Assembly: GCA_022825665.1 (NCBI GenBank)
Contig: JAJDWI010000102.1
Location: 1 to 40,248, forward strand
Origin: Candidatus Poribacteria bacterium
GTDB taxonomy: Bacteria; Poribacteria; WGA-4E; WGA-3G
Length of the DNA: 40,248 nucleotides
Direction of reading: 5' to 3'
The notes below the pieces were generated by a model. The model saw nothing but the letters and a program-made list of their open reading frames with translations, searched no databases and had not been told where the DNA came from. Both the position numbers and the translations under genes were made by a program. Shown here in pieces: positions 1-40,248 of the stretch. Each line of letters starts with the position of its first letter. Positions within the stretch are counted from its first letter, which is position 1.

Positions 1-2
1 TC

Positions 3-155
3 CGATGTGGGGCTATTCCGCAGGTTATGGCTGCATTACGAAATACCGCATTAGCAGTATTCCGATTTGCTGGAGTTACAAGTATAGCTGATAAGATAAA
101 ATATTATGCTTCAAAACCTTTACTCGCAGTTAACTTGATAACTGAGTGTTTTTAA
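3..155 (+). CDS. ISAs1-like transposase, C-terminal end (partial)
   Basis: The frame opens before the window, so only the last 50 residues are seen, ending at TAA 153-155. The peptide contains MAALRNTALAVFRFAGVTS, followed by a short basic stretch and a Leu/Val-rich tail. ISAs1-family (DDE) transposases typically end with such a module: an ALRN-A-x-x-x-R-x-AG helix, then a tail of alanines and leucines. The family call is from recalled motif similarity only. The catalytic DDE residues lie outside the window, so I cannot tell whether the element is intact. A consensus promoter starts about 30 nt downstream of the stop. Confidence 0.7.
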   Translation, partial: RCGAIPQVMAALRNTALAVFRFAGVTSIADKIKYYASKPLLAVNLITECF

Positions 156-186
156 AACTAAATAACCCTGTATAAACATATTTTTC

Positions 187-215
187 TTGACATTGAATTG
201 TCATATTTCTATAAT
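187..215 (+). promoter_or_regulatory. Consensus sigma70-type promoter with overlapping palindrome
   Basis: A perfect -35 TTGACA (187-192) and a perfect -10 TATAAT (210-215) are separated by exactly 17 nt. A short inverted repeat TGACA-N6-TGTCA (188-203) overlaps the -35 and could be an operator. Transcription would start near 222, giving about 160 nt of leader before the gene at 385. Its position just after the transposase end means it could instead be an outward promoter of the insertion element. Confidence 0.65.
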
Positions 216-384
216 CATATCTGAGAGAGTATGTTTTAATACTATTAACATTTAGTATTATATTGAATTGTAATGATCTTCAAGTAGTAAAACGGTTAAT
301 TTGTAAGTTGAATAATTTCTGTAAAAAACAAGCAGATGTTTTATATGATACTTCTATAAGCCCAATTAGGGAAGGAGAAATTTC

Positions 385-816
385 ATGCAACCCCTCATGA
401 AAATTATAGGTATCGTTCTCATCCTCATTGCAGCAGCAGTTGCAATCCACACAGTCATTGAGCCATTGTATTATACGTCCACAGAAGAATCACCTTATAA
501 CAATTCAGTATGGGCATACCTGAATGTGCTCTCTGCAATTTCTGTAGTATTGGGGATAATAATCAGTTACTCCCGCAAGAGTAAAATTGATGAAAACTCA
601 AGTGTTCAAGAGTTCATAGCGGCTAACACTTTATTTTTCGGTTATATGTTCGCTGCTATATTTTTCTTTTGGAATTGGTTTGGTATTATCAACCCAGGAC
701 AAAACTACTCCCCAACCCAGAGTGGTACTGGATCAATGGTTTGGATTATCTTTGATGCGATTCTACCATTGTTAAATGGTGCTTTGGGGGCACATCTACT
801 TCGTTCCAGCGAATAA
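385..816 (+). CDS. Small multi-spanning membrane protein, unknown function
   Basis: This 143-residue protein has about four hydrophobic segments (roughly residues 5-24, 43-60, 83-100 and 118-138) joined by short polar loops. It should sit in the cytoplasmic membrane. I recognise no family and see no catalytic motif. The ATG is preceded by a good Shine-Dalgarno sequence (GAAGGAG, about 370-376). It stands alone, with a consensus promoter upstream at 187-215 and a strong terminator at 852-890, so it is probably a single-gene transcript. The loop at residues 29-42 (YYTSTEESPYNNSV) may be external. Coding status is well supported by the ribosome site and framing signals; the function is unknown. 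Confidence 0.75.
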   Translation: MQPLMKIIGIVLILIAAAVAIHTVIEPLYYTSTEESPYNNSVWAYLNVLSAISVVLGIIISYSRKSKIDENSSVQEFIAANTLFFGYMFAAIFFFWNWFGIINPGQNYSPTQSGTGSMVWIIFDAILPLLNGALGAHLLRSSE

Positions 817-851
817 TACTCGAATAATTTAACATAGTACGGAATTAATAT

Positions 852-890
852 ATCTTCTGTGTTCATTTTTAGAATGCAGAAGATTTTTTT
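852..890 (+). terminator. Rho-independent terminator
   Basis: ATCTTCTG (852-859) pairs with CAGAAGAT (877-884). The stem extends inward by wobble and Watson-Crick pairs up to C864/G872. A run of T follows (884-890). It ends the transcript of the small membrane protein gene. Confidence 0.8.
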
Positions 891-938
891 GTTATGTAAT
901 TTTTACATAGTGATTTGTAGTGTTTTATAGAAAGATTG

Positions 939-947
939 TGTTATAAT
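939..947 (+). promoter_or_regulatory. Extended -10 promoter
   Basis: TG-T-TATAAT (939-947) is a perfect extended -10 element. No convincing -35 lies 16-18 nt upstream, as is usual for extended -10 promoters. It would drive the lipoprotein gene that starts at 1024. Confidence 0.5.
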
Positions 948-1023
948 GTAATTGTTTACACCATATATTGATACAAGAGTGATCGTTTTTTGCTAAATAT
1001 ATAATACAAAATAGGGGATGTAT

Positions 1024-2178
1024 ATGATTAGGAAAACTTTTGGTTTAATTCTGAGTGTAATGCTTATACTCTCAATTGTTTGGTTATCTGGATGTGAAAA
1101 TGTCATTGATACATTGACGACCGTTCCTCCAGATGATGGAATGCCCGAAACACTTAAAGTAGGTTTGATTCATCCGTATCCAAATTATACCAGTTTTGGA
1201 AAGGGTGCTACACTTGCACAAGTTGAAATTAATGGTGCAGATGGTGTCTTGGGCATGAAAGTTGAGTTGATCTATAAACAGGAAGAAACCGATACGGTCT
1301 TTGATTCTGCAACAGCTTTAATTGAAGAGGAGAAAGTTGTCGCTATATTAGGTCCACTCTTTTCAAGTCATGCAGTAAAAGTTGGACCAGTTTCAACAGT
1401 TCCAGTGCTTTTGGGAGCAACAAGATCAGAGGTGACAGCAGAAGAAACTGATCCTAACGATCTAATGTTTCTCGTTGCGGGTTCTAATGTCTTACAGGCA
1501 AAACTCCTTGCGAAGGTTGTCGTAGAAGAATTAGAAGCAAAAACCGCTGCAATGATATGGCAGGACATGGATGTTTATTCTGAGGGATTTGTCCAATCAT
1601 TTAAGACAAGTTTTGAAACACTGGGTGGAAACGTAGTTGTTGAAGAAACTTATGCAGGGAATGATGTTACAATGTTCGATATGCAACTGACTGCAGTTAA
1701 AGAAGCAAATCCTGATGTCCTTCTTCTCGCAAGCTTTCCCGGTGCAGTACCACGGATAATGCAACAGGCACGGGACATGGGAATTACATCTACCTTTATC
1801 GGGAGTGATGGTTGGGACGATCCACTGATATCTACGACTTTGGATGATAATACTAATGTTGATGGTTACTATTGTACCAACTTGGATCCTGCTGCATTGG
1901 ATTTTATTTCTGCATATACAGAGGAATATGGTTCTGTAGATGGAATTGCCGCAGCGGGATATGATGCGTTATATTTACTGAAAATGGCAATTGAGTCAGT
2001 GGGTTCAACTGATGATGCTACTGCGATTCGAGATGCCATTGCAGCGATTACTGACTACCAAGGGGCAACAAGTATTTCCAGTTTTGATATGAATCGCAAT
2101 CCAGTGAAAAGTGTGGGTGTTCGTCAAATTGTTGATGGCGTACCACAGGATGACATAATTGAGGCAGTACCTGAATAA
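1024..2178 (+). CDS. ABC-type periplasmic substrate-binding lipoprotein (LivJ/Peripla_BP_6-like)
   Basis: This is a solute-binding protein of the branched-chain amino acid/amide type. It has a lipoprotein signal peptide with lipobox L-S-G-C, so the mature protein is probably anchored at the conserved Cys followed by Glu. The core shows typical features of this fold: VGLIHPYPNYT at the first beta strand, VVAILGPLFSSHA for the ligand-binding loop, and IGSDGWDDP in the second lobe. I chose the ATG at 1024 rather than the one at 1018, because AGGGG at 1013-1017 abuts 1018 but is 6 nt from 1024; this gives 384 residues. No permease or ATPase genes lie nearby, so it is an orphan binding protein and its ligand cannot be deduced. 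A terminator follows at 2218-2250. Confidence 0.85.
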   Translation: MIRKTFGLILSVMLILSIVWLSGCENVIDTLTTVPPDDGMPETLKVGLIHPYPNYTSFGKGATLAQVEINGADGVLGMKVELIYKQEETDTVFDSATALIEEEKVVAILGPLFSSHAVKVGPVSTVPVLLGATRSEVTAEETDPNDLMFLVAGSNVLQAKLLAKVVVEELEAKTAAMIWQDMDVYSEGFVQSFKTSFETLGGNVVVEETYAGNDVTMFDMQLTAVKEANPDVLLLASFPGAVPRIMQQARDMGITSTFIGSDGWDDPLISTTLDDNTNVDGYYCTNLDPAALDFISAYTEEYGSVDGIAAAGYDALYLLKMAIESVGSTDDATAIRDAIAAITDYQGATSISSFDMNRNPVKSVGVRQIVDGVPQDDIIEAVPE

Positions 2179-2217
2179 TCACTCATCTGTCAAACACAAC
2201 CTTGATTAAATTAGATA

Positions 2218-2250
2218 AGCGTTTTCATCAGATGAGAACGCTCGTTTTTT
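2218..2250 (+). terminator. Rho-independent terminator between convergent genes
   Basis: AGCGTTTTCATC (2218-2229) and GATGAGAACGCT (2231-2242) form a long stem with one G.T wobble, followed by CG and six T (2245-2250). It terminates the plus-strand binding-protein gene. The minus-strand side has no T tract, so it is mainly one-directional. Confidence 0.85.
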
Positions 2251-2270
2251 AAATCACCATCCGACTTCTA

Positions 2271-3347
2271 CTATTCAAAAGTAATTTCTGCAACAACCCC
2301 TGCATGATCAGATGGCCACAATCCTGAGCTTAATCGATCTTCAGGTTTATCACCTACAGTATGGGTTACCACAGATGTTGGATGTCCAATATTACGGACA
2401 TAGATATGGTCAATCCGCACTGTGTTATCGGTTAACTCGTTTAACAAATCATCGTCTTGACAACATGTGTTGCCGCTACCTTCGGAGTCCATCTGCCAAA
2501 GGTCATCATACCCACTATCAAGTATCATTTGATATGCAGTCCCATTTGGTGCACGTGTATTGAAATCACCTAACATTATAACAGGTAATGTCTCATCGGC
2601 AAGAATATCCAGAAGTTCTTGTGTTTGTGCAATTCGAAAAGGTTCTGCAAATGCCTCAAGGTGTGTATTGACAAATCGATATGTGACTCCAGAAACAGTA
2701 GCATCTACAGCTGCGTATCCTCTTTTAACTTCAAGAAAAAGCATCTCAATTGTAAGGACTGAAGAATAGTTTTCACTCGTTGGTCGTGATACTTCAACAT
2801 CATCTCGTGACAATATCACATCGTAATCAGTTAATCGAATATCAATGAGACCAGCACCCATAACCATCGGCATTTCAATATCAATATTTTCAACTTTGGC
2901 AGCGACTTGATAACCTAAACCTTCTGCTGCAAGCGCGTCCATCAGAATTTGCAAATAATCCAAGGTTATTTCTTCCGCAGAAACTGGATTACCAAGAAGA
3001 ACATCTCCAGGGCTCTGTGTACGGATTAACGATATTTCCTGTAATCCTATAAGGTGTGGTTGATATGTTTTTATGGATTTAGCAATTGCCACTGCCCGAC
3101 TTGGGAAATCAGATTGAATTACGTTGTTATACATGGTTGCTACTTCTCCAGGGACCTGTCCTAAATCTTTCACGTTCAGGAGTGGTTCTGCGCTACTACC
3201 AACGTATACATTATAGGTCATCACTGTAAGTGGTTGTGAGTCTGGTATTTCAGGTGTCGGTAATACTGTATCTGTAATTCGTTCGCAACCGGATACTGAC
3301 AAAAGAATAAGAAAAAACAAGAGAATGAATTTTAGTTTTGATAACAT
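2271..3347 (-). CDS. Endonuclease/exonuclease/phosphatase-family lipoprotein
   Basis: A 358-residue lipoprotein with an N-terminal hydrophobic segment and lipobox SVSGC (Cys21). The EEP metal-dependent hydrolase fold (DNase I, sphingomyelinase and phosphodiesterase relatives) is shown by its motifs in order: TYNVY with Asn46, GLQE with Glu104, NTHL (227-230), GDFN (260-263), D313-H314 and SDH (346-348). All catalytic and metal positions appear present. As a lipoprotein it would act in the periplasm or at the cell surface on a phosphodiester or phospholipid substrate; which one is unknown. The start has a good ribosome site, GGAGG. It is the last gene of the minus-strand block, 63 nt after mtaB. 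Its linker after the lipid-modified Cys resembles that of the binding protein at 1024-2178. Confidence 0.85.
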   Translation of the reverse strand: MLSKLKFILLFFLILLSVSGCERITDTVLPTPEIPDSQPLTVMTYNVYVGSSAEPLLNVKDLGQVPGEVATMYNNVIQSDFPSRAVAIAKSIKTYQPHLIGLQEISLIRTQSPGDVLLGNPVSAEEITLDYLQILMDALAAEGLGYQVAAKVENIDIEMPMVMGAGLIDIRLTDYDVILSRDDVEVSRPTSENYSSVLTIEMLFLEVKRGYAAVDATVSGVTYRFVNTHLEAFAEPFRIAQTQELLDILADETLPVIMLGDFNTRAPNGTAYQMILDSGYDDLWQMDSEGSGNTCCQDDDLLNELTDNTVRIDHIYVRNIGHPTSVVTHTVGDKPEDRLSSGLWPSDHAGVVAEITFE

Positions 3348-3410
3348 GTTTCCTCCAAGAAACTAAATTAGAAATTTATGTGATTATATTTGTAGAATGA
3401 ACACTTATAT

Positions 3411-4721
3411 CTAACATATACCGTAGATGTGTTCATCATCTGAAGTTGTTAACTTTACAGGTAAAATTTGATTTATAGCAGAATCTGGAACATCCACAAG
3501 GACCCTGAGATAATTATCAGTGAATCCTGCAAGTAGATTATCTTTCCCTTCTCTGCTTCCTTCAATTAACACATTTTTAGATTTTCCGTGCATACGCTTT
3601 TTAAATGATGTGCTTAATTCATCACCTAAACTAATCATTTCACGACTACGTGTTGAGGAGATGTGTGATGGGACTTGATTTGGATAGGTGGCTGCAGGTG
3701 TTCCTTTGCGAGGAGAATAGCGGAATACATGCAGCTGACTGAACCCGATTTCTTCAACGAACTTGAGAGAATCTTTGAAATCAGCATTAGTTTCACCTGG
3801 AAAACCAACCATAATATCGGTAGTAATACCAACATCATCGGTAAATTGGTTACGTAGACTTTCAACAAGACGTACGAACTGAGATGAAGAATAACGTCGA
3901 CGCATATCTCGTAACACTTTATCAGACCCAGATTGAATAGGAAGGTGAAAGTGTGGCATACATTTCGGGAGGGCGGACATTCGATCAGTGAGTATTTCAG
4001 GAAAATACATCGGTTCTATTGAACTAAATCGGATCCGTTCAATACCATCAATATCGTGAATACGTTCTAATATATCCGCGATATTCTTGTCTCTTCCAGT
4101 ATCCTGTCCATAAGCACCAAGATGTACTCCAGTAATCACTATCTCTTTTATCCCACTATCAGCAATTCGTAATGCTTCATCTACAATATCTGAAAGTGGA
4201 CGACTTGTCATCCTACCACGGACATACGGAATGATACAGTATGTGCAAAATGCACTACACCCATCTTGGACTTTAATTAACGCGCGCGTACGTTTTCCAG
4301 AACTACTTACCCCACTGCTAAAACGTGCATGTTCGCGAATTGCATCATGTTGAACGGGTTGAATCTGCAGAGGAATATCCGAGTTTAGTTTACTAATGTA
4401 GTTCTGTAAATCTGCTTTTTCTCGGTTGCCAAAGACATGTGTTACGCCGGGAATCTCTTCAATAATCTTTCTGTCACTTTCGGCATAGCATCCAGTAACG
4501 AAAACGTCTGCATCCGGATTTTGTCTGATTGCCCTACGTATTGCTTGTCTTGCCTTTTGATCAGCAGCATTTGTTACTGTGCATGTATTTATGAGGTATA
4601 GGTCTGCAGGTCGTGTTTCATCAACAATCACATACCCGTTACGTTCAAGTGTTTCAGACATGGACTGCGTATCATATTGATTGACCTTACATCCCATTGT
4701 AATCAGTTTTGCAGTTTTCAT
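3411..4721 (-). CDS. mtaB: tRNA t6A37 methylthiotransferase MtaB
   Basis: A 436-residue radical-SAM enzyme of the methylthiotransferase family, which adds a methylthio group to t6A at position 37 of certain tRNAs. The N-terminal UPF0004 domain has its three cluster cysteines: Cys11 (MGCKVNQYDT, the MtaB/YqeV form), Cys47 (NTCTVTN) and Cys78 (VTGCYAE). The radical-SAM motif CSAFCTYC gives Cys155, Cys159 and Cys162. A TRAM-like RNA-binding domain covers about residues 375-436. The GCKVNQY signature separates it from MiaB and RimO. It lies 18 nt after rsmE and is probably cotranscribed with it. The length is normal and nothing is missing. Confidence 0.93.
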   Translation of the reverse strand: MKTAKLITMGCKVNQYDTQSMSETLERNGYVIVDETRPADLYLINTCTVTNAADQKARQAIRRAIRQNPDADVFVTGCYAESDRKIIEEIPGVTHVFGNREKADLQNYISKLNSDIPLQIQPVQHDAIREHARFSSGVSSSGKRTRALIKVQDGCSAFCTYCIIPYVRGRMTSRPLSDIVDEALRIADSGIKEIVITGVHLGAYGQDTGRDKNIADILERIHDIDGIERIRFSSIEPMYFPEILTDRMSALPKCMPHFHLPIQSGSDKVLRDMRRRYSSSQFVRLVESLRNQFTDDVGITTDIMVGFPGETNADFKDSLKFVEEIGFSQLHVFRYSPRKGTPAATYPNQVPSHISSTRSREMISLGDELSTSFKKRMHGKSKNVLIEGSREGKDNLLAGFTDNYLRVLVDVPDSAINQILPVKLTTSDDEHIYGIC

Positions 4722-4739
4722 AATAGTTTATGTTAATTT

Positions 4740-5462
4740 TTATATTTCGAATTCATAAGCAGCAATTGCAATCCCAGTGATAGCCGCAGTTTCTGTTCTT
4801 AAGATATTAGTTCCTATTCTTACAGGAATACAACCGTAATTAATTGCTACATCAACTTCTCTTTCGGTGAAACCTCCCTCTGGTCCAACAACAATCGCGA
4901 TAGAATCAACCTTCGGAAATTTTCTCAATATTGATTTGATATGATGTTGTTCTTCATGTTCCCATAAGATTAAACCAAGCGAATAGGTATGTATTGCGTT
5001 AAGACATTCTTGAAAATTTAACATATTACATAACTTTGGTTTCCACACTCGACCACATTGTTTAGTTGCTGATAATATAATGCGATGCCAACGTTCATAA
5101 CGGTTTTCACTCGGCTTCTGTAATGATCGCTCAGTTAATATAGGGACGATGTGTGATACACCTAACTCCGTTGTCTTTTGCAGAATCCACTCCATTTTAT
5201 CATGTTTTGGTATACCTTGAAAAAGTATAATTGCTGGAGTAGTTTTTGGATGATGCTTGTGATTCAGGATTCTTACAACGGTCGAATCAGTCTTAATGTC
5301 ACATATCTCTGCTATATAAACACTTCCTTCACCATCGATAATCCGTATAGTTTCACCATTTACCAGCCGTAGTACATTTCTTAGGTGATGATGTTCCGAA
5401 TTCGTAATAGTAATAAAATCTTCGTTGCATTGAGTTTTCGGGACATAAAACGAATGCATCAT
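4740..5462 (-). CDS. rsmE: 16S rRNA m3U1498 methyltransferase RsmE
   Basis: A 240-residue SPOUT (knotted) methyltransferase that uses SAM to methylate U1498 of 16S rRNA. The N-terminal RNA-binding part contains HHHLRNVLRL near residues 24-33. Later come KTTELGV (96-102) and SATKQCGR (131-138). The knot signatures are GPEGGF (193-198) and LRTETAAI (221-228), both diagnostic of RsmE. It starts with two adjacent Met codons (5462 and 5459), and no clear Shine-Dalgarno decides between them. It lies 26 nt after rpe and 18 nt before mtaB, so all three probably share a transcript. Confidence 0.93.
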   Translation of the reverse strand: MMHSFYVPKTQCNEDFITITNSEHHHLRNVLRLVNGETIRIIDGEGSVYIAEICDIKTDSTVVRILNHKHHPKTTPAIILFQGIPKHDKMEWILQKTTELGVSHIVPILTERSLQKPSENRYERWHRIILSATKQCGRVWKPKLCNMLNFQECLNAIHTYSLGLILWEHEEQHHIKSILRKFPKVDSIAIVVGPEGGFTEREVDVAINYGCIPVRIGTNILRTETAAITGIAIAAYEFEI

Positions 5463-5488
5463 TTACATGTATATTTGCCTAATATAGG

Positions 5489-6160
5489 TTATACAGTAGA
5501 CCTCAATTTATCAATAGTTTCTTTTGGATATTTGCTTTTGAAGATTGCAGTGCCTGCGACAAGAATTGTCGCGCCTTTTTCTGCTGCAACCGGACCTATT
5601 TCGGTTGTGACACCGCCGTCTACAGAAATGTCTGGTGCATTATCAAGTTTATGAATGAATTGATGTAATTGTTCAATTTTGTTAAATGTATCTGGGATAA
5701 ATGCTTGTCCACCTAAACCGGGTTCAACACTCATTGGTAATACAAGATCAATATCGGATAGAAAAGGTAATATTTCATCACATTTTGTATTTGGAGAAAA
5801 TGCTATACCTGCTTTAATGTTATGTGCCTTAATCGCTGAAATAACAGCATAAGGTTCATCATCACTCTCAATATGAAAAGTTATCATATCTGAACCGACA
5901 CCAACTAATGCATCAATATACCGCAAGGGATGTGTCACCATAATGTGAACATCGAACATTAATTCAGTTCTGTCCCGTACTGCAGCAATTGATAACGGAC
6001 TGATCCCAAAATTTGGAACAAATTCACCGTCCATTACATCAAAATGAAGCATGTCAGCACCTGCTTCGACAACACGGTCTACCTCTTCACCAAATATGGT
6101 AAAGTCTGCGGCTAATAGAGATGGGGAGATTTTAGGTGTAGTGTTATTCTTCGTTGCCAT
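5489..6160 (-). CDS. rpe: Ribulose-phosphate 3-epimerase
   Basis: A 223-residue TIM-barrel enzyme that interconverts D-ribulose 5-phosphate and D-xylulose 5-phosphate in the pentose phosphate pathway. Family motifs are present: KISPSLLAADF at the N-terminus, MLHFDVMDGEFVPN with His39 and Asp41, FDVHIMV with His72, a phosphate/lid loop SVEPGLGGQAF (144-154), and VDGGV with Asp181. His39, Asp41, His72 and Asp181 fit the metal ligands and acid/base residues of the family. The lid loop reads LPMSVEPGLGGQ where many members have MTVNPGFGGQ, a tolerable variation. It lies downstream of the PASTA gene, separated by 157 nt that hold a short palindromic repeat. Confidence 0.95.
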   Translation of the reverse strand: MATKNNTTPKISPSLLAADFTIFGEEVDRVVEAGADMLHFDVMDGEFVPNFGISPLSIAAVRDRTELMFDVHIMVTHPLRYIDALVGVGSDMITFHIESDDEPYAVISAIKAHNIKAGIAFSPNTKCDEILPFLSDIDLVLPMSVEPGLGGQAFIPDTFNKIEQLHQFIHKLDNAPDISVDGGVTTEIGPVAAEKGATILVAGTAIFKSKYPKETIDKLRSTV

Positions 6161-6232
6161 CAGGTTTTATATGTAATTTGTGTAAATTAAAATTGAATCT
6201 GCAAGGTTATTGATAAATCATATTTTGAATTC

Positions 6233-6254
6233 GGTGCGGTTAGGAAACCGCACC
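6233..6254. repeat. REP-like hairpin (GGTGCGGTT-AGGA-AACCGCACC)
   Basis: A perfect 9-bp inverted repeat with a 4-nt loop between the PASTA gene and rpe. The same core recurs at 14062-14081 and 14270-14291, and variant forms at 22954-22975 and 32840-32861. The sequence CTACCGGGT flanks several copies. It is a dispersed palindromic repeat family. Confidence 0.85.
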
Positions 6255-6317
6255 TACCGGGTCTATGGTGGCACTATTTTTTTAAATGAAGTTCATATAC
6301 CTATTATCAAACTCACG

Positions 6318-7286
6318 TTATTGATATGATCTTTCATCCACTTGTATGCCGTTTTCGAACACAATCACCTGTGTAGAACCGAAGACCTTAACCCTTCTTT
6401 GTTCTAAGTCAATCACAGTTCCAGGTGAATAATCTCCATTAATGACTTCACGTTCACGGTATTCATCAATGACCTTGATTCTGACTTTTAATGCTTTTGT
6501 TCCTTTATCACTGATTGTATGTTTATGCTTTAACCATCTACCTATATTCTCAGTTTCCCCTCTTTTCCCGCTGACTTCAAGGATTATCAAGTCCCCGATT
6601 TGAACAAGTTGATCGTGTCTTGTGATCCTTCCGGGTTCTATTGTTGGATGTGGACTATTTCTTATTTCAACATTCAATCCCATTTCTTCAAGAGCTGGTA
6701 ATATTTCATTGACAGGTTGATTTTTCAGTTCTGGAAGTTTTATGTATTCAGGCTTTCTCCCCATACTAACCAATAGGTTCACAGGATGATTACGTTGTTT
6801 TGCACTTCCTTCAGGAGGGTTTTGAGCAATAACTGTATCCTTTAAGTATGTTGTAGAATGTGCATAGGCAATTGAATTTGGACGAAAATCAGCAGATTTA
6901 AGGGTTTCATAAGCAGCATCTTCCGATTTTCCGATAACAGAAGGGACAGGAATTAATTCAGACCCGATACTAACCGTAATTCTAACTGTGTGGTGTGGTT
7001 TGATACTGGAATTTGCGGAGGGTTCTTGTTCTATGACAATACCTTTCGGTTTATTACTGCTTGCTGCTTGAATAGGTTTTTCTGCTTCCAAACCTACATT
7101 ATTAAGTTCTTGGATTGCTTGAAAAAAATGTCTGCCAACAATGTTGGGAACAAGTACTTCCGTTGACTTGACCCATTGGGGAAGAACAATAAAGAGCGTT
7201 AGTCCACCAACAATTCCCATTACGATCATACAATAGAGTGCAGTTTTTACCGTACCCCATAAGATCTTATTTAGTTTGTTCATCAC
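6318..7286 (-). CDS. PASTA-domain membrane protein lacking a kinase domain
   Basis: A 322-residue protein with a short cytoplasmic N-terminus and one membrane segment (about residues 13-36). Three PASTA repeats follow at about 43-106, 112-174 and 178-241, each opening with a V-P-x-V/L-x-G/N-type strand (VLVPNIVGRH, IPVPSVIGKS, IKLPELKNQP). A basic, beta-rich tail of about 80 residues ends the protein. PASTA domains bind peptidoglycan or beta-lactam-like ligands in PrkC/PknB kinases and some penicillin-binding proteins. No kinase motifs are present here. In Bacillus the prkC kinase gene lies between fmt and rpe; this protein occupies the equivalent slot. It probably senses or binds cell wall outside the membrane. 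It starts 32 nt after fmt. Confidence 0.88.
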   Translation of the reverse strand: MMNKLNKILWGTVKTALYCMIVMGIVGGLTLFIVLPQWVKSTEVLVPNIVGRHFFQAIQELNNVGLEAEKPIQAASSNKPKGIVIEQEPSANSSIKPHHTVRITVSIGSELIPVPSVIGKSEDAAYETLKSADFRPNSIAYAHSTTYLKDTVIAQNPPEGSAKQRNHPVNLLVSMGRKPEYIKLPELKNQPVNEILPALEEMGLNVEIRNSPHPTIEPGRITRHDQLVQIGDLIILEVSGKRGETENIGRWLKHKHTISDKGTKALKVRIKVIDEYREREVINGDYSPGTVIDLEQRRVKVFGSTQVIVFENGIQVDERSYQ

Positions 7287-7318
7287 ATCTATTTCCGCAA
7301 CAGATTATCGTGTTAATA

Positions 7319-8281
7319 TCACGAGTTGGCAAAACAATCTCCAGGCTTCAATTGATATCCATTGACAAAATCATTGGCAACCATAATCTTCTTTGTAGCG
7401 GGTTGAACTTGGACCAATTGTATTACTCCATCTCCAGTTTTCACGAACATGTTTTTATCTGAAGTGATACTTATTGTTCCCGGTGGCTGCTGTGCAGTGA
7501 ATTCTAATTCTTCACTTTTTTCTTCATGTGGTAGAGACTGAATTATCTTGAGAAGTGTTCCATTATTAAAATATGTATATGCCCCTGGCCATCCCGCTGT
7601 TCCTCTAACGAGGTTATGTATAGTTTCTGCCGATTCGTTCCAATTTATTTGTCCGATTTCCTTTGACAAACGCGGGGCATGTGTTGCCTGTTCATGCTTC
7701 TGAGGAATTGCGGGTGGTGGATGTCCGTTTTTAAGATTTTGCAACACATCTACTAATAGACTTGCTCCTATGTTTGCTAACTTTTGACCTAATGTTTCAG
7801 ACGTGTCCTCAAGTTGTATCTGTATTTGTTCCATACAGATTATATCGCCTGTGTCTTCACCCGCATCCAAAAGCATTAATGATACACCTGTCTCTGTTTC
7901 CCCATTTATTAATGCCCACTGAATCGGGGCTGCACCTCTATATTTAGGTAATAATGAGGGGTGTATGTTGATGACTCCACATGGAGGAATGTCCAAAACT
8001 GTTTGAGGTAATATTTGTCCGAAAGCAGCCACTATTATTACATCTGGTGCAAGCTCAATAAGTTTCGAAATAAACTCAGGTTTTCTGACTTTTACAGGTT
8101 GAAGGACGTGTAAATTATTTTCTAAAGCGGTCTGTTTAATTGGCGGAGGGTTTAGTTTTTTACCTCTACCACTTGGTCGGTCAGGTTGTGTTACAACAGT
8201 GATAATATCAAAGTTTTGGGTAATTAGCTGCTTCAATGCCGGATTGGCAAATTCACTGGTACCCATGAAGAGAACACGCAT
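7319..8281 (-). CDS. fmt: Methionyl-tRNA formyltransferase
   Basis: A 320-residue enzyme that formylates initiator Met-tRNA using 10-formyl-THF. The N-terminal formyltransferase domain shows MRVLFMGTSEFANPAL, RGKKLNPPPIKQTAL and the catalytic region GVINIHPSLLPKYRGAAP with Asn105 and His107. LLDAGEDTGDI supplies Asp143. These positions match the E. coli residues 106, 108 and 144 closely. A C-terminal OB-like domain extends to residue 320. Length is standard. It lies 52 nt after an unknown exported protein and 32 nt before the PASTA gene. No def gene is seen beside it, although it often accompanies fmt. Confidence 0.96.
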   Translation of the reverse strand: MRVLFMGTSEFANPALKQLITQNFDIITVVTQPDRPSGRGKKLNPPPIKQTALENNLHVLQPVKVRKPEFISKLIELAPDVIIVAAFGQILPQTVLDIPPCGVINIHPSLLPKYRGAAPIQWALINGETETGVSLMLLDAGEDTGDIICMEQIQIQLEDTSETLGQKLANIGASLLVDVLQNLKNGHPPPAIPQKHEQATHAPRLSKEIGQINWNESAETIHNLVRGTAGWPGAYTYFNNGTLLKIIQSLPHEEKSEELEFTAQQPPGTISITSDKNMFVKTGDGVIQLVQVQPATKKIMVANDFVNGYQLKPGDCFANS

Positions 8282-8333
8282 ACTATATTGTCTGCCTAAT
8301 TAATTCTTTTAATGAAACCTAACAACAGATAAG

Positions 8334-8888
8334 TCAGAATCGTAATAAAAACAGTGGAATGACAAAACTATCAGATTGTTGTGTTGACCACATATTTAGT
8401 TGGGTGTTTGCTGCATATTGGAAGGGTTGTCCAATGTATGTTGAAACAGCATATCTATTTGCGTATGGTCCATTTCCCTTGATACGAGCAAAACTTCCAT
8501 CAGTAGGTACTTCCTCCTCAGGAGGGGATGGAGGTTTACGTCCCGGCACACTGGGTGCCGACCTATCAACATTACGAGTGTGAAACCAATCCCAGATACC
8601 TATGAATAGAGAAAACGAAACTGCACAAATTCCAATCACCCGATAATTCTGTGAGGACAATTCCGGTGCGATTTTATTTGTTTGTATCATCTTTACACCA
8701 CGAACTCCCAGATAACTATGAATTGCTGTAAATGGGAGAGAACTCAACGTTATAATCTCAAACCGACGTAAAGCACTTTCACTATACTCTTCATGTTGTG
8801 TTTCTTGCTCCTGTGTTTGTGCATAGGGTACAACAACGAGAAAAACCAATAGAGAAAAAATAAATAAACTCTTTCTAAACTTGAACAT
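8334..8888 (-). CDS. Exported protein of unknown function with one internal membrane segment
   Basis: A 184-residue protein with a clear N-terminal signal peptide ending near VVVPYAQTQ. A conserved-looking stretch ALRRFEIITLSSLPFTAIHS (about 40-59) follows, then a hydrophobic segment around residues 83-100 (YRVIGICAVSFSLFIGIWDW). A Pro-rich acidic linker (PSVPGRKPPSPPEEEVP) leads to a C-terminal part ending in Phe (PLFLLRF), as in many outer-membrane or membrane-associated proteins. I recognise no family. It sits between lspA and fmt in the same orientation, with an AAGG ribosome site before the ATG, so it is probably part of the operon. Confidence 0.7.
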   Translation of the reverse strand: MFKFRKSLFIFSLLVFLVVVPYAQTQEQETQHEEYSESALRRFEIITLSSLPFTAIHSYLGVRGVKMIQTNKIAPELSSQNYRVIGICAVSFSLFIGIWDWFHTRNVDRSAPSVPGRKPPSPPEEEVPTDGSFARIKGNGPYANRYAVSTYIGQPFQYAANTQLNMWSTQQSDSFVIPLFLLRF

Positions 8889-8980
8889 AGTTACTAACCT
8901 TCTTATATTGTGTAGTATATCTTATGGCACTAACACGAAATTGGTGAAATTCGGATTATACTGTAGATGCGGATTCTGTG

Positions 8981-9472
8981 TCAATCAGTACTCTTTTGAA
9001 TGCGAAAGAGGAAGACAATGAGCATTCCTGCACCGATACACACAGCAATATCTGCTACATTGAATGTAGGCCAATACAGCCTTTTGCTTTCAATCCCAAA
9101 CTGTAGAAAATCAACAACTTCACCTAATAGAATACGGTCAATAAAGTTACCAACAGCACCCCCGAGTAGAAACCCGAGTGAAATTTGCATCCACCGACTA
9201 TGCTTGAATCTAAAAGAATAGACGATTATAAAGATAAGTGCTGCGATTGTCACAATAATTAACAGTGTCCGCTGATCAGATAAAATACCAAATGCTGCAC
9301 CGGTGTTCCTATCATGCCGTATATTAAAGAAGCCTGGAATTATTGAATAACCGCGTCCTTGTGGTATATTCATACGCACAAGCCATTTCGTGTAGATATC
9401 AAGCAACACAATTGGAAATGCGATTACTATTAAAAACAAGGCATTCTTAATGTATTGTATCGGTAAAATCAC
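8981..9472 (-). CDS. lspA: Lipoprotein signal peptidase (signal peptidase II)
   Basis: An aspartyl membrane protease that cleaves prolipoprotein signal peptides before the lipid-modified Cys. It has four membrane segments and the family motifs NTGAAFG, GNFIDR and FNVADIAVCIGAG. The open frame extends to 9553, but the extra N-terminus is translated from an IS-like hairpin (9481-9522). I prefer the GTG at 9472, giving 163 residues with catalytic Asp112 and Asp141, close to Asp114/Asp141 of E. coli LspA. No good Shine-Dalgarno is visible, perhaps because the insertion replaced the native leader. The gene should process lipoproteins such as those at 1024-2178 and 2271-3347. Confidence 0.9.
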   Translation of the reverse strand: MILPIQYIKNALFLIVIAFPIVLLDIYTKWLVRMNIPQGRGYSIIPGFFNIRHDRNTGAAFGILSDQRTLLIIVTIAALIFIIVYSFRFKHSRWMQISLGFLLGGAVGNFIDRILLGEVVDFLQFGIESKRLYWPTFNVADIAVCIGAGMLIVFLFRIQKSTD

Positions 9473-9480
9473 CAACGTTT

Positions 9481-9803
9481 CGGGCAGGAAGCCCAAGTTT
9501 TTATGCTTGGGAGGAACGCCCGCTCCTATATTTTCCTTGACAAAATATGTCAAACTTGATAACGGACTTCCGAAACAAGTCGGAAGTGTCTTGTTTTAGG
9601 GATACGTGCATAGCCGTATCCAAGTAACTTGAAGACGATAGTTCGCTCGAACAACTTCCGAAGTCGGAAGTGTCTGAGGTTCTGTATCGTGGGTCGCTGG
9701 GACCCTTCGGTGGCGGACAGGTAAAGTTACGAGCCAAGACCGAAGAACATCAAGTCTGGCAGAGGATTGAACAATCCCATGCCTTCAGGCTTGGGTACCT
9801 GAA
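9481..9803. mobile_element. Hairpin-dense IS200/IS605-like remnant or non-autonomous element
   Basis: This 323-nt stretch holds a series of inverted repeats. A nested hairpin has outer arms CGGGC/GCCCG (9481-9485, 9518-9522) and inner arms CCCAAG/CTTGGG (9492-9497, 9506-9511). ACTTCCGA/TCGGAAGT occurs twice (9566-9587 and 9654-9670). Others are GGATACG/CGTATCC (9600-9621), GTTCG/CGAAC (9641-9652), GGGTC/GACCC (9690-9704), GGATTG/CAATCC (9764-9777) and CCCATGCCT/AGGCTTGGG (9776-9795). Imperfect hairpins of the form CCCAAG-loop-CTTGGG at both ends recall the subterminal hairpins of IS200/IS605 elements. No intact tnpA or tnpB is present. A stand-alone structured RNA is an alternative. Confidence 0.55.
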
Positions 9804-9902
9804 AAAAACGATTATCCTTCAAATTGTTATTACAGCTTCTGTTTAGATAACAATGATTCTATCTAATCAGGATCTAAGTACTGAAATCAATAGCAATAAC
9901 CA

Positions 9903-11513
9903 TTATCGGTCATTTTCGCTGATCTTTAGCGTTACAAATTTTCCACGCTGCCTTAAATCTTTGAAATAGACAAGTGCTAAAGTTTCATTACTTTTACCAA
10001 GTTTTTCAATTATTGCCTCATAGTCTGCCAAAGAGTTAATTTGGTTATAGTCTATCTCCTTAATGAGATAGCCAACTCTAATTCCGAGTCTATGCGCAAC
10101 ACTTCCCTGCTCAACATGCATGACGATAACACCAGTTTCGTCTCGGTGTCCATACTGGTTTGCCAGTTTAGGTGTCAAAGATTGCAGATGCATACCAGCC
10201 AATTTTAATGGACTAACATCGGGGTCAACAGATTCTTCAAAACTTGCAATTGCCTCTTCTGTCCGTTTGTCTAATTTAACGGATAACTGAAGTTTTTCTT
10301 TGTTTCGTAAGACTTTCAGTTTTACTTTAATGCCAACACCTGCGGCTCCAACGAGATGCATCAAGTGGTTTGAGTCACGAACTGATTGTCCATTAAATTC
10401 AAGGATCACATCCCCATGACGTAGACCTGCCTTTTCTGCTGGACTTCCTCGTCCGACATCATTTACAACAGCCCCACGTACTTCATCAAGTTTCAGTTTT
10501 TCTGCCAATTCGTGAGACACGGATTCCATACGTATCCCAAGCCAACCACGTACTATTTTCCCATGTTCAATAAGCTGCGGTAATAACTGGCGTGCGGTAT
10601 TACTTGGTATTGCAAAACCGACACCAACATTACCTAAGTCTACACCATTCGTAGCGATAAGGGTGTTTATCCCTACTAACTCTCCTCGTATGTTAATCAA
10701 TGCCCCACCGCTATTACCTTGATTAATTGGTGTGTCAGTTTGTATAAAATTACCATATTTTATGTTGTAGTTAGGGCGGTTTTTTGCGCTTACAACGCCA
10801 CGTGTTACAGTTTGGGACAGGTTAAATGGAGTTCCAATTGCGATAACCCATTCACCCACTTCCAATGTATCAGAATCACCAAATGGAAGTTCAGGTAAAC
10901 CCTCTGCTTTAATTTTTAGAACTGCTAAATCGGTACCGCTAACCTCTGAACCAGCCGGATCTGTTCCAATCAGCTCTGCGTCATATTCCTTTCCGTCGGA
11001 TAAAGTTACTAATACCTCATCAGCCTTTTCAATAACATGGTTGTTAGTAAGAATATAACCGTCATCACTGATTATAACGCCAGATCCGATTCCAACTACA
11101 TCTGGAGGAGGATCTTGATCATTTGGAGTGGGTTGGATTTCATAACCAAAACCATCAGGTTGTCTACCACGAAATCTATCCATAAAACGTCTCAATTCAT
11201 CTCTATCCATGTCCTGTTGAGGAACAATACGTAATCTTGGAATTGTTTCATCAACATTTCGCTCTCTATAAGTGGTTATTTGTACAATTGATGGTCGTGT
11301 ACGTTTAACTAAATTTATAAAGGCACGATTTGCCCGTTCAAGATATTGAAAATCTTCCGAATCTATAAATTCATTATGTGTTTCACCTTCAGCAGTAGGT
11401 ACGACAAACTCATTTCCACTTTGAGAAATAATCAATCCCGCAGCAACGACAAGTCCTGACAATATCAATATTACTGCTGCATGTCTGCTAATTAAGCGTC
11501 TGAAGTTTAACAT
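9903..11513 (-). CDS. htrA: HtrA/Deg-family periplasmic serine protease with two PDZ domains
   Basis: A trypsin-like protease/chaperone of envelope quality control. From the ATG at 11513 (536 aa) the order is: an N-terminal membrane anchor or signal (about 7-29), a helical region, then the protease domain with His159 (TNNHVIEKA), Asp195 (GTDLAVLKI) and Ser268 (QGNSGGAL). PDZ1 spans about 320-410 (GWLGIRMESV, GSPAEKAGLRHGDVI) and PDZ2 about 425-525. The domain begins with an insertion rich in Arg/Asp/Pro (about 85-140), similar to the LA loop. I prefer 11513 to an upstream TTG at 11528 because GGAGG (11522-11526) is 8 nt away. The triad is complete. Confidence 0.94.
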   Translation of the reverse strand: MLNFRRLISRHAAVILILSGLVVAAGLIISQSGNEFVVPTAEGETHNEFIDSEDFQYLERANRAFINLVKRTRPSIVQITTYRERNVDETIPRLRIVPQQDMDRDELRRFMDRFRGRQPDGFGYEIQPTPNDQDPPPDVVGIGSGVIISDDGYILTNNHVIEKADEVLVTLSDGKEYDAELIGTDPAGSEVSGTDLAVLKIKAEGLPELPFGDSDTLEVGEWVIAIGTPFNLSQTVTRGVVSAKNRPNYNIKYGNFIQTDTPINQGNSGGALINIRGELVGINTLIATNGVDLGNVGVGFAIPSNTARQLLPQLIEHGKIVRGWLGIRMESVSHELAEKLKLDEVRGAVVNDVGRGSPAEKAGLRHGDVILEFNGQSVRDSNHLMHLVGAAGVGIKVKLKVLRNKEKLQLSVKLDKRTEEAIASFEESVDPDVSPLKLAGMHLQSLTPKLANQYGHRDETGVIVMHVEQGSVAHRLGIRVGYLIKEIDYNQINSLADYEAIIEKLGKSNETLALVYFKDLRQRGKFVTLKISENDR

Positions 11514-11635
11514 TCTCTTATCCTCCAATTTATATTATTATGCCACTTAAAAAATATATGTATTTTTGTCTTTACGAAATAAAAACACACCGATGAAGTA
11601 AAAGAGTTGCATAAAAAATACAGTAAGTCCTCGTT

Positions 11636-11989
11636 TTATTCTCCGCTTGAAATTTTATCAACATGTTCTTGAACAATATGTGCAGGACATGATTTGATGA
11701 ATAACCATCCACCTGGTACAAGTATTATAAATGCACCTATAGCAATGTCATCTATTCGTCCAATTAATGGAAGGATAAAGTCACCATCAAAGGGATAAAC
11801 AAAATACGCAATAGCAAAAATGACTGCGAATACCTCAAATATCACAAGAATTGCCTTTTTATAGATAGGCACACGTTCATCACGAAATAGACGTAATGTC
11901 AATCGAATGAAGTTAGGAAAATGGAGAAAGATACGTAAAAAACGAAATAAACCTCGTCCTTTACTGCCGAAGAAAAAAGGATTTATCAT
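11636..11989 (-). CDS. DUF1232 (YkvA-like) small membrane protein
   Basis: A 117-residue protein with a basic N-terminus and two to three hydrophobic segments. The central stretch follows the DUF1232 pattern: DERVPIYKKAILV, then a membrane segment running into YPFDGDFILPLIGRIDD, equivalent to the family's SPIDLIPDFIPVLGYLDD signature, then a second hydrophobic segment. The function of this family is not established. It is transcribed in the same direction as htrA, from 122 nt upstream of it, and could share its promoter region or be separate. Confidence 0.75.
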   Translation of the reverse strand: MINPFFFGSKGRGLFRFLRIFLHFPNFIRLTLRLFRDERVPIYKKAILVIFEVFAVIFAIAYFVYPFDGDFILPLIGRIDDIAIGAFIILVPGGWLFIKSCPAHIVQEHVDKISSGE

Positions 11990-12033
11990 GTGTCAATTTT
12001 ATCAAATTACGGTTGTCATTGCAATTCATTTTT

Positions 12034-12108
12034 GTCTGAACCAGGATTTTCAGGATAAGAAAAAAGTCTGAACCAGGATTTTCAAGATTTCAGGATTTTC
12101 AGGATTAG
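12034..12108 (+). repeat. CTGAACCAGGATT...CAGGATT repeat cluster
   Basis: Two consecutive copies of GTCTGAACCAGGATTTTCA (from 12034 and 12066), the second extended by further CAGGATTTTCAGGATT units. Related copies occur at about 12801-12845 and 30045-30088, and an inverted partner near 30169-30193. The units are AT-rich and direct. They are dispersed intergenic repeats of unknown function. Confidence 0.8.
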
Positions 12109-12188
12109 TTCCTTCTCAGATACATGTGCTTTTTCCTTGTAGATGTCATCTTCAATTCGGTAGATATGCGGATTTTTTGTCTGAATAC

Positions 12189-12207
12189 GGGCGGGGAGAC
12201 CCCGCCC
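12189..12207. repeat. GGGCGGGG-AGA-CCCCGCCC hairpin
   Basis: A perfect 8-bp GC-only stem with a 3-nt loop. It stands out against the AT-rich background. Further copies are at 12602-12620 (loop CAA) and 12905-12923 (loop AGA). All are followed by CTACG. Confidence 0.85.
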
Positions 12208-12253
12208 CTACGATGGTTGAAAGGTGTCCTATTATGAATAGAATTGCTTCGAA

Positions 12254-12379
12254 AAAAACGCACTAAAAAAGGGTGTTTTTCGCACATCGGTGCGTTTTTG
12301 TTTTCGGGGTTATGCCAGTCTGAAACTGGGTTTATGAGGTGGTACGATTTTTTTGAAATTTTCATTTTAGTGCGTTTTT
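12254..12379. repeat. 126-bp inverted-repeat element, copy A
   Basis: Bounded by perfect 12-bp terminal inverted repeats AAAAACGCACTA (12254-12265) and TAGTGCGTTTTT (12368-12379). It contains an internal hairpin CGCAC-ATCG-GTGCG followed by T5 (12281-12299), which resembles a plus-strand terminator. A second copy of identical length lies at 29700-29825, sharing most of the interior (for example TTTTCGGGGTTA and GGGTTTAT). Confidence 0.75.
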
Positions 12380-12601
12380 GATTTTCGGTTTTTTTTCATA
12401 TTTAGTCGTTAATATTTGGATTACGATGGAAACAAAAGGGTTTTAAATTTTTCCGCATTTGCTATACACCTTTCGCCCCGCTGGGGCTTTAGTTTTCATG
12501 TGGTAGGGTCGCGATTCGGAGATCGCTCCTACAGAATGTAATGTAAGATGTGCAATAAATTGCGCGAATATCAACGCATCCGATAGGCAAAGTGTCAATA
12601 C

Positions 12602-12620
12602 GGGCGGGGCAACCCCGCCC
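12602..12620. repeat. GGGCGGGG-CAA-CCCCGCCC hairpin
   Basis: Second copy of the GC-only hairpin, with loop CAA instead of AGA. The arms are unchanged. Confidence 0.85.
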
Positions 12621-12904
12621 CTACGGAATGTAAGAGGCGCAATAAATTGCGCGACTACAAACGGGTTTATTGTTAAATTATAGTTGTCATTTCGAAATGA
12701 TGTTATATTTTAACGGATGGTGGTATATGATGTAAAATTAATCAAGAGAGTGGAACAATAGATATCCAATATGTTTTATGTAATTTTCAGAATTTCAGTT
12801 TGTCTGAACCAGGATGGACAAGATTCACAGGATTTTCAGGATAAGAGAAGCTATACACCTTTCGCCTCTCCGAGGCTTTAGTGCACATGTCGCGGGCTTG
12901 CTAC

Positions 12905-12923
12905 GGGCGGGGAGACCCCGCCC
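12905..12923. repeat. GGGCGGGG-AGA-CCCCGCCC hairpin
   Basis: Third copy of the GC-only hairpin, with the same loop as the copy at 12189. It follows a CTATACACCTTTCGCC repeat (about 12851). Confidence 0.85.
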
Positions 12924-13080
12924 CTACGATGAGATGGATTAATACAGGTGGAGAAACCTGTCAATATGATGAGAAGGGGCAATACGGACGGGGAAATTCT
13001 GCTACTACTTAGGTTATGTGTATCTAACATAGAATAATACAGAAAAAAATCAGTAAACTGAATGGCTATGAATATTAACC

Positions 13081-13109
13081 TTGACATCTGCAAACCTAAT
13101 TTGTATACT
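13081..13109 (+). promoter_or_regulatory. Near-consensus sigma70-type promoter
   Basis: TTGACA (13081-13086) and TATACT (13104-13109) are 17 nt apart. Transcription would begin near 13116, leaving about 30 nt of leader with an AAGGAG ribosome site (13135-13140) before the ATG at 13146. Confidence 0.7.
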
Positions 13110-13145
13110 ACCACATATTGATTTATGAATTAGTAAGGAGAGATA

Positions 13146-13910
13146 ATGGCAACACAACTCGCAGCACAGTTATATACAGTCAGAGAATTCACGAAGACAG
13201 AAGATGATATAGCAAAAACAATGAATAAGGTCAGACAACTTGGATATGAAGCTGTCCAATGTTCTGCACTCGGACCGATTGAACCTGAAGCACTTAAAAA
13301 GATTGTTGATAATGAAGGAATAACAATATGTGCTACACATACAAGTTATACACGAATGCGCGACGAACCACAAGCAGTTATTGATGAACATAATTTATGG
13401 GGATGCAAACACGCTGCTATCGGTGGTCTTCCCGGTGAATACCGCACAAAAGAAGGATATGCTAAATTTGCACAGGAAGCCTCTGAAGTCGGTGCACGTC
13501 TTGCTGAAGGTGGTCTGATTTTCTCATATCATAATCATAGTTTTGAATTAGAAAAATTTGATGGACGTACTGGTCTGCAAATCCTATATGAAGAGAGTGA
13601 TCCAAAACATTTTAATAGTGAAATTGATACCTATTGGATACAGCATGGTGGCGGGGATCCTGCTGAATGGATACGCAACTTAAAAGGACGTGCTCATATT
13701 GTGCATCTCAAAGATATGGTTGTCGTGGGTAATTCACAACGATATGCTGAGGTCGGTGAAGGTAATCTAAACTGGTCAGCAATCATGGATGCCTGTGAAT
13801 ACGCAGAAGTGGAATGGTATATTGTTGAGCAAGATTCATGTTATGAACGCGATCCATTTGACAGCTTAGGAATAAGTTTAAAGAACCTTCAAGGAATGGG
13901 TTTAACTTAA
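13146..13910 (+). CDS. Sugar phosphate isomerase/epimerase-like TIM-barrel protein
   Basis: A 254-residue protein of the xylose isomerase-like/AP endonuclease 2 TIM-barrel superfamily. Typical metal-site strands are visible: ICATHTSY near the N-terminal third, FSYHNHSFE with candidate metal-binding His and Glu, SEIDTYWIQHGGGDPAEWI, VHLKDM and EVGEGNLNW, and a late IVEQDS. Such proteins often act as sugar or inositol isomerases/epimerases. The substrate cannot be set from sequence. It has its own near-consensus promoter and good ribosome site, and is flanked on both sides by long repeat regions, so it is probably monocistronic. Confidence 0.85.
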   Translation: MATQLAAQLYTVREFTKTEDDIAKTMNKVRQLGYEAVQCSALGPIEPEALKKIVDNEGITICATHTSYTRMRDEPQAVIDEHNLWGCKHAAIGGLPGEYRTKEGYAKFAQEASEVGARLAEGGLIFSYHNHSFELEKFDGRTGLQILYEESDPKHFNSEIDTYWIQHGGGDPAEWIRNLKGRAHIVHLKDMVVVGNSQRYAEVGEGNLNWSAIMDACEYAEVEWYIVEQDSCYERDPFDSLGISLKNLQGMGLT

Positions 13911-13928
13911 AACAACATCAAATTAGAT

Positions 13929-14164
13929 AGGACTTACGCACTTTTCACGATTCTTCGATAATTATGACGAAAACGATGTGTTTTTTCAGCAGAATTCTAA
14001 GTTACCAGCGCGCTTACATGAAGATTAATTTATTAATTCGGTAATTTTGGAGAAAACTCCAGTGCGGTTAGGAAACCGCACCTACCGGTTTAGGGATAAT
14101 TAGAATTACCGAAATATTTTCTTAATCTTCATCAAAGTGCGCCTACCATTTTTGCGTAAGTCCT
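13929..14164. mobile_element. MITE-like element with AGGACTTACGCA termini
   Basis: Perfect 12-bp inverted repeats AGGACTTACGCA (13929-13940) and TGCGTAAGTCCT (14153-14164) bound 236 nt with no coding capacity. ATTAGA occurs just outside both ends, one base away, and could be a target duplication, though this is weak. The same terminal motif recurs at 14358-14369. No transposase of matching type is in the window. Confidence 0.55.
14019..14132. repeat. Long palindromic repeat unit, copy 1
   Basis: Outer arms TGAAGATTAA (14019) and TTAATCTTCA (to 14132), inner arms TTCGGTAATT and AATTACCGAA, and an apical hairpin GTGCGGTT-AGGA-AACCGCAC (14062-14081) make one large imperfect cruciform. The sequence after it (CAAAGTGCGCCTACCA, then TTTTGCGTAAGTCCTG) is shared with copy 2. 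Confidence 0.7.
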
Positions 14165-14222
14165 GATTAGAATACAATTGGCAGAACACATATACAGTGT
14201 GGTGTTCTGCCATATTTACGTA

Positions 14223-14369
14223 TGAAGATTAAGAATTTAATCGGGTAATTTTAGTTTCTTGTAGCGTCCGGTGCGGTTAGGAAACCGCACCTACCGGGTT
14301 TAGGTCCAAATTACCTAATGTATTTTTTACTCTTCATCAAAGTGCGCCTACCACTTTTGCGTAAGTCCT
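14223..14369. repeat. Long palindromic repeat unit, copy 2, with shared tail
   Basis: It repeats the order of copy 1: TGAAGATTAA, a GGTAATTTTAG arm, the apex GGTGCGGTT-AGGA-AACCGCACC (14270-14291), an AAATTACC arm, CTCTTCAT, then the tail that ends in TGCGTAAGTCCT (14358-14369). The outer arms are more eroded than in copy 1. Confidence 0.65.
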
Positions 14370-14391
14370 GAATTGTATCAAACTAATTTTC

Positions 14392-14423
14392 TTGACTTTT
14401 CCGCTAAATTGTGATAATATAAT
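14392..14423 (+). promoter_or_regulatory. Promoter of tRNA-Pro
   Basis: TTGACT (14392-14397) is followed by overlapping -10 candidates in GATAATATAAT (14413-14423). TAATAT at 14415-14420 gives the ideal 17-nt spacing; TATAAT at 14418 gives 20. The tRNA begins about 20 nt downstream. Confidence 0.55.
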
Positions 14424-14441
14424 TGGGTAATTGTATTAAAA

Positions 14442-14515
14442 CGGGGCGTGGCGCAGCCCGGAAGCGCGCTTGAATGGGGTTCAAGAGGTCGCTGGTTCAA
14501 ATCCAGTCGCCCCGA
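14442..14515 (+). tRNA. tRNA-Pro (anticodon GGG)
   Basis: A full cloverleaf: acceptor arms CGGGGCG (14442-14448) and CGCCCCG (14508-14514) with discriminator A. The D arm contains GCGCAGCCCGGAAGCGC. The anticodon stem CTTGA/TCAAG encloses the loop ATGGGGT, so positions 34-36 read GGG. The T arm is CTGGTTCAAATCCAG. The 3' CCA is not encoded. It decodes CCC/CCU proline codons. Confidence 0.95.
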
Positions 14516-14599
14516 TGTTTTATTTAAATCGTGTATATTTATATACATATATCGTTAAAAATTAATGGTTATTCATTGTGATAAAAGGCAGTTATAGTA

Positions 14600-15922
14600 G
14601 TGGATAAGTCGTGTATCAATGTAGGCATTTTAGGTTGGGGAACAGTAGGCACAGGTGTATCCAAAATATTGGTTAACCAAAACAGTCTAATTTCCAAAAA
14701 TAGTTATGTCCAATTAAGCCTAAAAAAAATAGTAAAACGCACACTACCCGCTACGCGCGTTGGTATAGAACTTCCAACTGACTGTCTCACAGATGATCCC
14801 AGTGATGTTGTAGATAACCCTGAGATTGATATTGTCGTTGAACTTATCGGAGGCGTATCAGGGGCATATTCGTTGATCTCACGTGCAATCCAAAATGGAA
14901 AGCATGTGGTGACTGCGAACAAGGCTTTATTAGCAGAACATGGCAGCGAACTATTCCAACTTGCACAAAAGCATAAAGTAAGCCTGAATTTTGAAGCCAG
15001 CACTGCAGGTGGAATTCCTATTATCAAAACATTACAGGAAAGTTTCACTGCAAATCAAATTCAGTCAATTTACGGTATAGTAAATGGCACATGCAACTAC
15101 ATGTTGACCGAAATGCATGAACGTGGCGTTGATTTTGCAGATATACTCTCAGATGCACAAGAAAAAGGTTATGCTGAGGCTGATCCAACACTGGATGTTG
15201 AAGGGATTGATGCAGCTCAGAAACTAACACTACTTATAGCACTTGCCTACGGGGTTAATATTCCTGTTAACCAATTCCATGTTGAAGGTATTACTGATAT
15301 TTCACAAAAGGAAATACAATATGCTCGTGAACTCGGTTATGTTATCAAACTGCTCGCAATTGCAAAGTTAACCGATGATAACCGAGTAGAAGCAAGAGTA
15401 CATCCAACACTTCTACCGGAACGGAGTTTATTAGCAAATGTTGGTGGTGCGTATAATGCTGTATGTGTAGTAGGTTCTGCTGTAGGTCCTACCCTTTTTT
15501 ATGGGCAAGGAGCAGGTGAAATGCCTACCGCAAGTGCCGTAGTCGCAGATATTATTGATGCTGCAAAATCTATTCAACGCGGTGTAAGTTCTCCGATTTC
15601 ACATGCGTGGTTAGAGAACTCGCAAACTGCTAATTCTATTTGTCCAATTGATGACATAGAAACGCGATATTATTTGCGTTTTGTTGTGATTGATCGTCCT
15701 GGTGTATTAGCAAGTATCGGAAGCATTTTAGGTAACTGCAATATCAGTATTTCTTCTGTAATCCAGAAAGAACCTCATTGCACTGAAACCGTCTCACTTA
15801 TGATGTTAACTCACAAAGCGAAAGAAAAAGATATGAAATCTGCACTTGAACAGATTTATACACTGGAAGTCGTCAAAGGTGATGCGAAACTCATCAGAAT
15901 AGAAGAAGAGGCAGCATTCTAA
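14600..15922 (+). CDS. hom: Homoserine dehydrogenase
   Basis: A 440-residue NAD(P)-dependent enzyme that reduces aspartate semialdehyde to homoserine on the route to threonine and methionine. The N-terminal Rossmann motif is GILGWGTVGTG. Family signatures include VVTANKALLAEHG, EASTAGGIPIIKTL, GIVNGTCNYMLTEM and the stretch AEADPTLDVEGIDAAQKL. An ACT regulatory domain occupies about residues 360-436 (YYLRFVVIDRPGVLASIG), suggesting feedback control, usually by threonine. The start is GTG. It lies 84 nt after tRNA-Pro and 17 nt before yceD, so it may lead into the yceD-rpmF-fab transcript. Its length is normal. Confidence 0.95.
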   Translation: MDKSCINVGILGWGTVGTGVSKILVNQNSLISKNSYVQLSLKKIVKRTLPATRVGIELPTDCLTDDPSDVVDNPEIDIVVELIGGVSGAYSLISRAIQNGKHVVTANKALLAEHGSELFQLAQKHKVSLNFEASTAGGIPIIKTLQESFTANQIQSIYGIVNGTCNYMLTEMHERGVDFADILSDAQEKGYAEADPTLDVEGIDAAQKLTLLIALAYGVNIPVNQFHVEGITDISQKEIQYARELGYVIKLLAIAKLTDDNRVEARVHPTLLPERSLLANVGGAYNAVCVVGSAVGPTLFYGQGAGEMPTASAVVADIIDAAKSIQRGVSSPISHAWLENSQTANSICPIDDIETRYYLRFVVIDRPGVLASIGSILGNCNISISSVIQKEPHCTETVSLMMLTHKAKEKDMKSALEQIYTLEVVKGDAKLIRIEEEAAF

Positions 15923-15939
15923 GACAGATTGTCAAAACA

Positions 15940-16557
15940 ATGAAAGACACGTTGATTTTTGACGTAAGAAATATCAAAGATTGGGACTTCAATGAATATG
16001 AAGTTGAAATCTCTCCCTCGCAACTTGAGTTTGAAATTGAAGATGTAGAAAACATAGATCAAGTTCGTGGTTCGGTTCATCTGCTACGACATGGAGATAA
16101 CGATGTATATGTCAAAGCCGATGTATCTACAGAAATTGAGATGCAATGTGGTAAATGTCTTGAGATGTTTAGAAGCGGCATTGCAGCCACTTTTGAAGTG
16201 CAATTCACATCAGATAGTGGTACTGAAAAGGAACAAACTGAGGATATTGATGAAGGTGAACGCTACTTTGACGGAGAAACCTTTGACATATCAGAAGACA
16301 CACGACGTGCCTTAGTAATTCAGATACCAGTTTGGCCTCTCTGTTCACAAACGTGTGAAGGATTATGTCAGAATTGTGGTACAAATCTGAATGATGAAAT
16401 ATGTTCATGTGAAGGGACAGAAGATGTTGAAGATAATGTTTCAGATGTCTCTTCACCTTTTGCAGATTTGTCACAAATGATAGAAGCAGCAAAGTTGGAA
16501 AATCAGAATAAAACAAATAACAGCAAGGAGAGATTTAGAAAAAATGGCTCATCCTAA
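15940..16557 (+). CDS. yceD: DUF177/YceD-family protein
   Basis: A 205-residue protein of the DUF177 (YceD) family, linked in bacteria and plastids to 23S rRNA accumulation and ribosome assembly. The diagnostic MQCGKCLEMF lies near residues 68-77, then an acidic stretch, then VWPLCSQTCEGLCQNCGTN with a Cys cluster that may bind zinc. The C-terminal extension (acidic and then Asn/Lys-rich, ending NGSS) is longer than in many members. It overlaps the start of rpmF by 14 nt, the common yceD-rpmF linkage, which indicates translational coupling. Confidence 0.9.
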   Translation: MKDTLIFDVRNIKDWDFNEYEVEISPSQLEFEIEDVENIDQVRGSVHLLRHGDNDVYVKADVSTEIEMQCGKCLEMFRSGIAATFEVQFTSDSGTEKEQTEDIDEGERYFDGETFDISEDTRRALVIQIPVWPLCSQTCEGLCQNCGTNLNDEICSCEGTEDVEDNVSDVSSPFADLSQMIEAAKLENQNKTNNSKERFRKNGSS

Positions 16558-16732
16558 ACGTAAAACATCTAAATCAAAAAAAAGAATGCGTAGGAGTCAT
16601 CATGCACTACAAAGTCAAGTCATCACAGATTGCTCATATTGTGGGGAAATGATGGTTTCACACCGTGTGTGTCCACACTGTGGACATTATAAAGGAAGAT
16701 CTGTTCTAAGGTCCACCGAAGAACAGTTGTAG
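16544..16732 (+). CDS. rpmF: Ribosomal protein bL32
   Basis: A 62-residue bL32 protein of the large ribosomal subunit. It begins MAHPKRKTSKSKKRMRRSHH, as typical members do, and carries a zinc ribbon CSYCGEM and CPHCGHY with four cysteines. It overlaps yceD by 14 nt. A perfect 7-bp hairpin follows its stop codon (16732-16760). The next gene is fabH; plsX, which commonly sits between the two, is absent. Confidence 0.97.
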   Translation: MAHPKRKTSKSKKRMRRSHHALQSQVITDCSYCGEMMVSHRVCPHCGHYKGRSVLRSTEEQL

Positions 16733-16760
16733 GTGAGACATCAATTATTATTTTCTCACC
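16732..16760 (+). promoter_or_regulatory. Intercistronic hairpin after rpmF
   Basis: GGTGAGA (16732-16738) and TCTCACC (16754-16760) form a perfect 7-bp stem with a 15-nt AT-rich loop. No T tract follows, so it is more likely an RNA-processing or stability hairpin than a terminator. Confidence 0.45.
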
Positions 16761-16828
16761 GAATTGCACAGTTACACATTTCAAAATAATTATGATCGTG
16801 TGATGTCAGCAATAAAGGATTCTTAAGT

Positions 16829-17818
16829 ATGGATCGAAATGCAGCAATTACAGGCACGGGTTCTTATCTACCTGAAAACATTTTGACTAATTATGACCTT
16901 GAAAAAATGGTGGATACCAGTGATGAATGGATTCGCCAACGAACTGGCATTGTTGAGAGGCGAATTGCAGAGGATGATGTCGCAACTTCTGACCTTAGTG
17001 TCCAGGCTGCTCGTTTAGCAATAAAAAGAGCTCAAATTGACCCTCTTGATATTGAGATGATTCTCGTTGCAACGGTAACACCCGACACATTTTTTCCCTC
17101 AACTGCATGTTATGTTCAAAAAGGGTTAGGCGCAAAAAACGCTTCGGCAATGGATATATCAGCTGCATGTGCAGGGTTCTTATACGGACTTGATTTAGCA
17201 AACGGTTTGATTTGTTCAGGTCAATATAATACTATACTTGTCGTGGGTGGAGAGGTTTTTAACAATATCGTTGATTGGAATGATAGAAACACATGTGTTT
17301 TATTCGGTGATGGTGCAGGTGCCGCTGTTGTTCAAGCAACTGAAGAACAGAACGGAATTCTGGCATCATACATCGGTTCAGATGGTGATTATGCTGATAT
17401 CAATCTTCTTGGAATCCCAGCGGGTGGATCAAGAATGCCCGTGACTTCAGACGCAATTGACCAAAATTTGAATAAGATACAGATGAATGGACGTGAAGTC
17501 TTTAAATTAGGTGTACGTCTCATGCCCGAAGCAGCAGAACGTACACTAAAAAAGGCAAATGTTAGCGTAGATGACATTGATTTGTTAATACCACACCAAG
17601 CAAACTTACGGATTATTGAAGCAGTAGGTCATAGACTCGGTGTGCCGCGAGAAAAGGTATATGTCAACGTTGACAAATATGGTAATACCTCTGCAGCAAC
17701 TGTTATCATTGCATTAGACGAAGCTATACAAGAAGGAAGGGCAAAACCTGGTGATCTTGTCCTACTTGTCACCTTTGGTGCAGGATTGACATGGGGTAGT
17801 ACCCTTATCCGTTTGTAG
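16829..17818 (+). CDS. fabH: 3-oxoacyl-ACP synthase III (FabH)
   Basis: A 329-residue thiolase-fold enzyme that condenses acetyl-CoA (or a branched starter) with malonyl-ACP to begin fatty-acid synthesis. Catalytic Cys114 sits in DISAACAGFLYGL, the His in LLIPHQANLRI (about 256), and the Asn in YGNTSAA (about 286). TSDEWIRQRTGI near the N-terminus and FGAGLTWG at the C-terminus are standard FabH signatures. It heads the fab genes, followed by fabD after 58 nt. Confidence 0.96.
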   Translation: MDRNAAITGTGSYLPENILTNYDLEKMVDTSDEWIRQRTGIVERRIAEDDVATSDLSVQAARLAIKRAQIDPLDIEMILVATVTPDTFFPSTACYVQKGLGAKNASAMDISAACAGFLYGLDLANGLICSGQYNTILVVGGEVFNNIVDWNDRNTCVLFGDGAGAAVVQATEEQNGILASYIGSDGDYADINLLGIPAGGSRMPVTSDAIDQNLNKIQMNGREVFKLGVRLMPEAAERTLKKANVSVDDIDLLIPHQANLRIIEAVGHRLGVPREKVYVNVDKYGNTSAATVIIALDEAIQEGRAKPGDLVLLVTFGAGLTWGSTLIRL

Positions 17819-17876
17819 TGGTTGTCATACATCTAAGTATTTACTACGTTTTATTTTAGTTCCCAGAATATATAAA

Positions 17877-18818
17877 ATGATACAATTTGCCTTTATCTTT
17901 CCAGGACAAGGATCACAAAAAATTGGAATGGGGGCAGAATTAGTTGAGACCTTTCCAAAAGCTCGTGAAGTTTTTGATGAAGCAGATTCATTTTTAGGTA
18001 GAGCATTAAGTAAACTCTGTTTTGAAGGTCCTGAATCAGAATTAAAACAAACTGAAAACACACAACTTGCTATTTTAATATGTAGTATTGCCACACTACA
18101 AATATTAACACAACAAATTACGGACAAACCAAAGTTTGTAGCCGGACATAGTTTAGGTGAATATACAGCCCTCGTTGCTTCAGGAACACTCGCATTTACA
18201 GATGCCTTGAAACTTGTCAGATACCGTGCATCTTATATGGCAGAAGCAGGTAAGAACAAAAATGGAACAATGGCAGCAATTCTGGGTATGGATGAAAAAG
18301 ACCTTATACAGATTTGTAACAAGGTTGATGGTGTAGTGCAGATTGCTAATTACAACTGTCCAGGTCAATTGGTAATCTCTGGTGAAGTAGATGCAGTCAA
18401 ACAGGTTGTTTCACTTGCATCAGAAGAAATTGGGGCAAGAAGATGTCGCATGTTGCCAGTAAGTGGTGCATTTCACTCACCTTTGATGGAATCAGCAGCT
18501 GAAAAGTTTCAAAAAGTACTTGATAATATAACGTTTCATTCTCCCCAATCCGATATCGTGATGAATGTAACAGGTGAAGTCGAAACAGAAACAGAAACCA
18601 TCAAGAAAATGCTCTATCGACAAATAACTGCACCCGTTCAATGGGAAAAAACATTGAATACCATCAACAACTCTGGTGTTACACAATTCGTTGAAATAGG
18701 TCCGGGAAAGGTTTTGTCTGGATTGGTAAAACGCACATTACCTGATAGCAGTGTTATGAACGTTGAGGATTCTGATACACTTTCACAAGTTATCGATGAA
18801 TTAGGAAATACGCAATAA
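17877..18818 (+). CDS. fabD: Malonyl-CoA:ACP transacylase (FabD)
   Basis: A 313-residue transacylase that loads malonyl groups on ACP. The start IFPGQGSQKIGMG is typical. The nucleophile Ser92 lies in GHSLGEYTAL and His200 in SGAFHSPLM, matching E. coli Ser92/His201. The QIANYNCPGQLVISG stretch is also conserved. The stop codon overlaps the fabG start by one base (TAATG), indicating translational coupling. Confidence 0.96.
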   Translation: MIQFAFIFPGQGSQKIGMGAELVETFPKAREVFDEADSFLGRALSKLCFEGPESELKQTENTQLAILICSIATLQILTQQITDKPKFVAGHSLGEYTALVASGTLAFTDALKLVRYRASYMAEAGKNKNGTMAAILGMDEKDLIQICNKVDGVVQIANYNCPGQLVISGEVDAVKQVVSLASEEIGARRCRMLPVSGAFHSPLMESAAEKFQKVLDNITFHSPQSDIVMNVTGEVETETETIKKMLYRQITAPVQWEKTLNTINNSGVTQFVEIGPGKVLSGLVKRTLPDSSVMNVEDSDTLSQVIDELGNTQ

Positions 18819-19594
18819 TGGATCAATCAACGATACAAAATGTTTTTAACGAAAACCTACTAAGTGGTAAAACTGCGATTGTCACTGGTGCTTCACGCGG
18901 AATTGGTGCAGCAATTGCTCAAAGATTATGTGAAGTTGGTGCCAATGTCGTTATCTGTTCACGTTCTACTGAAAGTGTTAGCATCACCGCCAATGAGTTG
19001 GAAAACAAAGGGTATACAATCCACGCTATAGCTGCAGATATATCCAAAAAGGAAGATGTAGAAACACTTGTTGAACAGGCAATTGAACAGTATTCACAAA
19101 TTGATATTCTTGTGAACAATGCTGGAATCACACGTGATATGTTCCTGATGCGACTCAAAGATGAAGATTGGGATGCAGTATTACAAACGAATCTTACAGG
19201 AACGATGTATTGTACACGAGCTGTTCTTCGTCCGATGATACGTCAGAAAAGTGGACGTATCATTAACATCTCATCAGTAATTGGTCTAATGGGGAATCCG
19301 GGACAAGCAAGTTATGCAGCAGCGAAAGCTGGAATCATTGGCTTGACAAAAACAACTGCAAAAGAAGTTGGTACACGCGGCATCACAGTTAACGCTATTG
19401 CCCCCGGTTTTATCACAACAGACATGACAGCGAAAATACCGGAAGATTTGCAGTCAAAGATACTTGAACTAATTCCATTACAATTCTTTGGTTCACCAGA
19501 TGATGTTGCTGATGCTGTCTGTTTCTTAGCTTCAGATGCAGCACGTTATATCACCGGACAGACTTTACAAGTTGACGGTGGGATGGTGATGTAA
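18818..19594 (+). CDS. fabG: 3-oxoacyl-ACP reductase (FabG)
   Basis: A 258-residue short-chain dehydrogenase that reduces 3-oxoacyl-ACP with NADPH. The cofactor motif is TGASRGIG (23-30), followed by NNAG (100-103). The catalytic set is Ser153 (ISSVIG), Tyr166 and Lys170 (SYAAAK). The C-terminal DGGMVM is standard. The N-terminus is about 10-15 residues longer than the E. coli enzyme (MDQSTIQNVFNENLLSGK). The ATG overlaps the fabD stop. About 180 nt separate it from acpP, the largest gap within the fab cluster, in which I see no clear terminator or promoter. Confidence 0.96.
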   Translation: MDQSTIQNVFNENLLSGKTAIVTGASRGIGAAIAQRLCEVGANVVICSRSTESVSITANELENKGYTIHAIAADISKKEDVETLVEQAIEQYSQIDILVNNAGITRDMFLMRLKDEDWDAVLQTNLTGTMYCTRAVLRPMIRQKSGRIINISSVIGLMGNPGQASYAAAKAGIIGLTKTTAKEVGTRGITVNAIAPGFITTDMTAKIPEDLQSKILELIPLQFFGSPDDVADAVCFLASDAARYITGQTLQVDGGMVM

Positions 19595-19774
19595 ATAAAA
19601 TGTCAGATATCCTGCTATATGCAGAAATATGTTTTAATTATATTGGTTTACAGTACGGACGGGTCAATTATAAACTTGTCCTTTAGTTGAATAGTTATTC
19701 TAATTCTGGGTGGGATAAACCATAGTTTATTTTAATTGTTATATCCCTCTCATCATAGGAGTTTAAATTCTACA

Positions 19775-20008
19775 ATGGCAACAAATGAAAAACGTCTTAT
19801 TGAAATTATAGCAAGTCAGCTTGGTATAGCAGCAGATAACGTAACACCAGATGCATCTTTCATGGAAGATTTGGGGGCTGATTCGCTTGATACCGTTGAA
19901 TTGGTCATGGCACTTGAAGAGGAATTTGACCTTGAAATCCCTGACAGCGATGCTGAAAAGATACAAACTGTTCAAGATGCCCTTGATTACCTTGATGAAC
20001 ATGTATAG
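19775..20008 (+). CDS. acpP: Acyl carrier protein
   Basis: A 77-residue acidic protein that carries the growing acyl chain on a phosphopantetheine arm attached to Ser37 of [17 protein letters not shown] take the ATG at 19775 (MATNEKRL) rather than a TTG frame opening at 19736, since this gives the usual ACP length. The nearest Shine-Dalgarno, AGGAG at 19757-19761, is 13 nt away, which is long. It sits between fabG and fabF and is followed by a 7-bp hairpin. Confidence 0.96.
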
Positions 20009-20030
20009 ATATAAAGACTAACACAGAAAT

Positions 20031-20056
20031 GAGGGCAAATTCCGTTTCATGCCCTC
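20031..20056 (+). promoter_or_regulatory. Intercistronic hairpin between acpP and fabF
   Basis: GAGGGCA (20031-20037) pairs perfectly with TGCCCTC (20050-20056) across a 12-nt loop. No T tract follows. It may stabilise the 3' end of the acpP message or moderate read-through into fabF. Confidence 0.5.
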
Positions 20057-20085
20057 CTAACACACTGAAGAAAAGGATCGATTTT

Positions 20086-21324
20086 GTGGAGCGTGTAGTA
20101 ATTACAGGAATCGGAGTTGTCAATCCTATCGGCAACACGAAAGAAGAATATTGGGATGCGCTTGCAATCGGTAAAAACGGGATTGGACTATTAAGTTCTT
20201 TCGATGCAAGCGAGTATCGTACTCAGATTGCCGCTGAAGTAAAAGATTTTCAAGCGGAGAAATATCTGGATACAAAATCTGCATCTCGTTTTCCAGAATT
20301 CATAAAATACGCATTAGCGGCTTCAATAATGGCTCACGAGGATTCTGGACTGGATCTATCCAAAATTGACCATTACCGTGCAGGCGTACAAATAGGATCT
20401 GGTGTCGGTGGAATTGGTGTGCTTGAGGAAAACGCTGAAATTTTAATCGAAAGAGGACCGAAACGCGTTAGCCCGTTTCTCGTGCCATTCATGATAATAA
20501 ACATGGCATCTGGTCAGGTATCAATACACTTTAATCTAAAAGGTCCTAATTCTGCTTCTGTTACTGCTTGTGCATCATCTAATCATTCCATAGGCGATTC
20601 TTTTCGTCTTATAAAACATGGATATGCAGATGTTATGTTTACAGGTGGTGCCGAATCTGCAATAACACCTTTAGCTTTTGCAGGATTTTGTTCTATGCGT
20701 GCTATGTCGGAACGTAATCATGAACCTGAACGTGCCTCTCGTCCCTTTAACAAAGACCGTGACGGTTTTGTTATGGGAGAAGGCGCAGGAGTCCTAATTC
20801 TCGAATCCCTTTCTCATGCGACAGAACGGGGTGCTTACATTTATGCTGAGATTGTTGGATTTGGCATGACTTCGGATGCAAACGATATGGTCAGTCCTCC
20901 AGAAAATGGTGAAGGAGCAGCTAAAGCGATGGAGTTTGCTCTAACCGATGCGAATCTTCCTACTGAGGCTGTTGAATATATAAATGTGCATGGTACTTCT
21001 ACTCCCAGAGGCGATGTCGCAGAAATTAACGCAATCAAATCTTTATTCGGTAAACGCGCCTACGATATACCAATCAGCTCTACAAAATCTATGATAGGAC
21101 ATTTACTCGGCGCAGCTGGCGCAGTTGAACTTATTGCGTGTATTGGTGGAATGGAAAAAGGTTTTATTCCGCCAACTATTAACTATGAAGTTCCAGATGA
21201 GGAATGTGATTTGGACTGTGTAGCAAACGAAAGTAGAGATGCAAAGTTTGAAATAGCCCTATCTAACGCTTTTGGTTTCGGAGGACACAACACCTGTTTA
21301 GTTTTACAAAAATATACTGGATAG
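20086..21324 (+). CDS. fabF: 3-oxoacyl-ACP synthase II (FabF)
   Basis: A beta-ketoacyl-ACP synthase that elongates acyl-ACP with malonyl-ACP. The frame opens at 20029, but that start would translate through the hairpin. I prefer GTG at 20086, with AAAGGA 8-9 nt upstream, giving 412 residues beginning [16 protein letters not shown]. In that numbering the triad is Cys162 ([12 protein letters not shown]), His302 ([11 protein letters not shown]) and His339 ([12 protein letters not shown]), in line with E. coli FabF (163, 303, 340). The active-site neighbourhood CASSNHS and TPRGD differ slightly from the common CASGAHA and TPLGD. The rnc gene often found after fabF is replaced by folK. Confidence 0.95.
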
Positions 21325-21374
21325 GTGGAAGTTGATCCCTGTTTCTTTAATCATTTTATAAATACAATAATCTT

Positions 21375-21884
21375 GTGCATTCAGCATATATCGGTTTTGG
21401 AAGCAACATTGGTGATAGGTTTTTTTATATACGGAATGCAATCCATCACATAGCGCAAACCAAAGGGATAACTATACATAAGATTTCTTCTCTTTACAAA
21501 ACTTCCCCTGTTGGATACGATAAACAAGACGATTTTCTAAATGGTGTTATTGCAATCCAAACAGACCTTCCTCCCCTTAACTTGCTACATACCTTAAAAC
21601 AGATTGAAACTTCGGTAGGTAGACAACACCGTTCTCGCTGGGGTCCGAGAGAAATTGACTTGGACATTTTAATCTATGCAGATGTCTACGAAAACACCTC
21701 TGAAATTATAATACCGCACCCAGAAATGCATCTTCGTAGATTTGTTCTGGCACCCTTGGCTGAACTTGCACCAGATATATTGCATCCTATTCTTAATGAA
21801 ACAATTCAACACCTTCTCAACAACCTTGAAACAGACCAATCTATTGAAAAGTGTGAAGATATTGATCTATCATTTTGTCAATAA
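21375..21884 (+). CDS. folK: Dihydropterin pyrophosphokinase FolK (HPPK)
   Basis: A 169-residue enzyme that pyrophosphorylates 6-hydroxymethyl-7,8-dihydropterin in folate synthesis. Family signatures are [12 protein letters not shown] at the N-terminus, [18 protein letters not shown], and the metal/ATP motif [14 protein letters not shown], followed by [21 protein letters not shown]. The start codon is GTG (21375), 50 nt after fabF. No folB or folP is nearby. Length is normal. Confidence 0.94.
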
Positions 21885-21979
21885 TGTATTGTTGATGAAG
21901 TATTACATACGAATTCTACATGGTAATATAGAGACGCGCCGTGTCCCTCCATCTGGTATAGTTAACGGTATAATTGTTC

Positions 21980-22008
21980 TTGATATGTAAGTCATAAATA
22001 GGTATAAT
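21980..22008 (+). promoter_or_regulatory. Near-consensus promoter of the DUF1326-like gene
   Basis: TTGATA (21980-21985) and TATAAT (22003-22008) lie 17 nt apart. Transcription would start near 22015, with a leader of about 60 nt and GGGAG 8 nt before the ATG at 22077. Confidence 0.65.
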
Positions 22009-22076
22009 TGAAACAGATAGCTCAGCATTTCAATTTTCTGAATACAGGTTACAGAACACATAAGGGAGATAATATT

Positions 22077-22730
22077 ATGAAAAATGTATTAGTTTTTGCG
22101 ACGATAACACTTGTCATAGTAACTGGGTTTGCATTAGCTACAGAAAACCCAAATGTACAAGGTGAGTACATCGAAGTCCGTTCAGCAAGTGTTTATGTAG
22201 GAGCATGCCATTTCGGTTCGGAATATGTTGAAGGTGGTAAAGAGGCAACCCTGATATGGAACATCCAACATGGTAGTTGGAATAACGTAAAGTTAGATGG
22301 TTTAACCGTAGTTGCTGTTATCAGTGCAAAAAACAACCTTGCAATTGATAACGATACCCGAAGAAGTGTATTGTACGTGGACAGTAAAGCCACTCCAGAA
22401 CAATATTCTGCTATTAGCAAAATGTTGACTACCAAACATACAATAGCTGTAGGCAGTGTTGTTGCGACCCAAAAAGTTCCTATTAAATACACAAAAAAGG
22501 GAACAAAATATGATGTGTCTGTTGGGAAAACACTGGCATTATCTGTGAATCGTTACCCATGTGCAAAATGTACGCAACCGCATCAAATTTGGTATGAACC
22601 ATTGACTGATGTTAAAGAGGTAATTGTTGGAAAATCGGAAATCTATAGTTATAAAGACAATTATTTACCTGTAACATGGCAGCAAGGAGATCCAGCCAAT
22701 AACGTCTTTGTCGGTGCTTTTTCTATGTAG
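22077..22730 (+). CDS. Exported DUF1326-like protein
   Basis: A 217-residue protein with a signal peptide (MKNVLVFATITLVIVTGFAL, then ATEN). The mature part follows the DUF1326 pattern: GEYIEVRSASVYVGACHFGSE, a Trp-containing strand (LIWNIQHGSW), VVAVISAKNNLA and RRSVLYVDSKATPEQYS. Two further cysteines occur in YPCAKCTQPHQIWY. The family has no established function. I chose ATG 22077 over a TTG frame opening at 22008, since GGGAG lies 8 nt upstream and the signal peptide then begins at once. It has its own promoter (21980-22008). A hairpin (22740-22769) follows. Confidence 0.8.
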   Translation: MKNVLVFATITLVIVTGFALATENPNVQGEYIEVRSASVYVGACHFGSEYVEGGKEATLIWNIQHGSWNNVKLDGLTVVAVISAKNNLAIDNDTRRSVLYVDSKATPEQYSAISKMLTTKHTIAVGSVVATQKVPIKYTKKGTKYDVSVGKTLALSVNRYPCAKCTQPHQIWYEPLTDVKEVIVGKSEIYSYKDNYLPVTWQQGDPANNVFVGAFSM

Positions 22731-23059
22731 TACATAAGCGTCTGTAGTTGCTTTCTCGCGACTACAGACCGGCTATACTGTTAGAACAGATTTGAATAGC
22801 TTATGGTAAAATTCGTAATTACTTACGGTGAATTTTAGAAATGTAGGAGGGAACTCCGATTCCCGACTATAAGTGAGTTTTGTCGCGATTCGGAGATCGC
22901 TCCTACAGAACATAAGTCCTTTATTTACAAAGTTCGCTATGTACACTTTAGTAGGTTCGGTATCCTAACCGAACCTGTGTAAATAGTGGGTTAGAAACCA
23001 CACCTACCACGGAGTGTGAACATATTTTTGGATTTCACTATGATTAATCAGGAGAAAAT
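22731..23059. other. Repeat-bearing intergenic region before the PhyH array
   Basis: About 330 nt without a gene. It begins with a 12-bp hairpin GTCTGTAGTTGC/GCGACTACAGAC (22740-22769, one wobble, no T tract), then a TCGCGATTCGGAGATCGCTC fragment also seen near 12509, then an eroded copy of the palindromic element found intact at 32803-32941. The sequence TTTTTGGATTTCACTATGA at its end runs up to 15 nt before the first PhyH start codon. No clear promoter is visible. Confidence 0.8.
22945..23043. repeat. Palindromic element related to 32803-32941 (eroded copy)
   Basis: It contains GGTTCGG-N8-CCGAACC (22954-22975), then GGGTTAGAAACCACACCTACC, then GGAGTGTG and TTTTTGGATTTCACTAT. The same series, in the same order, occurs in 32840-32940. 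The left outer arm is not clearly preserved. Confidence 0.65.
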
Positions 23060-23911
23060 GTGACCACTGATAATTCATTGGAGAGACGAAGAAATAAACT
23101 GACTCCAGAGGAAAAAACATCGTGGAAGGAAAACGGTTATTTTGTACGCCATAACGTTTTTACAAACGAAGAAAACGATATATTAAGTCAAGTAGCTGAT
23201 GATATTGCAATCGGTAAACTCCCATTTCCCAGCCATCGAATCTTTCGAAATGCTTTAGTCCGAGATGGAAAAGTTGAAGCTTCGGGTATCTATGCAATGC
23301 ATAGTATCCATCAAATGAATCTCTACTCTCCTGAATTTCTTGACCGTACTCGTGATCCAAGACTAACAGAACCTATTGTTGACCTCCTCGGACCGGACAT
23401 TCTCGGTTTAAACAGTCTTTATATATGGAAACCACCTAAGATTGGTTTAGGTTTCCCGTGGCATCAAGACAGATGGTATACTCAACCTCAGTTTAAAACC
23501 AAAACCACAGTTGGAACGTGGACTGCGATTGATGCAGCAGATAAAGAAAACGGGTGCCTATACGTTATACCCGGTAGCCACAAGTTCGGTATTCTTGAGC
23601 ATATTGAGCTTGAAGGTTCACAACAACAGGAGTTTAGAAAAGCAGTCGGAGCACGGGACGAAGATGGGGTTGCAGTTGAATTACCACTGGGAAGTGTCAT
23701 CTTTTTTGACAACCGAATCCTTCATAAGAGTACTGATAACAATAGTGAACGCTTTCGACGAAGTAACATCGCACATTATATCAGTGCAAAAGCAGAACGG
23801 ATTCACCATAAGAATTACATGCGTCCACTAATGTGGATTAGGGGTGAAATATACCCAACGTTGTCTGAGGGTGTCTACCGTGAGGTATTACCCTTTACAG
23901 AACCCGATTAG
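23060..23911 (+). CDS. PhyH-family Fe(II)/2-oxoglutarate dioxygenase, tandem copy 1
   Basis: A 283-residue cupin-fold dioxygenase of the phytanoyl-CoA hydroxylase (PhyH) family, which couples 2-oxoglutarate decarboxylation to hydroxylation of a substrate. The iron facial triad is His135 and Asp137 (FPWHQDRWY) with His222 (LHKSTDN); Arg231-Arg234 supply the 2-oxoglutarate arginine. The N-terminus is TPEEKTSWKENGYFVRHNVF. Motifs NALVRDGK and ENGCLYVIPGSHK are shared with the three other copies downstream. It starts at GTG with AGGAG close by. The substrate is unknown; sponge- and ocean-associated lineages are known to carry many such genes. Confidence 0.9.
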   Translation: MTTDNSLERRRNKLTPEEKTSWKENGYFVRHNVFTNEENDILSQVADDIAIGKLPFPSHRIFRNALVRDGKVEASGIYAMHSIHQMNLYSPEFLDRTRDPRLTEPIVDLLGPDILGLNSLYIWKPPKIGLGFPWHQDRWYTQPQFKTKTTVGTWTAIDAADKENGCLYVIPGSHKFGILEHIELEGSQQQEFRKAVGARDEDGVAVELPLGSVIFFDNRILHKSTDNNSERFRRSNIAHYISAKAERIHHKNYMRPLMWIRGEIYPTLSEGVYREVLPFTEPD

Positions 23912-23955
23912 AATAATAATGAATGACTAAAAACCTGAACTAAATAGGAGTATGA

Positions 23956-24813
23956 GTGAAAGCAAATATAACATCTGAAGAACGGAAGTTTAGATTGACA
24001 TCTGAAGAACGATGCTCTTGGGAAGAAAATGGATACTTTGTCCGCCTTAACGTTTTTACAAAAGAAGAAAACGACATCTTAGCGCAAATCGCTGATGACA
24101 TTGTTGATGGTAAAATCCCCTTTCCAGATTATCATATTTTTGAAAATGCATTAGTCAGAGACGGTAAAGCCGAAGCACAAGGAATCTACGCAATGCACAA
24201 TATCCAATATGTAAGCTGCAATTGTCAAGAATTCCTTGATCGTACGCGCGATCCCCGACTCACCGATCCGGTAGTTGACATACTCGGTCCAGATCTACTT
24301 GGTCTCAACAATCTATATATTTGGAAACCACCAAAAATCGGTTTAGGATTTCCATGGCATCAAGATAAATGGTATTTTAACTATCAATATAAAACTGGAA
24401 CAACAGTCGCAACATGGTCTGCGATTGATGACGCTGATGAAGAAAACGGGTGTCTATACGTTATACCCGGTAGCCACAAATATGGTGTTCGAGAGCATAA
24501 GGAACTTGAAGGTTCACAGCAAGGTGAATTCAAACAGGCAGAAGGTGCTCGTGATGAAGATGGTGTTGCTGTAGAAGTACCTGCTGGAGCGGTAATCTGG
24601 TTTAATAGTCAAGTCTTACATAAAAGCACTGATAACCACAGTTCACGTTTTAGACGAGCGAATATAGCACACTACATGAGAGCAGATGGTGAATGGACCC
24701 GTCCTGAGGCGGTAAATGAAAAACGACCCCCTATGTGGATTAGTGGTAAAACCTTTCCTGCAATGGGGAACGAAGTTCAACATGAGGTTATACCGATTAT
24801 AGAATCAGATTAA
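23956..24813 (+). CDS. PhyH-family dioxygenase, tandem copy 2
   Basis: A 285-residue paralog of the preceding gene, collinear with it through position 222 without gaps. The triad is His135, Asp137 (FPWHQDKWY) and His222 (VLHKSTDN), with a conserved FRR after it. Substrate-lining stretches differ from copy 1, for example YAMHNIQYVSCNCQEF where copy 1 has YAMHSIHQMNLYSPEF, and FNYQYKTGTTVATWS where copy 1 has TQPQFKTKTTVGTWT. The start is GTG with ATAGGAG upstream, the same arrangement as copy 3. It lies 44 nt after copy 1 and 22 nt before the pectate lyase gene. Confidence 0.9.
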   Translation: MKANITSEERKFRLTSEERCSWEENGYFVRLNVFTKEENDILAQIADDIVDGKIPFPDYHIFENALVRDGKAEAQGIYAMHNIQYVSCNCQEFLDRTRDPRLTDPVVDILGPDLLGLNNLYIWKPPKIGLGFPWHQDKWYFNYQYKTGTTVATWSAIDDADEENGCLYVIPGSHKYGVREHKELEGSQQGEFKQAEGARDEDGVAVEVPAGAVIWFNSQVLHKSTDNHSSRFRRANIAHYMRADGEWTRPEAVNEKRPPMWISGKTFPAMGNEVQHEVIPIIESD

Positions 24814-24835
24814 CTATTGACGAAGGGACGCTATC

Positions 24836-25882
24836 ATGAAACTACGACTTACTACCATTTATATCTTGCTTTTATTGCTTGTGCCATCTACTGATGCAAA
24901 CGTGCCTTCTAAATACGCGAAGCAGACCATTGAATGGTTCAAAAGCGAGGAGGGTCGTCGTATTGCTGACAACGTTCTTACATGGCAAACGCAGCATGGT
25001 GGTTTTCCCAAGAGTAGAGACACGGCCTCAAAGCCGTATAAAGGTAAAAGTGAGGATCTGCACGCAACATTTGACAACGGTGCGACCATAGACGAACTAA
25101 GGTTTCTTGCACGTGCGTATAGTGCAACAAACGAACCACGTTACAAACAAGGATTTCTCAAAGGTCTTTCGCATATTCTTGAAGCACAATATCCGAATGG
25201 TGGGTGGCCCCAGTATTATCCACTGAGCAAAAGTTACCATCGTCACATCACTTTCAATGACGATGTTATGGCACGCATTCTCGGACTTCTCCGGGATGTC
25301 TCTGTCTCTTCCGACTATCAGTTCCTGAAAATGGAGGACCGCGCTAAGGTTGAAGCTGCTGTAACCAAAGGCATTGACTGCATCCTACGCACACAAATAA
25401 AGCAGAATGGTAAACTCACTGCATGGTGCGCGCAGCATGACGAGAAAACGCTTGAACCTGCGTGGGGACGTTCCTATGAGCCACCATCAATTTCAGGTGC
25501 AGAAAGTGTTGATGTTGTGCGATTCCTGATGTCACTCGAAGAACCCACACCAGAGATAATCGCTGCTATTGAAGGGTCGGTCGAATGGTTCAGGAGCGTC
25601 GCTATCAATGGCACTCGCCAAGAAAGGTTCACCAATGCAGAGGGACAGGAGGACAAACGGATCGTAGCAGATCCCGATGCGAGACCACTCTGGGCGCGTT
25701 TCTATGAGATTGGTAGTAACCGTCCAATATTTCTTGACCGAGACTCAGTCGTTCGCTACTCATTATCTGAGATCGGACAGGAACGTCGTACTGGATACGC
25801 CTACTACGGTAACTGGGCTGACAAACTCCTGACAGATGAGTATCCACGGTGGAGAGAAAAGCATAAGCTCCCTAAAAAATAA
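24836..25882 (+). CDS. Exported family-10 pectate lyase-like protein
   Basis: A 348-residue protein with a signal peptide (MKLRLTTIYILLLLLVPST, then DAN). The mature chain follows the polysaccharide lyase family 10 (Pec_lyase) pattern: LTWQTQHGGFPKS, ATFDNGATIDELRFLARAY, PNGGWPQYYPL, HITFNDDVMARIL, LTAWCAQHDEKTLEPAW, SISGAESVDVVRFLM and PLWARFYEIGSNRPIFLDRD. These enzymes cleave pectate by beta-elimination. It would act outside the cytoplasm on uronate-containing polysaccharide. It interrupts the PhyH array. Hand-counted 60-nt blocks give 29, 32 and 35 G+C (25381, 25441, 25561), higher than the 21 and 28 counted at 24121 and 26101 in neighbouring genes, hinting at separate acquisition. Confidence 0.85.
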   Translation: MKLRLTTIYILLLLLVPSTDANVPSKYAKQTIEWFKSEEGRRIADNVLTWQTQHGGFPKSRDTASKPYKGKSEDLHATFDNGATIDELRFLARAYSATNEPRYKQGFLKGLSHILEAQYPNGGWPQYYPLSKSYHRHITFNDDVMARILGLLRDVSVSSDYQFLKMEDRAKVEAAVTKGIDCILRTQIKQNGKLTAWCAQHDEKTLEPAWGRSYEPPSISGAESVDVVRFLMSLEEPTPEIIAAIEGSVEWFRSVAINGTRQERFTNAEGQEDKRIVADPDARPLWARFYEIGSNRPIFLDRDSVVRYSLSEIGQERRTGYAYYGNWADKLLTDEYPRWREKHKLPKK

Positions 25883-25969
25883 CCGAATGTAATCCTGTTG
25901 TGTTTGTCGTGCCGTGTATAGTGTATGTGGAGTTAATAATACCATTTAAATATATCAATAGGAGAATCA

Positions 25970-26833
25970 GTGGACACGAATACAAAAACCGATGGACGGA
26001 AGTTTAGGTTAACCCCAGAAGAACGAGCCTCTTGGGAAGATAACGGGTATTTTATCCGTTACGACGTTTTTACAAATGAAGAAAACGACTCTTTAGCACA
26101 AGTCGCAGATGACATTGCCATCGGAAAACGTCCTTTCTGCGCCCAAAATGTCCATCAAAACGCATTAGTCAGAGATGGAAAAACAGAAGCAACTGGAATC
26201 AACGCGATGCACTGTATCCATCATATAAATCATTATTCACCTGAATTCCTTGAACGTACACGTGATCCACGTCTAACCGATCCTGTTGTTGACCTAATCG
26301 GACCAAATATCCTCGGTCTTAACAATCTATATATTTGGAAACCACCAAATATTGGTCTGGGTTTTCCATGGCATCAAGATAAATGGTATTTTAACAATAA
26401 CTATAAAAATGGCAAAACAGTAGGTACTTGGACTGCTGTTGACGACGCAGATAAGGGAAACGGGTGTCTATACGTCATACCCGGAAGTCATAAATTAGGT
26501 GTTCTTGAACATGAAGACTTGGAGGGATCACAACAAAATGAGTTTAAAATTGCACGCGAAGCACGAGACGAAGACGGTGTAGCTGTTGAAGTGCCATCGG
26601 GTGCAGTGGTTTGGTTTAACAATGAATTACTACACAAAAGCACTGACAACCAAAGTAACCGCTTTCGACGATGTAGTGTGGCACATTATATCAGTGGAAG
26701 TGCTGAACGCATACCCAAAAAACAGGCAAAATATGTTCGTCCTGTCATGTGGGTGCGGGGTGACACGTATTCAGAAAAGATGGAACCTGTTTATCGTGAC
26801 GCTTTACCTATCCCTGAAGAAATGGAGGATTAA
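25970..26833 (+). CDS. PhyH-family dioxygenase, tandem copy 3
   Basis: A 287-residue paralog with the same residue numbering as copies 1 and 2: His135, Asp137 (FPWHQDKWY) and His222 (LLHKSTDN). The substrate-side stretch reads NAMHCIHHINHYSPEF. The C-terminus, RPVMWVRGDTYSEKMEPVYR, is shared almost word for word with copy 4, so these two are the closest pair. It begins with GTG after AATAGGAGAATCA, nearly the same leader as copy 2, and its stop codon overlaps the start of copy 4 (TAATG). Confidence 0.9.
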   Translation: MDTNTKTDGRKFRLTPEERASWEDNGYFIRYDVFTNEENDSLAQVADDIAIGKRPFCAQNVHQNALVRDGKTEATGINAMHCIHHINHYSPEFLERTRDPRLTDPVVDLIGPNILGLNNLYIWKPPNIGLGFPWHQDKWYFNNNYKNGKTVGTWTAVDDADKGNGCLYVIPGSHKLGVLEHEDLEGSQQNEFKIAREARDEDGVAVEVPSGAVVWFNNELLHKSTDNQSNRFRRCSVAHYISGSAERIPKKQAKYVRPVMWVRGDTYSEKMEPVYRDALPIPEEMED

Positions 26834-27693
26834 TGAATACAAATAAAACAGAATTAAATCGGAAATACGCTCTCTCACCAGAAGATAAAATCTTCTGGGA
26901 AGAAAACGGTTACCTTGTGCGATACGACGTTTTCACTAAGGAAGAAAATGACATTCTTCGTAAAATCGCAGATGATATTGTTGAAGGAAAACACCCCTTT
27001 CCAACAGATAATATCAATCAAAACGCATTGGTAAGGGATGGAAAAATTGAAGCATCAGGTATACATGCAATGCACAAAATCCATCATGTGAGTTTTTATT
27101 GTCACGAATTCCTTGCGCGTGTACGTGATCCTCGACTAACAGATCCAATTGTCGACCTACTCGGTCCAAATTTGCTGAGTCAAGGAAATCTGTATATCTG
27201 GAAAGCCCCTAAAATTGGTTTAGGTTTCCCATGGCATCAAGATAAATGGTATTTTAATTGGCAGTATAAAACTGAAATGACTGTCGGAACATGGACAGCG
27301 ATTGATGCAGCTGACCAAGACAACGGATGTTTATATGTTATACCCGGAAGTCACAAATTAGGTATTCTTGAGCATGAAGACTTGGAAGGTCCACAACAAA
27401 ACGAGTTCAAAATAGCACGCGACGCAAAGGATGAAGATGGTGTCGCTGTTGAAGTGCCACCAGGAGGCGTAGTTTGGTTTAACAATCAGCTTCTACATAA
27501 AAGCACTGACAACCACAGTAATCGTTTTAGACGATGTAATGTAATTCATTATATTAGTGGAAATGCAGAACGAATTCCAAAGAAACAGGGAGCAACTATA
27601 CGTCCTGTCATGTGGGTTCGGGGTGAAACATATTCAGAAAAGATGGAACCGGTATATCGTGATATATTACCAATACCAGAAACCGAATCATAA
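26833..27693 (+). CDS. PhyH-family dioxygenase, tandem copy 4
   Basis: A 286-residue paralog, triad His135, Asp137 and His222. The ATG overlaps the stop of copy 3 by one base, so the two are translationally coupled. The substrate-side stretch reads HAMHKIHHVSFYCHEF. Differences from copy 3 cluster in residues 52-95 and the loop 112-118 (GPNLLSQ where copy 3 has GPNILGL), which points to changed substrate preference rather than decay. No stop or frameshift is seen. Confidence 0.9.
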   Translation: MNTNKTELNRKYALSPEDKIFWEENGYLVRYDVFTKEENDILRKIADDIVEGKHPFPTDNINQNALVRDGKIEASGIHAMHKIHHVSFYCHEFLARVRDPRLTDPIVDLLGPNLLSQGNLYIWKAPKIGLGFPWHQDKWYFNWQYKTEMTVGTWTAIDAADQDNGCLYVIPGSHKLGILEHEDLEGPQQNEFKIARDAKDEDGVAVEVPPGGVVWFNNQLLHKSTDNHSNRFRRCNVIHYISGNAERIPKKQGATIRPVMWVRGETYSEKMEPVYRDILPIPETES

Positions 27694-27860
27694 GCAATTT
27701 CGAAGGAATTCACACCGCTATTTGTATTATGGGAATTATTGAAATAATTAGACATATCTCTATAGGAACGATCTCCGAATCGAGTCTAAACTACTGATAA
27801 CGAAGCTTCTCGAAATTGGATGGTTCAATATTTCAAAATCGCCTTCATTAGGAAAATGAT

Positions 27861-29615
27861 ATGACTAAATACATACACATTATTATGATTATAATGGTGT
27901 TTGTTCTATGTTTTGGAATAATCGTTACAACTCCTGCACAGAAACCTAATTTTCCCGATCAAATTCCAATAGTTGAACGTCCCTTTACAGATGATCCTGA
28001 CAAATTTACTTTCGCTATAATAGGCGATAAAACAGGCGGAGGATTAGATAAGTGGCATGTGTTTGATCGTGCTATAGATGAAATAAACACATTGAATCCT
28101 GATTTTGCCATCATGGTTGGTGACTTGATTCAAGGGGATACGACTGATACAGAACAACTTTCTACTGAATGGAAGGAGTTTTGGGAACACCAATCTGCAT
28201 TAGATATTCCGTTTCTCTCACTTCCCGGCAATCACGATATTACCAATCCAGTTATGTATGATTACTGGATAGAGAATTTAGGACGAACATATTACGCATT
28301 TACTTATAAGGATTGCTTATTTCTTTTGCTCAATACTGAGGAGTGGCATGCAAATAGTGGTGATTGGGTAAATTGGTTTGGAAAAGAGCAGATAAAATAT
28401 GCAAAATCACAATTAACACAACACGCAGATGTGCGGCACACATTCGTTCTTTTACATCGTCCGTTATGGCTCCAGAAAGATTCAGGTTGGGAGGAAATAG
28501 AAGAAGCACTCGGTAAAAGACCATACACAGTTTTTGCAGGACATTATCATAATCTTACACTTCATACTAAAAATGATCGTCGATATTTTGTACTTGGTGC
28601 AACAGGTGGTGGGTTCACACCACAGGAAGTCAAAGAATACGGTGCATTTGATCACTATAGCCTCGTAACTGTAGATAATGATGAAGTCAACGTTGCAATT
28701 ATTGAACCGGGTAACATACATCACGCGGATGTGTCAACATCTGCGTTCAAAGATAAGGTTTCAAAACTACTTGACTTTAAGATAGATTTTGATCTCAATA
28801 AAAACAGGTCTGTATCTGAAGGAAGACTTGATATTTCTCTCAATAATACACTTGAAAAACTAATGACACTTGAGATAAAGTTTGAGCAGAATGACAAATG
28901 GCAGATTACACCAAACCATTTATCTATTCAAGCAAAACCGGGACAAACATCAAAAACAAGTGTGACTCTCTCAGTTTCATCAACTGATTACCTACCTTTT
29001 CCCATCTATAAGCACTCTGTCCAGTATGGTGGTGAACAACTGTTGAGTGGAAGAAATCTGTATCACCCAATTGATAGAGTACACATGCGTGTCATAAAAT
29101 CTTGGATGTTGTTGGGACCTTTTGATCTTGGTATAGAAACTATACCTGTCAATTCAAAGCATATTCCTCAGAGTTTTCTTGATATTCCTTTACATCATAT
29201 CAATAGTGATAAAACCTATAATGGAAAACCGGGTGAAATTACATGGCAAGAACACGTATCTGAAAATGACAGGATAAAATTAGATGCTGTTTTTGAATAC
29301 GCAGAAATGGCTTACGGTTTTGGAATTACGCATATCAAGAGTCCAGATAACCGACGAATATTCGCACAGATTGGATGGGGAAGCAATCTCGGTAGAATTT
29401 ACCTAAACGGTGTTGAGATTCCGAGTGCCTCTATTCCTGGTGAAAACCTATATTCATGGTGGGCACACTTTGAATTGTCCTTGAAAAAAGGATGGAACAC
29501 CTTAACTATCCTATCAGGAGATTACAATGGATGGTGGGATTATCGTATGGAAGTTGCTGATCCTACGAAATCTCTTGAGTTTAACGTGAAACCAACTACC
29601 GAGGAAAACCAATAA
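27861..29615 (+). CDS. Exported calcineurin-like metallophosphoesterase with C-terminal beta-rich extension
   Basis: A 584-residue protein with an N-terminal signal or anchor (about 5-27). The metallophosphoesterase domain (about 48-265) shows Asp56 (IIGDKTGGG), Asp88 (MVGDLIQGD), Asn124-His125-Asp126 (LPGNHDI), His199 (LLHRPLW) and His228/His230 (FAGHYHN), a complete dimetal site except that the first motif is GDK rather than GD-x-H. The rest (about 270-584) is beta-rich and contains SWMLLGPFDLG and a Trp-rich end (YSWWAHFELSL, GDYNGWWDYRM), like a carbohydrate-binding or sandwich module, though I cannot name it. It lies 167 nt after the PhyH array. Substrate unknown. Confidence 0.85.
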   Translation: MTKYIHIIMIIMVFVLCFGIIVTTPAQKPNFPDQIPIVERPFTDDPDKFTFAIIGDKTGGGLDKWHVFDRAIDEINTLNPDFAIMVGDLIQGDTTDTEQLSTEWKEFWEHQSALDIPFLSLPGNHDITNPVMYDYWIENLGRTYYAFTYKDCLFLLLNTEEWHANSGDWVNWFGKEQIKYAKSQLTQHADVRHTFVLLHRPLWLQKDSGWEEIEEALGKRPYTVFAGHYHNLTLHTKNDRRYFVLGATGGGFTPQEVKEYGAFDHYSLVTVDNDEVNVAIIEPGNIHHADVSTSAFKDKVSKLLDFKIDFDLNKNRSVSEGRLDISLNNTLEKLMTLEIKFEQNDKWQITPNHLSIQAKPGQTSKTSVTLSVSSTDYLPFPIYKHSVQYGGEQLLSGRNLYHPIDRVHMRVIKSWMLLGPFDLGIETIPVNSKHIPQSFLDIPLHHINSDKTYNGKPGEITWQEHVSENDRIKLDAVFEYAEMAYGFGITHIKSPDNRRIFAQIGWGSNLGRIYLNGVEIPSASIPGENLYSWWAHFELSLKKGWNTLTILSGDYNGWWDYRMEVADPTKSLEFNVKPTTEENQ

Positions 29616-29699
29616 AAGTAAAACGGACGTGGTAACCTCGCCTCTACGAATTATATTGATTGTGCTTTTCTTGTAAATACATCGGTTTTTGCTTCTTCT

Positions 29700-29825
29700 A
29701 AAAACGTACACAAAAAGGGCGTTTTTCGTTTCTGTGTACGTTTTGCTTTTCGGGGTTACGCCTGTCTGGGGTTGGGTTTATCAGTGTGTACGAAACTTTT
29801 TGAAATTTTCTGTTTGGTACGTTTT
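29700..29825. repeat. 126-bp inverted-repeat element, copy B
   Basis: Termini AAAACGTAC (29701-29709) and GTACGTTTT (29817-29825) are perfect inverses. The left end can also pair with an internal TGTGTACGTTT (about 29732-29742). It has the same length as copy A at 12254-12379 and most interior positions match, but the CGCAC/GTGCG of copy A reads CGTAC/GTACG here. Confidence 0.75.
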
Positions 29826-30044
29826 GATTTGCTTTGTTATGGTCGGTTTTTGAGTGGATGTTTTCTGGGTAACGAGTGTCGGTTTTTGTTGATGTTATGG
29901 GTTGTGTGCAGTTTTTGTTTTTCATAGTAGTAGGATTATAACAGGTATCGGAGTGGGATGGAAGGGTTTGTGGGAATTGGAACAATATCTTTCATGTATG
30001 TTTGTGGTAGTTTTCAGTTTTTTGGTTTAGTTGTCAGTTATCAG

Positions 30045-30193
30045 TTGTCTGAACCAAGATTTTCAGGATTACAGGATTTGCAGGATTAGGAGTTGGTGAG
30101 TATATATTCCGTTGTCCAGGATGAAGGACTACCTTTTGCAAAGGAACATTGGAAGACAAATCTCTTATTCTGCAAATCCTGATTCAGATAACA
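30045..30193. repeat. Inverted pair of CAGGATT-type repeats
   Basis: TTGTCTGAACCAAGATTTTC (from 30045), with further CAGGATT units to 30088, faces TCTGCAAATCCTGATTCAGA (from 30169), its approximate reverse complement. The interval of about 80 nt between them holds nothing recognisable. Confidence 0.6.
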
Positions 30194-30300
30194 AGTCGGA
30201 GGTCGTTACGCTCGATCTAACCTACAATATAAACGTTTAGTAACACGCATCTACTTAGAAATCTTAAAACCAAATAGTCATGGCTAAATAATCCTGCGTC

Positions 30301-30329
30301 TTGACAAATATACATCTATACGATATAGT
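30301..30329 (+). promoter_or_regulatory. Near-consensus promoter of the PhnY/PhnZ-like pair
   Basis: TTGACA (30301-30306) and TATAGT (30324-30329) lie 17 nt apart. A small inverted repeat CTATA-CGA-TATAG (30316-30328) overlaps the -10 and might be an operator. The leader is about 23 nt with AGGAGG before the ATG. Confidence 0.65.
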
Positions 30330-30358
30330 TACGATAGGAATGTCTGTTAGGAGGGTTT

Positions 30359-31150
30359 ATGGCTAACCTGAATTCATCGCAACTGCAAAATTGGAACAAT
30401 AACGGGTTTTTGAAAATTCCTCGCTATTTCACTACAAATGAGATTGAGGAGATACAACAGTGGGTTTTAGAAATCTCTTCTTGGGAACCGACAAATGACA
30501 AGTGGATGCACCACTATGAATCCACTCCTGATGGACCACGTTTGTCTCGAACGGAAAATTTTGTCCCATTCCATGACAATATGAGAACGACAGTTACATC
30601 TGGAAAAGTGATCAAAATTGTCTCAGAGTTAATGACTGAACCTGCAGTTCTCTATAAAGAAAAAATCAATTACAAATACCCAGGTGGTGGGGGATATGCT
30701 GCCCACCAAGATGCTCCCGCTTATGAATTTATTGATTTTCATATCACATGTCTGATTTCTGTGGATACAGCGACTCCAGAAAGTGGTTGTCTCTATTTTG
30801 CATCAGGTAGACATCAGGAAGGATTCATCGCGCTTGACGAAAAGGGTTGTGTCTCTCCTGAAACTGCCATAACAATGTCTTGGCAGCCTGTTCCAACAGA
30901 ACCAGGAGACATCCTGCTTTTTGGTTCATATATACCTCATAAAAGTCCTCCTAACCATTCAAATGAACCAAGACGGATCATATATCTCACATATAACGCA
31001 AAATCCCAAGGTGATTGGCGTGAGAAGTATTATGCTGACAAGAGAAAGGCATTCTCACAATATGCCTCAGATAGTAGAAAAAAAGATAAACAAATTAGCA
31101 AAATTGCACATTTTCGAGGGAATATCATAGAAAATGCAGAATTTGATTGA
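30359..31150 (+). CDS. PhnY-like Fe(II)/2-oxoglutarate dioxygenase
   Basis: A 263-residue PhyH-fold dioxygenase, distinct from the four tandem copies. The facial triad is His116 and Asp118 (GYAAHQDAPAY) with His194 (YIPHKSPPNHS); Arg205/Arg206 are candidates for 2-oxoglutarate binding. The gene overlaps by 17 nt an HD-domain oxygenase resembling PhnZ. In the characterised PhnY/PhnZ pathway the dioxygenase hydroxylates 2-aminoethylphosphonate at C1 and the HD oxygenase cleaves the C-P bond. The related TmpA/TmpB pair acts on trimethylaminoethylphosphonate. The function is inferred from the pairing and HQD-PAY motif; the exact phosphonate is open. It has its own promoter and a strong AGGAGG site. 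Confidence 0.75.
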   Translation: MANLNSSQLQNWNNNGFLKIPRYFTTNEIEEIQQWVLEISSWEPTNDKWMHHYESTPDGPRLSRTENFVPFHDNMRTTVTSGKVIKIVSELMTEPAVLYKEKINYKYPGGGGYAAHQDAPAYEFIDFHITCLISVDTATPESGCLYFASGRHQEGFIALDEKGCVSPETAITMSWQPVPTEPGDILLFGSYIPHKSPPNHSNEPRRIIYLTYNAKSQGDWREKYYADKRKAFSQYASDSRKKDKQISKIAHFRGNIIENAEFD

Positions 31151-31730
31151 TTACACTTTAAAACACGAATTGAACACTGCAACCCGACAACAGAAAATCC
31201 ACATTCTGTTTAACTATATGGAAAAACGTGGACAGTCGTTTTACGACGAAGTCGTTACTCAGTTGGAACATGCATTGCAATGTGCTGCGCTTGCAAGACG
31301 AAATAGCGCATCTCCTGAACAAATTACGAGTGCATTACTCCACGATATAGGACATTTTATCTTAGATGAACACAATGCTGATATTGACTTTCTTGAGACA
31401 GACCTGAACCATGAGGAAATTGGTGCTGAATATCTTGAACCTTTTTTCCCTAATGCTGTTACAACACCAATTCGGTTACATGTGCCAGCAAAAAGATATT
31501 TATGCTCTGTTGATACCACATATTACGATGGATTATCCGATGCATCAAAACGTAGTCTAAAGGTACAAGGAGGTCTCATGTCAGATGAAGAACAACTGGA
31601 TTTTGAAAAAATACCGCACTATCAAGATGCACTCACATTGCGTAAGTGGGACGATCAGGCTAAAGTTAGGGATTTAGAGACAGATGGGTTAGAAACTTAT
31701 AGCGAATTCGTGCTTCAGTGTTTAAAGTAG
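31134..31730 (+). CDS. PhnZ-like HD-domain diiron oxygenase (phosphonate C-P cleavage)
   Basis: A 198-residue HD-domain protein. The metal ligands fit PhnZ with a near-constant offset: His46, His70, Asp71, His93, His116 and Asp173 against recalled PhnZ positions 34, 58, 59, 80, 104 and 161. Glu39, His74 and Lys120 are also retained. The C-terminal LSDASKRSLKVQGG and LTLRKWDDQAK match the PhnZ-type signature, which ordinary HD phosphohydrolases lack. PhnZ cleaves (R)-1-hydroxy-2-aminoethylphosphonate to glycine and phosphate using O2. The tyrosine equivalent to PhnZ Tyr24 is Phe36 here, with Tyr37 next to it, so substrate or oxygen access may differ. It overlaps the dioxygenase gene by 17 nt. 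Confidence 0.8.
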   Translation: MQNLIDYTLKHELNTATRQQKIHILFNYMEKRGQSFYDEVVTQLEHALQCAALARRNSASPEQITSALLHDIGHFILDEHNADIDFLETDLNHEEIGAEYLEPFFPNAVTTPIRLHVPAKRYLCSVDTTYYDGLSDASKRSLKVQGGLMSDEEQLDFEKIPHYQDALTLRKWDDQAKVRDLETDGLETYSEFVLQCLK

Positions 31731-31808
31731 AATATTATTTGATATGTTATTGATGTGTAAGACTATCTATTGTAATTACATACATAATATAGAACCGAAG
31801 GAATGATT

Positions 31809-32489
31809 ATGAACTACGAAGCAATTGAATCTAAATTTATCGCTACTCCAGAAAAAGGAGAGGTATCATCACTATTTATACGACCAGAAAACGCAGAATG
31901 GCTATTAGTGCTTGGACATGGCTCAGGTACTAATATGCGAAGCTCAACTCTCCAGACCATTTCTGAAAGATTAGCAGATATAGACATCGCAACATTCCGT
32001 TATCAGTTTCCCTATATGGAACGCGGTGGAGGAGGAAGAGAATCTGAAGCAGTCGCTCTTCAAACTGTCAAATCCGCAGCTGCCGCTGCACATGAAGCAG
32101 CAAACGATCTCTTAATCCTTGTCGGTGGACATTCATATAGTGGTCGCATGTCTTCAATGTCCGCAGCAAAAGAACCAATTGAAAATGTCAAAGGTCTCGT
32201 ATTTTTCGCATTTCCGCTGCATCCTTCTGGCAAAGAAGGAACAGAACGTGCAGAACATCTTTCGGATGTTACAATTCCGATGTTGTTCCTTTCAGGCACA
32301 CGCGATAAGTTAGCAAAACTGGAGTTGCTGGAACCGGTCTGCGAAAATCTTGGCGAGATAGCAACTTTACATTTGCTGGACACTGCTGATCATGGGTTTA
32401 AAACCCTAAAACGTTCGCGCAAATCAGATGAGGATGTCTTCGTTGAAATGGCAAGAGTTTTGAAGGAGTGGATAGATACTCTGGATTAA
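31809..32489 (+). CDS. KANL3/Tex30-type alpha/beta hydrolase
   Basis: A protein of 226 residues from ATG 31809, chosen over 31803 because AAGGA (31798-31802) abuts the earlier ATG but is 6 nt from this one. The alpha/beta-hydrolase triad is Ser109 (GGHSYSGRMSS), Asp166 (LSGTRDKLA) and His195 (TADHGFKTL). The VLGHGSGTNMRSS oxyanion region and FAFPLHPSGK are typical of the KANL3/Tex30-like group in bacteria. Its substrate is unknown. It lies 78 nt after the PhnZ-like gene in the same direction, but the link is only positional. Confidence 0.85.
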   Translation: MNYEAIESKFIATPEKGEVSSLFIRPENAEWLLVLGHGSGTNMRSSTLQTISERLADIDIATFRYQFPYMERGGGGRESEAVALQTVKSAAAAAHEAANDLLILVGGHSYSGRMSSMSAAKEPIENVKGLVFFAFPLHPSGKEGTERAEHLSDVTIPMLFLSGTRDKLAKLELLEPVCENLGEIATLHLLDTADHGFKTLKRSRKSDEDVFVEMARVLKEWIDTLD

Positions 32490-32545
32490 TACTGGGTGTT
32501 GAATAAACAGAAAACAAAATCAACAAAGGAGAATATGAGCTATAT

Positions 32546-32764
32546 TTAGAATAATCCTCTGTTTGGATAATCAAACTCGTAAATTCTTCCATTCCGTTCC
32601 ATAGAGAGGACTCCAATGGGACACCCTTTAACACATTTCATGCAATCAATACATTTCGGTTGGTCTATTTTCAAATGTGTGTCTATCAAATCAATAATAT
32701 TAACAGGACAAACCGCGACACATGCCCCACAATAAACGCATAGTTCTTCTTTGATGTGAATCAT
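32546..32764 (-). CDS. 2[4Fe-4S] ferredoxin
   Basis: A 72-residue electron carrier with two cluster motifs, CVYCGACVAVCP (from Cys9) and CIDCMKCVKGCP (from Cys38). Each supplies three Cys to one cluster and a fourth to the other. The C-terminal tail (VLSMERNGRIYEFDYPNRGLF) is about 15 residues longer than in minimal clostridial ferredoxins. It is convergent with the hydrolase gene (56 nt apart) and lies downstream of uvrA in the same direction, separated by a palindromic element. Confidence 0.93.
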   Translation of the reverse strand: MIHIKEELCVYCGACVAVCPVNIIDLIDTHLKIDQPKCIDCMKCVKGCPIGVLSMERNGRIYEFDYPNRGLF

Positions 32765-32802
32765 TACTTACCTCAGAATAATCACCATTTTTTTAACAAA
32801 CA

Positions 32803-32941
32803 TTATAGTAAAAACCATAATTATTTCCACACTACGGTAGGTTCGGTTTCCTAACCGAACCGGTGTTTATTCAGTCTCATAGATGCGGTTAGGAAACCGA
32901 ACCTATCGGGGAGTGTGCCTAATTTTTGGATTTCACTATAA
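32803..32941. repeat. 139-bp near-perfect palindromic element
   Basis: The ends TTATAGT (32803-32809) and ACTATAA (32935-32941) are exact inverses. Inside, CACACT faces AGTGTG and GGTTCGGTTTCCTAACCG (from 32840) faces CGGTTAGGAAACCGAACC (to 32903). Each of the inner arms is itself a hairpin (GGTTCGGTT-TCCT-AACCGAACC). No coding capacity. It lies between uvrA and the ferredoxin gene. Confidence 0.75.
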
Positions 32942-32956
32942 AATATAACTTTCCCT

Positions 32957-35900
32957 TTACAAAACATCCTGAAGAAAACGTGCTGTATGTGAATCTTTTA
33001 TCTCTGCAACATCTTCAGGGGTTCCCATTGCGACAAGATATCCACCCTCATCGCTTCCCTCAGGACCTAAATCAATAATCCAATCTGCAGATTTTATTAC
33101 ATCCAAATTGTGTTCAACAGCGACAATCGTATTTCCAGCATCTACAAGTTTATTTAAGACGTTGAGCAGTTTTTGGACATCATCAAAATGCAATCCTGTT
33201 GTAGGTTCATCCATGATATAGAGTGTGGTACCAGTTTGTTGTCGTGCAAGTTCCTTTGCCAGTTTCACACGTTGTGCCTCACCACCTGATAACGTAGTCG
33301 CTGCTTGTCCTAACTGGATATAATCCAAACCCACATCAGCTAATGTTTGGAGGGGTTTCTTAATACGCGCAACGTTGCTGAATAACTCTACAGCTTCCTG
33401 TACTGTCATCTGTAATACTTCAGCGATGTTTTTACCTTTATAACGCACCTCAAGAGTTTCCGCATTATATCCTGTGCTGTTACAATTATCACAAGGTATC
33501 CATACATCAGGTAGGAAATGCATTTCAACACGATTGAAACGTTGTCCATCACAGACCTCGCACTGTCCATACGAGAGATTAAAGCTGAAACGTCCCCTAT
33601 TAAATCCACGGAGTTTTGCATCTGGCAGATCAGCATATAGTTCTCTAATTTTCGTAAAAATATCTGTATAAGTAGCAGGATTTGATCGAGGTGTTTCACC
33701 TATTGGTTTTTGATCAATATGGATTAGTCTTTCAATTGGTGTGGTCCCCTGAATACTGTCATATTTCGCTTTTCCATAAGGATTATCTGCCCTCTCGTCT
33801 CCTTTTCTTATTGATTTACGAGTGTCTAAGGCAGGTCGAAGCGTGCCTTCAATTAAGGAACTCTTACCACAACCAGATACTCCTGTAACACATGTCAATG
33901 TTCCGTACGGTATTTGTATATCAATATTCTTTAGGTTGTTTGTTTTTGCTCCTAATAATTTCAACCATTTTCCTGATCCTTTCCGACGAACAGCAGGAAC
34001 AGGTATACGCAATTCATCAGAAAGATATGCCTGTGTCAATCCTTTAGTGGGTGTTGATTTTTCAACTACAGTAGAATCTCCTGAATCATCGGATTGTTTC
34101 TTCGTTGGACAAGATAACAGATCGCCATTGGTAAAAGCTTCTGGTGTCCCTATAGCAACTATTTCACCGCCTTGTTTACCCGCTTTAGGACCAAAATCTA
34201 TAACATGATCAGATGAAAGTATAGTATCTTTATCGTGCTCAACAACAAGTACACTATTTCCAATATCACGTAAATCTTTCATCGCAAGAATCAGACGTTC
34301 CTGGTCACGCGGATGTAAACCAATACTCGGTTCATCAAGAATATAAGTTACACCTGTGAGTCCGGTTCCAAGTTGACTTGCAAGACGTATTCTACGTATT
34401 TCACCCCCTGAGAGTGTTGGTGCAGGTCTATCTAAACCAAGATAGCCAAGACCAATATCCTCTAAGAACTTTAAACGAATCTGAATTTGACGCAGCAATT
34501 GTGCCTCAAACTCAGGCGAGGTATGGGTGTGGAGGGTTGGATGTGTTGCTCTGGATGTAGAAACATCTCTTATCTGGTTTCTCGCTGCAGCTGCTTCCTC
34601 TGCTCCAGCAGATGTCGTTAGATGTTTTTCTATATCCTCAATACGTGTATTAAAGAATGTATTGATATCGGATATTGACATAGCCATAAGTTCAGCAATT
34701 GTTTTATCACAGAACCTGACATTACGTGGAAATTCATTCAACCTTGTTCCATCACAGTCTTCGCAGATTTCATTGTTTTTTGTTAGAAGTTTACCGATAC
34801 CGTCACAAGTACTACACCCACCCAATTTATTATTAAAAGAAAAGTGTCGAGGTGTTAATTGAGAGAAATTCTGACCACAATTTGAACACATTGCATGTTC
34901 ACTAAAGAAAAACCTTTTAGAATTTCCTCTACTTACCTCCTCTTCAACAATCACAAAACCTTCACTTTCTATGAGTGCTAATTCAATTGCTTCGGTGAAA
35001 CGACTCATTTCCTCATCAATTAGTTTAAGACGGTCTATTACAAGAAAGACTTCATGTCGTTTACGTTTGTTTATAACAGGTGCTTCATCAAGCCGAAATA
35101 TTTCACCATCTATTTGTACACGCGCATATCCCATTCTCTGCAATCTGCGAAACGCATCCGAATAATCCTCATTTCCTTTTAAGCCGGGGGTACTTTCAGT
35201 CCCTATTACAACTTCAGATTCAGTCATCCGAGAAAGGTTATCCGAGATTTTCTGGATGTTTCGTATCTGGAAGTTTGTAAGCGGAGATAAGATATCCACT
35301 CTTTTTTCTTTGATGAGTTGTAAAACATGTTCAACAATCTGTTGTGCGGTCTGAGGATGAACTACTTCCTGACATGTCGGACAATGTGGTTGTCCCCATC
35401 TTGCATAGAGCGTGCGTAGACCATCATGGATCTCGGTAATGGTTGCAACTATAGAGCGCGGATTCTGACTTGGACTTGAGTGTGTAATCGCTATCGCTGG
35501 AGATAATCCTTCTATTTTCGATACTTTTGGTTTTTCCATACTTCCTATAAACTGACGTGCATAGGTGCTGAGTGTTTCAATATATCTTCGTTGTCCTTCT
35601 GCATATATTGTATCAAGCGCAAGCGATGTTTTACCAGAACCGCTAACACCTGTAAATGCGGTTAATCTCTGATGTGGTATTTCAATATCAATACTCTTCA
35701 GGTTGTTTTCTTCTGCACCTTGTACCAGAATAGACTTTGAAAATTGATAATCTGCTTTTTCATGAAGTGAATGTGGCATACCACCGTTATCTGTTATAAC
35801 GGGTTTATTATCAATTGATTTCCAAAGATCATATTCACCTTGCAGTGCTTTACCCGTATATGATTCAGGAATAGCTGAAACTTCTTCAGGTGTTCCCACA

Positions 35901-38707
35901 GCTACAATTTCACCACCACCGATACCTCCCTCAGGTCCTAAATCAATCAGATAATCAGCAGAATTAATTACCTCAAGATTGTGTTCAACGACAACCACAG
36001 TGTTACCATCATCAACTAACCTGTGCAGAATTGTTAACAGTTTATTTACATCGTCAAAGTGCAAACCAGTAGTAGGTTCATCAAGGATATAGAGAGTTTT
36101 ACCAGTACTACGTTTTGAGAGTTCTTTTGAGAGTTTGATCCGTTGCGCTTCACCCCCTGACAACGTAGGAGCAGGTTGTCCAAGTTTGATATAATCCAAA
36201 CCTACATCGTGTAGTAGTTGTAATCCTCTGGAAATTTTTGGTAAATCAGCGAAATGTTGAAGTGCAGTATCAATGTCCATTTCAAGCACATCTGAAATGT
36301 TTTTATCTTTATATTTTATCGCAAGTGTTTCATTGTTATACCGTTTTCCATTACAAACATCACATTCTACCCAGACATCTGCAAGAATACCCATGTCGAT
36401 TTTTTTAGCACCATTACCAGAACAGGCTTCACATCTTCCACCTGGAACATTAAAGCTAAATCGTCCAGGTTTATACCCGCGCAGTTTTGCATCAGGTAAG
36501 TTAGTATAGAAGGATCGAATTGCATCAAAAACTTTTGTATATGTTGCCGGATTTGATCGAGGCGTACGTCCTATTGGTGCCATATTGATATTTATTATTT
36601 TGTCTATCACTTCGGATACGTCAACAATCTCTCCATTTTCTATTCCCTGTATTCTATCGTAATCTCCAGGGATAGTCTTTGCTCGCATAAGGTCTCTTGC
36701 AAGTGCACAATATAGAATATCGTGTATAAGTGAACTTTTACCAGAACCACTCACTCCTGTTACACAACAGAGAGTTCCTAAAGGTATTTTTGGACTTATT
36801 TCCTTTAAGTTGTTCTGTCGCGCGCTGCAGATTTGCACCCATTTATCACCTGTGGGACGACGCGATTCTGGATGAACTATCTCTTTCTCACCTCTAAGAT
36901 ACTGAGCAGTTAATGAGTTTGTGTCTTTTATGATTTGGTCTGGTGTTCCTATGCCTGTTATCTCTCCACCGCGTAAGCCAGCACCTGGACCAAAATCAAC
37001 TATCATATCTGCAACTAACATTGTTGCTTCATCATGTTCAACAACAATTACTGTATTACCTTGATTGCGGAGATTCATTAAGGTCTTTAGCAATCCCGCA
37101 TGGTCGCGTGGGTGTAGACCAATACTCGGTTCATCAAGAACATAAGTCACATCGCGCAGACCTGCACCAACTTGACTCGCTAACCGTATCCGTTGTGCTT
37201 CTCCACCTGATAAAGTCGGGGCAGATCGCGATAATGTAAGGTAACCTAATCCGACATCCATTAGAAATCCAAGACGTGAACGAATTTCTTTCAACAACTC
37301 AGTAGCGATAAACGCCTGTTTTTCTGGAAGTTCAAGGGTATTGAAATAGTTAGAAGCATCTTGAATGGACATATCCAGAACTTCAGTGATATTCGTTCCA
37401 TCAATTGTCACACACTTCACTACCTGATTCAAACGCGTTCCTCCACACTCTTGACAGGGCATCTTGATAAAGTAATCGGGAAGATATGATTCTCCATCTT
37501 CTCCCACACTTAACGAAAAATATTGTTGTTCATGAGCGGGAATGAGTCCTTGAAATCTACCTCTGAATTTCTGAATTCGTTTCCTATATTGAGAGGGTTT
37601 TGAAAATGTGAGGACGGTATCGCCAGTACCATAAAGAATCGCTTGTTGCTGTTCAGGTGTAAGGTCTTTCCAAGGAGTATCTTGATTGAATCCGAGATGT
37701 TCTGATAATGTCTGAATTACTATTTTCTCATTCTGTCCAGGTTTCTCCCATAGTAGTAAGGCACCATCTAAGATACTCTTATTTTCATCTTCAATGATTA
37801 ATTTTGGAGAAATCGCCATTTGTACACCTAATCCACGACAATGTTTACACATTCCATACGGACTGTTGAATGAAAAGTGACGAGGTTCAGGAATATCGTA
37901 ACTAATTTGACAACTCATGCATGTATGTTGCCTACTAAATAGTAAATCTTTACCTTCTTGTGCTTTTTGTGAGGAGCTGCTGTCTGAAGACACAACATTG
38001 ACTATAAGACTGTCATCTCCCAGAGAAAGTGCTGTTTCAACTGCTTCAGTAACACGACTATGTATGTTATCCTTTATGATAATTCTATCTACTACAAGAT
38101 CTATGTTGTGTCGTTGATTTGGATTGAGCGCAATATTGGAACTGATTTCATGCACTTCACCATCAATTCGCGCACGCACAAACCCCATTTTACGTGCATC
38201 TGACAATTCTCTTCTGTACTCACCGCGTCTACCTTTGACGATAGGTGCTAATATCATGAGACGAGTACGTGGTGGAAAACTAAGGATGTGTGAGACTATA
38301 TCAGCAATTGTTTGTGCCCCTACCAATTCTCCACATTCAAGACAGTGGAATTCACCTGCGCGAGCAAATAACACACGTAAATAGTCGTAGATTTCTGTGA
38401 CGGTAGCTACCGTTGATCGGGGATTGTGACCTGATGAACCTTGATCAATAGCAATGGAAGGTGACAAACCTACAATCTTGTCAACTTCGGCTTTTCCAAG
38501 TTGACCTAAAAACTGACGCGCGTATGCTGAGAGGGATTCAATATATCGTCGTTGTCCTTCTGCATATAGTGTATCAATAGCAAGTGATGATTTTCCTGAT
38601 CCACTTACTCCAGTGAAGACTATAAGTTTATCTTTCGGAAGTCGAATATCTATATTTTTTAGGTTGTGTTCTCGCGCGCCGTATACTTCAATTGACGCTT
38701 CTGCCAT
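32957..38707 (-). CDS. uvrA: Tandem (double-length) excinuclease ABC subunit A
   Basis: A 1916-residue protein made of two complete UvrA units in one chain, about twice the usual 940. UvrA recognises DNA damage for nucleotide excision repair. Four Walker A motifs occur: GVSGSGKSS (about 33), GVSGSGKSS (about 650), GVSGSGKTS (about 1020) and GVSGCGKSS (about 1610). Four ABC signatures follow: LSGGEAQRI at about 500, 850 and 1806, and LSGGEIRRI at about 1430. Both halves keep UvrA zinc modules (CEAC...CDVC; CEVC...CDNC). The junction is near residue 985. The second half has an extra Ala/Thr/His-rich insert before its first signature and a Ser/Asp-rich insert near its middle. ATG 38707 has GAGG 9 nt upstream. 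Chlamydia is known to have a similar fused UvrA. Confidence 0.95.
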   Translation of the reverse strand: MAEASIEVYGAREHNLKNIDIRLPKDKLIVFTGVSGSGKSSLAIDTLYAEGQRRYIESLSAYARQFLGQLGKAEVDKIVGLSPSIAIDQGSSGHNPRSTVATVTEIYDYLRVLFARAGEFHCLECGELVGAQTIADIVSHILSFPPRTRLMILAPIVKGRRGEYRRELSDARKMGFVRARIDGEVHEISSNIALNPNQRHNIDLVVDRIIIKDNIHSRVTEAVETALSLGDDSLIVNVVSSDSSSSQKAQEGKDLLFSRQHTCMSCQISYDIPEPRHFSFNSPYGMCKHCRGLGVQMAISPKLIIEDENKSILDGALLLWEKPGQNEKIVIQTLSEHLGFNQDTPWKDLTPEQQQAILYGTGDTVLTFSKPSQYRKRIQKFRGRFQGLIPAHEQQYFSLSVGEDGESYLPDYFIKMPCQECGGTRLNQVVKCVTIDGTNITEVLDMSIQDASNYFNTLELPEKQAFIATELLKEIRSRLGFLMDVGLGYLTLSRSAPTLSGGEAQRIRLASQVGAGLRDVTYVLDEPSIGLHPRDHAGLLKTLMNLRNQGNTVIVVEHDEATMLVADMIVDFGPGAGLRGGEITGIGTPDQIIKDTNSLTAQYLRGEKEIVHPESRRPTGDKWVQICSARQNNLKEISPKIPLGTLCCVTGVSGSGKSSLIHDILYCALARDLMRAKTIPGDYDRIQGIENGEIVDVSEVIDKIININMAPIGRTPRSNPATYTKVFDAIRSFYTNLPDAKLRGYKPGRFSFNVPGGRCEACSGNGAKKIDMGILADVWVECDVCNGKRYNNETLAIKYKDKNISDVLEMDIDTALQHFADLPKISRGLQLLHDVGLDYIKLGQPAPTLSGGEAQRIKLSKELSKRSTGKTLYILDEPTTGLHFDDVNKLLTILHRLVDDGNTVVVVEHNLEVINSADYLIDLGPEGGIGGGEIVAVGTPEEVSAIPESYTGKALQGEYDLWKSIDNKPVITDNGGMPHSLHEKADYQFSKSILVQGAEENNLKSIDIEIPHQRLTAFTGVSGSGKTSLALDTIYAEGQRRYIETLSTYARQFIGSMEKPKVSKIEGLSPAIAITHSSPSQNPRSIVATITEIHDGLRTLYARWGQPHCPTCQEVVHPQTAQQIVEHVLQLIKEKRVDILSPLTNFQIRNIQKISDNLSRMTESEVVIGTESTPGLKGNEDYSDAFRRLQRMGYARVQIDGEIFRLDEAPVINKRKRHEVFLVIDRLKLIDEEMSRFTEAIELALIESEGFVIVEEEVSRGNSKRFFFSEHAMCSNCGQNFSQLTPRHFSFNNKLGGCSTCDGIGKLLTKNNEICEDCDGTRLNEFPRNVRFCDKTIAELMAMSISDINTFFNTRIEDIEKHLTTSAGAEEAAAARNQIRDVSTSRATHPTLHTHTSPEFEAQLLRQIQIRLKFLEDIGLGYLGLDRPAPTLSGGEIRRIRLASQLGTGLTGVTYILDEPSIGLHPRDQERLILAMKDLRDIGNSVLVVEHDKDTILSSDHVIDFGPKAGKQGGEIVAIGTPEAFTNGDLLSCPTKKQSDDSGDSTVVEKSTPTKGLTQAYLSDELRIPVPAVRRKGSGKWLKLLGAKTNNLKNIDIQIPYGTLTCVTGVSGCGKSSLIEGTLRPALDTRKSIRKGDERADNPYGKAKYDSIQGTTPIERLIHIDQKPIGETPRSNPATYTDIFTKIRELYADLPDAKLRGFNRGRFSFNLSYGQCEVCDGQRFNRVEMHFLPDVWIPCDNCNSTGYNAETLEVRYKGKNIAEVLQMTVQEAVELFSNVARIKKPLQTLADVGLDYIQLGQAATTLSGGEAQRVKLAKELARQQTGTTLYIMDEPTTGLHFDDVQKLLNVLNKLVDAGNTIVAVEHNLDVIKSADWIIDLGPEGSDEGGYLVAMGTPEDVAEIKDSHTARFLQDVL

Positions 38708-38775
38708 AGTATGTTTCCTCAAAAAAATGTATGTTGGTTATCAGTATAATAATTGCTTTTTACTTTGAACTAATA

Positions 38776-39756
38776 TCAATCTAAAAAACCGCCTAATTCT
38801 TTCAGTTTACGTACATCTCTCCGCCAGTCTGATTTTACTGTTACATATAGTTCTAAATATACACGTGAATCCAAAAATTTCTCAATTTCATGACGTGCTA
38901 ATTCACCAACCCGTTTAATTAGTTTCCCTCCCTTACCAATGATGATCTGCTTCTGGGTCTGTTTCTCTGTATACACAATTGCACGTATATATATAATTTC
39001 ATCACTGTTTTTACGGAGCCTTTTTTCAAATTCCTCAACGACAACAGCAGTTGCATAAGGCACTTCACGTTGCGTGATGAGCATTATTTTTTCTCTAACT
39101 GTTTCTGAGATGAAAAACCTTTCTGGTAAGTCACTGAGTTGGTCTTCAGGGAAATAGAGAGGACCATCCGGTAAATACGATCGGACTTTATCAAGCAACA
39201 GAGGGATACCATCACCTGTTTTAGCAGATATAGGTATCATCTCATCAAATTCAAACATTTTTTGAAAGTCTTCAAATAGTGGTAGGAGGGTTGGTTTATC
39301 CACCAAATCTACTTTGTTGAATATCAGAATATTTTTACACTTTTTTCCTTTTGGTAACCGTTCTATTATTGTATTTTCTATCTCTTCATTACGGTGTGCA
39401 ACATCAACAACAAAAAGAATCACATCCGCATCACGTATTGCCCCATAAGCAGTTCTGACCATCTCCGACTGCAAACGATACTTTGGATCCATCAATCCTG
39501 GTGTGTCAACAAATACGATCTGATGCGTGTCAGACGTAACAATACCCCGTATTTGATTACGAGTTGTCTGCGGTTTTGGTGTGACGATCGCTAATTTTTG
39601 TCCTAAGATTGTATTGAGGAGTGTGGATTTCCCTACATTCGGTGCACCGATGATGCTTACATAACCAGACCTAAATTGATCTGCTTCAAGTATATTTTCA
39701 GAATCTTTATTTATGTCTTCTGACATTAAGTTTTCCAATAGTGGCATTTCATCCAC
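38776..39756 (-). CDS. era: GTPase Era
   Basis: A 326-residue (from GTG 39756) ribosome-assembly GTPase that binds 16S rRNA. G motifs are GAPNVGKST (37-45), the Thr region KPQTTRNQI, DTPG (84-87), NKVD (147-150) and SAKT (177-180). The C-terminal KH domain includes IIGKGGKLIKRVG and ends with the usual LELYVTVKSDWR segment. The N-terminus is about 25 residues longer than typical; ATG codons at 39747 and 39726 are alternative starts, and 39726 (MSEDIN) has a weak GGA upstream. It lies 15 nt after a zinc-ribbon membrane protein gene and about 70 nt before uvrA. Confidence 0.95.
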   Translation of the reverse strand: MDEMPLLENLMSEDINKDSENILEADQFRSGYVSIIGAPNVGKSTLLNTILGQKLAIVTPKPQTTRNQIRGIVTSDTHQIVFVDTPGLMDPKYRLQSEMVRTAYGAIRDADVILFVVDVAHRNEEIENTIIERLPKGKKCKNILIFNKVDLVDKPTLLPLFEDFQKMFEFDEMIPISAKTGDGIPLLLDKVRSYLPDGPLYFPEDQLSDLPERFFISETVREKIMLITQREVPYATAVVVEEFEKRLRKNSDEIIYIRAIVYTEKQTQKQIIIGKGGKLIKRVGELARHEIEKFLDSRVYLELYVTVKSDWRRDVRKLKELGGFLD

Positions 39757-39771
39757 TGAATAAATGTGTTA

Positions 39772-40059
39772 TCAATGCTCAAGTGTATCTTTGTATTGTA
39801 CCTTTGAACCTTCACTATCCTTTGAAAAATCACGCTCACACGAAGGACAAGTAGGAATATCTGTCATAACCCTTAACCCACATCCTGGACATATCCGTCC
39901 CGGAAAAAACAACTTCCTACGATAACGCCGACCATCTTTATCAATTTCTGTGTAACTAAGAATACGAAAAAGAAACCAAATAAATAAAACAGGGATAACG
40001 ACAAAAAAGATAGCGAAAATATAAGGTATAAACTGAAATTGGTAGAAAAAGTATTCCAT
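39772..40059 (-). CDS. Membrane-anchored zinc-ribbon protein, unknown function
   Basis: A 95-residue protein with one N-terminal membrane segment (about 8-32), a basic stretch (DGRRYRRKLFFPGR), and a zinc ribbon CPGCG and CPSCER with two CxxC pairs. The cytoplasmic ribbon suggests a small adaptor or regulator. I recognise no named family. No Shine-Dalgarno is visible before the ATG at 40059, and the right end of an IS200/IS605 element begins about 12-16 nt upstream, so the native leader may have been displaced. It precedes era by 15 nt. Confidence 0.75.
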   Translation of the reverse strand: MEYFFYQFQFIPYIFAIFFVVIPVLFIWFLFRILSYTEIDKDGRRYRRKLFFPGRICPGCGLRVMTDIPTCPSCERDFSKDSEGSKVQYKDTLEH

Positions 40060-40070
40060 GTTACTATTAC

Positions 40071-40248
40071 TGACGGCTCCTAAACCTAAAGGATTGGGGT
40101 TCCTTAGGTCATCTTCTCACGCCTTGCGTCCTTTGAAGATGTGGGCATCTTTTATTGTCTTATAGACAACTCACTTGGGTTTAAGCCAAGTTTACCGTGC
40201 AGCAACTGCATGGGTGCCCGCCAAAGCACGACTAACGGAGAATATATG
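40071..40248 (-). ncRNA. Probable omega-RNA (reRNA) and right end of a TnpB transposon
   Basis: Read on the minus strand, the 3' end of tnpB passes into a series of hairpins: ACTTGG/CCAAGT (40173-40191), TTGTCT/AGACAA (40155-40169), a long stem GAAGATG/CATCTTC (40110-40141) with inner CGC/GCG, and a terminal imperfect hairpin (40079-40099) ahead of GGAGCCGTCA. TnpB right ends of this kind produce omega-RNAs that overlap the 3' coding region and end in a guide taken from the flank. The 5' extent lies beyond the window. Confidence 0.65.
40152..40248 (-). CDS. tnpB: IS200/IS605-family TnpB, C-terminal end (partial)
   Basis: The final 32 codons of a frame that enters from beyond the right edge and ends at TAA (40152-40154). 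The peptide ends LLHGKLGLNPSELSIRQ, and the following DNA has the hairpin series of an IS605-type right end. TnpB is an RNA-guided nuclease, ancestor of Cas12. The catalytic RuvC residues are outside the window, so activity cannot be judged. The assignment relies mainly on the 3' structure rather than the short peptide. Confidence 0.6.
   Translation of the reverse strand, partial: IYSPLVVLWRAPMQLLHGKLGLNPSELSIRQ

Follow-up and report, generated by a model that had tools for sequence, protein, structure and literature searches.

An old, conserved and probably specialised array of PhyH-type dioxygenases in Poribacteria

The expansion of the PhyH family (PF05721) in Poribacteria has already been published (Kamke et al. 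2014, PMC3909097). That study deals with the same phylum and the same Pfam family, present in very high copy number and mostly uncharacterised; in the available part of its text the genes are counted and clustered, and the array treated here, with its separate orthologue groups and copy-specific pocket residues, is not described there. The closest solved relatives of the proteins considered here, by sequence profile or fold, are human PhyH (2a1x) and PHYHD1 (2opw/3obz), with E-values of 7e-25 and 8e-19 and fold ranks 1 and 18, respectively. Both share the HxD...H motif and the 2-oxoglutarate (2OG) arginine with the array copies, yet they are only about 20-22% identical to them and differ in the substrate-contact residues. 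Two PhyH-type bacterial oxygenases, EvdO2 and proline hydroxylase H11, are good fold matches as well (19-24% identity), but they belong to antibiotic and amino-acid pathways, which are not seen here. A 2025 report (PMC12709175) described the demethylation of 2'-O-methyl nucleosides by PhyH-like enzymes, including one from Poribacteria. One bacterial enzyme of that report, FJS, is encoded by an 858-bp ORF, similar in length to the array copies, and carries a tyrosine at the base-stacking position; our likening of FJS to the array proteins is by description, not by sequence.

We analyzed a stretch of 40,248 nucleotides from a Poribacteria MAG (the window). As the preliminary description had it, positions 23,060 to 27,693 hold four collinear PhyH genes interrupted by a pectate lyase gene; all are same-strand ORFs, with PF05721 E-values of 1e-29 to 1e-34 for the oxygenases and a PF09492 match for the lyase (Table 1).

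Table 1. Genes of the PhyH array and its surroundings in the window
Feature	Position	Strand	Details
DUF1326 protein, conserved 5' neighbour of array	22008-22730	+	PF07040 E 5e-19
PhyH dioxygenase copy 1	23060-23911	+	283 aa, GTG start, AGGAG leader; PF05721 E 1.4e-29
PhyH dioxygenase copy 2	23956-24813	+	285 aa, GTG start, AGGAG leader; PF05721 E 2.2e-34
PL10 pectate lyase	24836-25882	+	PF09492 Pec_lyase E 2.4e-108; between copies 2 and 3
PhyH dioxygenase copy 3	25970-26833	+	287 aa, GTG start, AGGAG leader; PF05721 E 1.1e-31
PhyH dioxygenase copy 4	26833-27693	+	286 aa, start overlaps copy 3 stop; PF05721 E 1.5e-34
Calcineurin-like metallophosphatase, variable neighbour	27861-29615	+	NF008359 E 1e-6; PF12850 E 0.003, below cut-off
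PhnY*-like PhyH (methylphosphonate hydroxylase type), outside array subfamily	30359-31150	+	NF052437 E 4e-109, 364 bits
PhnZ-like HD-domain mixed-valent iron oxygenase, PhnY* partner	31134-31730	+	NF052439 E 4e-83, 278 bits

The arrangement is not due to chance, because the four copies are homologous (63-74% identity) and their order recurs in dozens of other Poribacteria assemblies. The intergenic gaps within the array measure 44, 22 and 87 bases, and the stop/start overlap of copies 3 and 4, noticed earlier, is present as a single shared base (TAATG). This spacing fits one transcript, and the array is probably one operon. Copies 2 and 3 likewise do start with GTG after AATAGGAG leaders. These features had been taken as proof that the ribosome site was part of the duplicated unit, an argument that fails because copy 1 has the same AGGAG leader and GTG start, and AGGA(G) leaders also precede unrelated neighbour genes of the array.

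PhyH genes as such are ordinary for the phylum. The source genome has 109 PF05721 domain matches, and each of the 21 genomes in the search for relatives (21/21) has dozens. Clustering of the 108 extracted PhyH proteins of the source genome at 60% identity gave 96 families, the largest of which has five members: the four array copies and a stand-alone protein, PhyS (G000:C158:4948-5586). No other PhyH subfamily of the genome is as closely knit: identity within it is 59-74%, against at most 32% for the next PhyH. Among same-strand runs of PhyH genes in this genome, the array is also the longest, so that an ordinary kind of gene here forms an unusually tight and large local cluster. Matches to the array came from ‘Candidatus Poribacteria’ records; as to close relatives beyond Poribacteria, plasmid records reach at most about 35% identity. 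In a search of the phylum the subfamily was present in all 59 genomes of the window's family and in 3 of 26 outside it, with one to seven members per genome. Many assemblies, complete chromosomes among them, show the order DUF1326, copy 1, copy 2, optional PL10, copy 3, copy 4, and the DUF1326 gene stands 5' of nearly all recovered arrays. Copy 1 was found in 17 of the 39 listed arrays and copy 3 is absent from about a third; since copies 1-4 are lost independently of one another, they do not form an obligatory set. The surroundings of stand-alone members revealed no consistent partner (ROK/FGGY kinases, sulfatase, GFO/IDH/MocA, Rieske/cytochrome b and SRP receptor genes were seen).

The array proteins belong to the PhyH family: the copies score 104-121 bits on PF05721 over positions 1-213 (curated cut-off 22 bits), and their mutual alignment, previously described as gap-free, runs without gaps through column 251. 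The iron ligands, also described as intact in all four copies, are H135, D137 and H222; together with R233, the 2OG residue, they are invariant in 151 of 151 subfamily proteins. This supports retained catalysis in the four copies, in which iron would be held by H135, D137 and H222 and 2OG bound by R233. An AlphaFold2 model of copy 1 (54 rows) reached a pLDDT of 82.1 and a pTM of 0.85. Its best solved matches were human PhyH (2a1x), trypanosome RESC14, proline hydroxylase H11, EvdO2, SyrB2 and PHYHD1, at 16-24% identity; they confirm the modelled fold without naming a substrate. Two specific activities found no support: for a halogenase, the retained iron-binding D137 speaks against it and TIGR01762 (chlorinating enzymes) gives 36-46 bits (cut-off 226.3); for an ectoine hydroxylase, TIGR02408 gives 40-50 bits (cut-off 336.5).

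Phylogenetic analysis shows that the copies have kept separate identities. In a tree of 151 rows, the five labels (four copies and PhyS) require four label changes, the minimum possible; the copies have thus been kept as separate orthologue groups. A single clade (20 rows, support 100) holds the orthologues of copy 1 and another (45 rows, support 99) those of copy 2, and orthologues of copies 3 and 4 were found in other Poribacteria. In this tree the copy-3 lineage includes copy 1, and some rows of copy 4 are placed close to copy 2 and PhyS. In two assemblies (L073 and L076) PhyS is located directly 3' of the array, which suggests that it derived from it. Synonymous divergence between the window copies is near saturation for every pair (dS 1.15-1.74), while dN/dS in close orthologue pairs is 0.065-0.154 for each copy. 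It follows that the copies arose long ago and that each of them is under constraint. Copies 3 and 4 had been proposed as the youngest pair. At 74% identity they are the pair most alike within the window, but with a dS of 1.27 they are not below copies 2 and 3 (1.15). A tree of 54 proteins grouped copies 1 and 3 (support 98/100); forcing copies 3 and 4 together costs 31 log units, with an AU p of 0.144, at which that grouping is not rejected. Neither dS nor the trees support the youngest-pair proposal, which the AU test still allows. Copies 3 and 4 show a lower synonymous difference near residues 251-270, a faint signal that might reflect local gene conversion.

The divergence between copies at residues 78-93 and 141-149, on which the preliminary description had based its idea of divergent pockets with retained catalysis, is real in the alignment. 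Segments near 81-90, 141-149 and 211-220 are kept within each copy and differ between copies. Counting a position as copy-specific and fixed when four or more of the five groups conserve it to at least 90%, with differing letters, we found 33 such positions, many of them clustered at 82-87, 138-145 and 217-220. The two segments first pointed out hold 9 of the 33, compared to 2.9 expected (hypergeometric p 0.0007), a test that is partly circular because the segments were chosen from four of the tested sequences. When only columns varying between the window copies are considered, 9/18 inside the segments are copy-specific and fixed, against 20/122 outside (Fisher p 0.003). Block diversity tells the same: 0.09 within copies versus 0.60 between them at 81-90, 0.15 versus 0.46 at 141-150, and 0.13 versus 0.44 at 211-220, with 0.02 versus 0.06 in the block of the HxD motif (131-140). 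The C-terminal 40 residues differ between copies as well. Pocket positions were placed by alignment with PHYHD1 and by secondary structure rather than by model distances. In this alignment, positions 118 and 140 correspond to Q139 and F161 of PHYHD1, and positions 81 and 84 to K102 and H105 if the offset stays ungapped; these four PHYHD1 residues are ribose and base contacts in docking (PMC12709175). The segments first pointed out thus coincide with plausible substrate contacts. Position 84 is Gln in copy 2 (45/47) and His in copies 1, 3 and 4. Taken together, the invariant ligands, the low dN/dS and these residue patterns support predicted specialised pockets over mere gene dosage. Each copy would bind its own substrate through residues specific to that copy, located on the strand/helix spanning 81-90, in the loop that follows HxD (138-149) and on the strand preceding the distal His (211-220). 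Part of the copy-fixed residues could instead stem from post-duplication drift or from protein-protein contacts.

The lyase within the array is a clear member of its family (TIGR02474, 343 bits against a cut-off of 189.8; PF09492, 362 bits against 22). The solved PL10 pectate lyases 1r76 and 1gxm align with it over the catalytic domain; what sets it apart from them is its facultative place inside an oxygenase array. Its gene has a GC3 of 0.436, compared to 0.28-0.34 in neighbours. We considered and rejected a recent foreign insertion on this ground: PL10 genes are richer in GC than the DNA around them in nearly all of these genomes, and those of the array fall within a Poribacteria PL10 clade, so that composition by itself is no sign of recent transfer. 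A 60-residue C-terminal relic in one locus (L040) indicates that PL10 has been lost at least once. The PL10s found beside PhyS in 4 loci and two stand-alone PL10s nest in the array-PL10 clade, and the remaining stand-alone ones are basal (midpoint-rooted tree), placements which indicate that PL10 moves between loci. The 24 family genomes searched fall into those with PL10 in the array, those with it elsewhere and those lacking it. PL10 would be a secreted or periplasmic lyase, a newcomer to the array that was then lost or moved repeatedly, and a neighbour outside the oxygenase mechanism. The genes downstream of the array vary too: of the 17 arrays followed by 6 kb or more of sequence, 9 have the metallophosphatase (>50% identity) 3' of them. 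It is a facultative neighbour, which weakens the proposal that the array acts with it. The protein at 30359-31150 scores under the curated 500 bits of the PhnY* model but is a clear relative, and its HD-domain partner is under the curated 300 bits of NF052439; the pair resembles PhnY*/PhnZ phosphonate oxidation in sequence.

These neighbours bear on two alternative explanations of the array. The oxygenases and PL10 might form one pathway degrading a methylated or otherwise modified uronic-acid polysaccharide, in line with the earlier proposal that the array acts with the embedded lyase. Of 39 scored loci, 18 do have PL10 inside the array, and in the 4 loci mentioned above it adjoins stand-alone PhyH genes of the array subfamily. 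This coupling is weak, however: 21 of the 39 array loci have no intact PL10, one having a truncated copy, and PL10 also occurs alone elsewhere. Moreover, its hydrophobic N-terminus reads as a signal peptide, of which none was seen in the oxygenases, so that lyase and oxygenases probably reside in different compartments. Literature on a cluster of PhyH and pectate lyase genes yielded nothing relevant. Joint action is possible but not indicated, and we consider such a pathway improbable. Even less credible, indeed a long shot, is that the array copies hydroxylate phosphonates together with the PhnY*/PhnZ-like pair, although such a pair lies 3' of the array in many genomes and Kamke et al. (PMC3909097) describe phnY/phnZ in Poribacteria. 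The array copies score just 34-39 bits on NF052437 (cut-off 500), compared to 364 for the downstream gene, and PhnY*-like genes are found 3' of the array in only 11 of 17 loci.

Other alternatives concern the copies themselves. Functional equivalence, with four copies kept for dosage or for expression under differing conditions, would agree with the shared fold family, the identical iron and 2OG ligands, the strong purifying selection on all copies and the variable number of subfamily members per genome. Yet 81-90, where the copies differ most from one another, ranks among the best conserved stretches within each copy, and separate identities have been kept across species despite saturated synonymous sites; we regard equivalence as unlikely. 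We are slightly more sceptical of the idea that the copies demethylate free nucleosides at the 2'-O position as FJS and PHYHD1 do, with a different O-methylated nucleoside for each copy. A PhyH-like enzyme from Poribacteria was active in the study of these enzymes, and FJS is said to have similar sequences in Poribacteria (PMC12709175). Bacterial demethylases have Tyr at the base-stacking position of F161 (PMC12709175), and the aligned Y140 is invariant in all 151 proteins; H105 aligns with position 84 provided that the offset of 21 is ungapped. W259 is nearly invariant in the subfamily, and its correspondence to W277, a PHYHD1 contact residue, is putative. Other contacts differ: K102 would align to His81, and Q139 aligns to Asn/Gly118. 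With about 100 PhyH proteins per Poribacteria genome the tested enzyme need not belong to the array subfamily. By analogy, 2'-O-methyl nucleoside demethylation is the best lead for the chemistry, one with which the contact residues agree only partly. The reading we favour, with a probability of roughly 0.6, is a tandem expansion of one PhyH subfamily typical of Poribacteria, old and vertically maintained, in which each copy is a predicted Fe(II)/2-oxoglutarate dioxygenase with its own substrate. Using Fe(II), 2OG and O2, each copy would hydroxylate its own cytosolic small molecule; hydroxylation beside a heteroatom would lead to demethylation, and otherwise to a simple hydroxylated product. 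The four enzymes would then most likely act in the cytosol, as a panel for small molecules related to one another. More tentatively, and with more doubt than belief, this may be a dedicated panel whose pockets were fixed before the species diverged, for related sponge- or detritus-derived compounds such as O-methylated nucleosides or sugars, that is, a catabolic module not yet described.

Overall, the array is real, old and conserved, and probably a specialised part of the known PhyH expansion in Poribacteria, a sponge-dwelling group that devotes an unusual share of its genes to these oxygenases. It offers a tractable test set of four close paralogues that share one scaffold, have long been conserved and differ at a limited number of copy-fixed positions. 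Many of these positions flank the active site, and no sampled member of the family lacks the subfamily. Once the substrate of one copy is found, the specificity of the other three would become directly testable.

The family-10 pectate lyase (PL10) embedded in the PhyH array has a GC3 of 0.436, clearly above the 0.28-0.34 of its neighbours, and this excess over the surrounding sequence recurs in most other Poribacteria loci. At L040, an array locus from another assembly, the array is intact except for the lyase, which is truncated to a relic of its last 60 residues between copies 2 and 3.

A PhyH and HD-domain pair, whose position downstream of the array is kept in many Poribacteria, resembles PhnY*/PhnZ (methylphosphonate/phosphonate oxidation), with scores below the curated equivalog cut-offs. 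One long, single ORF of the window reads as two UvrA-like excinuclease subunits joined head to tail.

Elsewhere in the same genome (G000), the run of PhyH genes ranking second in length lies outside the array's subfamily. Two single open frames each contain two PhyH domain matches, and thus likely represent fused tandem oxygenases. PhyS, the subfamily's otherwise stand-alone fifth member, directly follows the array at two loci of other assemblies (L073 and L076), which suggests that it departed from the array in other lineages.

Coordinates of the features discussed
Feature	Location	Details
PL10	window 24836-25882	+ strand
PL10 relic	L040:9802-9981	
PhyH + HD-domain pair	window 30359-31730	
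UvrA-like ORF	window 32957-38722	minus strand, 1921 aa
PhyH run	G000 C98:30656-34158	three same-strand genes
Double-PhyH frame	G000 C90:39302-40720	608 aa
Double-PhyH frame	G000 C26:40919-42172	540 aa
PhyS	L073:9738-10592	
PhyS	L076:9756-10616
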